A stretch of 64,000 nucleotides of DNA from a virus, in the IMG/VR virus record IMGVR_UViG_3300042691_027833, positions 1-64,000 of that record. One strand, given 5' to 3'. The notes below the pieces were generated by a model. That model made no database searches, was not told where the DNA came from, and saw only the letters and a list, made by a program, of their open reading frames with translations. The position numbers were made by a program, and so were the translations under genes. Below, piece after piece: positions 1 through 64,000 of this stretch; position 1 is the stretch's first letter, and every line of letters begins with the position of its first letter.

Positions 1-1
1 T

Positions 2-82
2 AAGAAAATATTAAATCCCGGAACCTGTACAATAATAAATAGCTCGCCACAGCGAGTCAAGACGCAAAAAACCCATAACTAG
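2..82 (+). CDS. possible 3' end of an upstream gene (partial)
   Basis: A frame open from the window edge to a TAG at 80-82 gives 26 residues ending in a Lys/Gln/Thr-rich tail. It could be the C-terminus of a gene that begins outside the window. The only support is that it is open to the edge, so it may be chance. It precedes the promoter-like sequence at 85-112. Confidence 0.25.
   Translation, partial: KKILNPGTCTIINSSPQRVKTQKTHN
42..57. other. short perfect hairpin
   Basis: CTCGC at 43-47 pairs with GCGAG at 52-56 around a CACA loop, with a possible G-T pair outside it. No T-run follows on either strand, so a simple intrinsic terminator is not supported. It lies inside the putative 3' end of the upstream frame and about 30 bases before a promoter-like sequence. 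Confidence 0.35.
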
Positions 83-84
83 TC

Positions 85-112
85 TTGACACCAACTTTTT
101 TTGAGGTACTAT
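85..112 (+). promoter_or_regulatory. sigma70-like promoter upstream of the first full gene
   Basis: A perfect TTGACA (85-90) is followed after 16 bases by TACTAT (107-112), a four-of-six match to TATAAT. It lies in the non-coding gap before the gene at 178 and could drive the leftmost rightward operon. The -10 match is imperfect. Confidence 0.45.
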
Positions 113-177
113 GATTAAGAAGGACCCAAACAATTTATTCAGTTTTCCCAATTATAAGAGGTTAAAAGCATTCATTT

Positions 178-384
178 ATGTCAAGGCCAGAACCAGATTC
201 TGATAGAAAGGACTTTAGAAGAGAGAAGATTAAGCATAAGAAGGATTGGAACAAAAACACGAGAGACGACGAAACCTACTTTAACCATCAAGCGAACAAG
301 TCTCATAAGAAAGAAATGAAGAAAAAGAGAGAATCGATGATAGAAGATGAGATTTGGGAAGATTGGGAAGAATACAATAAATGA
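178..384 (+). CDS. small highly charged hypothetical protein
   Basis: This 68-aa protein is very rich in Lys, Arg, Glu and Asp, with a basic first half and an acidic Trp-containing tail. No domain is recognised and it is probably largely helical or disordered. Its stop overlaps the ATG at 381 by four bases, so the two genes are probably translationally coupled. The closest purine-rich Shine-Dalgarno-like stretch is about 17 bases upstream, so the start is not firmly fixed. Confidence 0.6.
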   Translation: MSRPEPDSDRKDFRREKIKHKKDWNKNTRDDETYFNHQANKSHKKEMKKKRESMIEDEIWEDWEEYNK

Positions 385-635
385 AACACCTAGAAGAACT
401 TGAACACGGACAATGCTTTCGTTATCAGAATAGGCACTACATACTCACAGCAGACTTTAAAGGAAATGGCGATAAAAATTGCATAGATCTTAATACTGGA
501 AATAATAAATGGCTAGGATCATCTGTAATAGTAGATGATATAGACATATATACTCTAGACAAAGACAACGCACTAATGCCTCTAAGAGAACGAAAAAATG
601 AATATAACATTGATAAAACTCAAAACGTTTCTTAA
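381..635 (+). CDS. small hypothetical protein, compact beta fold likely
   Basis: This 84-aa protein has the pattern of small phage beta-rich proteins: an N-terminal 'L-E-x-G-Q-x-F' turn, an aromatic strand (RYQNRHYIL), a 'GN' turn and a final 'VIVDDIDIYTL' strand. The 60-aa product at 38754 has the same general pattern (F-x-E-L-x-V-x-D-x-F, then V-x-G-x-E-Y), so the two may be distant relatives. It overlaps the preceding gene by four bases and the next by 38. Function unknown. Confidence 0.6.
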   Translation: MKHLEELEHGQCFRYQNRHYILTADFKGNGDKNCIDLNTGNNKWLGSSVIVDDIDIYTLDKDNALMPLRERKNEYNIDKTQNVS

Positions 636-861
636 TTCTCTTTGGTGGCATATATATTCTGGTTTTCCTAAGAGTACTCAATCAGAAATCAATGACAGAT
701 ACAAGATATGCTTGTCTTGTGAAAAATATTTACCACACAAGGCCGAATGTGGTGTGTGTGGATGTGCTATTAGTGACAAAAAGAAATTCTTAAACAAGTT
801 GGCCTGGGCTGATCAAGAGTGTCCAATAAATAAGTGGTCCAAAAGAAAGGATCTAATCTGA
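598..861 (+). CDS. small Cys-rich, probably zinc-binding protein
   Basis: This 87-aa protein has its C-terminal half built around Cys pairs: IC-x2-CE, then C-x2-CGC, then a final CP near KW. This spacing fits one or two treble-clef or ribbon-like zinc sites. The 122-aa minus-strand product at 50143-50511 shares the same C-terminal pattern (R-x-IC-x2-CE ... C-x2-CGC ... K ... CP-x-x-KW), so they look like paralogs at opposite ends of the window. The start overlaps the preceding gene. Its TGA overlaps the ATG of the macro-domain gene. Confidence 0.65.
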   Translation: MNITLIKLKTFLNSLWWHIYSGFPKSTQSEINDRYKICLSCEKYLPHKAECGVCGCAISDKKKFLNKLAWADQECPINKWSKRKDLI

Positions 862-1421
862 TGAAAACCGAAACAAAAAGAAACAAATTTCCACCCTATT
901 TAACGTCAAACCATGATATATTTTCTGTTATAGCAGATAGAGTGAAGTCTCAAGAAAATGGAAGTACAGTTATAGTTCCTCATGTATGTAATAATGTTGA
1001 TGCTTTTGGTGCTGGTTTTGCTGGTCAAGTAGCCAGAAATTTCCCATCAGTAAAAGCAGATTATCATATGTTAGGTAAAACCTTTCTAAAAAATAATCTT
1101 GGATATACACAATTCTTGAAAGTATACGAAGAACCAAAGTATAGACATAAACTAATATTTGCAAATATGATTGCTCAGAATGGCATAGTGTCTGGAAACA
1201 ATCCAAGACCGTTGAATTATTTGGCTTTAACCAAATGTATGGTTTCCATCGCCAAGTATATAGCAGAACAAACGGATTTCATGCACAATAATGAGAATGT
1301 AGAGATACATGCTCCTAAATTCGGTAGTGGACTAGCAGGAGGAAATTGGAACTTTATATCTAATCTTATCGAAGACATATGGTCCCCATATAAGATATAT
1401 ATCTATACCTATCAGAGATAA
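861..1421 (+). CDS. macro-domain (ADP-ribose-binding) protein
   Basis: This 186-aa protein matches the macro-domain fold. Residues 37-54 carry the 'VIVPHVCNNVDAFGAGFAG' type first loop, with the Asn-Asn-Val that contacts ADP-ribose. Residues 151-162 carry the glycine-rich phosphate loop (APKFGSGLAGGN). The ALC1/Poa1p-like branch of this family binds or removes ADP-ribose, or dephosphorylates ADP-ribose-1''-phosphate. Possible phage roles are NAD-metabolite processing or countering host ADP-ribosylation or NAD-derived defence signals; this is inference. I chose ATG 861 over an upstream GTG because it overlaps the preceding stop (TGATG) and follows GAAAGGA. Confidence 0.85.
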   Translation: MKTETKRNKFPPYLTSNHDIFSVIADRVKSQENGSTVIVPHVCNNVDAFGAGFAGQVARNFPSVKADYHMLGKTFLKNNLGYTQFLKVYEEPKYRHKLIFANMIAQNGIVSGNNPRPLNYLALTKCMVSIAKYIAEQTDFMHNNENVEIHAPKFGSGLAGGNWNFISNLIEDIWSPYKIYIYTYQR

Positions 1422-1426
1422 TAATT

Positions 1427-1720
1427 ATGACATTTTTACATTGGTTATATTTACGTTTAAAGTTTAAGTATAAAGAAGAGGCAGATATCCTGCTTCAATA
1501 TGAAAAGATATTGACAGAAACCAGACTAATAAAGAAAAGCATTCCTATATCTTTCATAGATAAGGTCTGCAAAGAACACTTTATAGATTTTGATATGGAA
1601 AAAGTGCCAGATCTAAACATGGGATTTACCGAAGAGGAAAGATCTAAAATTAGAAATTTTGCTATAGATATCCTAAATAAGACACTATTGAGTGGTGAAG
1701 AAGCCTCTATCAAACAATGA
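1427..1720 (+). CDS. hypothetical helical protein
   Basis: This 97-aa, mostly helical and charged protein has no recognised domain. It lies between the macro-domain gene and a glycosyltransferase gene, with a four-base overlap into the latter. It is part of the left rightward operon. Confidence 0.6.
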   Translation: MTFLHWLYLRLKFKYKEEADILLQYEKILTETRLIKKSIPISFIDKVCKEHFIDFDMEKVPDLNMGFTEEERSKIRNFAIDILNKTLLSGEEASIKQ

Positions 1721-2409
1721 AAAAAGTTATATCATATAGTCTTTGGGGAAATAATACCAGATATACAATTGGTGCTATACATAATAGTATTTTGGCTAAA
1801 CATTATTATCCTGGATGGATCAGTAGATTCTATTGTAGTAATGATGTTCCAGAGAATATAATTAATCAATTATCTGCGTTCGACTCAAATGAAGTTATCA
1901 CAGTAGATGAGCCTGCTAATTGGACCGGTATGTTTTGGAGATTTTATGCCGCCGCCGATGCGGATATAATGATTAGTCGAGATGCTGACGCTAGACTGTC
2001 TAGTAGAGAAGCGTGTTCTGTTTCTAATTGGCTAGCAACAGAGAAATCTTTCCATATTATTAGAGATCATCCGTATCATGCTAGACCTATTATGGGTGGT
2101 ATGTGGGGTTGTCGTAATGGTATATTATCTAATATTAGGGATCTTATCAAACAATTTAATAAAAGCGATAGATATGAAATTGATCAAGATTTTTTAGGAC
2201 ATGTAGTATATCCTATGGTTGCTAATGATGCATGTGTACATGATCCATTTTATGAAAAACTAATGTTTCCACCAGAATGCGAAGTAAGAATACCGTGTTT
2301 TCATATTGGACAAGCATATGATCAAAACGGTATGGTTTTAGGAGTAGAAGAATACGGTCCCATGTCGTATAGTCAATTTGTACTAGAAAAAGATAATATA
2401 CAAATATGA
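1717..2409 (+). CDS. glycosyltransferase-like protein (GT-A type)
   Basis: This 230-aa protein looks like a GT-A sugar transferase. It has an N-terminal strand (KKVISYSLWG), and at residues 89-91 a DAD motif preceded by hydrophobic residues (DIMISRDADAR), the usual metal/nucleotide-sugar site. Downstream is a Gly-Gly-Met-Trp-Gly segment typical of acceptor loops. Similar proteins occur in polysaccharide clusters. The acceptor is unknown. It overlaps the next gene by four bases and opens a five-gene coupled glycan cassette. Confidence 0.65.
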   Translation: MKKVISYSLWGNNTRYTIGAIHNSILAKHYYPGWISRFYCSNDVPENIINQLSAFDSNEVITVDEPANWTGMFWRFYAAADADIMISRDADARLSSREACSVSNWLATEKSFHIIRDHPYHARPIMGGMWGCRNGILSNIRDLIKQFNKSDRYEIDQDFLGHVVYPMVANDACVHDPFYEKLMFPPECEVRIPCFHIGQAYDQNGMVLGVEEYGPMSYSQFVLEKDNIQI

Positions 2410-3266
2410 AAATTTATTTTAATACTAGTTTTCAAAACGAAGCTCCTTTATTCGAACATACTCTACCAATATGGTCTAAATATAATATAGATAAATTTAT
2501 ATTTTTTGATGATCATTCTACAGATAATAGTAGAGAAGTTATTTATCGTATACTGGGCAAAGATAGAGCGATTGTTCTTAATAAACCAGAATTAGAGTAT
2601 GATGATTCTCACTGCATTGGTCGTCAAATGATGTTAGACTTAAGCAGACAAGAAGGAGCCGATTTTGTTTTTTGTCTAGATGCAGACGAATTATTATCAA
2701 CAAATTTAAATACTAATATATACGATATTCTTAACTACATGATCAGTACCAATACTAATCTGTATATGTACTGGTTTAATCACATCAACTATTCATTTGA
2801 ACAAACTAGATGCGATGGCTATTATAAACAGTGCTATCATCCATTTATTATTCCTTGTAAGTTTAGTAGTAATTTTTTAACCACTTCAAAAGAACATCAT
2901 AGTTTTTGGAGAACTCCGAATATTCATCTAACTAATAGCCAAGCTACTCAGAATTTTGGTATCGTACATCTACAAATGATAAATACAAATTATTATGTTC
3001 ATAAACAATTATGGTATAAACATTATGAACACATAAAGTATGGATTTAGTGAAGAACAAATTAACAGCCGATATGACAACAATATTAACTTTTTAAATTT
3101 TGAATTTTTTCACACATCAAAAGATATTATAGAAAATATAACATTTGATTATGGCGTATTTGATAAGCTGATTGAACATAAAGGATACAGAGACTACATT
3201 AATAAATACTATAATCCTAAGCTAATAACATTCGGACAATCATTCTTAAAGCACAATCATGAATAA
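2406..3266 (+). CDS. glycosyltransferase, GT2/GT92-like
   Basis: This 286-aa GT-A protein begins with a strand and an 'E-x-P-x-F-E-H' segment, has 'FFDDHSTDNS' at about 33-42, and a DAD motif at residues 92-94 (FCLDADELLS). This order matches GT2/GT92-like enzymes, in which the DxD site binds metal and the UDP- or GDP-sugar. Donor and acceptor cannot be told. It overlaps both neighbours by a few bases, so co-translation is likely. Confidence 0.75.
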   Translation: MKIYFNTSFQNEAPLFEHTLPIWSKYNIDKFIFFDDHSTDNSREVIYRILGKDRAIVLNKPELEYDDSHCIGRQMMLDLSRQEGADFVFCLDADELLSTNLNTNIYDILNYMISTNTNLYMYWFNHINYSFEQTRCDGYYKQCYHPFIIPCKFSSNFLTTSKEHHSFWRTPNIHLTNSQATQNFGIVHLQMINTNYYVHKQLWYKHYEHIKYGFSEEQINSRYDNNINFLNFEFFHTSKDIIENITFDYGVFDKLIEHKGYRDYINKYYNPKLITFGQSFLKHNHE

Positions 3267-3936
3267 GCATATTTTTGTATTCTGGACAGGAGACAATCAG
3301 ATGTCTCCCAATAGACAAACTAGTCTAATGCAACTAGAAAAAGTATCCAATTATCCTGTAGTATTAATTAATAAAAATAACTTATCAGATTTTTTAATAG
3401 ATTCAGATCCATTACCCTTAGCATATCAATATATGTCTGATACCCACAAATCCGATTTTTTAAGAGCGTATTTTATGCACCATCATGGCGGAGGCTATGC
3501 TGATATTAAGCAGACAACCGACTCTTGGACTAGGGCTTTTCAAGAAATCGAACAAGACAATATTATTTTATGTGGTTATCCAGAATTTAGTTATCATCAG
3601 ATAGCACATATTGACTACAAAAAATATTGGAACATACTTATTGGTTGTGGAGGATTTATTAGTAAGCCTAAAACACCCCTTACAACAGAATGGTATCAAT
3701 CTGCTAAAGCCTTAATAGAACAAAAAACAGAATTGCTTAAACAATTTCCAGCAACACATCCTCAAGAATGCTCCGAAGGTAATGGTCACGGAGGTATCCA
3801 ACCACATGGAGTTAGATCCAATTATCCGATAGAATGGAATGAGATACTAGGTAGAATTTTCCAGCCTTTAGTATTCAAATATAGAAATTTTGTTTCTAGA
3901 ACAGTCCCACAACCAGTAATATATAACTACAGATAA
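3259..3936 (+). CDS. capsular-polysaccharide/GT32-like glycosyltransferase
   Basis: This 225-aa protein has the hallmarks of the DXD sugar-binding (GT32, capsule synthesis) family: an opening 'IFVFWTG', then 'SDFLRAYFMHHHGGGYADIK' at residues 65-84. In the family the last part is usually GG-x-Y-x-D-x-D. Here the second acidic residue is replaced by Lys84, so metal binding may be altered. It overlaps the preceding gene by eight bases. Confidence 0.75.
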   Translation: MNKHIFVFWTGDNQMSPNRQTSLMQLEKVSNYPVVLINKNNLSDFLIDSDPLPLAYQYMSDTHKSDFLRAYFMHHHGGGYADIKQTTDSWTRAFQEIEQDNIILCGYPEFSYHQIAHIDYKKYWNILIGCGGFISKPKTPLTTEWYQSAKALIEQKTELLKQFPATHPQECSEGNGHGGIQPHGVRSNYPIEWNEILGRIFQPLVFKYRNFVSRTVPQPVIYNYR

Positions 3937-3944
3937 AAAATACA

Positions 3945-4505
3945 ATGATTATAGAAATAGGAACATCTGATTTTGATACTTTAGCAGGAATTGTACCAGG
4001 AATTTTTATTGAACCTATCAAGTATTACTATGACAAGCTACCAGCTTATTGCACAAAAGAAAATATTGCTATTAGTAATTACAATGGTTCTGCAACGGCA
4101 TACTATGTAGAGTATTCAGATATAGTACAGTATGGTTTACCAGACTGGATTAGAGGATGTAATTCTATAAATAGTCAACACCCAACTGTGGTCAAAACAC
4201 TTAACGAGTATGGACTATCACTCTCTCTAATAAAAGAACAAAGTATTGAAGTTAGAAGACTAATAGAGATTATATCCAAATACCAAATCTCCACCCTGGA
4301 TCTGCTAAAAATAGATACAGAAGGCCACGACGCAACCATTATTTTAGACTATTTTAGTGATCCGTCCGTCCTTCCTACAAAAATTATTTTTGAGAACAAT
4401 ATATTATCTGATAACGAAGAAATCTCAAAAGCTATCTTGCTATTAGAAAAACATAATTATAAGATAACACACGAAGAATATAACTCTATAGGTACTCTAT
4501 CATGA
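3945..4505 (+). CDS. FkbM-family SAM-dependent methyltransferase-like protein
   Basis: This 186-aa protein opens with 'MIIEIGTSDFD', corresponding to the SAM-binding first loop, and carries 'LLKIDTEGHDATI' at about 121-133, the signature of FkbM-type O-methyltransferases (L-K-x-D-x-E-G). Such enzymes methylate sugar hydroxyls. It sits inside a run of glycosyltransferases, so glycan methylation is the likely role. It is shorter than typical 200-270-aa members. It overlaps the next start by four bases. Confidence 0.75.
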   Translation: MIIEIGTSDFDTLAGIVPGIFIEPIKYYYDKLPAYCTKENIAISNYNGSATAYYVEYSDIVQYGLPDWIRGCNSINSQHPTVVKTLNEYGLSLSLIKEQSIEVRRLIEIISKYQISTLDLLKIDTEGHDATIILDYFSDPSVLPTKIIFENNILSDNEEISKAILLLEKHNYKITHEEYNSIGTLS

Positions 4506-5236
4506 CACAAAATTATAAATGTTCATCATTTTGTTCTTACTATAAAGGCGAAAAATTTGTTCAAGGATACATAGACGATGTGTTGCGTCAGACACTATTT
4601 GATCAAATAGAGTTTGTATTTTTAGACTGTAACTCACCAGAGAACGAAAAAGAATATATTATTCCATTAACTGAAAAATATAGCAATATTAAATACTATA
4701 AACTAGATAGCGATCCTGGTTTATATGCAGGCTGGAATCATGCCATTAGTTTGTGTAGTGCTCCAATAGTAGGAAACTGGAACATAGATGATAGAAAAAA
4801 CGCTTTTAGTTTTGAGTTGTTATTAAAAGCTTTTGAGAGAGAGCCAGATTTAGATCTAGTCTACGGTATTACATATATGTCATATAAGGCTAATGAAAAA
4901 TATGAAGATAACGACTATTCCGAAATATATGCCGCATTACCACATACTAATCGCAATCTCTTAATGCACAATTCTCCTCATTGTATGCCATTGTGGAAAA
5001 AGAGCATACACGACCGATTTGGGTTTTTCGATACAAAATACTTAACCGCTGCCGATGGAGATATGTGGTTGCGTATCGCAGGCGGTGGTGCTAGAATAAA
5101 GATGGTGAACCACCCGGTAGGTCTATACTATCACAACCCAACCGGAAGATCATCTAATCCAGACACACTTAATCAGATGGTTAAAGAGGTTATGGATATG
5201 AGACGTAAATATACTCATATGATTGGAGATGTATGA
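4502..5236 (+). CDS. glycosyltransferase family 2 protein
   Basis: This 244-aa GT2 enzyme has 'EFVFLDCNSPENE' at about 37-49, 'YAGWNHAI' at 75-82 and 'NWNIDDRK' at 92-99, the nucleotide-sugar and metal-binding region. Near the C-terminus 'AADGDMWLRIAGGG' resembles the acceptor-side ED/D-x-W loop. It is the last gene of the left glycan cassette, and its TGA overlaps the ATG of a 43-codon membrane peptide gene. Confidence 0.8.
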   Translation: MTQNYKCSSFCSYYKGEKFVQGYIDDVLRQTLFDQIEFVFLDCNSPENEKEYIIPLTEKYSNIKYYKLDSDPGLYAGWNHAISLCSAPIVGNWNIDDRKNAFSFELLLKAFEREPDLDLVYGITYMSYKANEKYEDNDYSEIYAALPHTNRNLLMHNSPHCMPLWKKSIHDRFGFFDTKYLTAADGDMWLRIAGGGARIKMVNHPVGLYYHNPTGRSSNPDTLNQMVKEVMDMRRKYTHMIGDV

Positions 5237-5364
5237 ACTACACCATATTGTTATTTTTGATTATTGGCATAATTATTGGATTAATTAAAGATATTACAGA
5301 TAAGGGCGAACAGATACCTCATTCTGATAATATGTTTACTTTTATGTTTAAGGACAAGTATTGA
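5233..5364 (+). CDS. small single-span membrane peptide
   Basis: A 43-aa reading frame starts at ATG 5233, overlapping the glycosyltransferase stop (ATGA), and ends at TGA 5362-5364. Residues 4-19 are a clear transmembrane segment rich in Ile and Leu, followed by a charged, aromatic tail. The four-base coupling and the hydrophobic pattern make it a plausible real gene. Function unknown. It fills most of the gap before the gene at 5381. Confidence 0.5.
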   Translation: MNYTILLFLIIGIIIGLIKDITDKGEQIPHSDNMFTFMFKDKY

Positions 5365-5380
5365 TTAAGGAGTTTGATAA

Positions 5381-5914
5381 ATGTTGAATCGTCTTAGTAA
5401 ACAAAGAGTTTATCTTGCTGGTGCTATGGATCGAGTAGCAGATAGAGGTGCTACTTGGAGAGATAATATTACTCCATTTTTAGAGCAAATGGGAGTTATA
5501 GTATTTAATCCGATTACGAAGCCTACAACCACTGGAATGGAAGATCATGACTCTCATGTTATAAAGACCAAACTAAAACAAAAAGAGAGATATGATGAAT
5601 TATCAGAAATGATGAAGGTTATTAGAAGGGTGGATCTAAGGCTAGTAGATATTAGTGATTTTTTGATCGTTAACCTAAATCTAGATATTCATCCTTGTGG
5701 AACATATGAGGAAATCTTTTGGGCTAATCGTCAGAAAAAACCAATTATTGTTCACATGGAACAAGGAAAAAATAGTGCTCCAGATTGGTTATTCGGTACT
5801 ATTCCTCATCAAACTATTTTCTCTTCATGGGATGATATCAAAGAATATCTAACACACATCAACGCTTCAGAAAATATAGATACATATAAACGATGGTACT
5901 TTTTCTCAGTTTAG
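5381..5914 (+). CDS. nucleoside 2-deoxyribosyltransferase-like protein
   Basis: This 177-aa protein shows the family pattern: 'VYLAGAMD' at 10-17, then 'ADRGATWRDNITPFLEQMG', a later 'DISDFLIVNL' strand and 'GTYEEIFWA', where the family's catalytic Glu sits. These enzymes cleave or transfer the deoxyribose of deoxynucleosides or deoxynucleotides in salvage. A good AAGGAG precedes the ATG. It lies two genes upstream of the GMP reductase, which suggests a purine or deoxynucleotide salvage pair. DNA-hypermodification kinships are possible but unproven. Confidence 0.7.
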   Translation: MLNRLSKQRVYLAGAMDRVADRGATWRDNITPFLEQMGVIVFNPITKPTTTGMEDHDSHVIKTKLKQKERYDELSEMMKVIRRVDLRLVDISDFLIVNLNLDIHPCGTYEEIFWANRQKKPIIVHMEQGKNSAPDWLFGTIPHQTIFSSWDDIKEYLTHINASENIDTYKRWYFFSV

Positions 5915-5915
5915 T

Positions 5916-6122
5916 ATGCCAAAATATTATATTAAATCTGGTCAAATTAAATTTATCATAGATTCACCAGATCATCTATCTGCAATTTATGCAGCATTAC
6001 AAAGATACAAGGGCAAGGGTGTGATGACTGGACCAAAAATTTGTGTTAGTGAAACTGGCTTTGAAGACTTTAAAAACTGGAAATGTTACGATACTGATGA
6101 GTTCTTGAAAGGAATTAAATAA
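5916..6122 (+). CDS. small hypothetical protein
   Basis: This 68-aa compact protein starts 'MPKYYIKSGQIKFIID' and contains 'D-H-L-S-A-I-Y-A-A-L-x-R-Y'. It looks like a small alpha/beta domain of the kind often conserved in phages. No function is recognised. It lies between two nucleotide-metabolism genes in the same direction. Confidence 0.6.
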   Translation: MPKYYIKSGQIKFIIDSPDHLSAIYAALQRYKGKGVMTGPKICVSETGFEDFKNWKCYDTDEFLKGIK

Positions 6123-6128
6123 TCTGTT

Positions 6129-7277
6129 ATGCAAAAAATAGTTAACGAAGAAAAACTAGATTTTAATGATGTCTTAATCGTACCACAAAGATCTACTCTT
6201 ACTAGTCGATCCGATATCCACGTAGATAGAACATTTAAATTCTATCACTCTCCTAGAGAGTGGACAGGCATCCCAATAGTTTGTGCAAATATGAGTTTTA
6301 GTTCTTTTAGAATGGCCGATGCCTTAAGCCGCCACAGAATGATAACCTGTCTACATAAATATCATACCACAGAAGAACTGATTAATTATTTTTATTCTAG
6401 TCATAATCATGATTATGTGTGGATATCTATTGGGTATAAAAAAGCAGATATCAACAACTTGATAGAATTTAAAAATAAAACAAATATACAACCTAATATA
6501 TGTATAGATGTGCCAAATGGACATATGGATGTATTTGTAAAATATTGCAAGAAAGTTAGAGAACATTTTCCAGAATCTATTATTATGGCTGGTAATGTTA
6601 CCAATACATCATCTACACAAGAATTACTAATATATGGTGGCGTAGACATAATCAAAGCTGGTATTGGCGGCGGCTCCGCGTGTACAACTAGATTCTTAAC
6701 GGGCTGTGGTGTGCCACAACTATCGTGTTGTCTAGAAAATGGATATGTTGCTCACGGCCTTCAAAACGGTGAGAAAAAACTCGGCAGAATTTGCTCAGAT
6801 GGTGGACACAAAACTGTAGGAGATGTATGTAAAGCATTATGTGCCGGATCAGACTTTGTAATGCTTGGCGGATATTTTGCTGGTTCTGATGAGTGTGACG
6901 GAGAATGGGAGTACGATAGGTCTGTAGAGAATACTGTTGCTAATATTGATAAATATAAAGATAATTTAGCCTCATTGTGTAATCAGTCTAATCTAGTAGA
7001 TAGCAGAAAAACCAAATTTACATATTATGGTATGAGCACACATCACGCACAAGAAATGTATGAAGACCATATAAAAACATATAGAGCATCAGAAGGAACC
7101 AAAATAGTAGTTGATTATAAGGGACCTGTTGAGTGTGTTATACAGGAACTATTGGGCGGCATTAGATCATGCTGTTGCTATATAGGCGCTAGATCTATTA
7201 AACATATGCTAAAGTGTGGTCAGTTTTGTCGCGTTAGTTCTGTTCATTCTAATAAAAATCCAGTTTTAGGTGTTTAA
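6129..7277 (+). CDS. guaC: GMP reductase (IMPDH/GMPR family)
   Basis: This 382-aa TIM-barrel enzyme has no CBS domains, which fits GMP reductase rather than most IMP dehydrogenases. Visible landmarks are 'LDFNDVLIVPQRS' near the N-terminus, 'AGNVTN' at about 154, the catalytic loop 'GIGGGSACTTR' with Cys185, 'SDGG' plus 'FVMLGG' for phosphate binding, and 'YGMS ... RASEG ... LGGIRS' in the C-terminal flap. GMPR converts GMP and NADPH to IMP and ammonia. The protein is unusually Cys-rich. Together with the deoxyribosyltransferase-like gene upstream it suggests phage control of purine pools. Confidence 0.88.
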   Translation: MQKIVNEEKLDFNDVLIVPQRSTLTSRSDIHVDRTFKFYHSPREWTGIPIVCANMSFSSFRMADALSRHRMITCLHKYHTTEELINYFYSSHNHDYVWISIGYKKADINNLIEFKNKTNIQPNICIDVPNGHMDVFVKYCKKVREHFPESIIMAGNVTNTSSTQELLIYGGVDIIKAGIGGGSACTTRFLTGCGVPQLSCCLENGYVAHGLQNGEKKLGRICSDGGHKTVGDVCKALCAGSDFVMLGGYFAGSDECDGEWEYDRSVENTVANIDKYKDNLASLCNQSNLVDSRKTKFTYYGMSTHHAQEMYEDHIKTYRASEGTKIVVDYKGPVECVIQELLGGIRSCCCYIGARSIKHMLKCGQFCRVSSVHSNKNPVLGV

Positions 7278-7278
7278 T

Positions 7279-8343
7279 ATGTCTATCAATTTATATGCTC
7301 CAATCAATACTACAGGCTATGGAATAGCTTCTTTAAATATTTTAAAAGGATTATTATCCTATACAGGTGTTCAATATTTTCCTATTCATAATCCAATGGT
7401 AACAAACCAGGAAGATTACGATATAGTAGTATCATTACTGAATAATAGTCTAAATTTTGACCCATACGCACCATGTCTAAAAATATGGCATCAATTTGAT
7501 TTAGCTTCTCGTATAGGAAACGGCCGATACTTTGCGTACCCATTTTTTGAACTAGACACCCTCAATGCTATGGAACAGAAACACCTAACTGTGCCAGACG
7601 AGATATTTGTGTCCAGTGATTGGGCCAAGACAATACTATATTCTAACGGAGTTAAACAACCTATCCATGTGGCTCCTTTAGGAGTAGATAGGCGTATTTT
7701 TAATGACGAAATCGAAATACCAAACTTACCACCCAAAGATAAATATATATTTATTACAATAGGCAAGTGGGAAGTTAGAAAAGCCCATGATATTTTACCA
7801 AAAATTTTTAAGCTAGCCTTTCCAACAGAACAAGATGTTGAACTATGGATAGTAGCATCAGAGCAATCGTCGTATTCATCTAAGGAAGAAATACAGAAAT
7901 GGAAAGGACTATACGGAGAAGATCATAGACTTAGAGTGATTCCCGGCACAGAAACTCAGGAAGAATTAGCAAGACTTATTCAACAAAGCGATTGTGGTAT
8001 CTATATTTCCAGAGCCGAAGGATGGAATATGGAATTATTAGAAACTATGTCCATGAATAAACCAGCAATCGCCACTTTCTATTCTGCTCATACAGAATTT
8101 TGTAATCCTCAAAATGCTTATTTAGTAGACATAACAGAAACAGAAAAGGCTTATGACGGAAAAGCATTTACTGGTCAAGGTAATTGGGCAAAAATAGGTC
8201 AATCACAAATAGACCAGACTATAGATTATATGAGACACTTATATAAAAATAAGATTAATACGAATACCGCAGGGCTGGACGCTGCTAAACTGCTATCATG
8301 GCAAAACACAGCACAAATTATCTCTGGGTGTATACTAAATTAG
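7279..8343 (+). CDS. glycosyltransferase family 4 (GT-B) protein
   Basis: This 354-aa GT-B protein starts 'INLYAPINTTGYG', the N-terminal Gly-rich loop. It has 'VSSDWAKTIL' and 'VAPLGVDRRIF' between the domains, 'FITIGKWEVRKAHD' at the start of the nucleotide-binding half, and 'SRAEGWNMELLETMSMNKP', the E-x7-E nucleotide-sugar site. ATG 7279 is preferred over GTG 7270. The gene follows guaC directly. Its substrate is unknown. It is related in type to the GT4 at 41793. Confidence 0.85.
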   Translation: MSINLYAPINTTGYGIASLNILKGLLSYTGVQYFPIHNPMVTNQEDYDIVVSLLNNSLNFDPYAPCLKIWHQFDLASRIGNGRYFAYPFFELDTLNAMEQKHLTVPDEIFVSSDWAKTILYSNGVKQPIHVAPLGVDRRIFNDEIEIPNLPPKDKYIFITIGKWEVRKAHDILPKIFKLAFPTEQDVELWIVASEQSSYSSKEEIQKWKGLYGEDHRLRVIPGTETQEELARLIQQSDCGIYISRAEGWNMELLETMSMNKPAIATFYSAHTEFCNPQNAYLVDITETEKAYDGKAFTGQGNWAKIGQSQIDQTIDYMRHLYKNKINTNTAGLDAAKLLSWQNTAQIISGCILN

Positions 8344-8366
8344 CTATTTTACTAGGAGATACTATA

Positions 8367-8879
8367 ATGCCAATACCTTCCCCCAAAGACGATGAAAAAA
8401 GTACTGATTTTGTTGCTCGTTGTATGGGCAACGAAACCATGAAAAAAGATTATCCAGACTCAAAACAAAGAGTGGCTATATGCTTAGGACAAACAAAAAA
8501 GAGATCTGGTTCTATTCTTCAAGAAGTTCATGACAATCTTTTAGCTTCTAATTGTTCGTGGGATGATGAATGGAACGAGTTTGTATGGGAGGTAGAAGCG
8601 GAAGTAGTATATGAAGAGGATGAAAAAACTATAGCAGCAGAACATGGGGGTAGAAAAGTTACTCTTAACAAGCCATTTAGGACTCCAAGTGGCCCTAAAA
8701 AATTTGCTGTTTACGTTAAAAATGATAAGGGTAAGGTAGTGATTGTTCGTTTTGGTGATCCAAATATGAAAATCAAAAAAAACATTCCAGAACGCAGAAA
8801 AAGCTTTAGAGCCAGACACAATTGTGATAATCCTGGTCCAAAGTGGAAAGCAAGATATTGGTCTTGCAAAGCGTGGTAA
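8367..8879 (+). CDS. phage virion/prohead-type protein (DUF6321-like C-terminus)
   Basis: Starting at ATG 8367, after AGGAG at 8354-8358, this 170-aa protein has two parts. The N-terminal motif is 'FVARCMGNETMKKDYPDSKQ', seen in phage prohead or capsid-associated proteins. The C-terminal module ends 'R-K-S-F-R-A-R-H-N-C-D-N-P-G-P-K-W-K-A-R-Y-W-S-C-K-A-W', a conserved phage domain often attached to head proteins. A longer in-frame start at 8298 would overlap the preceding gene and lacks a ribosome site. The role is inferred from family resemblance only. Confidence 0.65.
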   Translation: MPIPSPKDDEKSTDFVARCMGNETMKKDYPDSKQRVAICLGQTKKRSGSILQEVHDNLLASNCSWDDEWNEFVWEVEAEVVYEEDEKTIAAEHGGRKVTLNKPFRTPSGPKKFAVYVKNDKGKVVIVRFGDPNMKIKKNIPERRKSFRARHNCDNPGPKWKARYWSCKAW

Positions 8880-8914
8880 AATAGTAGTATTCTCAACAAG
8901 GAAAGACCTTAATT

Positions 8915-9517
8915 ATGAAGCCTATCGAAGAACTTATTAAAGAACAAGAGCAGCCTCAAACCTTAGACGCTAGCGAATCTATTATTGAGCCTGTGGTGAC
9001 TTCTGAAGAAACTACCACAGAAGAATCAGCCGAGTCGCAAGAGGTTATTAATTATTCGTCCGAAGAAGTAATCTCTTTACTAAAGCAATCTTTAAATGTT
9101 CATTGGCAGCAAACCACATCATTATCAGCACAGGCTGTACATCTTGATAGATGGGGATACAAGAAGCTGGCTGCGATCATTAAGAAAGACGCAGAAGAAG
9201 AGCATGAACACGCAATGATAAATCTCAAAAGATTAGAATTTTTTGATGTAGACTATCAACCACTTATAGTAAGTCCGCAGTCTTGGGCTAGGCACGACAT
9301 GGTTGCGATGATCGAATATAATCTACAATCCGTAAGAGAAGCAGCATCTGTAGAAAAGGCTACTATTGTAGCAGCTAGAGCTATGGGTGATGAATTAACT
9401 GCTAATTCTATGATTCCATTATTACAAGGTAGTGAAAATGGCATAGAAATATACGAAAGTTATCTGAAACAAATATCCCAAATGGGCCTTGATAACTTCC
9501 TTAGTCTTTATGCATAA
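8915..9517 (+). CDS. ferritin-like domain protein
   Basis: This 200-aa protein has a disordered acidic N-terminus (about 1-50) followed by a four-helix bundle. Residues around 'KKDAEEEHEHAM' give the E-E-x-x-H di-iron motif of bacterioferritin/Dps-like proteins. The second half keeps a helix with 'VREAASVEKATIVAA', but where bacterioferritins have E-x-x-H it reads 'SENGIEIYES', so the metal site looks incomplete. It may be a structural or degenerate ferritin. AAGGA precedes the ATG. Confidence 0.65.
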   Translation: MKPIEELIKEQEQPQTLDASESIIEPVVTSEETTTEESAESQEVINYSSEEVISLLKQSLNVHWQQTTSLSAQAVHLDRWGYKKLAAIIKKDAEEEHEHAMINLKRLEFFDVDYQPLIVSPQSWARHDMVAMIEYNLQSVREAASVEKATIVAARAMGDELTANSMIPLLQGSENGIEIYESYLKQISQMGLDNFLSLYA

Positions 9518-10154
9518 ACAGCTTAATGATATTGTATTTGTAAACTATCAACTAGAGTATCCTATTCCAGATATCGCTAAAGATATCGACTGGAAAAAGA
9601 TACTTCCACCACCACCAGCAAACGATAGCGATATCACTAAACGAGAAATCTTACAAGTCTCATCACTAACAGATAAACTGTCTTATGCGGACAGGTTATT
9701 AGTTTATCAAATAGACGATGACGCAAACTCGCTATTATATAAGTATATTATAGAGCAAAATATTAGTTTTTCTATAGATTATTTTAGATCTATATACAGA
9801 ATAATTAGGCCAATATTATTAAATATTAAATATTTCTATAACAGACCCAGACCATACGACTTAGCTCCATATTATAACATTCCAATAAATATCATATCCA
9901 CAGAAACTCATCATACTCCAGCATACCCATCTGGTCATACGGTGTATACATCTTTGGCGTGTGAAATTATTCGCAAGCAATATCCCAATAATGCAGAGAT
10001 TAATAATTCATTAGATAATATAGTTAATACTACTGCTCGTTGCAGAATGATGCAGGGTGTTCATTATAACTCGGATAACGAAGGATCCATTAAACTGGCC
10101 AATATTTTATACAACTTTTTATACTCTAAACTAGAAAAGCAATATCATGGATAG
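9510..10154 (+). CDS. PAP2-superfamily phosphatase
   Basis: This 214-aa protein has all three PAP2/acid phosphatase motifs: K-x6-R-P at Lys107 to Pro115, PSGH at 140-143, and R-x5-H-x3-D at Arg179, His185 and Asp189. The usual Ser before that Arg is Cys. These enzymes remove phosphate from lipids, nucleotides or small molecules using a phosphohistidine. No signal peptide or membrane segment is obvious. ATG 9510 is chosen; it overlaps the ferritin-like gene by eight bases, while the alternative TTG at 9489 would overlap more. Confidence 0.8.
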   Translation: MHKQLNDIVFVNYQLEYPIPDIAKDIDWKKILPPPPANDSDITKREILQVSSLTDKLSYADRLLVYQIDDDANSLLYKYIIEQNISFSIDYFRSIYRIIRPILLNIKYFYNRPRPYDLAPYYNIPINIISTETHHTPAYPSGHTVYTSLACEIIRKQYPNNAEINNSLDNIVNTTARCRMMQGVHYNSDNEGSIKLANILYNFLYSKLEKQYHG

Positions 10155-10809
10155 AATTTTTTCAATATTAAACGGTATACAATTTGCTATTTCGTCTATG
10201 ATGAAGATAGGAGACAGAGTAAAAAACATTAATACCGAATGTACTCATTATGGTAGCGAAGGAGTTATAGAAGATATTCAACAGTTACCATATGATATGG
10301 GATATATTATTGCTTATAGAACAACGAATTCTGGTCCAACATGGCAAGCCGATCAAATGTTGAAAAAGACCAAAGATCAACTCGCACTTGCATTAGAAGA
10401 GACAGAAGATAAAGAAGAAGATACCGAAAACGAGACTGAGGAAGTAATGGAAGAATTTGATGAGTATAAGAACGACCTAATGGGTATGAGTCTTAGTTCA
10501 TTAAAAGCTATTAAGACTCATGTAGATGCGATACTATCTCAGGTAGAATCTAACGAAACAGTTAGAAAAAACTTGACAGAAACGTGGCTACAGGGTAAAA
10601 TCGCCGTTGTTGACGATCAATTGCGATCCATCCACGATTTTGTCATGTACGCAGACGAAAATGACGATACTAGTGATGCTGGATCGAAGCCCGGTCTATG
10701 GGAAAATATCAGAAAGAAAAAAGAAAGAGAAGGAAAGGATTACAAGCCCGCAAAACGTGGAGATCCCGACAGACCAGATCCTAAGCAATGGAAAAAGTTG
10801 ACAAAATAG
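10147..10809 (+). CDS. phage protein with SH3-like N-domain and head-protein-like tail
   Basis: This 220-aa protein has residues 20-72 forming a small beta domain ('MKIGDRVKNI ... GSEGVIEDI ... GYIIAY'), followed by an acidic helical middle and a basic C-terminus 'GLWENIRKKKEREGKDYKPAK' with 'DPDRPDP'. Similar basic tails appear in phage head-associated proteins, so a virion role is possible. It overlaps the PAP2 gene by eight bases. Confidence 0.55.
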   Translation: MDRIFSILNGIQFAISSMMKIGDRVKNINTECTHYGSEGVIEDIQQLPYDMGYIIAYRTTNSGPTWQADQMLKKTKDQLALALEETEDKEEDTENETEEVMEEFDEYKNDLMGMSLSSLKAIKTHVDAILSQVESNETVRKNLTETWLQGKIAVVDDQLRSIHDFVMYADENDDTSDAGSKPGLWENIRKKKEREGKDYKPAKRGDPDRPDPKQWKKLTK

Positions 10810-10856
10810 TTTGGTTTGCTTCTAAATAAATTTTTAAGGACACAAGGACAAGGATA

Positions 10857-11447
10857 ATGACAACAATAAAACAGTTTGATTCTCTAGACTCATATATTTC
10901 TCTAGCTAAAAAGACGATATCAAAGTTTGCTCCTAAGTTTTATAACGGTCTCTCTAAAGAGATGCTAATGAACGAAGAAGCAATTTCAGACGTAGCAACT
11001 GCTATTATGTATGCTGATTGGAGATATGACGATACCAGAGTAGGTAAAACTGGTATGAAAAAGACTAAGTATTCATATCGTAATCAGTGTGCTATATGGG
11101 CTATCAAAACATATATTACAAACAAATATAAATCGAATACGAAAGTACAATCTATCTTTGCTATGAAAGACGATGAAGAAATATCACTAGATGTTGAAGA
11201 CTCTAAGCAACAACAGCCCATTGATATTTTGATGGATGACGAGTATAAGACTATATTACAAAATAATCTCGAAGAGATGCTTAGTAATCAGCTTTTATCA
11301 GAAAAGCAAAAAGAACAAATTAAGATGTACTATTATGATGATATGACACTTTCTGAAATAGGCAAAAAATTTAATATATCTAGAGAGGCTGTTCGACAGA
11401 ATATTAAAAGAGGAATATCTATTATTCAAACATATGATACGGTCTAA
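10857..11447 (+). CDS. RNA polymerase sigma factor-like protein
   Basis: This 196-aa sigma70-like protein has a helical N-terminal half (region 2-like, 'ISDVATAIMYADWRYDD'). The C-terminal region-4 helix-turn-helix is clear: 'LLSEKQKEQIKMYYYDDMTLSEIGKKFNISREAVRQNIKRG'. It would redirect host RNA polymerase to phage promoters. Candidate target elements in this window are the repeated motifs at 14071 and 20127. AAGGACAAGG precedes the ATG. Confidence 0.75.
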   Translation: MTTIKQFDSLDSYISLAKKTISKFAPKFYNGLSKEMLMNEEAISDVATAIMYADWRYDDTRVGKTGMKKTKYSYRNQCAIWAIKTYITNKYKSNTKVQSIFAMKDDEEISLDVEDSKQQQPIDILMDDEYKTILQNNLEEMLSNQLLSEKQKEQIKMYYYDDMTLSEIGKKFNISREAVRQNIKRGISIIQTYDTV

Positions 11448-11778
11448 TCTCAGATTATACATTCTGTTGTTTCAAAAAAATAGTTTAAAACCAACGGTGC
11501 TGATTACTGACAGAACAAACGACGTTCCATCTGTAGAAGTTACAGCCGCACGATCTGTTACTGATTCTATAAAGGAAGCCTGTCATGAAATTGGTATTGC
11601 ATATCAAAACGATCTATTTAAAATAGCAGATTGTCAACTATACGATGAGGGTCTGAGCATTTGTTACTATTGTATTTTACCATTTGGATACTCCAATCCG
11701 GTACTTAAATTTATAGATATAAAAGATATAGATACGTCTCAATTCCCAAATCTCCAAAAAATTATTAATCTTCTATAA
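11434..11778 (+). CDS. hypothetical protein
   Basis: This 114-aa alpha/beta protein has no firm domain. The central 'HEIGIAYQND ... ICYYCILPFG' weakly recalls a Nudix-like strand order but lacks the Nudix box. It starts inside the end of the sigma-like gene and its last base is the first base of the next ATG, so it is tightly coupled. Confidence 0.5.
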   Translation: MIRSNLRLYILLFQKNSLKPTVLITDRTNDVPSVEVTAARSVTDSIKEACHEIGIAYQNDLFKIADCQLYDEGLSICYYCILPFGYSNPVLKFIDIKDIDTSQFPNLQKIINLL

Positions 11779-12224
11779 TGTTCAAATACATTAAATACAT
11801 ATGGCACAGATACTTTAACAAGTCAACCAAAATAGACACAGAAAGTAATCCAAAAAGCATAGATATTAATTCAGGATTTCTTAGTTTTACTCTAAACAAA
11901 GAAGATGGCATATTAATACATTGTTTATTGCCCAAAATCGATGCCGATAATTTTGACGTAGATACCATAGCCATAGAAGCAGAACGTTTTGCTGAAATGT
12001 TGTTGTGTATAAATGATGGATTATTAAAAAAAGAAATCATCAATGTTCTTCAAACTCAATATGAAAATGAGACCAATCCACATCAAAAATTAATGATCGA
12101 AAATGTACTAAATTTTTGGTCAATACTGTATACGCACTACAAAGCCGAAAAAAAGAAATCCATAAAACAACTATCTAAGATGCCATTGATTAGACCAATG
12201 GCCGTATTTTCTCCAAAGAGATAG
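11778..12224 (+). CDS. hypothetical protein
   Basis: This 148-aa protein opens with a basic, aromatic stretch, then a beta-rich piece ('FLSFTLNKEDGILIHCLL') and a helical C-terminal half. No function is recognised. It is the last gene before a 91-bp gap containing a possible -10 element. Confidence 0.55.
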   Translation: MFKYIKYIWHRYFNKSTKIDTESNPKSIDINSGFLSFTLNKEDGILIHCLLPKIDADNFDVDTIAIEAERFAEMLLCINDGLLKKEIINVLQTQYENETNPHQKLMIENVLNFWSILYTHYKAEKKKSIKQLSKMPLIRPMAVFSPKR

Positions 12225-12315
12225 TGATCTTTATTTCTGTGCGTTTCTTCCCTATAATATGTGTATGCGACGGGGTATTTCTATATAGACACCTGTTTTA
12301 TGAACGGAAATCAAT
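12225..12315 (+). promoter_or_regulatory. intergenic gap with possible -10 element
   Basis: This 91-bp non-coding gap contains TATAAT at 12253-12258. No convincing TTGACA lies 16-18 bases upstream (the sequence there is T-rich), so it is either an extended or phage-specific promoter or chance. It precedes the gene at 12316. Confidence 0.3.
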
Positions 12316-12744
12316 ATGAATAATCAAGCCGAAAACCTAGTTATGTGGGAAAAATGGAGAGATCCTTTTGGTACAGACGAAGAGGTTGTACAGAATTTGC
12401 TTGATGAAGAAGATACTGATGACTATGTGGACGAAGCAGAATTACCACCGGCTGGTCCACAGAATAATATTAGGGTTATGGCAACACCAATGGGAATAAT
12501 ACCCGTTACCGAATATACTGCTAGTGGTAAAATTTTTAATTTTTGGACAGGGCATACGAATTTTGATATAACAGAAAAAATTGCCACAATCATTGAAAAA
12601 ATTGATGGAGTAGAATCTTTAGATGTGTTTACTAGATATCGTTTTAGAATTAGTGTTGGTAAGGCTTTTAGTGATTCTATAGTAATGCGTAATATTACAA
12701 ATAAAGTATATAAATATTTATCAAAGAGTGGTTCACATGACTAA
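12316..12744 (+). CDS. hypothetical phage protein
   Basis: This 142-aa protein has an acidic N-terminus ('NLLDEEDTDDYVDEAE') followed by a small alpha/beta domain with 'FNFWTGHTNFDIT', 'IEKIDGVESLDVFTRYRFRISVGKAF'. The latter looks like a ferredoxin-fold domain common in phages. Function unknown. It overlaps the ClpP-like gene by eight bases. Confidence 0.6.
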   Translation: MNNQAENLVMWEKWRDPFGTDEEVVQNLLDEEDTDDYVDEAELPPAGPQNNIRVMATPMGIIPVTEYTASGKIFNFWTGHTNFDITEKIATIIEKIDGVESLDVFTRYRFRISVGKAFSDSIVMRNITNKVYKYLSKSGSHD

Positions 12745-13417
12745 ACAAGCAAATCCAGAAAACGAACTATTATATAGTATACATAACTATGATGTAGATC
12801 CGCTTAATAGAGAAATTTATTTACATTCATATATCGATGGACCAGAAGAAGGTGGTGTGGACTATAGATCTGGTATTACACTAGAAAAAAATCTAAGATA
12901 TCTTAATTTATTGTCTCTAGAACCAATCATTATACATATGCATCTACCTGGTGGAGATTGGCAAGATTGTTTGGGTATGTATGACTCAATTAAGGCATCT
13001 AAAGCTAAAACTATTATATTGGCTTATGCAAAAGCGGAGTCCTCTAGTAGTGTTGTTCTACAGTCTGCCGATCTAAGAATTCTCATGCCCAATACTAATG
13101 TAATGATCCATTATGGTTCGTTCACGTTGGATGGCGAACACAGTAAGGCCGCTGCAAGTAGCATACAATGGAACGAAAGAGAGTGCGATAAGATGGTGGA
13201 TATATTCACTGATAGGTGTATGAATAGTAGTATATGTCAAGAAAAAAATTGGAAAAAAATGATGGCTAAAAAACATATTGTGTCTCAGCTATCAAATAAA
13301 TGCGATTGGATATTAACGGCTCAAGAAGCTGTTGATTATGGTTTTGCTGATGGTATACTTGGCACAAAAAAATTTCCTAACATAGATTTTCTCAAAACTT
13401 ATATCAAAAGGAAATAA
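12737..13417 (+). CDS. ClpP/SppA-type serine protease-like protein
   Basis: This 226-aa protein has the crotonase-like ClpP fold. 'IIIHMHLPGGDW' at 64-75 corresponds to the Gly-Gly oxyanion strand. 'AKAESSSSVVLQSAD' at 98-112 holds the probable nucleophile Ser102. 'NVMIHYGS' holds His125, matching the MIHQP motif of ClpP. A 'TAQEAVDYGFADGI' segment matches the C-terminal 'A-x-x-Y-G-L-x-D' element. In phages such proteins act in prohead maturation or protein turnover. No partner ATPase is seen in the window. ATG 12737 is preferred over the in-frame GTG at 12728. Confidence 0.8.
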   Translation: MTKQANPENELLYSIHNYDVDPLNREIYLHSYIDGPEEGGVDYRSGITLEKNLRYLNLLSLEPIIIHMHLPGGDWQDCLGMYDSIKASKAKTIILAYAKAESSSSVVLQSADLRILMPNTNVMIHYGSFTLDGEHSKAAASSIQWNERECDKMVDIFTDRCMNSSICQEKNWKKMMAKKHIVSQLSNKCDWILTAQEAVDYGFADGILGTKKFPNIDFLKTYIKRK

Positions 13418-14064
13418 TGTATACTCAATATGCTATATATAATCAATCACTATCCGATGAAGAAATCAAAAGCGAAATTGATTTTTTAATAAAATACGGT
13501 ATTAGTGAAATTTCTGTATTCGGTAATCATATACCTATTGTTAAGACTATAGAAAATGTCAACAATACTAAATTTTCTACAGTGTTAGATTTTCCATATG
13601 GATCATCTGACACCAAAAGTCGTAATTGTCTAGTTGGCAATACTGTGAAGAGTGGTGTCTCTATTATATATTTGCCAATACAATCTAGATTCGTAGTCAA
13701 TAGAAGATATGATAAAATTAGAGAAGATATTAAAACCAATAAACAAATATGCGATGATTCTAATGTCGAACTAAGATACTGTCTAGAATATAGAGTATTT
13801 AATCATGAAATTTTAGCTAAAATTTGCCAAATACTTAAAACCATGGACATAGGCGTAATTGCTCCGTCTAGCGGTATGATGATTGATGATATTGCTGATA
13901 ATTTAATCGCTTGTGAGTATTTGAATAAAAAGTCGGGCATCTCTTGTATTTGTACCGGAAATCTATGGAAAAGTGATCAAATGTCTAGTGTAGTTAAAAG
14001 CGGAGTACACGGAATTAGATTTAATAACAAATTCTCACTAGACCTGTATAATAAGTATATCTAA
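13417..14064 (+). CDS. DeoC-like (deoxyribose-phosphate aldolase fold) protein
   Basis: This 215-aa predicted TIM barrel has segment order like DeoC: 'FSTVLDFPYG' at 53-62 (compare the V-x-x-F-P-x-G loop), a helix 'YDKIREDIKTNKQIC', 'VELRYCLEYRV', then 'IGVIAPSSGM' at 145-154. In DeoC the last strand is the K-T-S-T-G loop with the Schiff-base Lys. Here that Lys is Ala149, so normal aldolase chemistry is unlikely. It shares one base with the ClpP-like gene (ATG overlapping TAA). It could be a repurposed barrel. Confidence 0.55.
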   Translation: MYTQYAIYNQSLSDEEIKSEIDFLIKYGISEISVFGNHIPIVKTIENVNNTKFSTVLDFPYGSSDTKSRNCLVGNTVKSGVSIIYLPIQSRFVVNRRYDKIREDIKTNKQICDDSNVELRYCLEYRVFNHEILAKICQILKTMDIGVIAPSSGMMIDDIADNLIACEYLNKKSGISCICTGNLWKSDQMSSVVKSGVHGIRFNNKFSLDLYNKYI

Positions 14065-14070
14065 TCAATA

Positions 14071-14089
14071 TTTTGGTGTATCCTATACT
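14071..14089 (+). promoter_or_regulatory. candidate phage-specific promoter motif, copy 1
   Basis: TTTTGGTGTAT is followed by CC and TATACT. The same arrangement, TTTGGTGTAT, two bases, then TATA, occurs at 20127-20146 before the next virion/lysis block. There is no canonical -35. It lies in the 73-bp gap before the structural gene at 14138 and may be a late-promoter element read with the phage sigma-like factor (inference). Confidence 0.4.
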
Positions 14090-14137
14090 GAATGAAATAT
14101 TTCTTCAATCACTCATAAAAATAATCTGGAGATAACA

Positions 14138-14632
14138 ATGTCAACACACTCTGCTATTAATGGCCAACCAGTTAAAAACAATAGTGGATCAGCAATCAAT
14201 ATAGGATCTGCCTCTAGTCTTTTAGTCGGCAAAAGTCTAAGTGACGCTGCCACATCCGTAGGGGTAATGGGTTCTGTTGTTGTTGACGGCACAGATACAG
14301 ACAAGGCTGTTAGTGCTAACGCTTTTGCTAAGAATACATCTAAGCCAGTAGCTCTAAGACTAGATGCTCCTCTCAATAAAGCTTCTTCTGCTGCTCGTAG
14401 AGCCGTACATAAGATTGAAGCCTTATCTACTCGTAGAGTTGCTACAGCTATTAGAGCTGGTAACTATAACATCTACAGCGGTCAGTTCTCTGTCGCTCCA
14501 ACGGTTGCTACAGACAGTTTTGGTCAGGACGATGCTGCTACTCCAACAGCACAAGTTCCAGGTGAACTAACATATAGAACCGGAGCCAAGAATCCAGTTA
14601 ATGATAATTATAAAGGTACTACCGCTAACTGA
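14138..14632 (+). CDS. probable structural protein, low complexity
   Basis: This 164-aa protein is rich in Ala, Ser, Thr and Val with little charge, typical of phage decoration or tail-associated proteins. It has 'NYNIYSGQFSVAP' and a C-terminal 'PGELTYRTGAKNPVNDNYKG'. No domain is recognised. TGGAG lies 12 bases before the ATG. The position at the head of the 14-20 kb block supports a virion role. Confidence 0.6.
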   Translation: MSTHSAINGQPVKNNSGSAINIGSASSLLVGKSLSDAATSVGVMGSVVVDGTDTDKAVSANAFAKNTSKPVALRLDAPLNKASSAARRAVHKIEALSTRRVATAIRAGNYNIYSGQFSVAPTVATDSFGQDDAATPTAQVPGELTYRTGAKNPVNDNYKGTTAN

Positions 14633-14691
14633 ACCTAATTGGGTTATCAGTTAATGCTAGTGCAGTCATGTCATAAAGGAGACATAAGGTT

Positions 14692-15009
14692 ATGACTGAT
14701 ACTATTATTCATTTCTGGGAAAATCTCGCCACAACTGCTATTGGCATTATAGTCACAATGCTAGGGTTTTGGGTAACTATCGGAAGAAATATGGCCACCA
14801 AAGCAGAGGTGCTTCATATGATAGAAACCCAAAGCCCTTATGTGCATGATAGACAATTTATTATGGAAAGACTAAACAGCAATAAGGAAACACAGGCTGC
14901 ATTCGCTTCTGCTCTACAAAGAAATACAGAAGTTATGAATGAGCTTAAGGTTCAAATTGCTATGTTGGGCAAAACCCTCGAAGCCCTAGAAGATAGAATA
15001 GAAAAATAA
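14692..15009 (+). CDS. membrane-anchored coiled-coil protein
   Basis: This 105-aa protein has one transmembrane segment at about 11-31 (WENLATTAIGIIVTMLGFWV) and a long helical, coiled-coil-like remainder. The start follows AAGGAGACATAAGG. Such small proteins sit near phage tail or lysis genes. It could be a membrane-tethered spanin-like or tail-interaction protein; function unknown. Confidence 0.6.
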   Translation: MTDTIIHFWENLATTAIGIIVTMLGFWVTIGRNMATKAEVLHMIETQSPYVHDRQFIMERLNSNKETQAAFASALQRNTEVMNELKVQIAMLGKTLEALEDRIEK

Positions 15010-15012
15010 TGT

Positions 15013-17256
15013 ATGTCTTTAGAAATATTATTCTATGCGAGAAGCGGGCTCCCTATACAAAATGGATCATCGATAGTCGTTAATTATGGCGGCAAAGACA
15101 AAGCATCATACATAAGTCAAAAAAGTGTTGCTTTAGATATTAATAGTGTTAATGCTAAATATACCGGTAGATTTGATAATGAAGTTCTGTATGAGTTTTT
15201 AGAAGCTGATGAGCAACCAGCTATCGGGAATACAAGTAGTTATAGTCCTCAATACTGGATTCCTTCTTTAGATGAATGGTATAAAGCAGCTTTTTATAAG
15301 GGAGACGGTGCTAATTCTGGCTATTGGATATACGCTACACAAAGTGATACAGCACCAATTCCAGTACAAGCATCATTAACTGGAGACGGACTAGCAAACG
15401 GATCTGGCAACTATGCCAATTATGCTGGTGGCGCTAGTTGGAATGTTCCTTCTGGTAGTGGTAATGTAACCACTGTAGGAACCAACGGAGGTCCTAGTTT
15501 TTATGGAACCTATGATCAGAATGGCAATGTTTGGGAATGGAATGACTCTATATCTGATAATTTAAGAGGTATCGCTGGAGGAGATTGGTTTTGTAACGAA
15601 TTTAGATTATCTACAGATGGCACAACAACACTAAATTCCGATGGAAGCGTAAGACAAAGTATTGTTACATATCACGGCAACCCAGCTTCTACAAGTTCAA
15701 AAATCGGTTTTAGAATCGCAACTTTCTCTAATCCTCTGAATCTGAATGATTTTGTTTTAGTGGATGATGCAAATAATTTAGCAGATGATAATAGTCTTGG
15801 TTCTATTTCGTATGATTATCAAATAAGCCGTTATGAAATTACAAATAATCAATATACTGAATTTTTAAATGCTGTAGGTATGTCTGATGCGTACGGTATA
15901 TATGTTGCAGAAATGGGACAGGATATTAGGGGTGGTATCTTAAGAAATGGAGTGAACGGATTCTATACTTATACAACCAAGCCCAATATGCATAGTAAAC
16001 CAGTTAATTTTATGACTTGGTTTAATGCTGCTAGATATTGTAATTGGCTACATAATGGAAAACCGCAAGGGTCTCAAACAACACTAACCACTGAGAACGG
16101 GGCTTATCCTTTATTCGGTGCAATAAGCGGTATTGTTTTAAAACAAATAGCCCCTCCTACTCCAACACCGACACAGACTCCTACTAGCACATTAACTCCT
16201 ACGCCTACTCAATCATTAACTCCTACCGTTACTAGTACAAATACACAAACCCCAACCAGAACACCTACTCCATCAGTAACTAGTACTATAGCTAGTACTC
16301 CAACCATAACTCCGACCACAACTAACACACCAACGCCAACAGTTACTAGCACAACAACTACCACTCCTGTACCTACTAGAACCTCAACACCAACACCTAG
16401 CACATCTTCCACGCAGATAGCGTTTACTACTAATAGTGCTAATTATGATAATTGTGCTGGTAATGTGAGTACTGTTGGCACCAACGGCATTAGTAGTTAT
16501 TATGGCGCATATGATATGAGTGGTAATGTGTGGGAATGGACCGACACAACTATTGCCTCAACTAATAAAGTTTTAAGAGGCGGTAATTTAGCATATAATG
16601 CATCCTATTTATCGTCTACTTTTCAAACATATGCAGATATTAATTCACGTAGTGGATTTACTGGCTTTAGAATAGGTTCCTACTCCTTGTCTTCAACATA
16701 TCCTAACATGGCTTTAGTATCAGATGTTAATAATATAGCAAACAACAATGGATTTGGCAGCGTTCCATATCTATATTATGTCGGTATATATGAGATTACG
16801 AATGATGAGTATGTTGAATTTTTAAATGCAGTAGCTCAAACTGATACATATTTTTTATATGTTAATAATATGTCGTTAGATACATTAGGAGGTATTAGTC
16901 GCAGTGGTTCATCTGGAAGCTACTTATACAGTGTCAAAACCAATAAGAATAGAAAACCTGTCAATTTTGTTAATTGGTTAAATTGTGCCAGATATTGTAA
17001 TTGGCTACACAACGGAAAGCCTACAGGAGTATCTTCTGTTGGATCTACTGAAAGTGGTGCTTACGACATGACCCAAACTAATATTATAAGACAAAATAAT
17101 GCAACATTTTTTATGTTGTCTGAAAATGAATGGTATAAAGCAGCTTATTATAAAGGAGGAGGTCTTAATGCTGGATACTGGCTCTACGCCACTCAAAGTG
17201 ATACGGCTCCGACCTGTGTACAATTAACACCTACGGGAGACGGTATTCCAGTATAA
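15013..17256 (+). CDS. adhesin-like protein with FGE/SUMF modules and a Thr/Pro-rich linker
   Basis: This 747-aa protein is built from formylglycine-generating-enzyme-like (C-type-lectin-fold) modules. Residues 80-240 are the C-terminal part of one module ('YWIPSLDEWYKAAFYKG', 'GNVWEWND', 'IGFRIA'). Residues 247-370 are the first half of a second ('YEITNNQYTEFLNAVG', 'ARYCNWLHNGKP'). Residues 380-467 are a Thr/Pro-rich tract inserted where the module's middle should be. Residues 473-556 finish it ('GNVWEWTD', 'FTGFRIG'). Residues 565-747 begin a third module and stop in mid-domain. FGE active-site Cys residues are not evident, so binding rather than catalysis is likely. A receptor-binding role is inferred. 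Confidence 0.75.
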   Translation: MSLEILFYARSGLPIQNGSSIVVNYGGKDKASYISQKSVALDINSVNAKYTGRFDNEVLYEFLEADEQPAIGNTSSYSPQYWIPSLDEWYKAAFYKGDGANSGYWIYATQSDTAPIPVQASLTGDGLANGSGNYANYAGGASWNVPSGSGNVTTVGTNGGPSFYGTYDQNGNVWEWNDSISDNLRGIAGGDWFCNEFRLSTDGTTTLNSDGSVRQSIVTYHGNPASTSSKIGFRIATFSNPLNLNDFVLVDDANNLADDNSLGSISYDYQISRYEITNNQYTEFLNAVGMSDAYGIYVAEMGQDIRGGILRNGVNGFYTYTTKPNMHSKPVNFMTWFNAARYCNWLHNGKPQGSQTTLTTENGAYPLFGAISGIVLKQIAPPTPTPTQTPTSTLTPTPTQSLTPTVTSTNTQTPTRTPTPSVTSTIASTPTITPTTTNTPTPTVTSTTTTTPVPTRTSTPTPSTSSTQIAFTTNSANYDNCAGNVSTVGTNGISSYYGAYDMSGNVWEWTDTTIASTNKVLRGGNLAYNASYLSSTFQTYADINSRSGFTGFRIGSYSLSSTYPNMALVSDVNNIANNNGFGSVPYLYYVGIYEITNDEYVEFLNAVAQTDTYFLYVNNMSLDTLGGISRSGSSGSYLYSVKTNKNRKPVNFVNWLNCARYCNWLHNGKPTGVSSVGSTESGAYDMTQTNIIRQNNATFFMLSENEWYKAAYYKGGGLNAGYWLYATQSDTAPTCVQLTPTGDGIPV
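16150..16413 (+). repeat. Thr/Pro-rich low-complexity coding repeat
   Basis: Degenerate ACx CCx codon repeats encode a tract of Thr, Pro, Ser and Gln (residues 380-467 of the 747-aa adhesin-like protein). The pattern TPTPTxT is the same type as the four blocks in the minus-strand gene at 50518-52662. On the opposite strand it makes a spurious Val/Gly-rich frame. Confidence 0.8.
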
Positions 17257-17258
17257 AT

Positions 17259-17498
17259 ATGACAAACTTTACTCTTCAGCAAACCTTAAATGTATATGAT
17301 TATATAGTGCAACTCTATTCAATCGACAATATTGTTATAGATAGTTCCAGCCTAGATACTGCTTTATTGGGACTGAATGACACTAGTATGCCAAATGATA
17401 TTGTTAATGTACTAACAAATATAGCCGGTGTATATAAAATACGTATTCTAGACTTAGACAATAATTTACTACTAAATAGTGAAAAATACCTACCATAA
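17259..17498 (+). CDS. small hypothetical protein in structural block
   Basis: This 79-aa protein is rich in Asn, Leu, Asp and Ile, with a likely beta-rich C-terminus ('YKIRILDLDNNLLLNSEKYLP'). It follows the adhesin-like gene by two bases and is probably co-translated. No function is recognised; a chaperone or tail accessory role is possible by location. Confidence 0.55.
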   Translation: MTNFTLQQTLNVYDYIVQLYSIDNIVIDSSSLDTALLGLNDTSMPNDIVNVLTNIAGVYKIRILDLDNNLLLNSEKYLP

Positions 17499-17513
17499 TA
17501 ATTGGAGATAAAC

Positions 17514-17735
17514 ATGCCAAGACCCTTTACAGATATTACAACAGCCAAATCTAGTGAGCCGCTTAAAAATGGCTCCGCTGTTTTCTCTACTACAAACACA
17601 GGTTCAGTTTCGATCAATAATCTTTTTGTTACAAATACTCCTACTATTTCCGATATTCAATCAAAATACGGCAATAGATATTATAATGGAATATTAGTAC
17701 AAATTTCTAGTGGTCAGACACTTATAGGGGGATAA
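17514..17735 (+). CDS. small hypothetical structural-block protein
   Basis: Starting at ATG 17514 with TTGGAG seven bases upstream, this 73-aa protein is Ser/Thr/Asn-rich and ends 'YYNGILVQISSGQTLIGG'. It resembles small beta-stranded tail or fibre accessory proteins. No domain is recognised. Confidence 0.55.
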   Translation: MPRPFTDITTAKSSEPLKNGSAVFSTTNTGSVSINNLFVTNTPTISDIQSKYGNRYYNGILVQISSGQTLIGG

Positions 17736-17736
17736 T

Positions 17737-17973
17737 ATGACTATTAAAAGAATTAATGAACTACCAGAAGGTAGTGGCACCCTTAGTTCAGACGATATTC
17801 TTTTATATATGGATGATCCGTCTGGCACAGCAGCAACCAAGAAAATTGCTGTATCTCAATTATTTGGTAGTGTTGTGACTAGTTCTAGCATCAAATATAT
17901 TGTTGCTCTAACACAGGCAGAATACGATGCATTGGTTTCTAAAAACGCTGAAACTCTGTATGTGATTACATAA
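17737..17973 (+). CDS. small phage tail/fibre accessory protein
   Basis: This 78-aa protein has the phage-typical pattern 'INELPEGSGTLSSDDILLYMDDPSG', then 'TKKIAVSQL', and ends with 'ALTQAEYDALVSKNAETLYVIT'. That last piece is widespread at the ends of phage tail-fibre and head-associated proteins. It sits just upstream of the fibre-like gene at 17976, so a fibre-attachment role is likely but unproven. Confidence 0.65.
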   Translation: MTIKRINELPEGSGTLSSDDILLYMDDPSGTAATKKIAVSQLFGSVVTSSSIKYIVALTQAEYDALVSKNAETLYVIT

Positions 17974-17975
17974 TT

Positions 17976-20090
17976 ATGTTATTTAAATTTGCCAACTCTC
18001 ATACTAATCTGGCCTATGGAAGCTCATCTGTAAAAGCTGTTATTAATAATAATAGAGCTTTATGGTCAAAACCTGGATTTGCTTGGAATACTTATGATTC
18101 TGGAGGTGTATTTTTTGACATTATGAGAGGGATAGTTTATGGCGACAATCAGTTTGTCGCAGTCTCAACCGTTTTGAATAATGAGTCTCTAATAAATAGG
18201 TGTGGGGTTTCGCCAGACGGAATTATTTGGTCTTGGCATGATGCTGCGGCGGCTTCTTCTTGGGAAGATGTTGCTTATGGTAAAGGAATATATGTCTCGG
18301 TAGCATCATCATCTTCTTCCGTTGGTCTACCCAGATCTATGTATTCTTATGATGGAAAAATATGGAGATCTTCTAATATTAGTACTACTGGTGTTTGGAG
18401 ATCTGTTATCTATGCGAACAATCAGTTTTTAGCGGCGGGTATTAGTGCATTCAGCGTTTCTTCTGATGGGATCTCTTGGAACACTCCTACTAATATTACT
18501 TTTGGCGCTAGATCAGTAGCATATGGAAATGGTATATATGTTGCAGTATCAAATAGCGGAACCAACAGGATAGCCACCTCTACCAATGGAACAACATGGA
18601 CTACCAGATTAGCACCAGCAGCAAATGCTTGGTATGGAGTAGTCTTTCATAACGGGCTATTTATAGCTTGTGCAACTTCCGGAACACAAAGAATAATGAC
18701 ATCTCCAGACGGAATAAATTGGACGCTTAGAAACAATTCCACAGGAGGTTTTTATATTGCGGCTGGCGACGGATGTGTTGTTTGTAGCGGGGGTTCTGTT
18801 TCTACGGACGGAATAAACTGGTCCAATCAAATACTTATTCCCTCTATGAATATTTGGAGAATAGCATACGGTGATGGGATTTTTTTAGCTGCTTTATTTG
18901 ATAATACTTATTCTAGTTCAACAAGACATTTTGCCGTAAGTGGCCAACCAAAAAAGAATACAGATTTCTATTTAGATATATCAGAAAGACCAAGAATAAC
19001 GCAATCTACTTCTACACAAAATATTACGTCTGGTGACTCTAACATAGTTAGGACCACATCTCCGACCACAGTATCGGATTATCTTATACAGCCCAGAAGT
19101 TTGGTTGGTAAAATACAGCCAATTTCTCTATCTATTTCTAATACTTCTATATTGTCAACTCCCAACATTTCCGGAATCGCAACGTATCTATCCGCCGGAA
19201 CAATAAATGTTAGCGGCGTCTCCCCTAATGGACAGTCCGTTACTAGAATTATAAAAACAGCATCGATCCAGTCTGCTTCAAGAGATCAGTTTGTTTCCTA
19301 TCGTTCTGGTTCTTTAGGAGAGTCAATAGTAAATGCTGTTAACAATGCTATTAGTCCCGTTAAGACTAAAACACTATTTTCTACTAAAAATCATACAACG
19401 TCATTATATATTCGAGACACTAATGTTTGGACATATAATATTATTGACTTGACGAGTGTTTCAGTATGGAATTCTGTTAATGGATCGGCTAGGTGCGGCA
19501 CTCTAATTTCTCCTAGACATATAATTTATGCGGCGCACTATCCCCTGACTATTGGATCCAGTCTAAGATTCGTAGACAACAATAATAATGTTATCACCAG
19601 ACAGATCACAAATAAACTCACGGCACCAAATAATAAAAATTATTATCCAGATTATGAGATTGGAATTCTTGATTCAGATGTTCCTAATAGCATTACACCG
19701 GCCAAATTTCTACCTGACAACTGGACTACGAAACTCACTTCAATAATCTCTGAATTATCTTTAGTGCCAACTATATATACTAATCAAAATGAAGAGGTTT
19801 TCACCTCTGATTGGGTTAAAGACGATGGTATGATTAGGTGTTCGGCACCAACCGTCCAATCTAGGTTAGATTTTTTTTCTATGTTAATAGCAGGCGACTC
19901 GGGACATCCGTGTTTTATTATGGTTCCAGGTTCTAATGCGCCCGTAATATTAACAGTATGGACTTATGGAATATCCGGATCTGGTACGTCTTTATTTAGA
20001 CATAAAACTAATATTAATAGCCTTATGACGTCATTAGGCGGTGGATATCAGCTGACAGAAGTAGATTTATCGGCTTTCCCATCATACTAA
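17976..20090 (+). CDS. tail-fibre-like beta-propeller protein with C-terminal trypsin-like domain
   Basis: This is a 704-aa protein. Residues 30-320 hold about six beta-propeller-like repeats of the form W-x-x-V-x-Y-G-x-G-x-(Y/F)-V-A ... S-x-D-G-x-x-W. Residues 330-500 are a Ser/Thr-rich linker. Residues 500-690 resemble a chymotrypsin-fold protease: 'CGTLISPRHIIYAAHY' with His521, 'YEIGIL' at 560-565 (aligning with D-I-A-L-L, so the acid may be Glu561 or nearby Asp559), and 'AGDSGHPCF' with Ser641. It probably acts on the virion surface, binding and cutting host surface protein, or processes itself. Function is inferred. Confidence 0.72.
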   Translation: MLFKFANSHTNLAYGSSSVKAVINNNRALWSKPGFAWNTYDSGGVFFDIMRGIVYGDNQFVAVSTVLNNESLINRCGVSPDGIIWSWHDAAAASSWEDVAYGKGIYVSVASSSSSVGLPRSMYSYDGKIWRSSNISTTGVWRSVIYANNQFLAAGISAFSVSSDGISWNTPTNITFGARSVAYGNGIYVAVSNSGTNRIATSTNGTTWTTRLAPAANAWYGVVFHNGLFIACATSGTQRIMTSPDGINWTLRNNSTGGFYIAAGDGCVVCSGGSVSTDGINWSNQILIPSMNIWRIAYGDGIFLAALFDNTYSSSTRHFAVSGQPKKNTDFYLDISERPRITQSTSTQNITSGDSNIVRTTSPTTVSDYLIQPRSLVGKIQPISLSISNTSILSTPNISGIATYLSAGTINVSGVSPNGQSVTRIIKTASIQSASRDQFVSYRSGSLGESIVNAVNNAISPVKTKTLFSTKNHTTSLYIRDTNVWTYNIIDLTSVSVWNSVNGSARCGTLISPRHIIYAAHYPLTIGSSLRFVDNNNNVITRQITNKLTAPNNKNYYPDYEIGILDSDVPNSITPAKFLPDNWTTKLTSIISELSLVPTIYTNQNEEVFTSDWVKDDGMIRCSAPTVQSRLDFFSMLIAGDSGHPCFIMVPGSNAPVILTVWTYGISGSGTSLFRHKTNINSLMTSLGGGYQLTEVDLSAFPSY

Positions 20091-20121
20091 TAATTAGTGA
20101 TTATCTGTAAAAATGGAATAT

Positions 20122-20146
20122 TTGCATTTGGTGTATAGTATATAAT
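20122..20146 (+). promoter_or_regulatory. candidate phage-specific promoter motif, copy 2
   Basis: TTTGGTGTAT (20127-20136), then AG and TATATAAT, in the 89-bp gap before the holin-like gene. The arrangement matches the copy at 14071-14089. A TTGCAT lies upstream but at the wrong distance for a standard sigma70 promoter. Confidence 0.42.
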
Positions 20147-20179
20147 ACTATATTAGTTATTCTTGCGAAGGGATAATTC

Positions 20180-20503
20180 ATGATTAAACCCGGATATCGT
20201 ACTAGTGAATTTTGGTTTACATTGGTCAGTTTTCTTTTTAGCGGCCTGTATTTACTAGGTCTAATAGGAGATAATAGCCAAAAAGAAGACTTAATACGAG
20301 ACGTAAGTCATGGAGTTGAAAGCATTATTTTAATCGGTGGCCAGCTGGCTATTTTGTACAAATATATTAATAGTAGGAAAGAGATCAAAAAAACTTGGAA
20401 AGAAAAAGAAGAACCTGTTGCTACAACCCCAAAAAAGAGAGAACCTAAAAATGCTAACAAGCCAAGATCTAATAAGAGCAGAAGTAGAAAAACTAATTCT
20501 TAG
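20180..20503 (+). CDS. holin-like small membrane protein
   Basis: This 107-aa protein has two hydrophobic segments (about 11-29 and 45-63) separated by a charged loop, then a Lys/Arg-rich cytoplasmic tail. This is the layout of class II holins. GAAGGG precedes the ATG. It opens a cluster of small membrane proteins. A holin role is inferred from topology and context only. Confidence 0.5.
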   Translation: MIKPGYRTSEFWFTLVSFLFSGLYLLGLIGDNSQKEDLIRDVSHGVESIILIGGQLAILYKYINSRKEIKKTWKEKEEPVATTPKKREPKNANKPRSNKSRSRKTNS

Positions 20504-20855
20504 TAGTAAGAATAGTTTGAGTAGTGTCAAGGCTATTGCTGTTGCAGAAGCTTGGAAAGTTTTACAACTAGCCACCGCCTCTGTAATTCAAATTATAGAA
20601 GCCATAGGTAACGATCTAAGCGGACCAGATAAAAAAGCATTAGCTATGGATCTACTAAATAAGTTTTATGATTCGGTATTTGTTGTGGTAGATATTCCTG
20701 TGGTTCCAAATGTTTTAGAGCCAGTACTCCACAAATATATCAAAGCTTTTTTAATGATACTAGTAGGCGCAACTATAGACGCTTTGGTTACGACATTTAG
20801 GAATACTGGTGTTTTCCTAAAAAAGTCTCAACAACCATCACCAGCAACCACATGA
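20451..20855 (+). CDS. helical membrane-associated hypothetical protein
   Basis: The start is taken at ATG 20451, giving 134 aa; a longer frame to 20337 would overlap most of the holin-like gene. The protein is almost all helix, with a hydrophobic segment near the C-terminus ('AFLMILVGATIDALVTTF'). It overlaps the preceding gene by 53 bases in another frame. No function is recognised; membrane or lysis-related by neighbourhood. Confidence 0.55.
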   Translation: MLTSQDLIRAEVEKLILSSKNSLSSVKAIAVAEAWKVLQLATASVIQIIEAIGNDLSGPDKKALAMDLLNKFYDSVFVVVDIPVVPNVLEPVLHKYIKAFLMILVGATIDALVTTFRNTGVFLKKSQQPSPATT

Positions 20856-20880
20856 TTATAAAAGAAAGAGGATAAATATT

Positions 20881-21267
20881 ATGAACTTTAATTTTACACA
20901 AAGTTTTGAAGAGTTAGCAGCAAAAACAGGACCAATGGATCTAGCACTATATGCTGGTGTAGCTTTGGTTCTATGGATTTTGTTTAAAGATAATCTTACT
21001 CCAGTTTTATCTCCTCTTTTTAGTGGTGTTAAAGACCTACTAAACAAGAAGGGGTCTGTAGGACTACCCAAGGTTGATCCTGTGGTACTACCAAAAGTTG
21101 TTGCGGCGGCAGATACAGATGAAATCTTTTTTAAACTCATCGTATCATGGAAGCAAACTAGAGACTTGGCCGAAAAAAGCGGATGTGTAGAAGCTATTAA
21201 GGTAGCTGATCAAATGTTTCCATATCTTAGTCCCACAGTATGTGGCAAAAAAGAGGTTGTTCAATGA
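20881..21267 (+). CDS. single-span membrane hypothetical protein
   Basis: This 128-aa protein has one transmembrane helix at about 20-36 (LALYAGVALVLWILF), a Pro/Val-rich linker, and a C-terminal helical domain with Cys residues. GAAAGAGG precedes the ATG. Its stop overlaps the next ATG (ATGA). Function unknown. Confidence 0.6.
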   Translation: MNFNFTQSFEELAAKTGPMDLALYAGVALVLWILFKDNLTPVLSPLFSGVKDLLNKKGSVGLPKVDPVVLPKVVAAADTDEIFFKLIVSWKQTRDLAEKSGCVEAIKVADQMFPYLSPTVCGKKEVVQ

Positions 21268-21743
21268 ATAAAAATAATGGTGTTTTATGGTTGGTTGCTG
21301 CTGTACTAATAGGTGTTGGGTTTTTTCAACCCTCTATATCATCTGTTATTTTTAAGCCCGCAGCCACCATTGCTACGCCGTCAGATGATCTACAAACACG
21401 ATGCGCAAAGCTTACGGACATAGTACGATCTGCTAAAAATCCAGAAAAACAAACAGATATGAAAAAACTTGTAGGTTTGTATCTAGATTTAGCAAAACTC
21501 ATTTCTATTGACGACGAAGACACTGTTATTAAAAACACAGAAGAAATTAGAGAAGCTAATAGATTAAGTGGCAGGATGTCAGATTTGAATATTAAAAATA
21601 AATACGAGGATCTTGGTCCAGAACTCAATTCTATTGTATTAGCCTATATTGGTGAAGATAATGTGGTACTTTCTCCAGAATTACGTCAAAAAGGAGTAGA
21701 CGTATTTAGAGCATTGGCCTGGGCCATTAATCAAGGTTTATAA
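21264..21743 (+). CDS. membrane-anchored/exported helical protein
   Basis: Starting at ATG 21264 (overlapping the preceding stop), this 159-aa protein has an N-terminal signal-anchor ('GVLWLVAAVLIGVGFF') and a helical soluble domain. It is probably periplasmic or surface-exposed. No family is recognised. It lies directly before the papain-like protease gene. Confidence 0.6.
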   Translation: MNKNNGVLWLVAAVLIGVGFFQPSISSVIFKPAATIATPSDDLQTRCAKLTDIVRSAKNPEKQTDMKKLVGLYLDLAKLISIDDEDTVIKNTEEIREANRLSGRMSDLNIKNKYEDLGPELNSIVLAYIGEDNVVLSPELRQKGVDVFRALAWAINQGL

Positions 21744-21747
21744 ATCT

Positions 21748-22671
21748 ATGCCTAAATTTACTCCTAAAACACTCTATGATATGTACTCTCATGGTTTTTC
21801 TGGTTGTATTGATGAACCAGAACACCTAGAAAAACTAATGAGTAAATTAAAGTATCCTTACTTTAGTGATGCTAATTTTCAAATTCAAGATACTGGAAAG
21901 GGTAAACTTAGCACACCATTTAAATCAGTATTAAGATTTGATAAGCTAGCCTACGAAGAGAGACAAACTACTGGAGATTGCGTAAGCCATGGAACTAGAA
22001 ATGCAGTAGATATTACTAGAGCCATAGAAATTCATGTACATCATGAAAGAGAAGCATGGATTGCTAGAGGAGCTACTGAAGCTATATATGGTAGTAGAGG
22101 TCACGGTGGACAAGGTATGAGTTGTTCTAGGGCCGCTGAGTTCGTTAGTAAACTAGGTGGTGTTTTAGTTAGAAAAAATTATGATGATGTTATCGATCTA
22201 TCTAAATACGATAGTTCTATTGGTTCCAGATGGGGTAGTAGTGGTGTGCCAGACAGTGTTAAAAAACTAGCACAAAAACACCAAGTTAAAACTATTAGTA
22301 ATATTCGTACCATTGAAGAAGCTAGAGATGCTTTAGCTAATGGCTATGGAATAAATGTGTGTTCGGGTTATGGATTTTCTAGAACTAGAAATGAAAAGGG
22401 AATTGCTAGTCCTAGTGGTAGTTGGGCGCACGCGATGGCATGGATCGCTTGTGATGATACTGGTAGTGAACCATTATTTTTAGTACAGAATAGTTGGGGT
22501 AAGTGGAATAGTGGTGGACATCCAGATTGGGGCAAGATTCCAGACGGTTCTTTTTTAATTACCGCAGATGTTGCTGCTGGTATGCTAAGAGGTGGTGGTG
22601 CCTTTGCTTTTAGTGCTTTTGATGGTTTTCCTTTACAAAAACTCCCAGACTATGGATTTGATTACCTATGA
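21748..22671 (+). CDS. papain-like (C1-type) cysteine peptidase
   Basis: This 307-aa protein has the papain triad in order: 'RQTTGDCVSHG' with Cys78 (and Gln73 as the oxyanion-hole candidate), 'GSWAHAMAWIA' with His228, and 'VQNSWGKWNSGG' with Asn248. No signal peptide is obvious. C1-type peptidases in phages may process virion proteins or cut peptides in the host envelope. The setting among membrane and lysis-like proteins favours an envelope or virion role, by inference. Confidence 0.85.
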   Translation: MPKFTPKTLYDMYSHGFSGCIDEPEHLEKLMSKLKYPYFSDANFQIQDTGKGKLSTPFKSVLRFDKLAYEERQTTGDCVSHGTRNAVDITRAIEIHVHHEREAWIARGATEAIYGSRGHGGQGMSCSRAAEFVSKLGGVLVRKNYDDVIDLSKYDSSIGSRWGSSGVPDSVKKLAQKHQVKTISNIRTIEEARDALANGYGINVCSGYGFSRTRNEKGIASPSGSWAHAMAWIACDDTGSEPLFLVQNSWGKWNSGGHPDWGKIPDGSFLITADVAAGMLRGGGAFAFSAFDGFPLQKLPDYGFDYL

Positions 22672-22850
22672 ATATATTAGATAAAATCGCATTAAATAGA
22701 TTAATTAAAATTATTACCAGTTTTATCTTAGGTGTATTAAAGATTTTACAGCCACACGTTACAAACGATAACGTGCCAAATGTTAACAAGCCTAAGTTTC
22801 CTTGGATTAGAAATAAAATTGATTCTATAACAAAAAAGACAAAAAAATGA
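22668..22850 (+). CDS. small basic amphipathic protein
   Basis: This 60-aa protein has an N-terminal hydrophobic/amphipathic segment ('LIKIITSFILGVLKIL') and a strongly basic C-terminus (KPKFPWIRNKI..TKKTKK). It overlaps both neighbours by four bases, which supports it as real. It may be membrane-associated. Confidence 0.55.
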   Translation: MNILDKIALNRLIKIITSFILGVLKILQPHVTNDNVPNVNKPKFPWIRNKIDSITKKTKK

Positions 22851-23092
22851 CAAGAAAAACTTTGCTGGTTATACTTCTTCTATCACTTACCTGTTTAGCA
22901 GCTTGTCGCCGTCAAACTTATGATGGTGGTAGTCTTGCTGTGGTAACTATGGTAGGTGCGCACATTAAAGCTCGTGATATTCCTATAGTCACAAAATATG
23001 CAAGAAAAGACTGCCCAGTTTGTAAAGGTACGGGTAAATATTTGAGTGGCGACGGTATTAAAGAAGTAGATTGCGGCTATTGTGAACCATAA
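22847..23092 (+). CDS. small lipoprotein with DnaJ-type Cys motifs
   Basis: This 81-aa protein has a basic start, hydrophobic core and lipobox 'LAAC' with Cys20, so a lipid-modified envelope protein is predicted. The C-terminus carries 'C-P-V-C-K-G-T-G-K' and 'D-C-G-Y-C', the C-x2-C-x-G-x-G zinc repeat of DnaJ-like proteins. Spanin outer-membrane subunits are also small lipoproteins, but the zinc motif is unusual for them. It overlaps the preceding gene by four bases. Confidence 0.7.
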   Translation: MTRKTLLVILLLSLTCLAACRRQTYDGGSLAVVTMVGAHIKARDIPIVTKYARKDCPVCKGTGKYLSGDGIKEVDCGYCEP

Positions 23093-23109
23093 TAATAAAG
23101 GCAAAATAT

Positions 23110-23523
23110 ATGTCACAAAATGAAAAACTAGAACTAATAGCAGCTAAAGTTATGAATAAAATGAATATTCAAGACAAGTTGCCTAGCAATTTGTATAATA
23201 AAAATTCTCAAAGTATTATTCTTATACTAATGATTATTGGTATTGTATTGTCTTTAATTCGTATTATACAAGAATGCAATAAGAATAAATTACGAGGACT
23301 CAACAGAAACAAACAAGCAGAAGCGATGCAAAAAGAAGTAGCGACCATATGCATTAAGAAAAATTTATTGACTATGTGGAGATTAAATAAAATTATCAAA
23401 CAAAAACTATCTCCGGAAGATTACAAGCTCTATGGTTCTGAACTTAAAAAAGCTATTATGGAAACTGGTCCAGAACTCACGGAGGATGAAATTATTACTT
23501 TAGTGGAGGCATCCGATGTTTAG
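23110..23523 (+). CDS. single-span membrane hypothetical protein
   Basis: This 137-aa protein has one transmembrane segment at about 36-56 ('SIILILMIIGIVLSLIRII') followed by a basic helical domain. It overlaps the next gene by eight bases. It could be an inner-membrane partner of the lipoprotein upstream, but this is location only. Confidence 0.55.
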   Translation: MSQNEKLELIAAKVMNKMNIQDKLPSNLYNKNSQSIILILMIIGIVLSLIRIIQECNKNKLRGLNRNKQAEAMQKEVATICIKKNLLTMWRLNKIIKQKLSPEDYKLYGSELKKAIMETGPELTEDEIITLVEASDV

Positions 23524-23767
23524 TATATTAATGTGGTGTGTATATGGCGTTATGGTAGGCTCTATTGCTAAGTCTATAGTGCCCGGCGAAGAAAGATTTG
23601 GTTTTCTACAAACCATAGCTTTAGGAGTCGCTGGTTCATATACGGGTGGAGCGATTCTATACCTACTAGGACAATATTCTGCTGTTTCTCCAGCGGGTAT
23701 TTTAATGGGTATTGTTGGTTCTGTTATAGCATTGATGGTCTATAACAAAATCACAGCCAACAAGTAA
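23516..23767 (+). CDS. GlsB/YeaQ/YmgE-family (transglycosylase-associated) membrane protein
   Basis: This 83-aa protein has three short hydrophobic helices with Gly-rich turns. The pattern 'WCVYGVMVGSIAKSIVPG', 'GVAGSYTGGAI' and 'PAGILMGIVGSVIALMVY' is that of the YeaQ/YmgE/GlsB family, small inner-membrane proteins linked to stress or envelope functions. Their presence in a phage lysis-like cluster may reflect membrane modification. Confidence 0.7.
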   Translation: MFSILMWCVYGVMVGSIAKSIVPGEERFGFLQTIALGVAGSYTGGAILYLLGQYSAVSPAGILMGIVGSVIALMVYNKITANK

Positions 23768-23775
23768 TCCAACGC

Positions 23776-23804
23776 TTGACTTATTTCTGTCGGGGTGTTA
23801 GAAT
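23776..23804 (+). promoter_or_regulatory. strong sigma70-like promoter
   Basis: TTGACT (23776-23781), a 17-bp spacer and TAGAAT (23799-23804), 23 bases before the dCMP deaminase ATG. It would begin a transcription unit for nucleotide metabolism and replication genes, readable by host sigma70-type polymerase. Confidence 0.7.
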
Positions 23805-23827
23805 AGTCTATCACCCAAGAGGAAAAA

Positions 23828-24295
23828 ATGAGACCAGCGTGGACGGATTATTTCTTAGGATTAGCTAAAGTTGTGTCTCAACGTAGTCACGATGTTCATA
23901 CGCAGCATGGCTGTGTTATTACAGATAAAAAGCATCGTATATTAGGAGTAGGATACAATGGATTTCCAAGGAATATGCCGGATAATATTCTTCCTCTAGA
24001 CAGACCGGCTAAATATAAATGGATGATACACGCAGAAAGAAATGCCCTTAGTAATTGTGTGGTTAGGCCAGATAATGGAACCGCATATGTATCAGGGCAG
24101 TGCTGTAATGATTGTATCATGGCACTATGGCAAGAAGGCATTGATACTGTAGTTATGTCAGATAATCATGGAACTGTTTTATTTGATGAATCAGAACAAA
24201 AAATATTTGATACATTTACACAAAATAGTGGTATCAAAATCATCAGGATAGCACCGGATCTTTCGTGGATTAAAAATTTGTGTGGTGTATTGTAG
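23828..24295 (+). CDS. dCMP deaminase
   Basis: This 155-aa zinc-dependent deaminase has 'MIHAERN' with His68 and Glu70 (zinc ligand and proton shuttle) and 'GQCCNDC' with Cys93 and Cys96 as the other ligands. 'GVGYNGFPRNM' at 40-50 is the typical dCMP deaminase loop. It makes dUMP from dCMP for dTMP synthesis. AAGAGGAAAAA precedes the ATG and a good promoter lies upstream. Confidence 0.9.
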   Translation: MRPAWTDYFLGLAKVVSQRSHDVHTQHGCVITDKKHRILGVGYNGFPRNMPDNILPLDRPAKYKWMIHAERNALSNCVVRPDNGTAYVSGQCCNDCIMALWQEGIDTVVMSDNHGTVLFDESEQKIFDTFTQNSGIKIIRIAPDLSWIKNLCGVL

Positions 24296-24415
24296 TATAC
24301 AATGATGACGTTTTATTACTCTTATTGTCGGTGACGCCACAAAAATGATCGAATCCATCTCTAATATTAGTCACCACTCTTTCAAGATCAATTAATTAAG
24401 TTACAAGGAGAAAAT
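24296..24415 (+). promoter_or_regulatory. leader region of ribonucleotide reductase gene, with hairpin
   Basis: A 120-bp gap. GGTGAC (24330-24335) can pair with GTCACC (24370-24375), enclosing about 34 bases with 'GCCAC' near the 5' arm. This only vaguely recalls a B12-box, and a full cobalamin riboswitch is not visible. AAGGAG lies directly before the ATG. There is also GGTGTAT at 24284-24290, but the spacing to TATA differs from the other two motif copies. Confidence 0.3.
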
Positions 24416-26611
24416 ATGTCGGCTCTACAAGAATTGCAAAATTATACTTTCGTTAGTAAGTATGCTCGTTGGCTAGAAGATAAAAATCGTAGAGAGACTT
24501 GGAAAGAGGCGGTTGAAAGAGTAAAGAATATGATGCATACTATGTATGCTGACAAGGAAATCTCTGAGGAGATTGAATGGGCATATGATATGATGTACAA
24601 GAAAAAGGTATTAGGTTCTCAACGAGCCTTACAGTTTGGTGGAGATCCTATCCTAAAGAGACACGCAAAGATTTATAACTGCACAAGTTCTTATTGTGAT
24701 AGACTAAGATTTTTTCAAGAGTGTTTTTGGCTATTGCTCTGTGGTAGTGGTACTGGATTTAGTGTACAAAAGCACCATGTTTCCAAGCTCCCAACACTAG
24801 AACACAATGTAGAACAAAACGACCAAGCATCAAAATATGTAATCGAAGATAGTATCGAAGGATGGGCTAATGCTTTAGGTGTGCTATTAAGTTCATATTT
24901 TAGTAAGCCAATCGAAGAATTTAAATCTTATAAGAACACATATGTTATTTTTGATTACTCCAATATTAGAGCCAAAGGTTCTTCTCTCGCTAGTGGTGTT
25001 GGCAAGGCCCCAGGGTTTGAGCCACTGCAAAAGGGACTAGAAAAAATTAGAGCCTTATTGGATCGTTGCGTAGCCAACGGTCAGAAAAAACTAAGACCAA
25101 TCGACGCATATGATATTGTGATGCATAGTAGTGATGCTGTTTTGAGTGGTGGTGTTCGTCGCTCTGCTAGTTTAGCACTATTTAGTCCAGATGATGAAGA
25201 AATGGCCAAAGCCAAAACAGGTAACTGGTATATCGAAAATCCTCAAAGGGCCAGAAGTAATAACTCGGCGCTGCTTCTAAAGAACGAAACAACATTTGAA
25301 GAATTTAAGATTCTTATGGAAAGCGTTAAAGAGTTTGGAGAACCAGGATTTATTTGGAGTGAGTCCACAGAAATGATTTTTAATCCATGTGTGGAAATTG
25401 GTATGTGGCCAGTTGATGAAGAGAGTGGCAAGAGCGGATGGCAGGGATGTAATCTGTCAACTATAAACTGCTCTAGTGTTACTGACGAAGATGATTTTTA
25501 TGAAAGGTGCAGAGCCGCATCAATTATTGGTACTTTACAGGCTGGCTTTACTAAGCTTGCTTATCTCGGTGATATTAGCGAAAAGATTTTTGATAGAGAA
25601 GCCTTGTTGGGAGTATCACTTACAGGCACAATGGAAAAGCATGATCTTGTACTCACAGAAAAGGTCTTAACCAAGGGGGCAAAGATTGCTGTTGATACTA
25701 ATAAGCAACTAGCTAAAAAGATCAATATTAATCAAGCCGCTAGAGTTACATGCCTAAAACCAGAGGGTACTAGTAGTAGTATGCTTGGCACAAGTTCTGG
25801 CATCCATCCCCACCATGCTAAACGCTATATTCGCCATGTACAGGCCAATATTTTAGAGGCACCATACCAGCACTTCAAAAAGTTAAATCCACAAGCTTGT
25901 GAACTATCGTCGTGGTCAGCAAACAACACGGACGAAGTAATCAAATTTCCGATAGAGGTTCCAGACGGAGCAAAACTAAAGAATCAACTACCGGCGGTAG
26001 AAATGCTCGCTGTTGTCAAAGAAACACAAAAGAATTGGGTCAATTCTGGTAAGAACAGAGCATTATGCACACAGGAGTATCTAAGTCATAATGTAAGCAA
26101 TACTGTTACTGTAAAGCCAGACGAATGGGATGAAGTTACAAAGTATATCTATGATAATAGAAAATATTTTGCTGGTATAAGTCTCATTCCACAAAGCGGA
26201 GATAAAGACTATCCACAAGCACCATTTACTACCGTTTATACGAGTAGAGAGATTGTTAAAGAGTACGGCGATGCTGCTCTATGGTGTTCTGGACTTATTG
26301 AATTAGGTCTTAATGCCTTTAATAATAATCTATGGGCCGCTTGTGATTATGTATCTTTAAACCAAGCTAAAGAAAATGATAGCCAAGATAAGCTATTATT
26401 TGTAACCAAAATGAAAAATTTTGCTGGTAAGTATTTTGATGGAGACGTCAAGAGACTTACATATTGTATGAAAGATGTATATAATTGGAAGATCTATTGT
26501 GATCTATTTAACAGTTTCAAAAAGGTTGATTATACGCAACTATCGGAAACAGAGGACAATACGACTGGGATAGAGGAAATTAGTTGTGCGGGCGGTGCTT
26601 GTCTAATCTAA
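24416..26611 (+). CDS. nrdJ: adenosylcobalamin-dependent (class II) ribonucleoside-triphosphate reductase
   Basis: This 731-aa protein resembles monomeric class II reductases, and its length is close to the well-studied Lactobacillus enzyme. 'SQRALQFGG' and 'FQECFWLLLCGSGTGF' are early landmarks. 'NPCVEIG' holds Asn323, Cys325 (thiyl radical site) and Glu327. A 'CLKPEGTSS' segment follows. The C-terminal 'CAGGACLI' gives the redox pair Cys724/Cys729. It makes deoxynucleotides without oxygen and needs vitamin B12 from the host. It follows dCMP deaminase and precedes phoH. Confidence 0.88.
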   Translation: MSALQELQNYTFVSKYARWLEDKNRRETWKEAVERVKNMMHTMYADKEISEEIEWAYDMMYKKKVLGSQRALQFGGDPILKRHAKIYNCTSSYCDRLRFFQECFWLLLCGSGTGFSVQKHHVSKLPTLEHNVEQNDQASKYVIEDSIEGWANALGVLLSSYFSKPIEEFKSYKNTYVIFDYSNIRAKGSSLASGVGKAPGFEPLQKGLEKIRALLDRCVANGQKKLRPIDAYDIVMHSSDAVLSGGVRRSASLALFSPDDEEMAKAKTGNWYIENPQRARSNNSALLLKNETTFEEFKILMESVKEFGEPGFIWSESTEMIFNPCVEIGMWPVDEESGKSGWQGCNLSTINCSSVTDEDDFYERCRAASIIGTLQAGFTKLAYLGDISEKIFDREALLGVSLTGTMEKHDLVLTEKVLTKGAKIAVDTNKQLAKKININQAARVTCLKPEGTSSSMLGTSSGIHPHHAKRYIRHVQANILEAPYQHFKKLNPQACELSSWSANNTDEVIKFPIEVPDGAKLKNQLPAVEMLAVVKETQKNWVNSGKNRALCTQEYLSHNVSNTVTVKPDEWDEVTKYIYDNRKYFAGISLIPQSGDKDYPQAPFTTVYTSREIVKEYGDAALWCSGLIELGLNAFNNNLWAACDYVSLNQAKENDSQDKLLFVTKMKNFAGKYFDGDVKRLTYCMKDVYNWKIYCDLFNSFKKVDYTQLSETEDNTTGIEEISCAGGACLI

Positions 26612-26639
26612 TTTAAACTCTACTAGTAAAGGGTCCACA

Positions 26640-27377
26640 TTGAGAAAAAAACAATCAAAAAAGAAAAACAGATCCCCTATTGATATTACCAATAATCTTG
26701 AAATAGTTACACCATATAGTGGTTTTAGAAATAGGCTCAAACCTAGAACAGAAAACCAAAAAAACTATATTAGAACTATTGCTGAAAATGGTATTACATT
26801 TTGTCAGGGATTAGCTGGTAGTGGTAAAACACATATCGCTATAGGTATGGCTCTGGAATATCTTCTTGAAGAGAAAGTTAAAAAAATTATTATAACCAGA
26901 CCAGTGTTAGAGGCTGGCGAAAAAATTGGATATTTACCAGGAACAGCAGAAGAAAAATTACACCCTTATCTACTGCCTATTCTGGACGAAATTAACCACT
27001 TTATTTCCCCTGCTCTATACGCTAGTTTAAAACTTAACAATAAGATTGAAGTAGTTCCACTTGGCTTAATGAGAGGTCGCAATTTTCATGACAGTTTTAT
27101 TGTGGCAGATGAATGCCAGAATGCCTCATATGACCAACTTAAAATGTTGTTGACCAGAATTGGCAGAGAAAGTAAAATGGTTTTAACTGGTGATATAGGA
27201 CAATCAGATCTATCTAGACATTTGCGTGGAGGTTTCCTAAGCATGATACAATATCTAGATGGTATCGATAATATAGGATTTTCTGTTCTAGAATCTGTTG
27301 ATATAGTCAGAAATCCGATTATAGCAGCAATTATTTCTAGACTAGAATCTTATGAAAGACAAAACGAATCATCGTAG
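26640..27377 (+). CDS. phoH: PhoH-like P-loop ATPase
   Basis: This 245-aa protein has Walker A 'GLAGSGKTHIAIG' at about 57-69, 'ITRPVLEAGEKIGYLPG', Walker B 'FIVADECQNAS' and 'VLTGDIGQSD', the standard PhoH order. It begins at a TTG, with AAAGGG upstream; no good ATG lies before the Walker A, so the TTG start is accepted. PhoH proteins are common in phages and are RNA/DNA helicase-like, but their phage role is not settled. Confidence 0.85.
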   Translation: MRKKQSKKKNRSPIDITNNLEIVTPYSGFRNRLKPRTENQKNYIRTIAENGITFCQGLAGSGKTHIAIGMALEYLLEEKVKKIIITRPVLEAGEKIGYLPGTAEEKLHPYLLPILDEINHFISPALYASLKLNNKIEVVPLGLMRGRNFHDSFIVADECQNASYDQLKMLLTRIGRESKMVLTGDIGQSDLSRHLRGGFLSMIQYLDGIDNIGFSVLESVDIVRNPIIAAIISRLESYERQNESS

Positions 27378-27957
27378 GTGTTTATTACTAAATGCTGATT
27401 TTTCACCACTACGTATTATCTCATGGCAGAGGGCTATAGTATGGTCCTTAAAGTATGAGACAGATACGGAGTACTCTATTGAAATTTTAGCACATTACAA
27501 AGATGACTTTATTAAATGCTCGGGCGGACAACAATATCCAATTCCGGCCGTAGCAAAAACAAGTCATTATTTTGATGTCTATAAAAGAAATATTAATTTC
27601 TCTAGAAAAAATCTATTTATTAGAGATAATTTTACTTGTCAATATTGTGGAATTCAATATGCTCAAAACCAATTAACATACGATCATGTTGTACCTAAGT
27701 CTAGACATATAGGTAATAAAAAGCTATCTACTAACTGGACAAATATAGTTACAGCTTGCGTAAAATGTAATGCTAAAAAAGCCAATAAGACGCCAGAAGA
27801 AGCTAATATGGCATTATTAAAAGAGCCAGTACAGCCCAAGTATTCTACTTTGTACTTGCCTTGGCACAAGGATTTGATTAGTATAGGTATATCTCACGCT
27901 TCTTACGCGGAATGGGAACCATTTATAGGACATCTTAGAAATGAAAATCGACATTAA
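27352..27957 (+). CDS. HNH endonuclease
   Basis: This 201-aa protein has an N-terminal domain 'LLLNADFSPLRIISWQRA', commonly found before HNH cores, then 'NFTCQYCG', 'LTYDHVVPKSR' and 'TNIVTACVKCNAKKANKTPEEA'. Two Cys pairs bind zinc, and His-Asn-His act in cleavage. It overlaps the phoH end by 26 bases. Such genes can be homing endonucleases or resident phage nucleases. Confidence 0.85.
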   Translation: MKDKTNHRRCLLLNADFSPLRIISWQRAIVWSLKYETDTEYSIEILAHYKDDFIKCSGGQQYPIPAVAKTSHYFDVYKRNINFSRKNLFIRDNFTCQYCGIQYAQNQLTYDHVVPKSRHIGNKKLSTNWTNIVTACVKCNAKKANKTPEEANMALLKEPVQPKYSTLYLPWHKDLISIGISHASYAEWEPFIGHLRNENRH

Positions 27958-28348
27958 TGACTTTAACATAAAGCACAAATCTGCGGACGCTTATTATTTT
28001 ACAACATCAGATCATGCAGAATTTAAGGATGAAGAAGATAACTTTCAAACATTAAAAGAGACAGATCAGACATACGCGAAAAAGATCAAGAATAAGCTAG
28101 CTCGTAATATGTTAGATCCAGATAATTTTGCATTCTTTGTAAGAAGCTCACCAAATAAGAAATTGCATGATCCTTTTGAACTTCATTCATCTGTTAAGGA
28201 CAAGCAACTATATAGTGCAGTAAATAAGGTTTGCAAAACAACCGATTCCTTTATACAAGTTCCTGAGACAATATTTAATCAATATGTTACATTTCTGAAG
28301 ACTAATAACAGAAAACTATTTACTAAAACTCAGCGAGAGGTTGGTTGA
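27941..28348 (+). CDS. hypothetical protein, paralog of the gene at 29068
   Basis: This 135-aa protein shares a pattern with the product at 29068-29457: 'YAKKIKNK', 'FAFFVRSSPNKKLHDPF', and a C-terminal 'Y-x-T-F-L-x-T-N-x-x ... REV'. The two are clearly related but diverged. No function is recognised. It overlaps both neighbours by a few bases. Confidence 0.6.
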   Translation: MKIDINDFNIKHKSADAYYFTTSDHAEFKDEEDNFQTLKETDQTYAKKIKNKLARNMLDPDNFAFFVRSSPNKKLHDPFELHSSVKDKQLYSAVNKVCKTTDSFIQVPETIFNQYVTFLKTNNRKLFTKTQREVG

Positions 28349-28692
28349 TGCCGAGTTATACGTTTATTTGTGATGACTGCAACAATAAGTTTGAGCTATT
28401 TCTAACTTTTGCTCAATACTCAGACACTCAGGTTTGTGTATCGTGTGGCAGCAAACATACTCATCGCTCTTATGCGGATGATTTAACCAATGTGTCTGGT
28501 TCTGTAATTAAATCCGACGGAGAACTTAAACTAGGAGATCTAGCCAACAGAAATCGAGATAGGCTAAGTCAGGACGAAAAAGATTACTTGCACCACAAAC
28601 ATAACGCATATAAAGATCAAAACCTAGAAAAACAATTACCAAAGGGCATGAGTAGACTTAAAAAACAACCCAAAATACAGTGGCCAAAATGA
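28348..28692 (+). CDS. FmdB-like zinc-ribbon protein
   Basis: This 114-aa protein starts 'MPSYTFICDDCNNKFELFLTF', followed by 'CVSCGS', the FmdB-family zinc ribbon with two C-x2-C pairs. The rest is a charged helical region. FmdB-like proteins are putative regulators. The ATG overlaps the preceding TGA. Confidence 0.7.
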   Translation: MPSYTFICDDCNNKFELFLTFAQYSDTQVCVSCGSKHTHRSYADDLTNVSGSVIKSDGELKLGDLANRNRDRLSQDEKDYLHHKHNAYKDQNLEKQLPKGMSRLKKQPKIQWPK

Positions 28693-29075
28693 CAGAATCC
28701 AACGAACAACTAAACGAAGAATATATAGAACTTATTAAGAATATGAAAGACCTACATCCTGATAGTATTAAGGATGTATTGGGAATGGCTTCCGCCCAAT
28801 ATGGAGAAATTTTTGAGGATCAAGCCAAGCTAACAACAGCCCCACACGAAATATTGATTAAGGTTAATGCCAATGTGTTAGAACAAAACGAAAAGGGTGA
28901 GTATGTTGGCTCTAAAGGAATGTTCGAACAAAACTATCACATTCCCGTACCAACGGGTGTTGTATACGGAGACTATGTGGACTCATTTTTTGGCTTCATA
29001 AAAGAAGCAATTATAGATACCATCAATAAAACAGATAATAGGACCCAAGACACAAAGGACACATCCGATGCATGA
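28689..29075 (+). CDS. hypothetical protein
   Basis: Starting at ATG 28689, overlapping the preceding stop (ATGA), this 128-aa protein is acidic. A helical N-terminus is followed by a beta-rich region ('HEILIKVNANVLEQNEKG', 'HIPVPTGVVYGDYVDSFF') and a polar tail. Function unknown. It separates the two paralogous genes at 27941 and 29068, together with the FmdB-like gene. Confidence 0.6.
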   Translation: MTESNEQLNEEYIELIKNMKDLHPDSIKDVLGMASAQYGEIFEDQAKLTTAPHEILIKVNANVLEQNEKGEYVGSKGMFEQNYHIPVPTGVVYGDYVDSFFGFIKEAIIDTINKTDNRTQDTKDTSDA

Positions 29076-29457
29076 AGATTTATCTAACGCAATCTTTGCG
29101 ATAAACAGCAAATCTAAAACAGAAAAAAATATTTTCTATACTATTAAAGCACACTCAAAGACTGTCGATGACAGTGGAAACAGCCTGTCAGATCACGACT
29201 CAGAGTATGTTTATGCTAAAAAATTACATCTTCAAAATAGATGGAAATTCTTTGTAAGAATAGATGAGAATAATATGCTGTATAACCCATACAATATATA
29301 TGGTAATGTTAATTCTAAGAAGAATCTTATTAATAAATCTAATGAGCCTAAAGTGAAGTTTAAGGAAACTAGCCATAATTTATTTGAAATGTATTTGACA
29401 TTTTTGCAAACACAAAATATGTCTATCTATAATAACATAAACAGGGAGATGGTTTAA
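29068..29457 (+). CDS. hypothetical protein, paralog of the gene at 27941
   Basis: This 129-aa protein contains 'YAKKLHLQNRWKFFVRI', 'NMLYNPYNIYG' and 'YLTFLQTQN ... NINREMV', which align with the 135-aa product two genes upstream. Function unknown. Its last base is shared with the next ATG. Confidence 0.6.
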   Translation: MHEDLSNAIFAINSKSKTEKNIFYTIKAHSKTVDDSGNSLSDHDSEYVYAKKLHLQNRWKFFVRIDENNMLYNPYNIYGNVNSKKNLINKSNEPKVKFKETSHNLFEMYLTFLQTQNMSIYNNINREMV

Positions 29458-29762
29458 TGTCTAAAAAAATATCCAACACAACATCTTATGCTATACAGTG
29501 GCTTAACCACAAAAAGGTTCCAGTTGCAGACATAGCCAAAGAACTTAATATATCAGAAGAATCTGTTAGTGCTGCATTGGCAGAAACCACAGAAGAAAAG
29601 GCTAGTAGAATTAGTAAGTTGATGATTTCAGAAACAGCAGGAAAAAGAAATAAGGGTGTGGCCATAATGACAAAAGAGGCATCTTTTTTGTCTGACGAAG
29701 TAGCTAAAAAGACTACTAAAGGAAATAATAACAACACCAATATTTTTAGACCTAGAGGCTGA
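29457..29762 (+). CDS. small helix-turn-helix protein
   Basis: This 101-aa protein has residues 11-42, 'YAIQWLNHKKVPVADIAKELNISEESVSAAL', matching a helix-turn-helix. Two short modules inside the minus-strand Thr/Pro-rich protein at 50518 have the same pattern ('YAIEWLLLQG ... LIGIS' and 'MAVCYLHS ... LLGIS'). It may bind DNA or act as a small assembly module. Its basic C-terminus ends 'IFRPRG'. Confidence 0.6.
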   Translation: MSKKISNTTSYAIQWLNHKKVPVADIAKELNISEESVSAALAETTEEKASRISKLMISETAGKRNKGVAIMTKEASFLSDEVAKKTTKGNNNNTNIFRPRG

Positions 29763-29779
29763 TTAACTTAATCATATTT

Positions 29780-30202
29780 ATGTCGGACACCTATATATCA
29801 AAGTACTCCAATAATAAGGAAGTATCTGCGGCTCAATATATAACTGAAATCATCTGTGAACATCAAGCAATAAGAAATAAAAAAGATTTACACTTTAGAT
29901 TTTGGGTATCTGATGAGTGGGCTGTATATTTTAGAAATCAAATATCATCAGCACATAAACTGCTTAAAAAATATTCTTCGAAGGCTATCGTGTTGGCACT
30001 AAAAGATAAGGACGCAGCCAAAATATATTCCTTGCGAGCGCCGCACCTTCTGCCTATCATAGACAGATATCAAAAGATTGTAGATGCAGAAAACAAGACA
30101 TTATCTATACAATTAAATCGATCTGATAATGTTAAATATAAAACTACAACACCAAGTAAAAAAGGCATCATTTCAAAGCTCAAGGAATTAGATAATGAGT
30201 AG
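29780..30202 (+). CDS. hypothetical protein upstream of uvsX
   Basis: This 140-aa helical, basic protein has 'FWVSDEWAVYFRNQISSAHKLLKKYS' and a Lys-rich C-terminus. Its position just before the recombinase, with an eight-base overlap, suggests a recombination or replication link. No domain is recognised. Confidence 0.55.
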   Translation: MSDTYISKYSNNKEVSAAQYITEIICEHQAIRNKKDLHFRFWVSDEWAVYFRNQISSAHKLLKKYSSKAIVLALKDKDAAKIYSLRAPHLLPIIDRYQKIVDAENKTLSIQLNRSDNVKYKTTTPSKKGIISKLKELDNE

Positions 30203-31214
30203 TAGTATAAAAACAGAAGTCAAAAAAGATTTTGGCGATGATATAATTTTATCCGGTAATTCTATCGTTGATAGAAAAGTAGTAGTTATACCGGTTAGTC
30301 CGTCTCTAGATATGATATTGAGCGGTGGTGTGCCAGAGGGTAGTTTCGTAGTTCTAACCGGACAACCTAAATGTGGTAAAACTGTTACATCACTGGACTT
30401 TGCTGCTACGGCACAGAAGCCAGAATACCAAGGCAATCTTAAGGCACCTAGAGAAGTGTATTACCTAAATATTGAAGGTAGAATTAAAAAGCGTGACCTA
30501 GAAGGTATCAAGGGATTGGATCTAAATAGATTTCATGTAATAGGTAGTCAGCAGGGTAAAATATTACACGCAGAAGAATATCTACAAATAGCTGAAAAAA
30601 TTATTAATCAAGAACCCGGATGCGTACTCATCATAGACTCGTATTCTGCACTATGTACAGAAGCAGAAATTACAAGTGATATGGACAAGATGCAAAGAGC
30701 AGACGGGGCTAAGTTATTAGCTAAGTTTTGTCGTAAAGTTGCCAACGTTATTCCGGTCAATAAGAATATTGTTATTGGTATTACTCACTTAATGGGCAAT
30801 CCAACTGGTTATGGTGCAGAGTTTAAGGAAAAGAGTGGTCAGGCAATCGCCTATCAAACTGACATCAAGCTCCGAGCCAAAACTTTTAAACCGTGGACAA
30901 CTGGGGCAGATGGTACGCAAATAGGACAGGAAGTAGAGTGGCAAGTGGTGTGTTCTGCATTGGGACCTCCGGGCGCTACAACTACCAGTTATATTAGATA
31001 TGGCCAAGGTATAGATAAATATACAGAAATTATCAATATAGCATCAGATATAGGTATTATTAATAAGGGTGGTGCTTGGTACACGCTAACATCCGAAAAA
31101 GATAGTCCTAAATTCCAGGGAGTAGAAAAGGTAAGAGCGTATCTATTAGAGAATTCTGCTGCGTATGATAATCTGGTCAAATCTGTTAAAGATACTATGG
31201 GCATTAAAACATGA
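30195..31214 (+). CDS. uvsX: UvsX/RecA-like recombinase
   Basis: This 339-aa protein has Walker A 'GQPKCGKT' at 56-63, a Walker B 'CVLIIDSYSA' near residue 150, and 'IGITHLMGNPTGYG', the RecA L2-like region, followed by a C-terminal domain. It would form filaments on single-stranded DNA and drive strand exchange in replication and repair. It is followed by a nuclease-like gene and the helicase/primase pair. Confidence 0.85.
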   Translation: MSSSIKTEVKKDFGDDIILSGNSIVDRKVVVIPVSPSLDMILSGGVPEGSFVVLTGQPKCGKTVTSLDFAATAQKPEYQGNLKAPREVYYLNIEGRIKKRDLEGIKGLDLNRFHVIGSQQGKILHAEEYLQIAEKIINQEPGCVLIIDSYSALCTEAEITSDMDKMQRADGAKLLAKFCRKVANVIPVNKNIVIGITHLMGNPTGYGAEFKEKSGQAIAYQTDIKLRAKTFKPWTTGADGTQIGQEVEWQVVCSALGPPGATTTSYIRYGQGIDKYTEIINIASDIGIINKGGAWYTLTSEKDSPKFQGVEKVRAYLLENSAAYDNLVKSVKDTMGIKT

Positions 31215-31615
31215 TTATTAAAGACCTAGACAATAATAAAGTTTCTTGGTCTATTACTGGTTGTATATCTAATAGCAGATTGCAAAACAAGTCAGATTTA
31301 CATCTACTGGCCAGATCCTTGATACATGAAATATATCCAACCCTACAGGTATTAGAAGAAGTTCCAATTCCGGTTAGACGCAGCGAGACTTTATACCTAG
31401 ATTTTTATTTACCACTTATTAAAAAATGTATTGAGGTTCATGGTGAACAGCATTATAAGTTTGTACAATTTTATCATCAGAATGTAATGGGTTTCGTTAA
31501 GAGTAAAAAAAGAGACGAAGATAAGCAAAATTGGTGTGTCAATAATGGAATATCTTATATAGCACTACCTTTTGATACAACAACCGAGTGGAAGGAACTT
31601 ATTAGCAATGCATAA
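31211..31615 (+). CDS. PD-(D/E)XK / DUF559-like endonuclease
   Basis: This 134-aa protein has 'LYLDFYLPLIKKCIEVHGEQHY' (split here as an Asp, then Glu-x-His-Gly-Glu-x-His), resembling Vsr/DUF559-type nucleases, and 'RDEDKQNWCVNNGISYIALPF' at the C-terminus. The product at 48273 shares this core. It lies within the recombination operon, overlapping uvsX by four bases, and could act as a nickase or endonuclease. Confidence 0.6.
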   Translation: MIIKDLDNNKVSWSITGCISNSRLQNKSDLHLLARSLIHEIYPTLQVLEEVPIPVRRSETLYLDFYLPLIKKCIEVHGEQHYKFVQFYHQNVMGFVKSKKRDEDKQNWCVNNGISYIALPFDTTTEWKELISNA

Positions 31616-32093
31616 AACAGCCAAAGAAGAACTAGAAAAATGGGATTCAATCCTAGATGAATATGAACAGTCTATTGGACTTCCCAAATATAATGGGTCG
31701 CTATCCTCTGATGAATTGAATGGTTATCTTAATATGGATAGATCGCAGATAGAAAAACTATCACCAGAAGACTGTATTCAAATTTCTCTGAGATTAGCCC
31801 AATTCTCTTTGCATGTACAAAGAACATCCAACAGAGAAACTGCTAGGCACAACTGGGCAGAAGAAACTATCAAAGAAGTAATAGCTGATGAAATCAATAA
31901 CTATAAAGGATATGGCTATATAGAAAAATCCATGCAGGCTATTAAGCATAATGAAAGAGCAAGTAATCTCAACTCTATAAAGAAATATGCAAAGCAGCGT
32001 ATGGATAGATTATCATATATAGCTAATGGAATCAAAAATCTATCCGATATATTAGTGTCTGTTCATAAAACAAAGGTGAAACATGGATCCTAA
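31608..32093 (+). CDS. hypothetical helical protein in replication operon
   Basis: Starting at ATG 31608, which overlaps the preceding gene, this 161-aa protein is almost all helix with charged faces, so coiled-coil interactions are likely. No domain is recognised. It is a candidate helicase- or recombinase-associated factor by position. Confidence 0.55.
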   Translation: MHKTAKEELEKWDSILDEYEQSIGLPKYNGSLSSDELNGYLNMDRSQIEKLSPEDCIQISLRLAQFSLHVQRTSNRETARHNWAEETIKEVIADEINNYKGYGYIEKSMQAIKHNERASNLNSIKKYAKQRMDRLSYIANGIKNLSDILVSVHKTKVKHGS

Positions 32094-32472
32094 AGAACTA
32101 CTAAACGACCCACAAAAGATTAAAGATATTATATCCGTACTACAAGCACTTCTGCCTAAAGAAGATAGCGATGATGGTGGTACAGAAAAGCCTAAAAAGA
32201 CCACAAAAGCCAGAAAAACAAAAAAGAAAAAAGAGCCGGAGCAGCCACAAAGCACCAATAAGTTTTTGACTATGCAAGAAATGTATATGTTTAAGGACGA
32301 TGCTGCGATAGATAAGAAACTGTCTAAGAATCCGCCAATACCTAGGACTAGACATTTTGATCCCATCACAGTAAAATGCAGAGTCTGCGGTAGGTCTGAA
32401 CAGGTTAACCCTGGACTCGTCTACGATCCGTCACGATACAAATGCAATAATTGCTCAATTTCTCAGGGGTAA
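32083..32472 (+). CDS. hypothetical protein with C-terminal zinc ribbon
   Basis: This 129-aa protein has a short helical start, a Lys-rich disordered middle (about 27-60) and a C-terminal zinc ribbon, 'C-R-V-C-G-R' and 'C-N-N-C'. It overlaps the helicase region and precedes it directly. It may bind DNA or replication proteins. Confidence 0.6.
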   Translation: MDPKELLNDPQKIKDIISVLQALLPKEDSDDGGTEKPKKTTKARKTKKKKEPEQPQSTNKFLTMQEMYMFKDDAAIDKKLSKNPPIPRTRHFDPITVKCRVCGRSEQVNPGLVYDPSRYKCNNCSISQG

Positions 32473-32474
32473 GA

Positions 32475-33947
32475 ATGCCAAATATTTTATGCGATCCTTC
32501 TGCCGAAAGGGCAGTTTTAGCTGGTATATGTAGATATGGCGAAGATGCGTTTTTGGATGTTGTAGATATACTCCAAGAGTCTTCTTTTACCGTAGATAGC
32601 AATGCGGTCTTATACAAATGCATTAAGCATATCTGTGAAAAAGACAACAAACAATCATTGGATGTTGCATCGATATACTCTGCTGCTCAAGAATTGGATA
32701 TAAGCCATATTCTGAACAAGAAAGAAGAAGCACAGCATCTTAAAGCTATTATAGATTTTCCTGTCAATCTAGATAATGTTAGAAAATTTGCGGCCAAGAT
32801 ACGCAAACTAGAAATAGCCCGTCTATTGCGTAAACAGTTAGAAAATACGCAAAACAAAATATTAGAAGTTACGGGTAATGAATCTATATCGTCTATTGTG
32901 GGTATAGCCGAAGATAGTATCTTTAATTTTAGTTCATTACTTAATGATGCAGAAAGCGGACCAGAGCAGATTTCTTCATCTATTGATGATTATATCAAAC
33001 AACTAGAAGAAAACAAAGTAGATCAAGTTGGTATTCCAACGGGGTTTCCCATATACGATCAGGCTATTGGGGGTGGCTTAAGAAGAGGCACTATTAATGT
33101 GATTGGTGCTAGACCAAAAGTTGGTAAAACCCTAATGTCCGATAATATGGGTAAAAACATAGCTGCTCTAGGTATACCTATTTTAAATATGGATACCGAA
33201 ATGAATAGAGAAGATCATATCCATAGACTATTAGCTATGATGAGCGAAGTAGATATGAACTCTATTGAAACCGGTAAATTTGCTGAATCAGCAGATCAAA
33301 AGAATAAAATCATGACAGCGGTTGAAAAACTAAAGAGCATGAAGATTTATCATAAGAGTATCGCAGGCAAGCCGTTTGAGGATCAGTTGGCTATTATGAG
33401 AAGGTGGCTGGTCAAGGATGTAGGATTAAATGAAGATGGTACGGCTAAAGAATGCGTAATATTCTATGACTATTTAAAGCTTATGGATAGTGCTGGTATT
33501 AGTCAGGATCTTAAGGAATATCAAGTTCTAGGCTTCATGATGACCAGTTTACATAACTTTGCAGTCAGATACAAGGTTCCAATAGTGGCCTTCATACAGC
33601 TAAATAGAGATGGCATAACTAAAGAAAGTACCGATTCTGCAAGCGGATCTGATAGAATCATCTGGCTATGTAGTAATTTTACTATATTTAAGCGCAAGTC
33701 CGATGAAGAGATAGCAGAAGATGGTGCCGCTAACGGTAATAGAAAATTAGTGCCACTTATTAGTAGACACGGCGGAGGATTAGACGACAACGACTATATC
33801 AACTGCTATATGAAAGGCTGGTGTGCCAAGATAGTAGAAGGTAAAACCAGACTAGAGATTATGAACAATGTTTCTACCAAGAAAGAAGGATTTGTAGTAG
33901 ATGACGAATCAGACGGCTCTCATGAAACCGAAATCCCCTTCGTATAA
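32475..33947 (+). CDS. dnaB: DnaB-like replicative helicase
   Basis: With ATG 32475 after GGGGTAAG, this 490-aa protein has an N-terminal domain ('DPSAERAVLAGI') and a RecA-like motor domain with 'GIPTGFPIYDQAIGGGLRRG' and Walker A 'GARPKVGKT' at 211-219. Further landmarks are 'DTEMNREDHIHR' and 'VIFYDYLKLMD'. It would unwind the fork as a hexamer, with the primase encoded next. Its end overlaps the primase by 47 bases. Confidence 0.88.
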   Translation: MPNILCDPSAERAVLAGICRYGEDAFLDVVDILQESSFTVDSNAVLYKCIKHICEKDNKQSLDVASIYSAAQELDISHILNKKEEAQHLKAIIDFPVNLDNVRKFAAKIRKLEIARLLRKQLENTQNKILEVTGNESISSIVGIAEDSIFNFSSLLNDAESGPEQISSSIDDYIKQLEENKVDQVGIPTGFPIYDQAIGGGLRRGTINVIGARPKVGKTLMSDNMGKNIAALGIPILNMDTEMNREDHIHRLLAMMSEVDMNSIETGKFAESADQKNKIMTAVEKLKSMKIYHKSIAGKPFEDQLAIMRRWLVKDVGLNEDGTAKECVIFYDYLKLMDSAGISQDLKEYQVLGFMMTSLHNFAVRYKVPIVAFIQLNRDGITKESTDSASGSDRIIWLCSNFTIFKRKSDEEIAEDGAANGNRKLVPLISRHGGGLDDNDYINCYMKGWCAKIVEGKTRLEIMNNVSTKKEGFVVDDESDGSHETEIPFV

Positions 33948-35061
33948 TCAGCAGCATCTAAAAGCAATTAGTGATGCTGTTTGTGACAGAATAGAAGAAC
34001 TATTGGACGTACTACATATAGACTATAAACTATATGATAAGATGGCCACTATGTCTTGTCCAATACATGGCGGAGACAATACCGGTGCGTGTAATCTATA
34101 CCATATTGGAGATTCCTATAGAGGAAACTGGAAGTGTCGTACACACAACTGTCAAGATGTATTTAAGTCTTCTATTATAGGATTTATTAGAGGATGTTTA
34201 TCTCATAGGAAATATAATTGGCAAAATAACGGAGATAAAACGTGTTCGTTTAATGAGGCTATTCAGTTTATTCAACAGTTCCTAGGAAACAAGATAGATA
34301 TTAATAGTCTATCGGTTATAGATGCCAAAGTTAAAGACAAAAATGATTTTGTAAATACCGTTAGATATATTACAGAATCTTCTGATAAGGATAAACTTAA
34401 AATTTCTAAAGACTATCTGTTGTCTAAGATATCTGTACCTTCTGAATATTTTCTCGGTAGAGGTTTTAGCAAGGCGATATTATCTAAATATTATGTTGGT
34501 GATTGCTATGACGATACTAAAGAGATGTATAATCGTGCAGTAGTACCTATTTTTGACGATAATAACGAATATATAGTTGGTTGTACTGGTCGTAGTCTAT
34601 TTGAGAAATGCTCCAAATGTAAGGCGCACCATGATCCAAGGCATCATTGTCCTAATGAAGCAGAGTCTTGGAAATACTCCAAGTGGAAACATAGTTCAGG
34701 ATTTAAATCAGGAGATAACGTATACAATATCTGGGCCGCTAAACAACACATTAAAACACATAACAATACTGTTATTTTAGTAGAAAGTCCCGGTAACGTA
34801 TGGAGGCTTGAGGAAGCTGGTATCCATAACGCTGTGGCGATCTTTGGTACTACATTTACAGATCGTCAAAAAATGATTGTTGATTGTTCTGGCGCTATGG
34901 ATATTATAACAATAATGGATAATGATGAAGCGGGGCATCAGGCTAGAGAAAAAATTTATACGAAGTGTAAGAAAACGTATAATGTCACTCATATAGATAT
35001 ACCGGCTAATGACATAGCATCCATGTCTATAGAAGAGATTAAAAAACTAAATATAATATAG
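33901..35061 (+). CDS. DNA primase (CHC2 zinc finger and TOPRIM)
   Basis: This 386-aa protein has a zinc site at Cys53, His56, Cys79 and Cys84 ('CPIHGGDNTG ... WKCRTHNCQ'). A second Cys/His cluster, 'KCSKCKAHHDPRHHC', follows in the middle. The TOPRIM core is 'VILVESPGNVW' plus 'IMDNDEAGHQAR'. It makes RNA primers with the helicase encoded upstream. The start at 33901 has AAGGA about ten bases upstream; an alternative ATG is at 33922. Confidence 0.85.
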   Translation: MTNQTALMKPKSPSYNQQHLKAISDAVCDRIEELLDVLHIDYKLYDKMATMSCPIHGGDNTGACNLYHIGDSYRGNWKCRTHNCQDVFKSSIIGFIRGCLSHRKYNWQNNGDKTCSFNEAIQFIQQFLGNKIDINSLSVIDAKVKDKNDFVNTVRYITESSDKDKLKISKDYLLSKISVPSEYFLGRGFSKAILSKYYVGDCYDDTKEMYNRAVVPIFDDNNEYIVGCTGRSLFEKCSKCKAHHDPRHHCPNEAESWKYSKWKHSSGFKSGDNVYNIWAAKQHIKTHNNTVILVESPGNVWRLEEAGIHNAVAIFGTTFTDRQKMIVDCSGAMDIITIMDNDEAGHQAREKIYTKCKKTYNVTHIDIPANDIASMSIEEIKKLNII

Positions 35062-35073
35062 GATAGATACAAT

Positions 35074-35799
35074 ATGATTATCGGCATATCGGGCAAAAAG
35101 CAATCAGGCAAGTCTACGAGCGGTAATTTTATTTATTCGCTTATGATGGTCGAATCAGGAGTTGCTGCCAAAGCGTGGATTAATTGGAAAGGCCAAATAG
35201 AAATTTCTGACTTATGCGGTGATGATAATTATAAGGGGGTTTTTGATCCTTGCAGTCGCTCAACTACAGACTGGAATATACAAAAAGCTTTTCAAATTTT
35301 AGATCCAGTTATCAAAATCTATAATTTTGCTGATATTCTTAAACAAAATATTTGTATGGACATATTAGGTATGACATACAATCAATGCTATGGGTCAGAT
35401 GAAGAAAAAAATCAATTAACAGACCTAGAGTGGGAAGGTAAACAACTAACTGCTAGAGATGCTATGCAACTCATAGGCACCGATCTATTTAGAAAACTTA
35501 AGACCAATGTTTGGGCCGAGGCAACATTGAAGAAAATAGACAAAGAAAAACCACATGTCGCTATTATCACAGATTGTAGATTTCCGAATGAAGTTGATGC
35601 TATTAAAAAGTATAAAGGTGTAGTTATTAGACTAACACGCAAGTATGATAATTCGGAACATACTAGTGAAATTATCTTGGATAAGGAACGATACGATTGG
35701 CAAAACTTTAGTCATATAATCGAAAATGATAATATGAGCATCTATGATCAGTGTGTTGAACTACAAAATATTCTTAAACTATACTCGGGCAATAAATGA
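35074..35799 (+). CDS. deoxynucleoside monophosphate kinase
   Basis: This 241-aa P-loop kinase has Walker A 'GISGKKQSGKSTSG' at about 4-17. 'ARDAMQLIGTDLFR' and 'IITDCRFPNEVDAI' match the T4 gene 1-type dNMP kinase. It converts dNMPs to dNDPs and fits the nucleotide-supply genes upstream. It overlaps the next gene by four bases. Confidence 0.82.
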   Translation: MIIGISGKKQSGKSTSGNFIYSLMMVESGVAAKAWINWKGQIEISDLCGDDNYKGVFDPCSRSTTDWNIQKAFQILDPVIKIYNFADILKQNICMDILGMTYNQCYGSDEEKNQLTDLEWEGKQLTARDAMQLIGTDLFRKLKTNVWAEATLKKIDKEKPHVAIITDCRFPNEVDAIKKYKGVVIRLTRKYDNSEHTSEIILDKERYDWQNFSHIIENDNMSIYDQCVELQNILKLYSGNK

Positions 35800-36839
35800 T
35801 TATTACTTATTTTAGATCTTCTAGCTTCAACACACACTCTATGTGTGAGCAACAATATTATTTAGAATATGTGCTTGGCTGGAGGTCGCCATCTGGACAA
35901 AAGGCTGATAAAGGTACTATTACTCATAAAGTACTAGAAATCTTAGCAGTTATTAAAAAAGCACAACAAGACAATCAAACTACTATTATAGACGATGTGG
36001 TTGGCGAACTGGATATAAATAATTATTCACTAAATACTATTATTGAAAAAGTATACAATTATTACTCCACACATAGTCCTCACCATAAGTGGTCACTAAA
36101 AGACTATAAGGATTGTCATAATTGGGTCTACAAAGCCATAGAGTTTAATGATGGTATGTTTGACCCAAGAAAAAGAAATATTCTCTGTCCAGAACAACAC
36201 TTTGATTTTGAGATTAAGAAACCGTGGTCTGCGTATGAATATGATACAGCAGATGGTAAGATTTCTGGCAATCTTGCACTAAAAGGGACTATTGACTTGA
36301 TCACGCTCATCAACGATAATACGATAGAAGTGATCGACTGGAAGACCGGCAGACGATTAGACTGGGCTACTGGCGAAGAAAAAACACAAGAAAAACTAGA
36401 AAGAGATCCTCAGCTAAGAATATATCACTATGCTATTAGTCACCTATATCCTCAGATAGATCATATTATTTTTTCTATATACTTCATCAATGACGGTGGT
36501 CCGTTTTCTATCTGTTTTGATAAAAAAGACTTAGCCGAAACTGAGAATATGTTGCGACAAAAATTTGAAATCATTAAGAAGGCAAAACGCCCCAAGTTAA
36601 ACAAAAGTTGGATGTGCAATAAGTTATGTCATTTTGGCAAAACCACATTCGACAACACCCATGTACAACCTCTAATAGAATATAGAGATGGTCAGGCTTG
36701 TAGTCCCGGCACGGCAATGACTAAATGTGAACAAATTAAACACGAAATAGAACTTTACGGTATTAATACTGTAACTAATCAGTATAAGAACAAGAACCAT
36801 GCATTTGGACAATATAAAGCTCCAGGAAGCACAACTTAA
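35796..36839 (+). CDS. RecB/Cas4-like PD-(D/E)XK exonuclease
   Basis: This 347-aa protein has 'YFRSSSFNTHSMCEQQYYLEYVLG' at the N-terminus, 'GTIDLITLI' and 'IEVIDWKTGR' (the D-x-K motif), and a Q-x3-Y element in 'QLRIYHY'. One N-terminal Cys and a C-terminal Cys group ('MCNKLCHFG ... MTKCEQI') could form an iron-sulfur site, as in Cas4/AddB. It is probably a 5'-3' exonuclease in recombination or end processing. AAGGAG follows for the next gene. Confidence 0.75.
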   Translation: MIITYFRSSSFNTHSMCEQQYYLEYVLGWRSPSGQKADKGTITHKVLEILAVIKKAQQDNQTTIIDDVVGELDINNYSLNTIIEKVYNYYSTHSPHHKWSLKDYKDCHNWVYKAIEFNDGMFDPRKRNILCPEQHFDFEIKKPWSAYEYDTADGKISGNLALKGTIDLITLINDNTIEVIDWKTGRRLDWATGEEKTQEKLERDPQLRIYHYAISHLYPQIDHIIFSIYFINDGGPFSICFDKKDLAETENMLRQKFEIIKKAKRPKLNKSWMCNKLCHFGKTTFDNTHVQPLIEYRDGQACSPGTAMTKCEQIKHEIELYGINTVTNQYKNKNHAFGQYKAPGSTT

Positions 36840-36854
36840 TAAGGAGACAAATAG

Positions 36855-38751
36855 ATGGGCGTGAATAGGAAATATATTCCTTTACACGTCCATTCTTAGG
36901 GAATCACACTATTCTCTATTGGATGGACTAAGTAAAACCGAACAGATTGCAAACAGATGCACCAAGATTGAAGCAAAGTCTTGTGCGTTAACCGATCATG
37001 GTAATATTGCGGGTGCGGTCAAGTTCTATAGTGACATGACCAAGAAAGGCATTAAGCCTATATTGGGTTGTGAATTATATATCTGTGATCAAAATCCGTC
37101 TATACAAGAACCGGCTAATCGCAAACTCTCGCACTTTATAGTACTTGCAAAAAACTATAAGGGATGGAAGAATTTAATACGCATAGTTTCTGAATCTAAT
37201 AAGCCAGAATACTTTTATCACAAGCCAAGACTCGATATAGAAACTCTAAGGTCTATTGTTGATACTGGCAATATGATTGCTGTAGTAGGACATCTAGGTT
37301 CTACGTTAGCTGACATTATTACTGAGAATAATGCAATTAAAAAAGATTATATGAACCTAGGTACAAACTTTATCCATAATATTAAAGATATTTTTGGCAA
37401 GGAAAATGTATTTCTAGAAGCCCAACTCATGGACCAAGACAACATAGCATTACAAGCTAGTCTTACTGGTGCTATTAGAGATTTGGGCAAATCTACCAAT
37501 ACAAAGGTTATATGCACTCCTGACGCTCATTATGCAGAAAAAGAAGATGCTATGGATCAGCGTATTCTACTATGCAATAATCTCAAAACCACTTTGAGTA
37601 AAATTAATAGCAAAATACAAAACCAAGAATCGATTGGTATGGATTGTTTCTTTTTGTCTGATAATTACCACATACCTTCCCAGGAAGAAATATCTGCATT
37701 ACACAATGAAACAGAAATAGAGAACACTAATATAGTTGCAGAAATGTGCGAAGAATACGACATCTTAGATAAGCCACATTTGCCATCTTTTGATTGTCCC
37801 AAAGGATATAATCCTGATGAATACCTAAGACAATTGTGTAGGAACGGATGGAAAGAAAAAATACAAAATAGTATTAGTACAGAAGAGCAGCAGAGATATG
37901 TAGACAGAATTAAGTCTGAACTAGACGTTCTACAGGGTGCTGGTTTATCTAGCTACTTTTTAATAGTGCAAGATATTGTACAGTATGTAAGAAATGAGGG
38001 GTGGTTACCCGGTCCCGGTAGAGGTAGTGCTGCTGGTTGTCTCGTATCTTATCTTATTGGAATTACCAGTATAGATCCGCTTAAATATAATCTATTGTTT
38101 GAACGATTCTATAATGCTGGAAGAAATACTAAAGATAGAATAAGTATGCCAGATATTGATATAGACGTACCGATTAATAAGCGAGAACAAGTAATCGACT
38201 ATATTAAGAATAAGTACGGCAGAGATAAGGTGTCTCAAATGATCACATTCAATACTATGAAAGGTAGAGGTGCCTTAAAAGACGTACTTAGAGCATATGA
38301 TAATATTAGTTTCGAAGAAATGAATCGTATTACAAAACACATTCCCGACGAAGCAAAAATTGCCGACGAACTCCAAGAAATGAAAGATGATACTGGCGAA
38401 TCATCTATAATTCGCTGGGCCTTAGAAAACAATGTTGACAAACTCAAGGAGTGGTGCTATATTAATGAAGACGGAGAGTTGGCCGGTCCTCTAGCCAAAA
38501 GGTTTGAACAAGCCATTCGTCTAGAAGGAACTAAGTCTAATCAATCGAAACATGCGGCTGGTGTACTAATCAGTAGTCAAGGATTATCAGATATGTGTCC
38601 TATGGTTTATGACACAAAAAATAAACAAACTATTGCTGGTATGGAAATGCAAGACCTAGAAGCGATAGGTGGGATTAAGTTTGATATCCTTGGCGTGGCC
38701 ATGTTAGATAAAATTATGACGATATCTGACTTTCTTAAAAATGGAGAATAA
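36855..38751 (+). CDS. dnaE: DNA polymerase III alpha-type polymerase, N-terminal half (interrupted reading frame)
   Basis: AAGGAG (36841-36846) and ATG 36855 start a frame that gives 14 codons ending 'PLHVHS' and then TAG (36897-36899). The rest reads from TTG 36919 in the +1 frame: 'LDGLSKT', PHP motifs 'LTDHGN', 'GCELYI', 'PDAHY', then palm motifs 'GPGRGSAAG', 'PDIDIDV' and 'KFDILG'. The last two hold all three expected catalytic Asp residues. The fingers and C-terminal parts are missing and lie in the gene at 39630. The polymerase is thus split, and the 5' frame needs recoding, a repair of sequence, or an unproven internal start. Confidence 0.8.
36892..36906 (+). other. candidate translational bypass/recoding site in dnaE
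   Basis: ATTCT (36892-36896) and GGAAT (36900-36904) can form a hairpin whose loop is the TAG stop. The Ser codon TCT (36894-36896) stands directly before TAG, and a Ser codon TCA lies at 36904-36906. Hopping from TCT to TCA omits 10 nucleotides and yields 'HVHS' joined to 'HYSLLDGLSKT', the conserved DnaE motif. A +1 shift instead would add Arg-Glu-Ser. Confidence 0.5.
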
Positions 38752-38753
38752 TC

Positions 38754-38936
38754 ATGGTAGATAAAAAATTTAATGAACTTGGTGTTAATGATAGATTTTT
38801 TGTCAATGGAATGGAATATGTTAAGATAGAAACAGTAAGAGTAAGTTGCTGCAAGTCTATCAATGCCCAAGAAGTAAATAATTCGTCAGTTAAGTCATTT
38901 TTTACAGAGGATACAACGGTACAAGTAAATGCCTAA
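38754..38936 (+). CDS. small hypothetical protein between polymerase halves
   Basis: This 60-aa protein starts 'MVDKKFNELGVNDRFFVNGMEYVKI', with adjacent Cys residues in 'RVSCCKS'. It resembles small beta-rich phage proteins and may be distantly related to the 381-635 product. It starts three bases after the dnaE N-half stop and overlaps the exonuclease by eight bases. Confidence 0.6.
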   Translation: MVDKKFNELGVNDRFFVNGMEYVKIETVRVSCCKSINAQEVNNSSVKSFFTEDTTVQVNA

Positions 38937-39624
38937 TTTTCAAAAACTTTGTGTGTTTGATATGGAAACCGATGGGTCCGATCCGGATTCATGCAGTCCA
39001 GTTCAAATAGCGGCGGTTATTGTCGATCCATTAAGACTAGAAATTATACCAGACTCAGAATTTAATGTTAGTATCAAGCCCGAGAAACTTGAGGCCGACT
39101 CTACATATACATATTCTGATTCTGATATCCTAGAATTTCATTCTAAGGTTCGTGGCTGTTCACAAGATGACATATTAAAAATGTGGCATTCTTATACTCC
39201 ACAGCAACAGTCTTGGAAGTTATTCTTGTCTTATCTCGAAAAGTATCATATTAGATCAGACAAGAGATCTTGTTTCACCGCTCCTATTGCGGCTGGATAC
39301 AATATCAATAGGTTTGATCTTCGTATTATCGAAAGACTAAGTAAGAAATACAACAATCTAAATAAAGAAGGTAGATCTTCATTATTTTATCCAAGAGATG
39401 TTGTGGATGTTATGAATGTTATTTTTTATTGGTTTGAATCCAATAACGAACTCAAGAACTATACTTTGGATAATTTAAGAGATTATTTAGGCATATCTAA
39501 GGAAGGCGCTCACGACGCTCTAAAGGACGTTAGGGATACTGCCGATATTCTGATTAGGTTCTTAAGACTACACAGGAACTTGGGTAAGAAGGTTAAATTT
39601 AGAGGATCATTCGCCACCAACTAA
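38929..39624 (+). CDS. DnaQ-like DEDDh 3'-5' exonuclease
   Basis: This 231-aa protein has ExoI Asp11-x-Glu13 ('FDMETDG'), ExoII Asp130 ('NINRFDLR') and ExoIII His195/Asp200 ('HDALKDVRD'). That is the DEDDh proofreading family of the PolIII epsilon subunit. It is encoded between the two halves of DnaE, which strongly suggests it acts as the polymerase's proofreader. In this phage it is a separate polypeptide. Confidence 0.85.
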   Translation: MPNFQKLCVFDMETDGSDPDSCSPVQIAAVIVDPLRLEIIPDSEFNVSIKPEKLEADSTYTYSDSDILEFHSKVRGCSQDDILKMWHSYTPQQQSWKLFLSYLEKYHIRSDKRSCFTAPIAAGYNINRFDLRIIERLSKKYNNLNKEGRSSLFYPRDVVDVMNVIFYWFESNNELKNYTLDNLRDYLGISKEGAHDALKDVRDTADILIRFLRLHRNLGKKVKFRGSFATN

Positions 39625-39629
39625 TTTGT

Positions 39630-41252
39630 ATGTCAAGTTATTTTACATTTGATTGCGGTTGCAAGTTCCCTATATCGGAACAATCTGCCACTCCAAAAAT
39701 TATTTTCAATCCAGATATTACTAATATTAATCTAGCGTGTTCTAGAACATGGGAGTTAATATCAGAAGGTAATACTAAAGGCTGTTTCCAGTTAGAATCA
39801 AGACTAGGACAGTCTATGGCTAAAAAACTAAAGCCTGAAAATATAGAACAGTTATCGGCTCTGATTTCTATTCTTAGGCCCGGATGTTTGGAAGCTTATA
39901 GAGATGGTAAAAGCGTCTCTAATCATTACATAGATAGAAAAAACGGACAAGAATCCATAGATTACTTTCATCCTGCACTAGAGCCTATTCTTAAAGAAAC
40001 TTATGGAGAGATGGTTTATCAAGAACAGGCGATGGGTATCGCTAAAGGTATTGCCGGATTTAATCTTCAAGACGCTGACGAACTTAGAAAAGCTATTGGT
40101 AAAAAGCAGGCCGATAAGATGGCCAAGGTTAAAAAGCAATTTATCGACGGTTGTGCAAAACTTAGCATAGTTACCACAGACGAAGCAGAACAGATATTCG
40201 GATGGATTGAAAAGAGTCAAAGATATTTGTTTAACGCTAGTCATGCCGTTTCCTATGCTATTAATGCGTATCTCTCAGCATATGCAAAAGCACATTTTCC
40301 TAGGATATTTTTTGCCTCATATTTAAGATATGCAAAAGACAAGATAGATCCACAACAAGAAATTAAAGAGCTAGTTAGAAATGCTAATAGTATGGGTATC
40401 AACATAAGAATACCTGATCTACGCAATCTTAATGAATTCTTTTACATCAAAGAAAAAGAGATATATTTTGGTCTAACTGATATCAAAGCGGTTGGGGCTT
40501 CTGTCTATAAGAAACTATTAGATATCTGTGATGGTAAGGATTTGTATAATTTATCGTGGTATGATATACTTATAGACATTTTATTAAATATTAACTCTGC
40601 CGCAGCCAAATCATTAATATCGTGTGGTGCTGTAGATTTTAGCAAAAAGAGCCGCACAGAAATGTTGTTTGAGTTAGATATTCTGTCAGCACTAACAGCT
40701 AAGGAATTAGAAAAACTTAATGAACTTAGATTAACAAAGAACTATAAAAACTTAGAACAAATGCTATTAGATGGTGTTGCTACTTTTAAGTTAACAACTA
40801 AGAGAAAAGAAGCAATCAATAACCTAATACATACCATGCAGCACCCCCCATTTTCTTTAACAGATAAAATAGAATGGATTTCTGATTCTGAAAACGGACT
40901 ACTTGGAGTTGCGTTGTCTTGTTCTAAACTTGATACATACGACACGACCATGACGAACACAGACTGCAAAACCTTCAAAACATCCGCATATAATAAAAAT
41001 GTTATTATTGCTGGTGAAATTTCTTCTATAAATTTTGTTAAAACAAAAAGAGGAAAAAACCCAGGTCAAGAAATGGCATTTATTAGTATCGAAGATTCTG
41101 TGGGCATACTAGATTCGTTAATAATGTTTCCAGAGCAACTAGCAGAATATAAGCATCATTTGTTTGAAGGAAATATTCTTGTGTTTTTTGGCGATAAAAC
41201 GAAAACAGGAGACGGTCTGGTTGTATCAAAGTGTTTTGAGCCTATGACTTGA
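39630..41252 (+). CDS. dnaE: DNA polymerase III alpha-type polymerase, C-terminal half
   Basis: This 540-aa protein begins with a short novel segment ('YFTFDCGCKFPI') and resumes DnaE at 'TWELISEGNTKGCFQLES' at about 40-57. It continues through 'LRPGCLEAY', 'YGEMVYQEQ', the fingers element 'RKAIGKKQADKM', 'FNASHAVSYAINAYLSAYAKAHFP', and an OB-fold-like C-terminus ('VIIAGEISS ... LDSLIMFP'). No intein motifs are visible at either side of the split. It must assemble with the N-terminal half to make an active enzyme. Confidence 0.82.
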   Translation: MSSYFTFDCGCKFPISEQSATPKIIFNPDITNINLACSRTWELISEGNTKGCFQLESRLGQSMAKKLKPENIEQLSALISILRPGCLEAYRDGKSVSNHYIDRKNGQESIDYFHPALEPILKETYGEMVYQEQAMGIAKGIAGFNLQDADELRKAIGKKQADKMAKVKKQFIDGCAKLSIVTTDEAEQIFGWIEKSQRYLFNASHAVSYAINAYLSAYAKAHFPRIFFASYLRYAKDKIDPQQEIKELVRNANSMGINIRIPDLRNLNEFFYIKEKEIYFGLTDIKAVGASVYKKLLDICDGKDLYNLSWYDILIDILLNINSAAAKSLISCGAVDFSKKSRTEMLFELDILSALTAKELEKLNELRLTKNYKNLEQMLLDGVATFKLTTKRKEAINNLIHTMQHPPFSLTDKIEWISDSENGLLGVALSCSKLDTYDTTMTNTDCKTFKTSAYNKNVIIAGEISSINFVKTKRGKNPGQEMAFISIEDSVGILDSLIMFPEQLAEYKHHLFEGNILVFFGDKTKTGDGLVVSKCFEPMT

Positions 41253-41276
41253 CATCACAGGCCCGATTCATATAAT
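41249..41276 (+). promoter_or_regulatory. strong sigma70-like promoter for ssb
   Basis: TTGACA (41249-41254), 16-bp spacer, TATAAT (41271-41276), about 50 bases upstream of the SSB ATG. It overlaps the last codon of the polymerase C-half. With the terminator at 41735 it makes ssb a compact, separately expressed unit. Confidence 0.75.
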
Positions 41277-41326
41277 AGTACTGTGACGGTTTGGTATTTT
41301 AAACATTTTTATGGAGATTATGAGTT

Positions 41327-41704
41327 ATGAATATTGTACTATTAAAGGGTAATCTTGCAAGGGATCCAGAACTACGAGTAGTTGGCAGTGGAGACAAGCA
41401 AACATCTGTTGTCAATTTTACAGTGGCCACTTCTCGTGAATATACCAAGAATAACGGTGAAAAGGATAAGATTACTTCCTTTATCAATTGTGAAGCTTGG
41501 GATTCTGGTGCCGAAGTTATTGGTGAATCCTTTAAGAAGGGTGATCTAGTACTTATCGAAGGATCTTTAAGGAATGATTCTTGGGAAAAGGATGGCGTTA
41601 AGCACAATACCCTAAAGGTCAGGGTAAATAATTTCTCGAAGATTACAAAGCTATCGAGAGCAACATCTAAGACGGGCGACAGCAAGGAAACTGTGGCGTT
41701 TTAG
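41327..41704 (+). CDS. ssb: single-stranded DNA-binding protein
   Basis: This 125-aa protein has the SSB OB fold: 'IVLLKGNLARDPELR', 'VVNFTVATSREY', 'INCEAWDSGAEVIGESFKKGDLVLIEGSL'. The C-terminal tail is short and ends in Phe but lacks the acidic D-D-D-I-P-F tip of bacterial SSB. It protects single strands in replication and recombination. GGAG precedes the ATG, with a promoter upstream and a terminator downstream. Confidence 0.9.
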   Translation: MNIVLLKGNLARDPELRVVGSGDKQTSVVNFTVATSREYTKNNGEKDKITSFINCEAWDSGAEVIGESFKKGDLVLIEGSLRNDSWEKDGVKHNTLKVRVNNFSKITKLSRATSKTGDSKETVAF

Positions 41705-41734
41705 TAGTAGAGTCTTATAAGACCGAATAAAACT

Positions 41735-41760
41735 GGGGGTCATAAACGACCCCCTTTTTT
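41735..41760 (+). terminator. intrinsic terminator after ssb
   Basis: GGGGGTC (41735-41741), a six-base loop and GACCCCC (41748-41754) form a perfect 7-bp GC-rich stem, followed by a run of T. It is the clearest intrinsic terminator in the window and separates ssb from the glycosyltransferase cluster. Confidence 0.92.
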
Positions 41761-41792
41761 ATATCTCTTCCAATATCAACACTATAATAATT

Positions 41793-43457
41793 ATGGCAAC
41801 AGATAAAAGAAAACTCAAAGTATTAATGTGTTCCGAAGCTAGCTTTTTAAGCTCAGGATTCGGAGTTTATGCGAAGGAGGTTTTGTCTAGATTGCACAGA
41901 ACTAACAAGTACGAAATAGCAGAATTTGCTTCTTATGGTTTTGTAAATGATCCTAGAGATACTGCTATTAAATGGAGATATTATGCCAATGCTGTCAAGT
42001 CCGAAGATGGTAGATATAAGGAATATATGTCTCGACCAGATAATCAGTTTGGTCGCTGGAGATTTGAAAAAGTACTGTTAGATTTTAAGCCAGATGTTGT
42101 TATTGATGTTAGAGACTACTGGATGAATTCTTATCAAAGATGGTCGCCTCTAAGAAAGTTTGTACATTGGGTACTGATGCCCACAGTTGACTCTGAACCA
42201 CAACAAGAAGAATGGATCGACACCTTCCTTTCTGCGGATGCCATTTTTACTTATTCGGACTGGGGCGCCCAAGTTTTAAAAAAACAAACCGCTGGTTCTG
42301 TTAACTATATCGACACGGCTTCTCCCGGTGTGGATCTAACAACCTTCAAGCCGTATTCTGCAACAGAAAAAGCAGGAATACGTAAAGCTTTAGGTGTGCC
42401 AGAAAATGCATTTGTTATAGGTTCCGTTATGAGAAATCAGAAACGCAAACTGATTCCGGAACTCTTTAATGTTATTGGCAATATATTAAAAGATAAAAAT
42501 ATTAGTGATGACATTCGCAATAATATATATTTGTATATGCACACTAGTTATCCTGACGCTGGTTGGGACTTGCCTCAAATTTTAAAAGAATATGGATGTA
42601 TTAACAGAGTATTATTTTCATATGTTTGTAAAAAATGTAGTTTTATTCAAGCTAATGTTTTTACTGGTCCAACCAAAGTATGTCCAAGATGCTTAGAAAA
42701 AAGTATGGCACTATCCTCTGTAACTCATGGGGTGTCTACGAATGATCTATCTTTAATCTATAACACTTTCGACTTGTATGTACAATATTCTATCTGCGAA
42801 GGTTTTGGTATGCCACAAGTAGAAGCCGCTGCTTGTGGAGTACCTATTGCCACAGTTAATTATAGTGCTATGTGTGATGTGGTAAACAAGTTAGAAGCAT
42901 ATCCTGTGCCTATTGCTAGTTACTTCAAAGAACTAGAAACACAAGCAATTAGAACCTATCCCGACAATAACAGCTTAATTGAATATATCGTTAAGTTCTA
43001 TCATTCATCAGATAAATCTGAAATGTCGAAGAAGACACGTTCTTTAACAGAAAAACATTACAACTGGGATAACATAGCACTCAAATGGGAAACATATCTA
43101 GATAAATTATCTAATAATTATGTTTCAAAATGGAATGATCCACCAAACATTCTATCTAAAATCGACACAGCATCTATACCCGCCAACCTTTCTAATATAG
43201 ATATAATTCAATTTGTATTTGATAAATATTTAAAACATACCTATACTCTAGACAAAAACGTTTTGGATATGTTGAAACAAGCAGATTATGGCTTTACTAT
43301 CAATGGTATGAGCATATCTGGTTACAATACTAAAGACATGATAGATTATTTTAATACTCTAATTGATAATAATAATCAAGCAGAATATGCTAGAGTTAAT
43401 GCTCTCAAGTTCAATGATGATTATATAGAATATGCTAATATTAAAGATCACAAATAA
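41793..43457 (+). CDS. glycosyltransferase family 4 protein with inserted zinc ribbon
   Basis: This 554-aa GT-B protein has an N-domain 'LMCSEASFLSSGFGVYAKE'. The linker and C-domain include 'SPGVDLTTFKP', 'IGSVMRNQKRKLIPE', and the nucleotide-sugar site 'EGFGMPQVEAAACGVP' with Glu336 and Glu344. An insertion at 279-300, 'C-K-K-C' and 'C-P-R-C', is a zinc ribbon inside the sugar-binding half, unusual for GT4. A C-terminal extension of about 150 residues is unassigned. It is the first gene after the ssb terminator. Confidence 0.82.
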   Translation: MATDKRKLKVLMCSEASFLSSGFGVYAKEVLSRLHRTNKYEIAEFASYGFVNDPRDTAIKWRYYANAVKSEDGRYKEYMSRPDNQFGRWRFEKVLLDFKPDVVIDVRDYWMNSYQRWSPLRKFVHWVLMPTVDSEPQQEEWIDTFLSADAIFTYSDWGAQVLKKQTAGSVNYIDTASPGVDLTTFKPYSATEKAGIRKALGVPENAFVIGSVMRNQKRKLIPELFNVIGNILKDKNISDDIRNNIYLYMHTSYPDAGWDLPQILKEYGCINRVLFSYVCKKCSFIQANVFTGPTKVCPRCLEKSMALSSVTHGVSTNDLSLIYNTFDLYVQYSICEGFGMPQVEAAACGVPIATVNYSAMCDVVNKLEAYPVPIASYFKELETQAIRTYPDNNSLIEYIVKFYHSSDKSEMSKKTRSLTEKHYNWDNIALKWETYLDKLSNNYVSKWNDPPNILSKIDTASIPANLSNIDIIQFVFDKYLKHTYTLDKNVLDMLKQADYGFTINGMSISGYNTKDMIDYFNTLIDNNNQAEYARVNALKFNDDYIEYANIKDHK

Positions 43458-43463
43458 TACAAT

Positions 43464-44477
43464 ATGAACAAGAAAAATATACTATATCTCGGTCCATATC
43501 AACAACCAAACTATGTCGGCCAAGCATCACTAAGAAATTTGCATGAACTATCTCAGGTAGAGCATCTAAATATTATTGCCAAACATATACCTGTTGATTC
43601 AAATGATATATTCGATATCAGTAGTATTTTACCAACACTAGCTTCGTCTCTTGATGATATCACGCACCTAGATGGCATCATACAAAATCTCCCTTTAGAT
43701 TTTCTGGCTATCAATCATTATGTGCCTAATATTGTTATTCCTTTTATTAGTCCATACATTCAATATACAAATACAGACATTCTATCTCACTATGCTGCGA
43801 TATTAGTAGACGACATTAAAGTAAAAGAACAGATTCAAAATAAAAATACAAATGTGGAAGTATATGAGCAAAATATACCTCTTATTCTTAATCAGTGTCA
43901 TAAAGAAAGATACAATATAGGCGCATACGATCATCTGTATAAGTTTGGATTCATGGGATTATATTCTAAGGAAAGTGGTATTATACACAAACTAATTCAA
44001 GCATTCCTAACAACCTTTAGAACTAATGACGAAGTATCTCTATGCATCCTGGTTACTGCTACAGACAAAGAGAAGTTAGAATTAGAGTCTTTCTATTCTG
44101 ATATGAAGCAATCCTTAAAAATTACAAATTATGATAAAGTTATTTTTATGTTCAATAATTGTAATCATATGGATTCTATAAGATTTCTTAATAATCTAAA
44201 CTGTTATTTATCTTTAAATGCATATACTAAATATGTTATGTACGAAAAATATTGTAAACAACATAATATACCATATGTCACACACAAAGATGTATCTCAT
44301 ATCCAAATGCCCATTATACCTATTCTTAATATAGATGACATACAGCTTAAACAAAATTCATTAACAACAGATAGTATATCTAAAGCATTATTACAATCTA
44401 TAAATAACACATCTGTACACAGAAGCAAAAACACCAATAAATCATTATCGGATCTAGTATGCAAAATAATACAGTAA
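43464..44477 (+). CDS. degenerate GT-B-like protein
   Basis: This 337-aa protein starts 'ILYLGPYQQPNYVGQASL', like a GT4 N-terminal loop, and has 'YKFGFMGLYSKESGIIHKLIQAF', like the start of the GT4 C-domain. The E-x7-E motif is not evident, so donor binding may be altered. It overlaps the next gene by 19 bases. Acceptor and donor unknown. Confidence 0.6.
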   Translation: MNKKNILYLGPYQQPNYVGQASLRNLHELSQVEHLNIIAKHIPVDSNDIFDISSILPTLASSLDDITHLDGIIQNLPLDFLAINHYVPNIVIPFISPYIQYTNTDILSHYAAILVDDIKVKEQIQNKNTNVEVYEQNIPLILNQCHKERYNIGAYDHLYKFGFMGLYSKESGIIHKLIQAFLTTFRTNDEVSLCILVTATDKEKLELESFYSDMKQSLKITNYDKVIFMFNNCNHMDSIRFLNNLNCYLSLNAYTKYVMYEKYCKQHNIPYVTHKDVSHIQMPIIPILNIDDIQLKQNSLTTDSISKALLQSINNTSVHRSKNTNKSLSDLVCKIIQ

Positions 44478-45304
44478 CATTTTCAGTCATTGATTCTATA
44501 TATAATAAAATTAAGCAGAATCCTGCTAACATTATATATCTCAAAACTGGTTCTATGTTTGATCAGGTTATATGTTCGTCTTTAAATCATAATGTTTTTG
44601 TATATGGTTCTACTGATGAAATAGATTTTAATTCTATCAATTACGACTTCTGCATAGCATCTGAACCTATATCATACTCTCAATATCAATCAAGAATCCA
44701 GGCGCTTAATATGCCCTCTCTATTATTGGTGCATAATCATCCTATCAGCAATATTAAAAAAGAAGATAAGTTTTTACTAGCGAGATATTTAACCGATGTA
44801 CAGAAGGTATTTTTTGATATTAATATAGCAGAAAACTGGGCGATTGGTTATAATAATATTATTGGTTACGGATTTCCAGATATAGTGTCACAGGAGATTA
44901 AGAAAACAGAATCTGTAGTGGTGCTAAATCCAAATAATATAAGACAAACGGCCATACTATACCAATCTATAAAAAACCAATATCCTAGTGCTAGTATGGT
45001 ATCCTATAAAGACTTTGTAAGCTTATCGGATTTACTGGCAGAAATATCCAAATACCAAGTAGCCATATCAATAGATTATATTTATGATAGTATAGTATGT
45101 GGTTTATTGGGATGTCATACAATAACCACACAAAAAAATAAATATTTAGATTTAGAAATTGTCTCTAATTTTTCTAATATAAATTCTATTATAGGCCAAG
45201 CACTAGACAAACCACCCAAATCTCAACACAATATTTATGACACTCATACTAGCATGGTTATAGAACTCGACAAACTCATCAATACACGAAGAAATAAACT
45301 ATGA
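44459..45304 (+). CDS. divergent GT-B-like protein
   Basis: This 281-aa alpha/beta protein has repeating strand-helix units ('NIIYLKTGSMFDQV', 'SLLLVHNHPIS', 'VVVLNPNNIRQTAIL') that suggest a Rossmann or GT-B-like fold without clear catalytic motifs. It is embedded in the second glycan gene run and overlaps both neighbours. Assignment is tentative. Confidence 0.5.
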   Translation: MQNNTVTFSVIDSIYNKIKQNPANIIYLKTGSMFDQVICSSLNHNVFVYGSTDEIDFNSINYDFCIASEPISYSQYQSRIQALNMPSLLLVHNHPISNIKKEDKFLLARYLTDVQKVFFDINIAENWAIGYNNIIGYGFPDIVSQEIKKTESVVVLNPNNIRQTAILYQSIKNQYPSASMVSYKDFVSLSDLLAEISKYQVAISIDYIYDSIVCGLLGCHTITTQKNKYLDLEIVSNFSNINSIIGQALDKPPKSQHNIYDTHTSMVIELDKLINTRRNKL

Positions 45305-45726
45305 ATAAAATAATCAATATCAAAATACAAAGTGGGGATCACACAGGTTTCCAAAATATACATATAAATGAAATTAATAATATACCAGACTACTCTGTTG
45401 ACGTTTTACGATTTGCAGAATTAAATGCATTATCCTATAATTTGTGTGAAACAGTATTAGTACAACTACTAAATAAAATTAGACCACAAACAGGCCAGTG
45501 CATCATAGAAATTGTAGATATGTTAACTTTATCCAATGGATATGTTAACAAAATGATAGACTCTGCCACAATGTCTCAGACTATAGAAAAAATCCATAAT
45601 AGTATTGCCTTTGTTGATATTAAGAATATTGTAGAGAAATATAACAACGCATATTCTATTGTAAAAATAAATAAAAACCCACAAAATACCACAATAGTAA
45701 TAACCCTCAAGAGAAACTCAATATGA
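45301..45726 (+). CDS. short methyltransferase-like protein
   Basis: This 141-aa protein contains 'NNIPDYSVDVLRFAELNALSYN' and 'LLNKIRPQTGQCIIEIVDM', which match the second half of a class I SAM methyltransferase (the I-P-x-x-S-V-D and L-K-P-G-G-x-L-x-I-E-V elements). The Gly-rich SAM loop is absent, so it may be non-catalytic. It overlaps neighbours by four bases. Confidence 0.5.
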   Translation: MNKIINIKIQSGDHTGFQNIHINEINNIPDYSVDVLRFAELNALSYNLCETVLVQLLNKIRPQTGQCIIEIVDMLTLSNGYVNKMIDSATMSQTIEKIHNSIAFVDIKNIVEKYNNAYSIVKINKNPQNTTIVITLKRNSI

Positions 45727-46463
45727 AGACATTATGCCAAAAATGTATCTTCGCAGATCTAGCAAATGCTGAAGAACCCTGTACGATGAATATTATCAAT
45801 AGAATCAAATCATTCTATACAATTCATACAGATACTAGTGGCTTTAATGTTATAGACGATTATAGATGTTTGTATGGATTCGATCTTGCGACATATGACA
45901 AAAATAAACAAGATATAGGAGGTATTGATAAGTTAACTAGCGAAATTTATAAACGTTGTGAAATACCATACTATCTTACAATATTTGCTACAGAAAATAC
46001 TATCACTAAGATAGCAGACCAGATCAAGCTGATGCCTATTAAACCTAAATATCTTTCGGTAATTTTATTTGCTAGCAATAATACATCAGATATTATCAAT
46101 ACTCTCAAAGATCACCTTTCAGATATTTGCGAATGGAAACTACACAATTTTTTACAGGAAGAGCCTAAAGAAAAAGCTTTGAACATAGTATTTGATACAA
46201 ACAAAAATAAAAACCAATCGCAGTATGCTTGGATAGTTGATAGTAATAATATGCACGATTTAGATAAGCAAATGGCGGATATCAACGAAATCATGACCAT
46301 AATCAAACCTAAAGCGCATATGTTGTGTAGAACTCCGTACTTTTCTTTGGATGGTCTATTTATATCTTTTGATAACTTCCGTCAACTATGCAAAGAAAAT
46401 GAACAATTAATTTCTGAAGGCGTTACGAAAAACATAGAACATATACTAATTCATCAATACTAA
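45723..46463 (+). CDS. hypothetical protein in glycan cluster
   Basis: This 246-aa protein has an N-terminal Cys group ('CQKC ... EEPC ... YRCLYGFD') and a later segment 'YAWIVDSNNMHDLDKQMADIN', which may correspond to a GT-A-like core strand. No family is certain. It is coupled to its neighbours by short overlaps or small gaps. Confidence 0.5.
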   Translation: MKTLCQKCIFADLANAEEPCTMNIINRIKSFYTIHTDTSGFNVIDDYRCLYGFDLATYDKNKQDIGGIDKLTSEIYKRCEIPYYLTIFATENTITKIADQIKLMPIKPKYLSVILFASNNTSDIINTLKDHLSDICEWKLHNFLQEEPKEKALNIVFDTNKNKNQSQYAWIVDSNNMHDLDKQMADINEIMTIIKPKAHMLCRTPYFSLDGLFISFDNFRQLCKENEQLISEGVTKNIEHILIHQY

Positions 46464-46464
46464 T

Positions 46465-47136
46465 ATGGATATCTTAATTATAGCACCAGAAATTACTAAA
46501 GGGATGAAGTCTATAGGATCAAAAGCCCTGCTTAAAATTAAACAATCAATTTCAGTTATAGAATATCAAATCAACGAAATCAAAAAGTATAATAACCATA
46601 GTGCAATTACTATCGTATCTGGTTTTGAGCATGATAAAATACTTAAACTATATAGTGAAAGCAAAAATATTAACATAGTCTACAATCCCGATTATGCAAG
46701 TACGAATCATGGTGCGTCGTTGTCTGTTTTTCTAGATCAACTGAAACAAACCCAAAATCTACTCGTAATCACTAACGGTGTGCTTTTTAAAAATAATCCA
46801 TTCAAGATCAAACCTGGGCAAAACCATATATCACAAATCTACTGTATTAATAAGCCAAAAACTAATTTTGATATAGGTTATATTGGTGAATCCTCCATAG
46901 AATACTTGTTCTTTGATTTGCCAAATAAATGGACAGAGTGTGTTATGTTTAATCCTATGGCATTAGATGCTATTAAAAATATAGACAAACAAAGAATATC
47001 GCAAATGTATTTATTTGAAATTATTAATCTCCTAATAGAACAAAAGATTCATTTTAATGTACAGACCACAGACAAGAAAAACTTTATGAAGATAAATAAT
47101 GTTAGAGATATTCCAAAGGCCAAGGTTTTTATATGA
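46465..47136 (+). CDS. sugar/choline nucleotidyltransferase-like protein
   Basis: This 223-aa protein resembles MobA/LicC-type nucleotidyltransferases: 'GMKSIGSKALLKI' (the G-x-G/S-K substrate loop), 'AITIVSGFEHDKI', and 'INIVYNPDYASTNHGASL', the N-P-x-Y-x-x-x-N element. These make NDP-sugars or CDP-choline for glycan assembly. It could supply activated donors for the surrounding transferases. It overlaps the next gene by four bases. Confidence 0.65.
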   Translation: MDILIIAPEITKGMKSIGSKALLKIKQSISVIEYQINEIKKYNNHSAITIVSGFEHDKILKLYSESKNINIVYNPDYASTNHGASLSVFLDQLKQTQNLLVITNGVLFKNNPFKIKPGQNHISQIYCINKPKTNFDIGYIGESSIEYLFFDLPNKWTECVMFNPMALDAIKNIDKQRISQMYLFEIINLLIEQKIHFNVQTTDKKNFMKINNVRDIPKAKVFI

Positions 47137-47822
47137 TAATACAAGACAATAATTCAAAGCTAACTAAAACTATAGCATCTTATTTACGCAAAACCCCGAA
47201 TACAAAAATTCGACTACTCCCGATAAGTTCCGATGTATACAAAATTAGCTGCTTGCATCAATCAGAAAAAGATTATTTATTTATTGTTTCTGGCCTCACT
47301 AATGCGATTGCGTCTTTTATTGAAGAATACCATAAAACATATAATATATATCTATATCATGATTATGATTTTTCACACCCTATATTAGATTTATGTCATA
47401 ATATCACTACACAAAAAGATACTGTCATACCAAATGCGATTAGAATTCCAAATATTCTCAATAATATAGACTTTTATCCACAAGAAGTAGAATCCTCCAA
47501 ACAATATAACATATGCACTTTTTTAAATAAGCATTATAATATCACACAGGAACTTATTAAGTTTTGTGAACAAAATAATATAGTTATGTTTGACGCCATA
47601 AGCCCTAATCCATATAATTTAGGAAATACCACAGAGTCTGAAAAAAACGAAATTCTGAAAAGTTCCATGCAGTATTTAAATATAACGAATGAGTATGCAG
47701 CAGAAGCTAGTATTGTGGGTTGTGGTGTGCTACGAATCGGACCCGGAGGAGAGCTAGTAAAAGACTCACAGATAGAACACATTACAGTAGACAACTTTTT
47801 ATCAACCATACTAAAAGTTTAA
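47133..47822 (+). CDS. hypothetical protein in glycan cluster
   Basis: This 229-aa alpha/beta protein contains 'YLFIVSGLTNAIASFIEEYHKTYN', 'YNICTFLNKHY' and a C-terminal 'IVGCGVLRIGPGGELV'. The layout is compatible with a divergent GT-B half, but no motif fixes this. It ends six bases before the next ATG. Confidence 0.5.
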   Translation: MIIQDNNSKLTKTIASYLRKTPNTKIRLLPISSDVYKISCLHQSEKDYLFIVSGLTNAIASFIEEYHKTYNIYLYHDYDFSHPILDLCHNITTQKDTVIPNAIRIPNILNNIDFYPQEVESSKQYNICTFLNKHYNITQELIKFCEQNNIVMFDAISPNPYNLGNTTESEKNEILKSSMQYLNITNEYAAEASIVGCGVLRIGPGGELVKDSQIEHITVDNFLSTILKV

Positions 47823-47827
47823 ATATT

Positions 47828-48286
47828 ATGCAACATAATTTAGGATTTATTATTAAGCAGCTGCGTAACGATATATTTAGTCATGATATCATAAACTTGG
47901 TGTCTGACTTTATAAAAAATAGACCATTAAGCAATATCTCTATTTTTACTGGTGGTTGTGATGCTATAGATACAAAAATGGTTCCGGTACTCCACATTAG
48001 CCATGCTTCCCACTTTCCAGCACATATTGTAGCATTAGATTTAGATTCACTAATTTTTAGTGCTACATTTGTACAAAAACAGGGTTTGACTTATTATGCA
48101 CAAAGTATACCTTGGGCCAACAAGATCTATGATTATTCTTATCTGAAGCAGTTGTTTAGTCCCAAAGTGGTTAATAATATTCTGAGTGCGAATACAGATA
48201 TTGCTAATATGTATACTAAGTTTTTTAATTACGAACCAAGAATATATGAAAAATTAACTTATGGTGGTCTATATGAAACAATATAA
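47828..48286 (+). CDS. hypothetical protein
   Basis: Starting at ATG 47828, this 152-aa protein has 'FTGGCDAIDTKMVPVLHISHASHFPAHIVALDLDSL', an alpha/beta core. A longer frame back to 47720 would overlap the preceding gene without a ribosome site. No family is recognised. It is the last gene of the second glycan run. Confidence 0.55.
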   Translation: MQHNLGFIIKQLRNDIFSHDIINLVSDFIKNRPLSNISIFTGGCDAIDTKMVPVLHISHASHFPAHIVALDLDSLIFSATFVQKQGLTYYAQSIPWANKIYDYSYLKQLFSPKVVNNILSANTDIANMYTKFFNYEPRIYEKLTYGGLYETI

Positions 48287-49067
48287 CTCATTGTCTGATA
48301 GCGAAAAGAAAAATTTATTGAATGATCTGTATGTCAAACAGAATATGAGTTTTGCTGATATAGCCAGCCAACAGGGTACCTATGCTAATAAAATTTTAAG
48401 AGATGCTAAAAAACTAGGCATAGCAATCAGAGACAAATCCGCTGCTCAAAAGAATGCTTTAAAAACTGGTAAACATAAACATCCCACTCTTGGCAAAGAA
48501 AGAAAACAAACAACAAAAGATAAAATAGGGCTAGGAGTTATGAAGTCTTGGGAGACTTTATCTGATGACGAACTCAATGAACGTAAACAAAAGGCTAAAA
48601 CAGCATGGGAAGAATTGGATATTGTAACTAAGGAAAACATTTTACAAAAGGCGAATCATGCAGTCAGAGTCGCAAGTAAACAAGGATCTAAACTAGAAAA
48701 TTTCTTACTAGAGTGTTTGCTTTCGGATGGTTTCAAGGTGGACTTTCATAAAGAACAAATTTTGACAAATACCAAGTTGCAGATTGACCTGTTTTTACCT
48801 AGTATAAATACAGCAATCGAAGTTGATGGCCCATCACACTTTGAGCCTGTGTGGGGTCAAGATTGTCTAAATAAAAACATATCTTATGATCAGAAAAAGC
48901 AAGGATTAATTTTGGGCAAAGGATTAGTGCTAATCAGGATCAAGCAAACTAAGGACTATTCCAAAACTAGAGCTAAGATTATATATTCTAAACTACTAGA
49001 ACAAGTTAATAATATCAAACAAAAATTTCCACCGTCAGACCAAAGGATAATTACTATAGAGGATTAA
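48273..49067 (+). CDS. HTH-containing Vsr/DUF559-like endonuclease
   Basis: Starting at ATG 48273, this 264-aa protein has an N-terminal helix-turn-helix ('KNLLNDLYVKQNMSFADIASQQG'), a basic linker (about 55-90), and a C-terminal nuclease core 'QIDLFLPSINTAIEVDGPSHF' resembling Vsr/DUF559. The linker with 'GKHKHPTLGKERK' recalls modular DNA-binding pieces of homing endonucleases. It shares the core type with the product at 31211. It may be a free-standing homing-type enzyme. Confidence 0.65.
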   Translation: MKQYNSLSDSEKKNLLNDLYVKQNMSFADIASQQGTYANKILRDAKKLGIAIRDKSAAQKNALKTGKHKHPTLGKERKQTTKDKIGLGVMKSWETLSDDELNERKQKAKTAWEELDIVTKENILQKANHAVRVASKQGSKLENFLLECLLSDGFKVDFHKEQILTNTKLQIDLFLPSINTAIEVDGPSHFEPVWGQDCLNKNISYDQKKQGLILGKGLVLIRIKQTKDYSKTRAKIIYSKLLEQVNNIKQKFPPSDQRIITIED

Positions 49068-49068
49068 T

Positions 49069-49803
49069 ATGGCTAAAAACACTAAAAAAGAGGTTGTAGA
49101 AGTGACTAATGTAGAGAATGTTTCTGTTGAGTCGGTCAAGGTATCTCCAAACGATATTGGTTGGACAGATCATGTTTTGGGTTTGCTTTCTGACGATGAG
49201 AAAATAGCCGGTAATCCTACAACAGACGGATTAAGACGCATATTCGAAATAGCACTAGATTGCTGCGTTACAGAAGCTCGAACCGAAGTGGTACAAACTC
49301 CTGATCCAAATAATGAAAAAAGGGCCACTGTGGTTCACACCATATCTTATGTATTAAAAACTCCTGAGTCGAACGACGAAAATTTAAAATACAGGTCTGT
49401 TAGCGGCGCTGCGGACGTTTATTGGGGGAATTGCGACAAGATTTATCGTAATCATCCCGTAGCCGTTGCAGAAACCAGAGCAGAAGGTCGTGCCTTAAGA
49501 CGAGCCTTAAAACTCAGGAAGGTTGTTGCTGCGGAGGAAATCGCTAAGGATATTGATGACCATCCAGATGCAGATAGTGTTAATAAAATAACCAATAATC
49601 AGATCAATTTTATTGATACATTATCTAGTAGATTAAACATAAATGTGACTAAATTACTAGAGAGCAATAATTTGGATACTAAGAATATTTATGGCTTGTC
49701 TCATGATGCTGCGGTTTCTATTATTAGAGTACTATCTGGCTACCAACAAAATATGGTTAGTATACCAGATACCTTAATTGGTTACTCTAACGAATGGAAA
49801 TAA
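49069..49803 (+). CDS. candidate Rad52/Erf-like ssDNA-annealing protein
   Basis: This 244-aa protein has a middle segment 'YRSVSGAADVYWG' followed by 'HPVAVAETRAEGRALRRALKL', which recalls the R-A-x-x-R-A-L motif of phage annealing proteins, and a C-terminal domain 'ITNNQINFIDTLSSRLNI'. The assignment is tentative. It could serve recombination with UvsX, but it lies far from that gene. Confidence 0.4.
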   Translation: MAKNTKKEVVEVTNVENVSVESVKVSPNDIGWTDHVLGLLSDDEKIAGNPTTDGLRRIFEIALDCCVTEARTEVVQTPDPNNEKRATVVHTISYVLKTPESNDENLKYRSVSGAADVYWGNCDKIYRNHPVAVAETRAEGRALRRALKLRKVVAAEEIAKDIDDHPDADSVNKITNNQINFIDTLSSRLNINVTKLLESNNLDTKNIYGLSHDAAVSIIRVLSGYQQNMVSIPDTLIGYSNEWK

Positions 49804-49805
49804 AT

Positions 49806-50141
49806 ATGAAAGTAATTTATAAAGCAAATGATAAGCTTCAGTTTGAGCTAGAAGGTTCCGGCCAAAAGGAAATCTTTAAGGAACTAGCTCTTATTCAGGA
49901 AATCTTTTCAGAAGAGAAGTGTGGTCTGTGTGGAAGCACCAGTCTACGATTCATTGTGCGTAATGTAGAAGGTAATGACTACTACGAATTACGTTGTAAT
50001 GATTGTGGTGCTGTGCTAGCATTTGGTCAGCACAAGAAGGGTGGTACATTATTTCCCAAGCGTAAAGACGATGACGGAAATTATCTACCCAACAAAGGCT
50101 GGCACAAGTGGCAACCAAACGCGGCATCAGCCGGTAAATAA
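49806..50141 (+). CDS. zinc-ribbon protein
   Basis: This 111-aa protein starts at ATG 49806. It has 'CGLCGSTSLRFIVRN' and 'LRCNDCGAVL', a four-Cys zinc ribbon in the middle, and a basic C-terminus rich in Lys and Trp. It follows the annealing-protein candidate by two bases and is the last rightward gene. It may bind DNA with that protein. Confidence 0.65.
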   Translation: MKVIYKANDKLQFELEGSGQKEIFKELALIQEIFSEEKCGLCGSTSLRFIVRNVEGNDYYELRCNDCGAVLAFGQHKKGGTLFPKRKDDDGNYLPNKGWHKWQPNAASAGK

Positions 50142-50142
50142 C

Positions 50143-50511
50143 CTACCATTTGCTTTCTGGACAAGAAGCATCTTTCTTCAAAACTTTACCAACAAAGTTC
50201 TTGTTGCGCATCATTAAGCAGCCACACTTTGTACAAGTATCGTTTTGGAAGAATTCGCATCCTTCGCAGATATTGAGTCTATTACGAATAGTTTCTTTGT
50301 CTGCGAGGTCAGGCTTGTTCTTAAACCAGTCTAACATCTGGTCTATAAATTCATCTTGAGATTTATCTTTTTTATGTAATATTTCTCGACATGGTACAAC
50401 AGGCATAGTGGTTTGTTTTTCTGTGGCTGTCATTTTTAAGCCACAATTAATACATTCGAAATCTATCCAGTTATGTGTAGTAAATACGCATAGTTTATTA
50501 GATGTTTCCAT
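50143..50511 (-). CDS. Cys-rich, probably zinc-binding protein
   Basis: This 122-aa protein has an N-terminal 'F-E-C-I-N-C-G' pair and a C-terminal 'R-L-N-I-C-E-G-C-E-F-F ... C-T-K-C-G-C-L ... C-P-E-S-K-W'. The latter matches the 87-aa product at 598-861. It is the last gene of the leftward structural operon and converges on the rightward operon with one base between the stops. Confidence 0.65.
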   Translation of the reverse strand: METSNKLCVFTTHNWIDFECINCGLKMTATEKQTTMPVVPCREILHKKDKSQDEFIDQMLDWFKNKPDLADKETIRNRLNICEGCEFFQNDTCTKCGCLMMRNKNFVGKVLKKDASCPESKW

Positions 50512-50517
50512 ATATGT

Positions 50518-52662
50518 TTACTCGCATGATTTAGTGTAGTCTATTGATATTTCTATTCTCGATTCACAGCCATATTTGGGCTTAAGTGGACACAACGGAT
50601 TTGGTTGGTCACATGGATCCGGTGGTACGTCCGCTGCTTGTGGTGGACACTCACCAGAACAATACACCTCTATAATATCACCAGGAAAAACATATTCATC
50701 ACAATTGTCTAAAGGTGGAGAAACCGATGGCGTAATAGTTGGTGTTACAGAACTTGTAGGCGTTGGCCCAAGAGGAGTAGCTGTTGCGGTCATAGAAGGA
50801 GAGGGTGGAGGAGTACCTGCGGGCGTAGAGCTTGGAGTAATGCTAGGGGTAGGTCCAGGGGTTGATGTTGGTGTTTTTGTTATTGTACTAGTTGGTGTGG
50901 ATGTTTTAGTAACTGTTGGTGTTCGAGTAGGAGATGCTGCGGGCGTAGATGTTGGCTCACTAGTTGGCGTAGGTGTTGGGGTCATAGAAGAAGTAGGAAC
51001 TGGAGTATCTTTAAATTGTCTTAAGTACATATAATATTGAAAACTATTAAACGAAATTCCTATTAGTTCAACAATTTCCCAATCCACAAATCCTTGTAAT
51101 AATAACCATTCTATAGCATACTTTTGAATGTTATTTAATAAAACTGCTGGTTGACTAGACGGACTTAATGATAAACTAGGTGTCTGTGTTGGAGTTTTGG
51201 TCTGTGTAGATGTGGGTGTGACAGTATTAGTTGGCGTTGATGTTACGGTAGATGTTGGAGTGGGTGTACTAGTAGCGGTTGCAGAAGGGGTTGGTGTCAT
51301 ACCAGGAGTGGGTGTGACAGTACTAGTAGGTGTTGGTGTTTGTGTGCGTGTTACTGTCGGAGTCTGAGATGGAGTCGAAGTGGGTGTGCGACTAGGAGCT
51401 GGAGGAATAGCAGATGTGACAGTCTTAGCTTCACCATTCTTTCTAAGAATTCTGGTTACAATACTACCTTTGCCAATATTTATTTTGTCAAATTTAATTT
51501 TACCAGCTATTTTAGGTCTAAGTCTTATAATATTCATATTCGATAGTTCATTAGCTGGTACAATATATGGATCACAAATAAATCCTTTTCCTCTTCTTCT
51601 AAATTGTGGCCTAGCGCCGTTATTGGATGGTGTTGCGTCAGGAGTGCCTGTGGGTGTTGGTGTGTTAGTTGCTGACGGTGTTGTGGTTTGGGTTGCTGTT
51701 GGTGTTGATGTGGCAGCAGGAGTGGCCGTAGGCTCAGGAGTTGGAGTGTTACTAGTAGTAGGCGCTGGTGTGTTAGTTTGTGTAGGGGTGGCCGTTTGAG
51801 AGATGCTGGGTGTGGGTGTTTTGGTGGCTGTAGGCGTCATAGTTCGTGTTGGTGTGACGCTTCTGGTTGGTGTGGGTGTTCTAGTACTGGTAGGCGTAGG
51901 AGTAGGTGATGGCCTAATAGGAATACACGGATAATCATTTTGAATAATTTGAGTTACCTGTTGCGTACTAATACCCAGTAAACTAGCAATTCTCGAAATA
52001 TCTTCATTAATAGAATGCAAATAACAAACAGCCATTACTAATATAGAACAAGAAGAGCCTTTGCTGGGAGAAACAGAAGGAGTATTTGTAATAGTTGGTG
52101 TCGTAGTTGGGGTAGCAGTACCAGTTGGTGTTACTGTTGAGGTTGGTGTAGAAGTAGGAGTCTCTGTTGGAGTAGTTGTTGCGGTTGGAGTGATACTACT
52201 GGTTGGTGTTACAGTACTCGTGGCTGTAGGACTAGCATTAGGGGTTGGTGTTTGTGTACTAGTTGGCGTAGGAGTGTTGTCTGGGGTAGCAGACACAGTG
52301 GGTGTCTGAGTTGGCGAAGACTCGGGACGCACGGCACTAAGAGCATAGTCATATACCAGCTCCACCTCCTCATCCTGTATTAAATCAAAAGAGTTATAGA
52401 TAATAATAACTCCATCTTTTTCTACATAATAAATAAATGTACAGCCGCCACTCTGTCCGGTTGATTTAGCCTTAATCTTTATCTTATTAGACCCAACAAT
52501 ACTATACTCAGATACATTAATTGGTTCTGTATTTAATTCAGCTACAAGATTAATAGTCCTAATAAATCTATCATTAATATATAGATCTATTTGATCTCCG
52601 TCTACCAGAGACGGATCAAAAAAATATAACTTAGAATATTGATCTATAGTTTCAAATGACAT
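50518..52662 (-). CDS. Thr/Pro-rich structural or adhesin-like protein
   Basis: This 714-aa protein is a string of small folded pieces joined by Thr/Pro-rich tracts. Residues 1-114 are a beta-rich N-domain. Tracts span 115-200, 251-346, 422-503 and 553-650. Between them are a small helical piece at 201-250 ('LVMAVCYLH ... LLGIST'), a basic beta piece at 347-421, and another helical piece at 507-552 ('YAIEWLLLQG ... LIGIS'). The C-terminus (651-714) is Cys-rich. It resembles a mucin-like stalk and is probably a virion surface protein. It is encoded directly after the 2291-aa protein. Confidence 0.7.
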   Translation of the reverse strand: MSFETIDQYSKLYFFDPSLVDGDQIDLYINDRFIRTINLVAELNTEPINVSEYSIVGSNKIKIKAKSTGQSGGCTFIYYVEKDGVIIIYNSFDLIQDEEVELVYDYALSAVRPESSPTQTPTVSATPDNTPTPTSTQTPTPNASPTATSTVTPTSSITPTATTTPTETPTSTPTSTVTPTGTATPTTTPTITNTPSVSPSKGSSCSILVMAVCYLHSINEDISRIASLLGISTQQVTQIIQNDYPCIPIRPSPTPTPTSTRTPTPTRSVTPTRTMTPTATKTPTPSISQTATPTQTNTPAPTTSNTPTPEPTATPAATSTPTATQTTTPSATNTPTPTGTPDATPSNNGARPQFRRRGKGFICDPYIVPANELSNMNIIRLRPKIAGKIKFDKINIGKGSIVTRILRKNGEAKTVTSAIPPAPSRTPTSTPSQTPTVTRTQTPTPTSTVTPTPGMTPTPSATATSTPTPTSTVTSTPTNTVTPTSTQTKTPTQTPSLSLSPSSQPAVLLNNIQKYAIEWLLLQGFVDWEIVELIGISFNSFQYYMYLRQFKDTPVPTSSMTPTPTPTSEPTSTPAASPTRTPTVTKTSTPTSTITKTPTSTPGPTPSITPSSTPAGTPPPSPSMTATATPLGPTPTSSVTPTITPSVSPPLDNCDEYVFPGDIIEVYCSGECPPQAADVPPDPCDQPNPLCPLKPKYGCESRIEISIDYTKSCE
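50713..51006 (-). repeat. Thr/Pro-rich coding repeat, block 4
   Basis: Residues 553-650 of the 714-aa protein, degenerate T-P-T/S-P repeats. The opposite strand gives an artefactual Val/Gly-rich frame. Confidence 0.8.
51154..51399 (-). repeat. Thr/Pro-rich coding repeat, block 3
   Basis: Residues 422-503 of the 714-aa protein, the same T-P repeat type, ending in a Ser-rich stretch before the second helical module. Confidence 0.8.
51625..51912 (-). repeat. Thr/Pro-rich coding repeat, block 2
   Basis: Residues 251-346 of the 714-aa protein, between the first helical module and the basic middle piece. Confidence 0.8.
52063..52320 (-). repeat. Thr/Pro-rich coding repeat, block 1
   Basis: Residues 115-200 of the 714-aa protein, following the N-terminal beta-rich domain. 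Confidence 0.8.
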
Positions 52663-52667
52663 TTTAT

Positions 52668-55600
52668 TTATTCTATAACAGGTCCGTCGAAATATTCATA
52701 TGGTATCCATTCCCAAAATTCTTTTGCTTCTGCTATTGGTGAATTCTTAATCTCTATGCCGTCCACACTTCCAAAATATGCTCTAAAAATCATCTCATTT
52801 TGTAGTTTAAAGAATATAGGAGGGTCTATCATTTTACCATAATTAGCTGATGTCGAATCGGTGTCTATACATCTCCAAACAGATAATCCATTATACATTG
52901 GTCCGCCAGGAGCGGGAATAAGATCTTTTCCTAAATTACCATTATAATCATATACATATCTCTGATATATTGGATCAATAGTTTTAAGTTTTCTTGGTAT
53001 AATTCTAAACTTCATTTTTATATTATCTGTACTATCTAAATTGAATATATCTTTTACTAATCCCGACCTTACCAAATTCGCAATTTTAGGATATAGATAT
53101 CTTTCCTTAACGGTCAATAATGTATCTCTCATATTATCTTCACAGGACAAGAAAAATTTCTTAGTAACAGGCTCATGACCAGTTTCTATATCCTTGCCCC
53201 ATTCAGCCACTTGAGGATACTGTTGTTTTTCTTCTTCTACTTTTTTATTAATACAAATTGTGCCACCGCCAGATGACTTAAATTCAAAGTCGGCGCCATT
53301 CGCAGTAGTATAAGAACATACTGAATCACATTCTGGATATTGATAATATTCAACAATAGGAGAACAAGAATATTCAGTTTCATAGAGTATTCGTGGCATA
53401 GCCTCGTCTGTAATAGAACAAGTTTGATTAGCGTCAATATTAAACCAAAAATAATCTTTAGTTTTATATTCTATTATAACCTTTGGTGGCACTCCAGCCT
53501 GTCCTGTTTGTGGAATAGTTTTAAAGACTATTTCTTGTATAGGTAATACGTTTGGAGAAGCTCTGCTATCGTTTTCTAAAATTTTTAATAATCCCGCTCT
53601 TTCATCTGATAGAGATATTAGTTTTAATTTGGCTTGTTGTTTTTTGCAGTCTGAACTTGTGTTGTTGAAATTGGGGTATTGGCATACATCTGTGGCTTCT
53701 GATGAGCTATTATATACAGTAATTAAATCTGGTATATTATCAATTACAGATATGGAGGCTGTGGGTAATATATTCGACGGCACTCCTGTGACGGAAATAA
53801 AGTCGATTCTATCTTGTATAGATTTTTTCTGTGTTTCTGACAGCTTTTGGGTAGGTTTATATTTGACATAATCATTTTCGATATATAAATATCCGGACGC
53901 TGGTACAGATGCGAACTTATCTGATTTTAGATCCATAAAATAATAATTTTGTCGATCTTTTTGTAGGATTCCTCCAACCATATCTATTATTACATTCGTT
54001 TTGTCTGCTTCTGAGATATCCTCACTAAAAAACTCTTCATAACCAGCGGTATCTTTTGCATATCCATAATCGTTAATACTAAAAGGATAAGCTTTACATA
54101 AAGAATTGGGCGAATCTACGTCTGGATCAAAGTCTATTGTGGTAGTTGATCCATTACTTTCTATAAAAATTTTATTATACTTATATCTATCATTTACATG
54201 ATTATTTAGTATATTATATACTTGATCTAAATTATTAGTATCATAAGATAAAGACGCATAGACATCTGGATCTACATATGGTGTTCCATATCCATAATTA
54301 CCCTCTCCCATAGCGGAATGACTTATTTTAGTAGCTACTCTTGATCCAAGCTCATCTGTGGATTTAGACAAACCCCATTTCCCTATACTAGAGTCATCTC
54401 CAATAGTTTCTGTATCTGAATATATCAACAAAACATTGTTTGTATTTTTATATAGGTATCCGGAAGATAAGGTAGTTACTGGACTATTTAATACCAACAC
54501 AGTATATGATGAATTGGTAATATTAATAATATATTTATCGGTAATAGTACGAGTTATGGGATTTTCTCTATCGGTATTTGAAGACAAAGATACACTTTCA
54601 TTGATATCAAAAAAATTAGCCGCCCTAGATCCTTTAATTTTGATTATTTGTTTGCCTGTGATGTTAGCTGAGGTAATATTATTGGTATTATCATTATTGT
54701 AATATTTATTGTTTATTAAAAACTTAATATTTTTGGTGTCTGGAAATCTAACCCAAGCGCCGCTTTTAATAACATAAAGACCATTGTCCGTTGCTGTTGT
54801 TTGAGAGGCTAATTCAACAATATCTCCTTCGTCAAATTTCAATGTGATAGTTAAGTCTGAGTTTGTAGGATCTGGAACCGTTTGTTCCAACCCAACTCGT
54901 AATATATTGGTGTCAAACTTATATTTAATTTCTCCACTACCAGCCAGATTTTTATCTTCTGCTACTACATCAAATTTAAATAAAGATAGCGGCTTCGCAA
55001 CTTCCGGAGTTAATTTAAGATAATTATATCTCTTGAGTCTAAGAATATCAGAATGTTCATATCTATTGATTGGAACTTCCATTTTATACCAAGTAATATT
55101 ATCTTTACTCAAAGACACAACTGCTTTATCTGCATATCCTTGTGCTACAGCCTCATATCCTGGCTGAAAATAGTTACGCTCTAATTCTTCTTGCATTCGC
55201 TGAAATCTAATATCATATAACATACTAATTATTGGATCGCTACGACCACCTCTACTAAAAGCTTGTTGTAATTCCCAAGCAGCAAACATGGCACCAACTA
55301 ATGTAAAAAACGGAGTAAAAGAATAAAAGACGAAAGGGAATTTGATTTCTTGATAAGATAACGGTCTAGATAATTCATCATCATTAATATATCTACAATA
55401 ATAATTAATATTCGCTAAATACTCGTACGGAGCATTCATATTGACTTTAGGTATGAGATAGGTCTTGTCTGTAAAATCTCCAATAAAATTATGTCCATAA
55501 ATAACGGAATTAGTATCATTATTATAATCTATATGTCCTCGGGGATTTTTGTTGTTGAATTTAGGAGTTTTGGTAGTATGTACAATCAAATCCCATGAGC

Positions 55601-58600
55601 AAATACTATTTGCTATAGTATTACTAGTTCTGGCTAGTTCAAATGATGATAAGCCAGACAACTCCGAATTATTTACAACATTATCCATAGACAAGACCTT
55701 TTCTTCTTGTCCAAGTATAATTACTTTTAAAATAAAAGAAGTATTGAGCAATGGAATATTTTTAAATTGAGCTAATGAAGCAGATTTGACTGGTACAAAA
55801 TTATTTTTAATAGCCTTTTTATACTTAGCAGAGGTTTTGTCTGAGTAGGTGTTCGTCGATAATGTCGGACCAACTGGTATGCTGGAATAAATAGGGTCAT
55901 TGTTACTACTTATATAGGTATCATATTTGTTTTGATCATCAAAAACGGCCTCATGATGATGATGATCACTAAACAACAAGCTAAAATTATAATTATAGTT
56001 ATCTAAGGACTCTTGATTATATAGATATATGGTTCTTGATGATGAGCTGGTGTTAGCATTATTTTCTGCGATTTTAGATAGATATGTATCTAAATCCGGT
56101 ATTCCGGTAGATTCTTTATTATTTGATATGAATAGCTTATTAAAATCTGGTAAAGCTGGTAGAGTGTCATTGAATATCTCTAAAGCTAGAATCATATTTT
56201 TAGGATTAGGATAGTTAATAAAATTAATTTTAAGTTCCAGATCTTGTATTGTTAGATTATTCAATATGTTTGGCGGAAACGAGTACATTGTGGTAGCTAT
56301 TCCAGGATAACAATTGCTGGATATGCTACTGTTTATAATAGGATCACATATAAAGCTATCTTCTGTTTCATTATCTGTACATCTTTCAAGATACAAATCA
56401 TCTATATATTCTTGAGCTTTATACGATATACCATTAATATTTCTATACCCATGAAACCATGCGTGTTCATTAAAATACGCACCTGTATCGCTACCATTTT
56501 TTAGTAGTATTCTACTCATATAGGTGTTATATGATGTGTTTGTACCAACCGTCATACCCCTCATATCAAACATGCCATTACCAGTAAAATATAAAGATTT
56601 ATATCTTGCTAATTTATATCTATGTACAGATGTAATATTAGCTCCGTACGAAGATAAACTACTGTATGCACTACTACCGAGATTATTGACTATTGATGGA
56701 TAGGTAGTGGAAGTACTAGCCGGATACCATCCTGAATTTGGATGAAAATATCCTTTATTTAAAGTTACGTATCCATTAATGGGTATATCCATCATATTGC
56801 ATCTGATTTTGGGGTTGTCTCCTCCCATATAATTTCTAATTAATAATCTGTCCATTACCATGGGATTGTTAGACACTATTGGATTAGATGGATTCGCACC
56901 ATCTCCCCAAAAACCATTAGGTAATTTTTTTATAGATAATCTTCTAGAAGTAGAGCCTTCATACACAGGATGAAACGGTATTTCTACACCAATTTGATTA
57001 ATTACTGTATTTGCATATCCGCCATAGGAAAAAACATCTGGACCAAGTATTGTAGATACTGCTGGAAAATTATACTCTTGACGAAACTCTCTTTCCTTGC
57101 CATTTTCATCATAACCCCTACCATAAAAAGTGATAGAATCTGGATCACGATCTTGTCTAAAATATCTAGCAACAAAGGTGTTGATAATAGTACCTACTCT
57201 ATCTCGTTGTCTTACAATTTTATCTTGATAAAAACTTTTGCATTGAGCAGTATCGGGGGTTCCGTCTCTCATATTTTCAATAGATACAGAATGTAATTTA
57301 ACCACAGTATTTAAAGTATCAAACTTAATAGAAAATTCTGCATTATTAGCTACCTGGGCCAAAAAACCCAGACCAATCTTTCTGTTAAGCAGTCTTGAAG
57401 ACGAGGTGCTGTCCGTAATAACTTGTTGATTAGTCTGGGCTATATTGTATATATCACTATCTACAATCCAAATTAAACCATTTTTATTTAATGCAAATTG
57501 TCTTAAATTAGAACATATAGCATTATATTTTTGAACAATAAAATCATTGGAATCTTCTGTGGTTCTTGGCGGCACAGATGTGTCGGCTGATCCTATGTAT
57601 ACCCTGATATAGTCTGATGCTTTAAGTATTGACGACTTTGTAACTTGACATTGCAAAGTATACAGTCCGGGCTTTTTGATATAAAAATCCGGTCGTGAAT
57701 CATATGATATTTTGTTTCGTTTCAAAAAATCTATCCTACCATTTTGTGCATAATTACTAAATCTAAAACATTCTGGACCGTCTATCAGTTGCCAGAATAC
57801 ATCTACATCTTCTGGTAAAGATAAATCATAATTAATTTTCATTTCTCCGTTACTGTCTGGAGTAAATGGTAAAACTATATCTTTGCCTAGATTAACTCTA
57901 AGTTTTTCAGATTTTGGCTCTATAGATATATCCCACGGAATATCTATTCTTTGTGCTGGATTACGGTCTGAAAATATTCTCAAAGATTGAGATCTTATAG
58001 TATTGTCGGTCTTATCTATACTGTTTTTTATAGTAATATCCCCAACCTTATATTCAAAATTATTATAGATATAAGATTTAACTCTATCTGTAGAAGGAAT
58101 AGCAGTTTTTGCACAAAAGGTTTTATGATTAATATCAAAATAAGCGTGTGGTCCATTCGGTAGTAAAGTACTCATCTTGACTTTGCGTATTTGATTATTT
58201 TCTATTCTTAAATTAGCTGCATATTTAGTAATTAGTTTTTTATACAGCTGGCTCGGTGTTCTAATATAGTTATTTTTACTATTCTGGTTGTCTATTTTAT
58301 TAGTTAGATTATTTAATTTTACTGTGATTGTGTTTATAATATTAACTAATTCTCGAATTTCTTCATTAATGGTAGTTGGAGCCGTTGTGGCAAGATACGT
58401 ATTGATATTTGTTCTGATATCTTCATTATATAAACAATTAATTGTTACTCTGTCTATCAAAGGACTAGTAGCTAATATGCTACATAATTTTTTAAGTTTT
58501 TCATTATAGCACACCGTACCAATAGTTGTGCTATTACGAATTCTATCCACAGTAAAAGCATTATATATCGCCCGATAGATATGATATAGTCCGGGTGATA

Positions 58601-59543
58601 GGTAGGATCTAGATGGTATGCGTCGATTAGTTCTAAAATCACTTTTTTCTCTACTATTATTATAGTAGCTATAAAACTCTCCATCAGATACCCAAATCTG
58701 ATAGTCTGGGAAAAGTAGAGTTTGTGCATTATTTAAGAAATTTTGACTATATGTTGCATAAAACTTTATATTATTAGTATTTTTTGCTGTGCTAATATCT
58801 ATTGTTGATCTTAGGAGATTGTCTGTGTCCTTTGTTCCATAGTTGAATGTTGGGCCATTATTCCAATCTACCGGGCTTTTGTCAAGAAATTTTAGTGTAT
58901 TGTTGTCTAATTTAATTAATTTATCTGATGTAGTCGCCAGTGTAGTATTATTTCCATCATTACTAATGATATTTTCTGTAGGTGACACTACTGTAAGTTT
59001 AGGCAAATCTTTAAGTGAGTATTGAGTAGTATTAGTACTCAGAGGATCATTTTGTTTATACCAATACAATACTCCGTATTCTGGTTCTATAGCAGCAATA
59101 TTTGAATTAATAAACCAGTCAACAGATATAGATGATCCGTCTGTAGCCAGCACATCATTATTATCTACTACTGACCAATGTTTAAAAATTGGTTTTTGTA
59201 CTGTAATAAAGTTCTCTATGCCCAAAACTTTATTTCCTACAACATTTCCGGCTAAAATTTCTTTATTTTGTACATAATTATCGTGGCTAACAATAGCTGG
59301 TAACCAATTATAAGAGTTGGTATTTGGAACAGGCGTATGGGTACTTAAAAAACTACGCATCTCTGTAATCTTGAAGTGAATGTCAGAAAATGCTCCAGAA
59401 TTTTTATAGCTTAAATATACTCTTGGAGATGTTGACTGAGTTCTAGTATCATAAAGCGTCTCTTCTATCGTATGATCTTTAAGATCATTTAGAAAAGAAC
59501 TATTATATATATTACATTTGTGTTTGGTATTGATAGGATACAT
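52668..59543 (-). CDS. giant tail/baseplate-like structural protein
   Basis: This 2291-aa protein has a composition of structural proteins, rich in Asn, Ser, Tyr and Ile. At about 565-670 it has a PKD/Ig-like region ('VFWQLIDGPECFRFS' and 'KPGLYTLQCQVTKS'). At about 1590-1630 a segment reads 'DIVELASQTTATDNGLYVIKSGAWVR', a pattern common in tail proteins. Near the C-terminus a Cys-containing stretch appears ('CDSVCSYTT'). The exact role (baseplate, tail spike or wall) is not clear. It sits between another large protein and the Thr/Pro-rich one, in one leftward unit. Confidence 0.65.
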   Translation of the reverse strand: MYPINTKHKCNIYNSSFLNDLKDHTIEETLYDTRTQSTSPRVYLSYKNSGAFSDIHFKITEMRSFLSTHTPVPNTNSYNWLPAIVSHDNYVQNKEILAGNVVGNKVLGIENFITVQKPIFKHWSVVDNNDVLATDGSSISVDWFINSNIAAIEPEYGVLYWYKQNDPLSTNTTQYSLKDLPKLTVVSPTENIISNDGNNTTLATTSDKLIKLDNNTLKFLDKSPVDWNNGPTFNYGTKDTDNLLRSTIDISTAKNTNNIKFYATYSQNFLNNAQTLLFPDYQIWVSDGEFYSYYNNSREKSDFRTNRRIPSRSYLSPGLYHIYRAIYNAFTVDRIRNSTTIGTVCYNEKLKKLCSILATSPLIDRVTINCLYNEDIRTNINTYLATTAPTTINEEIRELVNIINTITVKLNNLTNKIDNQNSKNNYIRTPSQLYKKLITKYAANLRIENNQIRKVKMSTLLPNGPHAYFDINHKTFCAKTAIPSTDRVKSYIYNNFEYKVGDITIKNSIDKTDNTIRSQSLRIFSDRNPAQRIDIPWDISIEPKSEKLRVNLGKDIVLPFTPDSNGEMKINYDLSLPEDVDVFWQLIDGPECFRFSNYAQNGRIDFLKRNKISYDSRPDFYIKKPGLYTLQCQVTKSSILKASDYIRVYIGSADTSVPPRTTEDSNDFIVQKYNAICSNLRQFALNKNGLIWIVDSDIYNIAQTNQQVITDSTSSSRLLNRKIGLGFLAQVANNAEFSIKFDTLNTVVKLHSVSIENMRDGTPDTAQCKSFYQDKIVRQRDRVGTIINTFVARYFRQDRDPDSITFYGRGYDENGKEREFRQEYNFPAVSTILGPDVFSYGGYANTVINQIGVEIPFHPVYEGSTSRRLSIKKLPNGFWGDGANPSNPIVSNNPMVMDRLLIRNYMGGDNPKIRCNMMDIPINGYVTLNKGYFHPNSGWYPASTSTTYPSIVNNLGSSAYSSLSSYGANITSVHRYKLARYKSLYFTGNGMFDMRGMTVGTNTSYNTYMSRILLKNGSDTGAYFNEHAWFHGYRNINGISYKAQEYIDDLYLERCTDNETEDSFICDPIINSSISSNCYPGIATTMYSFPPNILNNLTIQDLELKINFINYPNPKNMILALEIFNDTLPALPDFNKLFISNNKESTGIPDLDTYLSKIAENNANTSSSSRTIYLYNQESLDNYNYNFSLLFSDHHHHEAVFDDQNKYDTYISSNNDPIYSSIPVGPTLSTNTYSDKTSAKYKKAIKNNFVPVKSASLAQFKNIPLLNTSFILKVIILGQEEKVLSMDNVVNNSELSGLSSFELARTSNTIANSICSWDLIVHTTKTPKFNNKNPRGHIDYNNDTNSVIYGHNFIGDFTDKTYLIPKVNMNAPYEYLANINYYCRYINDDELSRPLSYQEIKFPFVFYSFTPFFTLVGAMFAAWELQQAFSRGGRSDPIISMLYDIRFQRMQEELERNYFQPGYEAVAQGYADKAVVSLSKDNITWYKMEVPINRYEHSDILRLKRYNYLKLTPEVAKPLSLFKFDVVAEDKNLAGSGEIKYKFDTNILRVGLEQTVPDPTNSDLTITLKFDEGDIVELASQTTATDNGLYVIKSGAWVRFPDTKNIKFLINNKYYNNDNTNNITSANITGKQIIKIKGSRAANFFDINESVSLSSNTDRENPITRTITDKYIINITNSSYTVLVLNSPVTTLSSGYLYKNTNNVLLIYSDTETIGDDSSIGKWGLSKSTDELGSRVATKISHSAMGEGNYGYGTPYVDPDVYASLSYDTNNLDQVYNILNNHVNDRYKYNKIFIESNGSTTTIDFDPDVDSPNSLCKAYPFSINDYGYAKDTAGYEEFFSEDISEADKTNVIIDMVGGILQKDRQNYYFMDLKSDKFASVPASGYLYIENDYVKYKPTQKLSETQKKSIQDRIDFISVTGVPSNILPTASISVIDNIPDLITVYNSSSEATDVCQYPNFNNTSSDCKKQQAKLKLISLSDERAGLLKILENDSRASPNVLPIQEIVFKTIPQTGQAGVPPKVIIEYKTKDYFWFNIDANQTCSITDEAMPRILYETEYSCSPIVEYYQYPECDSVCSYTTANGADFEFKSSGGGTICINKKVEEEKQQYPQVAEWGKDIETGHEPVTKKFFLSCEDNMRDTLLTVKERYLYPKIANLVRSGLVKDIFNLDSTDNIKMKFRIIPRKLKTIDPIYQRYVYDYNGNLGKDLIPAPGGPMYNGLSVWRCIDTDSTSANYGKMIDPPIFFKLQNEMIFRAYFGSVDGIEIKNSPIAEAKEFWEWIPYEYFDGPVIE

Positions 59544-59545
59544 AA

Positions 59546-62500
59546 TTAACTGGGTTTAGCAGCCGTTAAAGTCCACAGACCGTTAATAAAAGTAAATAAG
59601 CCCTTTTGTCCAAATGCTGGAGCAAAACTGAATGGGTCATCAAAAGTTATGCTAGAAGTAGGTACGACTTCTCCCTTTTTACGTCCTTGTATATAAGACA
59701 TCTCTATCGTCGCAGAATTACCGGTTCCTACTGTACCTCCAACCACAAACATTTGCTTACTCACAGGCTCATAAAAGCCACTATCTTTATCGTAACGACA
59801 TAATAGTTTAGCACCTCGGGGAGCAGTATATCCACCACGGTCTTTTACAAATACTAATCTTCTGGAGTTAGCCGGTAATTTTTCAGAAGAATACTCTAGG
59901 TCATCTAAGAATCCTCTAGCTGGATATGTTTCATCATAGTCTTGCGACTTAGTTAGATCCTCTTCTAATGTGACATAAACCATTTTATAGATAGTCATAG
60001 CGTCAGAAGATTTTGTAGTCCATACCTGACGATTTTCATCCCACCTTAAGTCTATTGGCCCAACTTTCCATAGATTAGGATGTTCTGCCCAGTTTCTATA
60101 GAACTCCTTTAGTTTTTTCTTTTCTGTCCATTTATTATTTTCCCAATTCTGGGTTTTACTAATTATATCACCAAGACCAACTTGACCATCCGCATTAAAA
60201 GCACCATAGTGTTCCATATCATTTTCTAATTTACATTTATATACCTCAGTATCATCTGTCATTTTTGATATGGTATTATTGGGTCTTGTAACAGACATGC
60301 CCGGTACTTTATAATAATAATTTTGTTCCCATAGCTTCTTTCCTGAATTATAATCATCTGCAACAACAAACATATCTTTATTTTTGAGATCTTTAAATTT
60401 TACTCGTGTATTAGATTCTACTGTTTGTTTCAATATAAATCTTTTGGGATTACCATGTTCATCTACGAATTTGGCTTCATCGGCAGCATTTGGCACAGGG
60501 AATCCCTCTAGGTCGTATCCCCAAGCATGATAGATTATTGGACCTCTGAGACCAAAAAATCTTTGATTGTTTAATTTTTCTTTATTATCTGTATTTAATA
60601 AGTCTTTATGAAAATAATCTGCATTATAGCCTGTTCCAGCTTGTGTATTATCTGTATTATTTTGCATATTGCCGTCTAGTTTAATAAACTTGCCCATATT
60701 CCAACGCGTATTAATGCCCCATCCTTTTTGTGGTGGCATTTCTCCATGAGCTACTACTTCTATACTGTGTCTACATTTATCTTTTTCTCCAGCATTATAA
60801 TTTCTAAATTCTCCATAAGGAACAACAATAGGCTGAAGACTTACTAAATTAATAGCGATTTCTTGTCCGCTGCCAGAGCTAGAACTGGAACTACTAGACG
60901 TACTACTAACAGAAGAAGATGAACCAAATTCTGTAATAACATTAATATCTCTTTTATTTGTAACTATATATGGTGGCAAAATCTCTAATGATTGTGCAGA
61001 TGCTGTGGTTGTAGCGGTTGTTGCCAATCCGTCTTTTTTACTAACGCAATAGGGGCATTGATAGGACACCATCTGAACAGTAGCTCCATTAGTATATACC
61101 TGATCTTTTATTATACCTGTTTTATCACAGTATGGACATTCATGACGTTGATATTTTTGTAATGGATATGTGCTATAAAACTTAGTTGGATAAAAAGATA
61201 CTGGCGAAAAAATACCGTCCAAACTCATGGCTGATTTTAAAGAATATTCTTTAACAAGATCTGCGGGAGCTTCTTTTGATTGATATATACCAACATATGT
61301 AGACCACCTACTATTTCTAATAGATGATCTCGCTGGATTACCGGCTTCGGCAAATTCTTTTTGGGACGTATCGTTCAATGCATATAAGTTTTTTTCTGTC
61401 TGATTTTCACCAGGATCTTGACCATAGGGCATCTCAAGTGTAAATGGAACAACACCAGTTCCGCCAGTATTAGATTCATTTGATCCTGGTTGCTTTTTAT
61501 TTGCCTTCATTTGCTGACGAAGAGTTGCTAAGTCTTTTCGTATAGTCCTAGGCATACTCACGAATGGAAAAGCCCTACCACACATAATTTCTGTGGGACT
61601 CGTGCCATATAATCCAGATTGTAGGTTTTTGGATCCATATGGATTACCAGCATTTTTTATACTATGTAATCTTTCTTGTGTTTCTTTATTTATTCTATTA
61701 GTAAGCTTATTAGTTTGTGTGGCTAATTCTTTATTACGTTTAATATTTGCAGCTGCAAATTTACGAATTCTATCTGCATTTTCTTTATTAAATAAACCTA
61801 ATTTACGAGTATGCGTTCTAAAATTATAAGTAGTACGTACTTGTTGAGGACTAATACTACACTGTATATTACTAACAATAGGAGCATAAGCATTTCTGTG
61901 TTCTGCATCGAACACAATTATATTGTAGCTTAAGTCTGTTGTAACTGCTGCGCGAGATGGAATATTAGGTGCTATAACAAGCTCTCCAACAATAGGTATG
62001 TTTTCTAAAGGATTATTATTGGCTTGATATCTTTTTTGTACATAGGGAAGTGTCGCCATTCTTGGGGTAAATAATTGACTATTAATTATTATACTGCCTT
62101 GTTCCACATCAGCTCGATCTGTATAGATAAATGGTGAACCAAGACCTAGTGTGGGCAAGCCAATAGTATCTATCCTCGCTGTTTCTGTAATTTGTTGATA
62201 ACTGCTATTAGCTTGTATTTCTCCTAAAACTACGCTATCTAATAGCGATACACTACCATAATTCCATGGAACATAATCTTCTTGTACTTCTACTTTAACA
62301 CCAGCTATTAAATTTTCTACAGCGCGACTAGCAGCATCACCGGCTATTCCTGGGAAAATGTCGGTTTTTATTAATTCTGGATAATTGGTCCAAGGACCAT
62401 ATGTATACTGATTAGATTTAACAGGAATGCCAGCAAAGTATGGGTGCGCCGCTTTAGGAGCCAACATAGCATGTTGTACACTATTTGTGGTTGTAAATCC

Positions 62501-64000
62501 ATTAACCAATAATGTTGTATTACCAATGATCGGACTCATATAGTGAGCCATAAATCTAATAAAATTATCATCGTATGGTGGAGTTACATACTTTAAATAC
62601 AATAAAAGATCTTCTAGAGCAATATTGGCCACAACTGTTCTGTTGGGGTCTGTCTGATACGAATAGCTAGTGGTTGCTAAATTAAGATTATTTGATGTAG
62701 TAATTAAAACTCTAGGTTCTTCTAGTGTGGCTGGCTTAAGATATATGATATCCTCATGAATCGATGCTTTAGTATAGATTTTTTTAGACTTGGACAATGG
62801 AGTAATTGCTGGTCCAAAAGCTCCAACCGCAGCATCATATGGACCTCTTAAGGCTACTGGTGAATCTACTACAACATATTCATCTGAACTAATACTACTA
62901 AGATCTAACGACAAAAAGAAGAATTTATCATCATTACATGCTCCTGCTCTGGCGGCATCAACTAAAACTTTCATATCGTACCTGAGTGCTCCATTCCTCC
63001 ATCTGTCACCACCCGGCTGATTACTATATTGTTGTTCATAGTATGCTGCTTGAGATATAACACTTAATCCACAAATAGCCCTAGAAACATAATCAAATGC
63101 ATCAGAAGCATTATAGCCTAATATTGGTCCTATTCTACCATCATCTTCACATAACATATAATATTTTGGAGTTCCTACTAAAATTGTATCATCAACGATG
63201 TTTCCTGGCTCTTCCCAAGCTCCTTCGTTGGTAGGCTCATAATTATATTGTATCTTACCACTACCTTTAAAAACAGATATTGTTTGAGAGCCTACTGGAA
63301 TTTGAAAATTACTATATTGATAATCTCTATAGGTTGCTAATTCCGGAATTCTAACTAAATATTGTTTACCATAATATGTATTACCTATATCAGAAATAAA
63401 ATTCACCAATGTAGTTAAGTCTTTTACCAGATTAGGATTTAAGAATAGATCAAAGTTAATATCACTACTGGTTGGCTGTGGCGCTGCTGGGCCTGGAGCA
63501 CCCACTTCATTACTAATATTAAATGCTTCAGAGAGTTTAGGAAATTTTAAAAAGCCCTCGTTCTCTTCTCCGACACCAACCATCTGAATACCTCTACTAG
63601 CATAAGCTTGAGATAACATTAGGATAAGATCTGGTTTAAAAATTTTACCCAATCCATATGCCATGTATTCATCTATGCCAGCCATCGCCGCCCTCATCTC
63701 TGTTTCCCCAATAATTAATTGATTATTTCCATATAAGGAAGTAAGTGGAACATTAAGATTAGTAGGGAGATCGGATAAGCCTATCACGAATACTATTTGA
63801 CCAGTCCAAGTATCTAGATAAACTGGTCTAACTCTCCTAAAGTCGTTATTCTCTGTAGTAGAAGTATTTGGCGGTATCGTTTCGCTCATTTGGAAACCAA
63901 AGAACGGACAAATTACATCTTGAAATAAAGGAAAGAATCTTTTAAATTGTGAAGTAGATTGTCTTTTAATTGATTTAGTTTTGATATAATTACCGGACAA
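59546..64000 (-). CDS. large structural protein, 5' end outside the window
   Basis: At least 1484 aa are visible; the frame is open to the right edge, where only a TTG could serve as start, so it is probably partial. It has 'ECPYCDKTG' and 'QCPYCVSKK' zinc-type Cys pairs near residues 950-980, then a pure Ser stretch of about 15 residues, and beta-rich ends. The size and position before the 2291-aa gene point to a tail or virion protein. No enzymatic motif is recognised. Confidence 0.65.
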   Translation of the reverse strand: MSGNYIKTKSIKRQSTSQFKRFFPLFQDVICPFFGFQMSETIPPNTSTTENNDFRRVRPVYLDTWTGQIVFVIGLSDLPTNLNVPLTSLYGNNQLIIGETEMRAAMAGIDEYMAYGLGKIFKPDLILMLSQAYASRGIQMVGVGEENEGFLKFPKLSEAFNISNEVGAPGPAAPQPTSSDINFDLFLNPNLVKDLTTLVNFISDIGNTYYGKQYLVRIPELATYRDYQYSNFQIPVGSQTISVFKGSGKIQYNYEPTNEGAWEEPGNIVDDTILVGTPKYYMLCEDDGRIGPILGYNASDAFDYVSRAICGLSVISQAAYYEQQYSNQPGGDRWRNGALRYDMKVLVDAARAGACNDDKFFFLSLDLSSISSDEYVVVDSPVALRGPYDAAVGAFGPAITPLSKSKKIYTKASIHEDIIYLKPATLEEPRVLITTSNNLNLATTSYSYQTDPNRTVVANIALEDLLLYLKYVTPPYDDNFIRFMAHYMSPIIGNTTLLVNGFTTTNSVQHAMLAPKAAHPYFAGIPVKSNQYTYGPWTNYPELIKTDIFPGIAGDAASRAVENLIAGVKVEVQEDYVPWNYGSVSLLDSVVLGEIQANSSYQQITETARIDTIGLPTLGLGSPFIYTDRADVEQGSIIINSQLFTPRMATLPYVQKRYQANNNPLENIPIVGELVIAPNIPSRAAVTTDLSYNIIVFDAEHRNAYAPIVSNIQCSISPQQVRTTYNFRTHTRKLGLFNKENADRIRKFAAANIKRNKELATQTNKLTNRINKETQERLHSIKNAGNPYGSKNLQSGLYGTSPTEIMCGRAFPFVSMPRTIRKDLATLRQQMKANKKQPGSNESNTGGTGVVPFTLEMPYGQDPGENQTEKNLYALNDTSQKEFAEAGNPARSSIRNSRWSTYVGIYQSKEAPADLVKEYSLKSAMSLDGIFSPVSFYPTKFYSTYPLQKYQRHECPYCDKTGIIKDQVYTNGATVQMVSYQCPYCVSKKDGLATTATTTASAQSLEILPPYIVTNKRDINVITEFGSSSSVSSTSSSSSSSSGSGQEIAINLVSLQPIVVPYGEFRNYNAGEKDKCRHSIEVVAHGEMPPQKGWGINTRWNMGKFIKLDGNMQNNTDNTQAGTGYNADYFHKDLLNTDNKEKLNNQRFFGLRGPIIYHAWGYDLEGFPVPNAADEAKFVDEHGNPKRFILKQTVESNTRVKFKDLKNKDMFVVADDYNSGKKLWEQNYYYKVPGMSVTRPNNTISKMTDDTEVYKCKLENDMEHYGAFNADGQVGLGDIISKTQNWENNKWTEKKKLKEFYRNWAEHPNLWKVGPIDLRWDENRQVWTTKSSDAMTIYKMVYVTLEEDLTKSQDYDETYPARGFLDDLEYSSEKLPANSRRLVFVKDRGGYTAPRGAKLLCRYDKDSGFYEPVSKQMFVVGGTVGTGNSATIEMSYIQGRKKGEVVPTSSITFDDPFSFAPAFGQKGLFTFINGLWTLTAAKPS

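Follow-up and report, generated by a model that had tools for sequence, protein, structure and literature searches.

Proven natural bypassing in phages amounts to essentially one case, gene 60 of bacteriophage T4, which was described as apparently unique (PMC3014915). In gene 60 the ribosome comes to a halt at GGA-UAG, where a small stem-loop occupies the A site, undergoes pseudo-translocation and slides, and a 5' stem-loop zips behind the ribosome and aids the bypass (PMC11194080, PMC5009743). In T4, the topoisomerase gene was split by mobA, and protection from the nuclease is a possible role of the gap (PMC5009743, PMC2988022). Bypassing of the mitochondrial byp elements was described as independent of the mRNA context, and natural in-frame stop-hops were considered unknown in a review (PMC5009743). 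In mycobacteriophage Corndog, an HNH gene adjoins a suspected bypass site (PMC4351075).

The locus presented here lies at the start of dnaE in a stretch of 64,000 nucleotides of viral DNA (the window), which is part of a 67,490-base IMG/VR virus record. It very probably represents a short programmed translational bypassing element, the bypass itself being inferred, together with the relic of a mobile endonuclease-plus-bypass cassette. As for T4 gene 60 and mobA, the gene concerned is a phage replication gene, a stop follows the take-off codon, a hairpin with the stop region is predicted in the A site, a 5' stem-loop is present, an HNH homing-endonuclease gene is found upstream (in some of the relatives described below), and most relatives are gapless (PMC3014915, PMC11194080, PMC2988022). 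The order of the parts is also the same as in gene 60, i.e. 5' stem-loop, take-off codon and stop inside the A-site hairpin (PMC11194080, PMC5009743). The features of the locus are collected in Table 1.

Table 1. Features of the split dnaE start, given in positions of the window.
Feature	Position	Strand	Basis
Shine-Dalgarno AAGGAG of dnaE	36841..36846	+	read from sequence
dnaE coding segment 1, ATG 36855, 14 codons MGVNRKYIPLHVHS	36855..36896	+	sequence
5' stem-loop	36855..36893	+	predicted fold, pair counts, arm-swap test
Outer stem of the 5' stem-loop, start AUG pairing with CAU	36855-36863 with 36885-36893	+	fold
Inner stem of the 5' stem-loop	36867-36871 with 36877-36881	+	fold
Take-off codon TCT (Ser), sole linker joining both hairpins	36894..36896	+	haplotype comparison
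Coding gap TAGGGAATCA, 10 nt, opening with stop TAG 36897-36899	36897..36906	+	sequence, relatives
3' stem-loop, UAGGGAAU (36897-36904) with AUUCUCUA (36911-36918), loop 36905-36910	36897..36918	+	fold, covariation
Landing triplet TCA, top of the 5' strand of the 3' stem-loop	36904..36906	+	haplotype comparison
dnaE coding segment 2, N-terminal half: remaining PHP domain and polymerase core	36907..38751	+	Pfam PHP, DNA_pol3_alpha

A sequence-only reading had noticed the Shine-Dalgarno motif, the ATG, a 14-codon frame running into TAG and an excess of exactly 10 nt (36897-36906), all of which were confirmed by direct inspection of the sequence. The DnaE frame picks up again at CAC 36907, reading HYSLLDGLSKT. 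The closest named phage DnaE proteins share only ~34% identity with the DnaE of the window. The latter is encoded by two ORFs within 36855-41252: the first, ending at 38751, supplies the N-half with PHP and polymerase core, and the second (39630-41252) the C-half with finger, HHH and OB. Between them lie an ORF of 60 codons and a gene for an RNase_T-type exonuclease (38929-39624). This two-ORF arrangement is common to most relatives. Elsewhere in the window, the proteins encoded at 50518-52662 and 15013-17256 display long Thr-Pro-Ser repeats (TPTPTST...), the second one additionally with repeated NVWEWND...FRI-type segments.

Relatives were retrieved with the sequence of the DnaE body, blind to the start region. 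The resulting 160 loci comprised 42 gapped (26 distinct upstream haplotypes) and 118 contiguous ones (70 distinct). Further loci were added by scanning for the pattern Y-x-P-L-H-V-H-S followed by TRR, giving a total of 226 viral loci, from which 107 are gapped (44 distinct upstream sequences, hereafter the carriers) and 119 contiguous (72 distinct). As some loci are re-fetches of one contig, the distinct haplotypes give the more reliable figure. The 226 loci split cleanly into both forms without any intermediate. A scan of genome contigs delivered a single MAG contig (L227, Alphaproteobacteria MAG, Lanier), which is too little for a host call. The gap site was identical in all carriers, immediately 3' of the Ser codon in H-V-H-S; one protein is encoded in two segments, with a PHP motif of DnaE that is interrupted at this point in 44 haplotypes and uninterrupted in 72. 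Gaps of 6, 7, 8, 9, 10, 11 and 12 nt were found in 1, 1, 3, 8, 16, 14 and 1 haplotypes, respectively, which corresponds to 10, 17 and 17 haplotypes for the modulo-3 classes 0, 1 and 2. The gap measures 8 nt in L142 and 12 nt in L110.

An in-frame stop came first in the gap of all 44 haplotypes (26/26 in the sample blind to the start). It was TAA or TAG in all 26 blind-sampled haplotypes and TGA in two of the pattern set, while TGG was never found at the gap start, although the scan pattern permitted it. Without a stop, ribosomes could translate straight across the ten in-frame gaps, yet all of these retain one; the stop therefore looks required and not merely tolerated. Because all three frame classes occur, no single frameshift or readthrough restores all carriers. 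As far as sequence evidence alone can tell, the resumption point is set by position in any frame, over gaps of 6-12 nt, and by no fixed shift. The take-off codon was TCY in 43 of the 44 haplotypes and TCG in one. In the 26 distinct haplotypes sampled blind to the start, the residues YxPLHVHS were kept with synonymous codon variation. The codons on the 5' (YxPLHVHS) and 3' side ([HM][YF]SLLD) of the gap showed almost only synonymous or contiguous-like variation.

The window's own sequence was also found in L001, and the haplotypes of L142 and L202 were each represented by 12 fetched loci (re-fetches of the same contigs included). The sequence-only reading had conceded that relatives with an intact frame would speak against it if the break turned out to be a rare artefact. 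Such relatives do exist, yet the gapped form is a recurrent, structured and selected state rather than an artefact.

Around the gap (window 36885-36921), the carriers are frozen at the nucleotide level (Val always GTC, Ser TCN, GAT in 43/44), whereas the contiguous relatives vary freely over this region. The frozen tract, from the spacer to TTGGATGG, appears as if it were co-converted or recognised. In L076 and L077, a gapless dnaE is nested among gapped relatives. It displays a carrier-like ATGGGCG start and its 5' hairpin is degraded, as though the gap had been lost precisely.

The element of the window (36855-36921, 67 nt) was predicted to fold with -24.3 kcal/mol, compared to -9.0 for shuffled sequences (z = -6.8, 0/200), and is therefore not due to chance. 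The median fold z was -5.0 for the carriers versus +0.2 for the contiguous relatives, with no overlap, and the 5' stem-loop was absent from the contiguous relatives in this fold comparison. Across all haplotypes, 98.4% of the cells of the outer 5' stem pair. As signs of covariation, one pair is A-U in place of G-C in 12 sequences, and the usual pairing of ATG with CAT is replaced by that of GTG with CAC where the start codon is GTG. Alternative arms were recognised by eye in carriers (UAACGA/UCGUUA, UAGAGAA/UUCUCUA, AAGUGA/UCACUU and GAGUG/CACUC). In an arm-swap test, arms were exchanged between haplotypes and the pairing was rescored over 20,000 swaps. The exchange abolished the pairing of the 3' hairpin (z = 7.8, 0/20,000); for the inner and outer 5' stems, values of z = 4.9 (0/20,000) and z = 2.5 (341/20,000) were obtained. 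These covariation probabilities are strong but approximate, since related sequences are not independent.

The 3' stem-loop starts at the stop codon itself, so that the stop is paired. It was predicted and covaries in nearly all carriers, being absent or weak in L207 and L094. A hairpin formed by ATTCT and GGAAT with TAG as its loop had been drawn from the window alone; this fold is possible in the lineage of the window and is not conserved in the alignment of relatives, where the conserved pairing instead includes the stop codon (36897-36904 with 36911-36918). That reading had overlooked the larger 5' hairpin (36855-36893), the fact that gaps lengthen with the stem, and the HNH gene associated with the element. 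By contrast, its proposal of a miniature bypass resembling T4 gene 60, with take-off codon, stop, hairpin and Ser-like landing, is supported by 44 natural versions with covarying structures. No Rfam match was obtained for the element, and no further copies were found in the window or in the relatives, the other strong matches being only minus-strand echoes of the inverted repeat. Among 50 larger records, the element occurred once, at dnaE, in 25/25 carriers and in 0/25 contiguous ones.

In 39 of the 41 folded elements, the landing triplet begins at the 3' end of the 5' strand of the 3' hairpin, with an offset to the stem end of -1 in 31 and 0 in 8 elements. Due to this fixed position on the stem, longer stems accompany longer gaps, and it may be inferred from the sequences that the stretch skipped by the ribosome corresponds to one hairpin strand. 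The landing triplets were TCT, TCA, ACT, GCT, TCC, TCG and GCC, the middle C being invariant. An exact match with the take-off codon was found in only 11 of 42 elements, which counts against bypassing; in the non-identical triplets, no more than one of the three pairs with the take-off Ser tRNA is lost. The two carriers without 3' hairpin combine the shortest gaps with exact codon matches (L207, TCT-TAA-TCT; L094, TCG-TAAA-TCG).

Translational bypassing is by far the best account of the conserved coding gap, and we consider it highly likely on comparative evidence without measurement; the joined HVHS-HYSLLDG product is inferred, in the absence of protein, RNA or ribosome data. In the proposed mechanism, ribosomes would initiate at 36855 and read 14 codons, the last one being UCU, which places UAG in the A site. 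By inference from T4 gene 60, the stop-containing 3' hairpin would disfavour decoding by a release factor. The peptidyl-tRNA-Ser would then release UCU, and the mRNA would move by the 10-nt gap, past the 5' strand of the hairpin, while the 5' hairpin is inferred to re-form behind the ribosome and to drive or lock the forward move. On a geometric reading, the 3' arm of the 5' hairpin would still be inside the ribosome with UCU in the P site; it would start to emerge after the 10-nt move and could then pair. With a minimum of two base pairs out of three, the tRNA would re-pair to the NCN triplet that tops the hairpin, after which decoding would restart at CAC, yielding HVHS-HYSLLDG with YIPLHVHSHYSLLDGLSK as the expected junction peptide. 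In PHP domains, the H-x-H motif provides metal ligands.

Other readings of the gap were considered. If 6-12 nt were cut from the mRNA prior to translation, by a nuclease and a ligase or by an unknown mini-intron mechanism, the frame would be restored whatever the gap length, and the conserved flanking structure would be compatible with a processing site. Such RNA-level removal is nevertheless improbable, as it leaves without reason both the in-frame stop at the 5' edge of every carrier (26/26 in the blind sample) and the triplet compatible with the Ser tRNA at the 3' edge; to our knowledge, no bacterial machinery excises 6-12 nt from an mRNA. Very little credence can also be given to a reading without any joining, in which the 14 codons would be a regulatory leader peptide, the hairpins would control translation, and DnaE would start past the gap (e.g. 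at TTG 36919) without the HVHS strand. The start codon is indeed held in the 5' hairpin, TTG precedes LDG in 40/44 carriers, and an ATG directly follows the gap in some of them. However, TTG is also commonest at that place in the contiguous relatives (46/72), four carriers have no TTG, and no SD-like sequence lies ahead of 36919. YxPLHVHS before and [HM][YF]S after the gap moreover retain protein-like codon variation, and the product starting at TTG lacks the H-x-H strand and reaches a Pfam PHP score of 105.7 bits versus 128.8 for the bypass product.

The sequence-only reading had kept as an alternative a +1 ribosomal frameshift at UCU-UAG, which would add Arg-Glu-Ser and give the peptides YIPLHVHSR and ESHYSLLDGLSK. 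The arithmetic fits the 10-nt gap of the window, and, at 120.6 bits, little of the PHP score is lost, but one shift is insufficient for distinct carriers in all three frame classes (17/17/10). Gaps of 6-12 nt would need three kinds of shift, in-frame gaps require none and still keep the stop, and the +1 frame of L015 hits a second stop after one codon, which makes this alternative scarcely tenable. Readthrough of the stop was ruled out by the frame classes, and a recoded stop was rejected as the gaps carry TAA, TAG or TGA depending on the carrier and the other ORFs of the window end normally. Although only metagenome contigs without raw reads were at hand, assembly error is very unlikely, because identical haplotypes were recovered from several independent contigs, and a single site shows 44 distinct versions. 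These versions include compensatory changes, and the downstream frames are intact across deep divergence, so that a sequencing or assembly error or a decayed gene can practically be dismissed. In the neighbouring genes, the only similar frame break was an isolated 1-nt break in dnaB of L076, near the contig end.

Directly upstream of dnaE, an HNH-like gene of ~240 codons was identified in some carriers, with its stop overlapping the 5' hairpin. As in the mobA/gene 60 cassette of T4, an endonuclease gene thus lies beside the gap: it is intact in 8 of the 44 carrier haplotypes (L049, L085, L090, L091, L097, L111, L177 and L188) versus 0 of 72 contiguous ones (p = 3e-4), and truncated in other carriers (L113, L123 and copies). 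The gene matches the PHROG endonuclease and HNH endonuclease families and also phage genes annotated as HNH endonuclease, while no significant similarity of its product to solved structures was found. The median distance from the stop of the upstream gene to the conserved LDG codons was 41 nt in contiguous relatives versus 102 in carriers. The AAGGAG motif lies within the spacer that separates dnaE from the stop of the upstream gene in carriers, and falls inside the 3' end of the HNH gene where that gene is present. Between L188 and L177, the HNH gene is 87% identical, compared to 74% for DnaE and 67% for the upstream nuclease, as expected for lateral spread. Intactness in only 8 of 44 carrier haplotypes and absence from the record of the window speak against the cassette; the window looks like a carrier whose endonuclease was lost.

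DnaE trees showed 20 carrier-state changes with FastTree (14 forced by well-supported branches) and 17 with IQ-TREE (11 forced), and a single carrier clade was rejected (p = 3e-8). Lateral spread could account for the scattering of the carriers, as could repeated precise loss. By analogy with T4, it is inferred that the HNH protein would home into contiguous dnaE and be blocked by the gap, its activity and target being untested. The gap would then mark a dnaE resistant to the endonuclease, and bypassing would keep the polymerase functional.

Other endonuclease-like ORFs were observed in these genomes. The window ORFs 31211-31615 and 48261-49067 match PHROG homing or HNH endonuclease families, and both were rejected as the mobility gene: the Vsr-like ORF 48261-49067 is a core gene in 49/50 relatives, gapped or not, an unusual behaviour for a homing endonuclease, and the EDxHD-like ORF at 31211 is present with both gap states. 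For the HNH ORF at 27352, the contiguous loci were too short to compare. Related HNH-type ORFs are located between the dnaE halves or inside the N-half in L043/L104 (+1851..2546), L146 (+1169..2098) and L227 (+1247..2098, relative to the LDG codon). It seems that dnaE is a repeated target of homing endonucleases, and its split into halves may derive from an HNH-type insertion. A second family of small HNH-type ORFs was found near the upstream kinase and nuclease genes (L026, L034, L084, L108 and L039), between about -1900 and -1065 relative to the LDG codons of dnaE, in gapped and contiguous phages alike.

Several properties distinguish the dnaE element from T4 gene 60. The host gene is dnaE instead of a topoisomerase gene, the gap measures 6-12 nt instead of 50 (about five times shorter), the take-off codon encodes Ser and not Gly, landing triplets are near-matching and lie inside the hairpin, and many alleles exist in many phages. 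With 14 codons before the take-off site in the window, no KKYK-type nascent signal (25-30 residues from the P site) is present; a gene 60-type nascent-peptide signal has no room, because only 13-14 codons precede take-off. That the element works like gene 60 is inferred by analogy, and homology has not been shown. Mitochondrial byp elements (Magnusiomyces, Saprochaete) share with dnaE short skipped inserts across related genomes and a tolerance of 2/3 landing pairing (PMC5009743). Unlike them, the dnaE element resides in a bacterial-type phage gene, at one fixed site and with HNH linkage, and combines, in nearly all carriers, a stop codon with hairpins on both sides. The synthetic stop-hops of E. 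coli use matched codons around a stop, and TCT-TAA-TCT of L207 has exactly that arrangement (PMC5009743); the dnaE alleles differ in being natural, mostly longer and hairpin-supported. Bypassing is also suspected in phage genes such as the terminase of Streptomyces phage Hau3 and the tape-measure gene of mycobacteriophage Corndog (PMC5009743), but genes and layouts differ, and these are unproven candidates without comparative structure evidence. We lean, with reservation, towards a distinct class of bypassing, in which the ribosome would skip the 5' strand of the A-site hairpin and re-pair with a near-matching triplet at the hairpin top, helped by the refolding 5' hairpin and without a distant nascent-peptide signal. 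Such a class would include a natural stop-hop (L207) and would spread among many phages as a homing cassette, by way of a conserved polymerase motif.

No report of bypassing in dnaE was found in a literature search covering few subscription papers. For gapped dnaE genes, wrongly placed starts are to be expected from automatic gene calling. The 44 natural alleles, which differ in gap length, stop, landing codon and hairpins, form together with close gapless alleles a comparative set on the requirements of bypassing. Natural ribosome jumping is extremely rare, and the case of dnaE spans a large group of uncultured phages. The findings also suggest that the association of homing endonucleases with bypass gaps is a recurring one and no oddity of T4.
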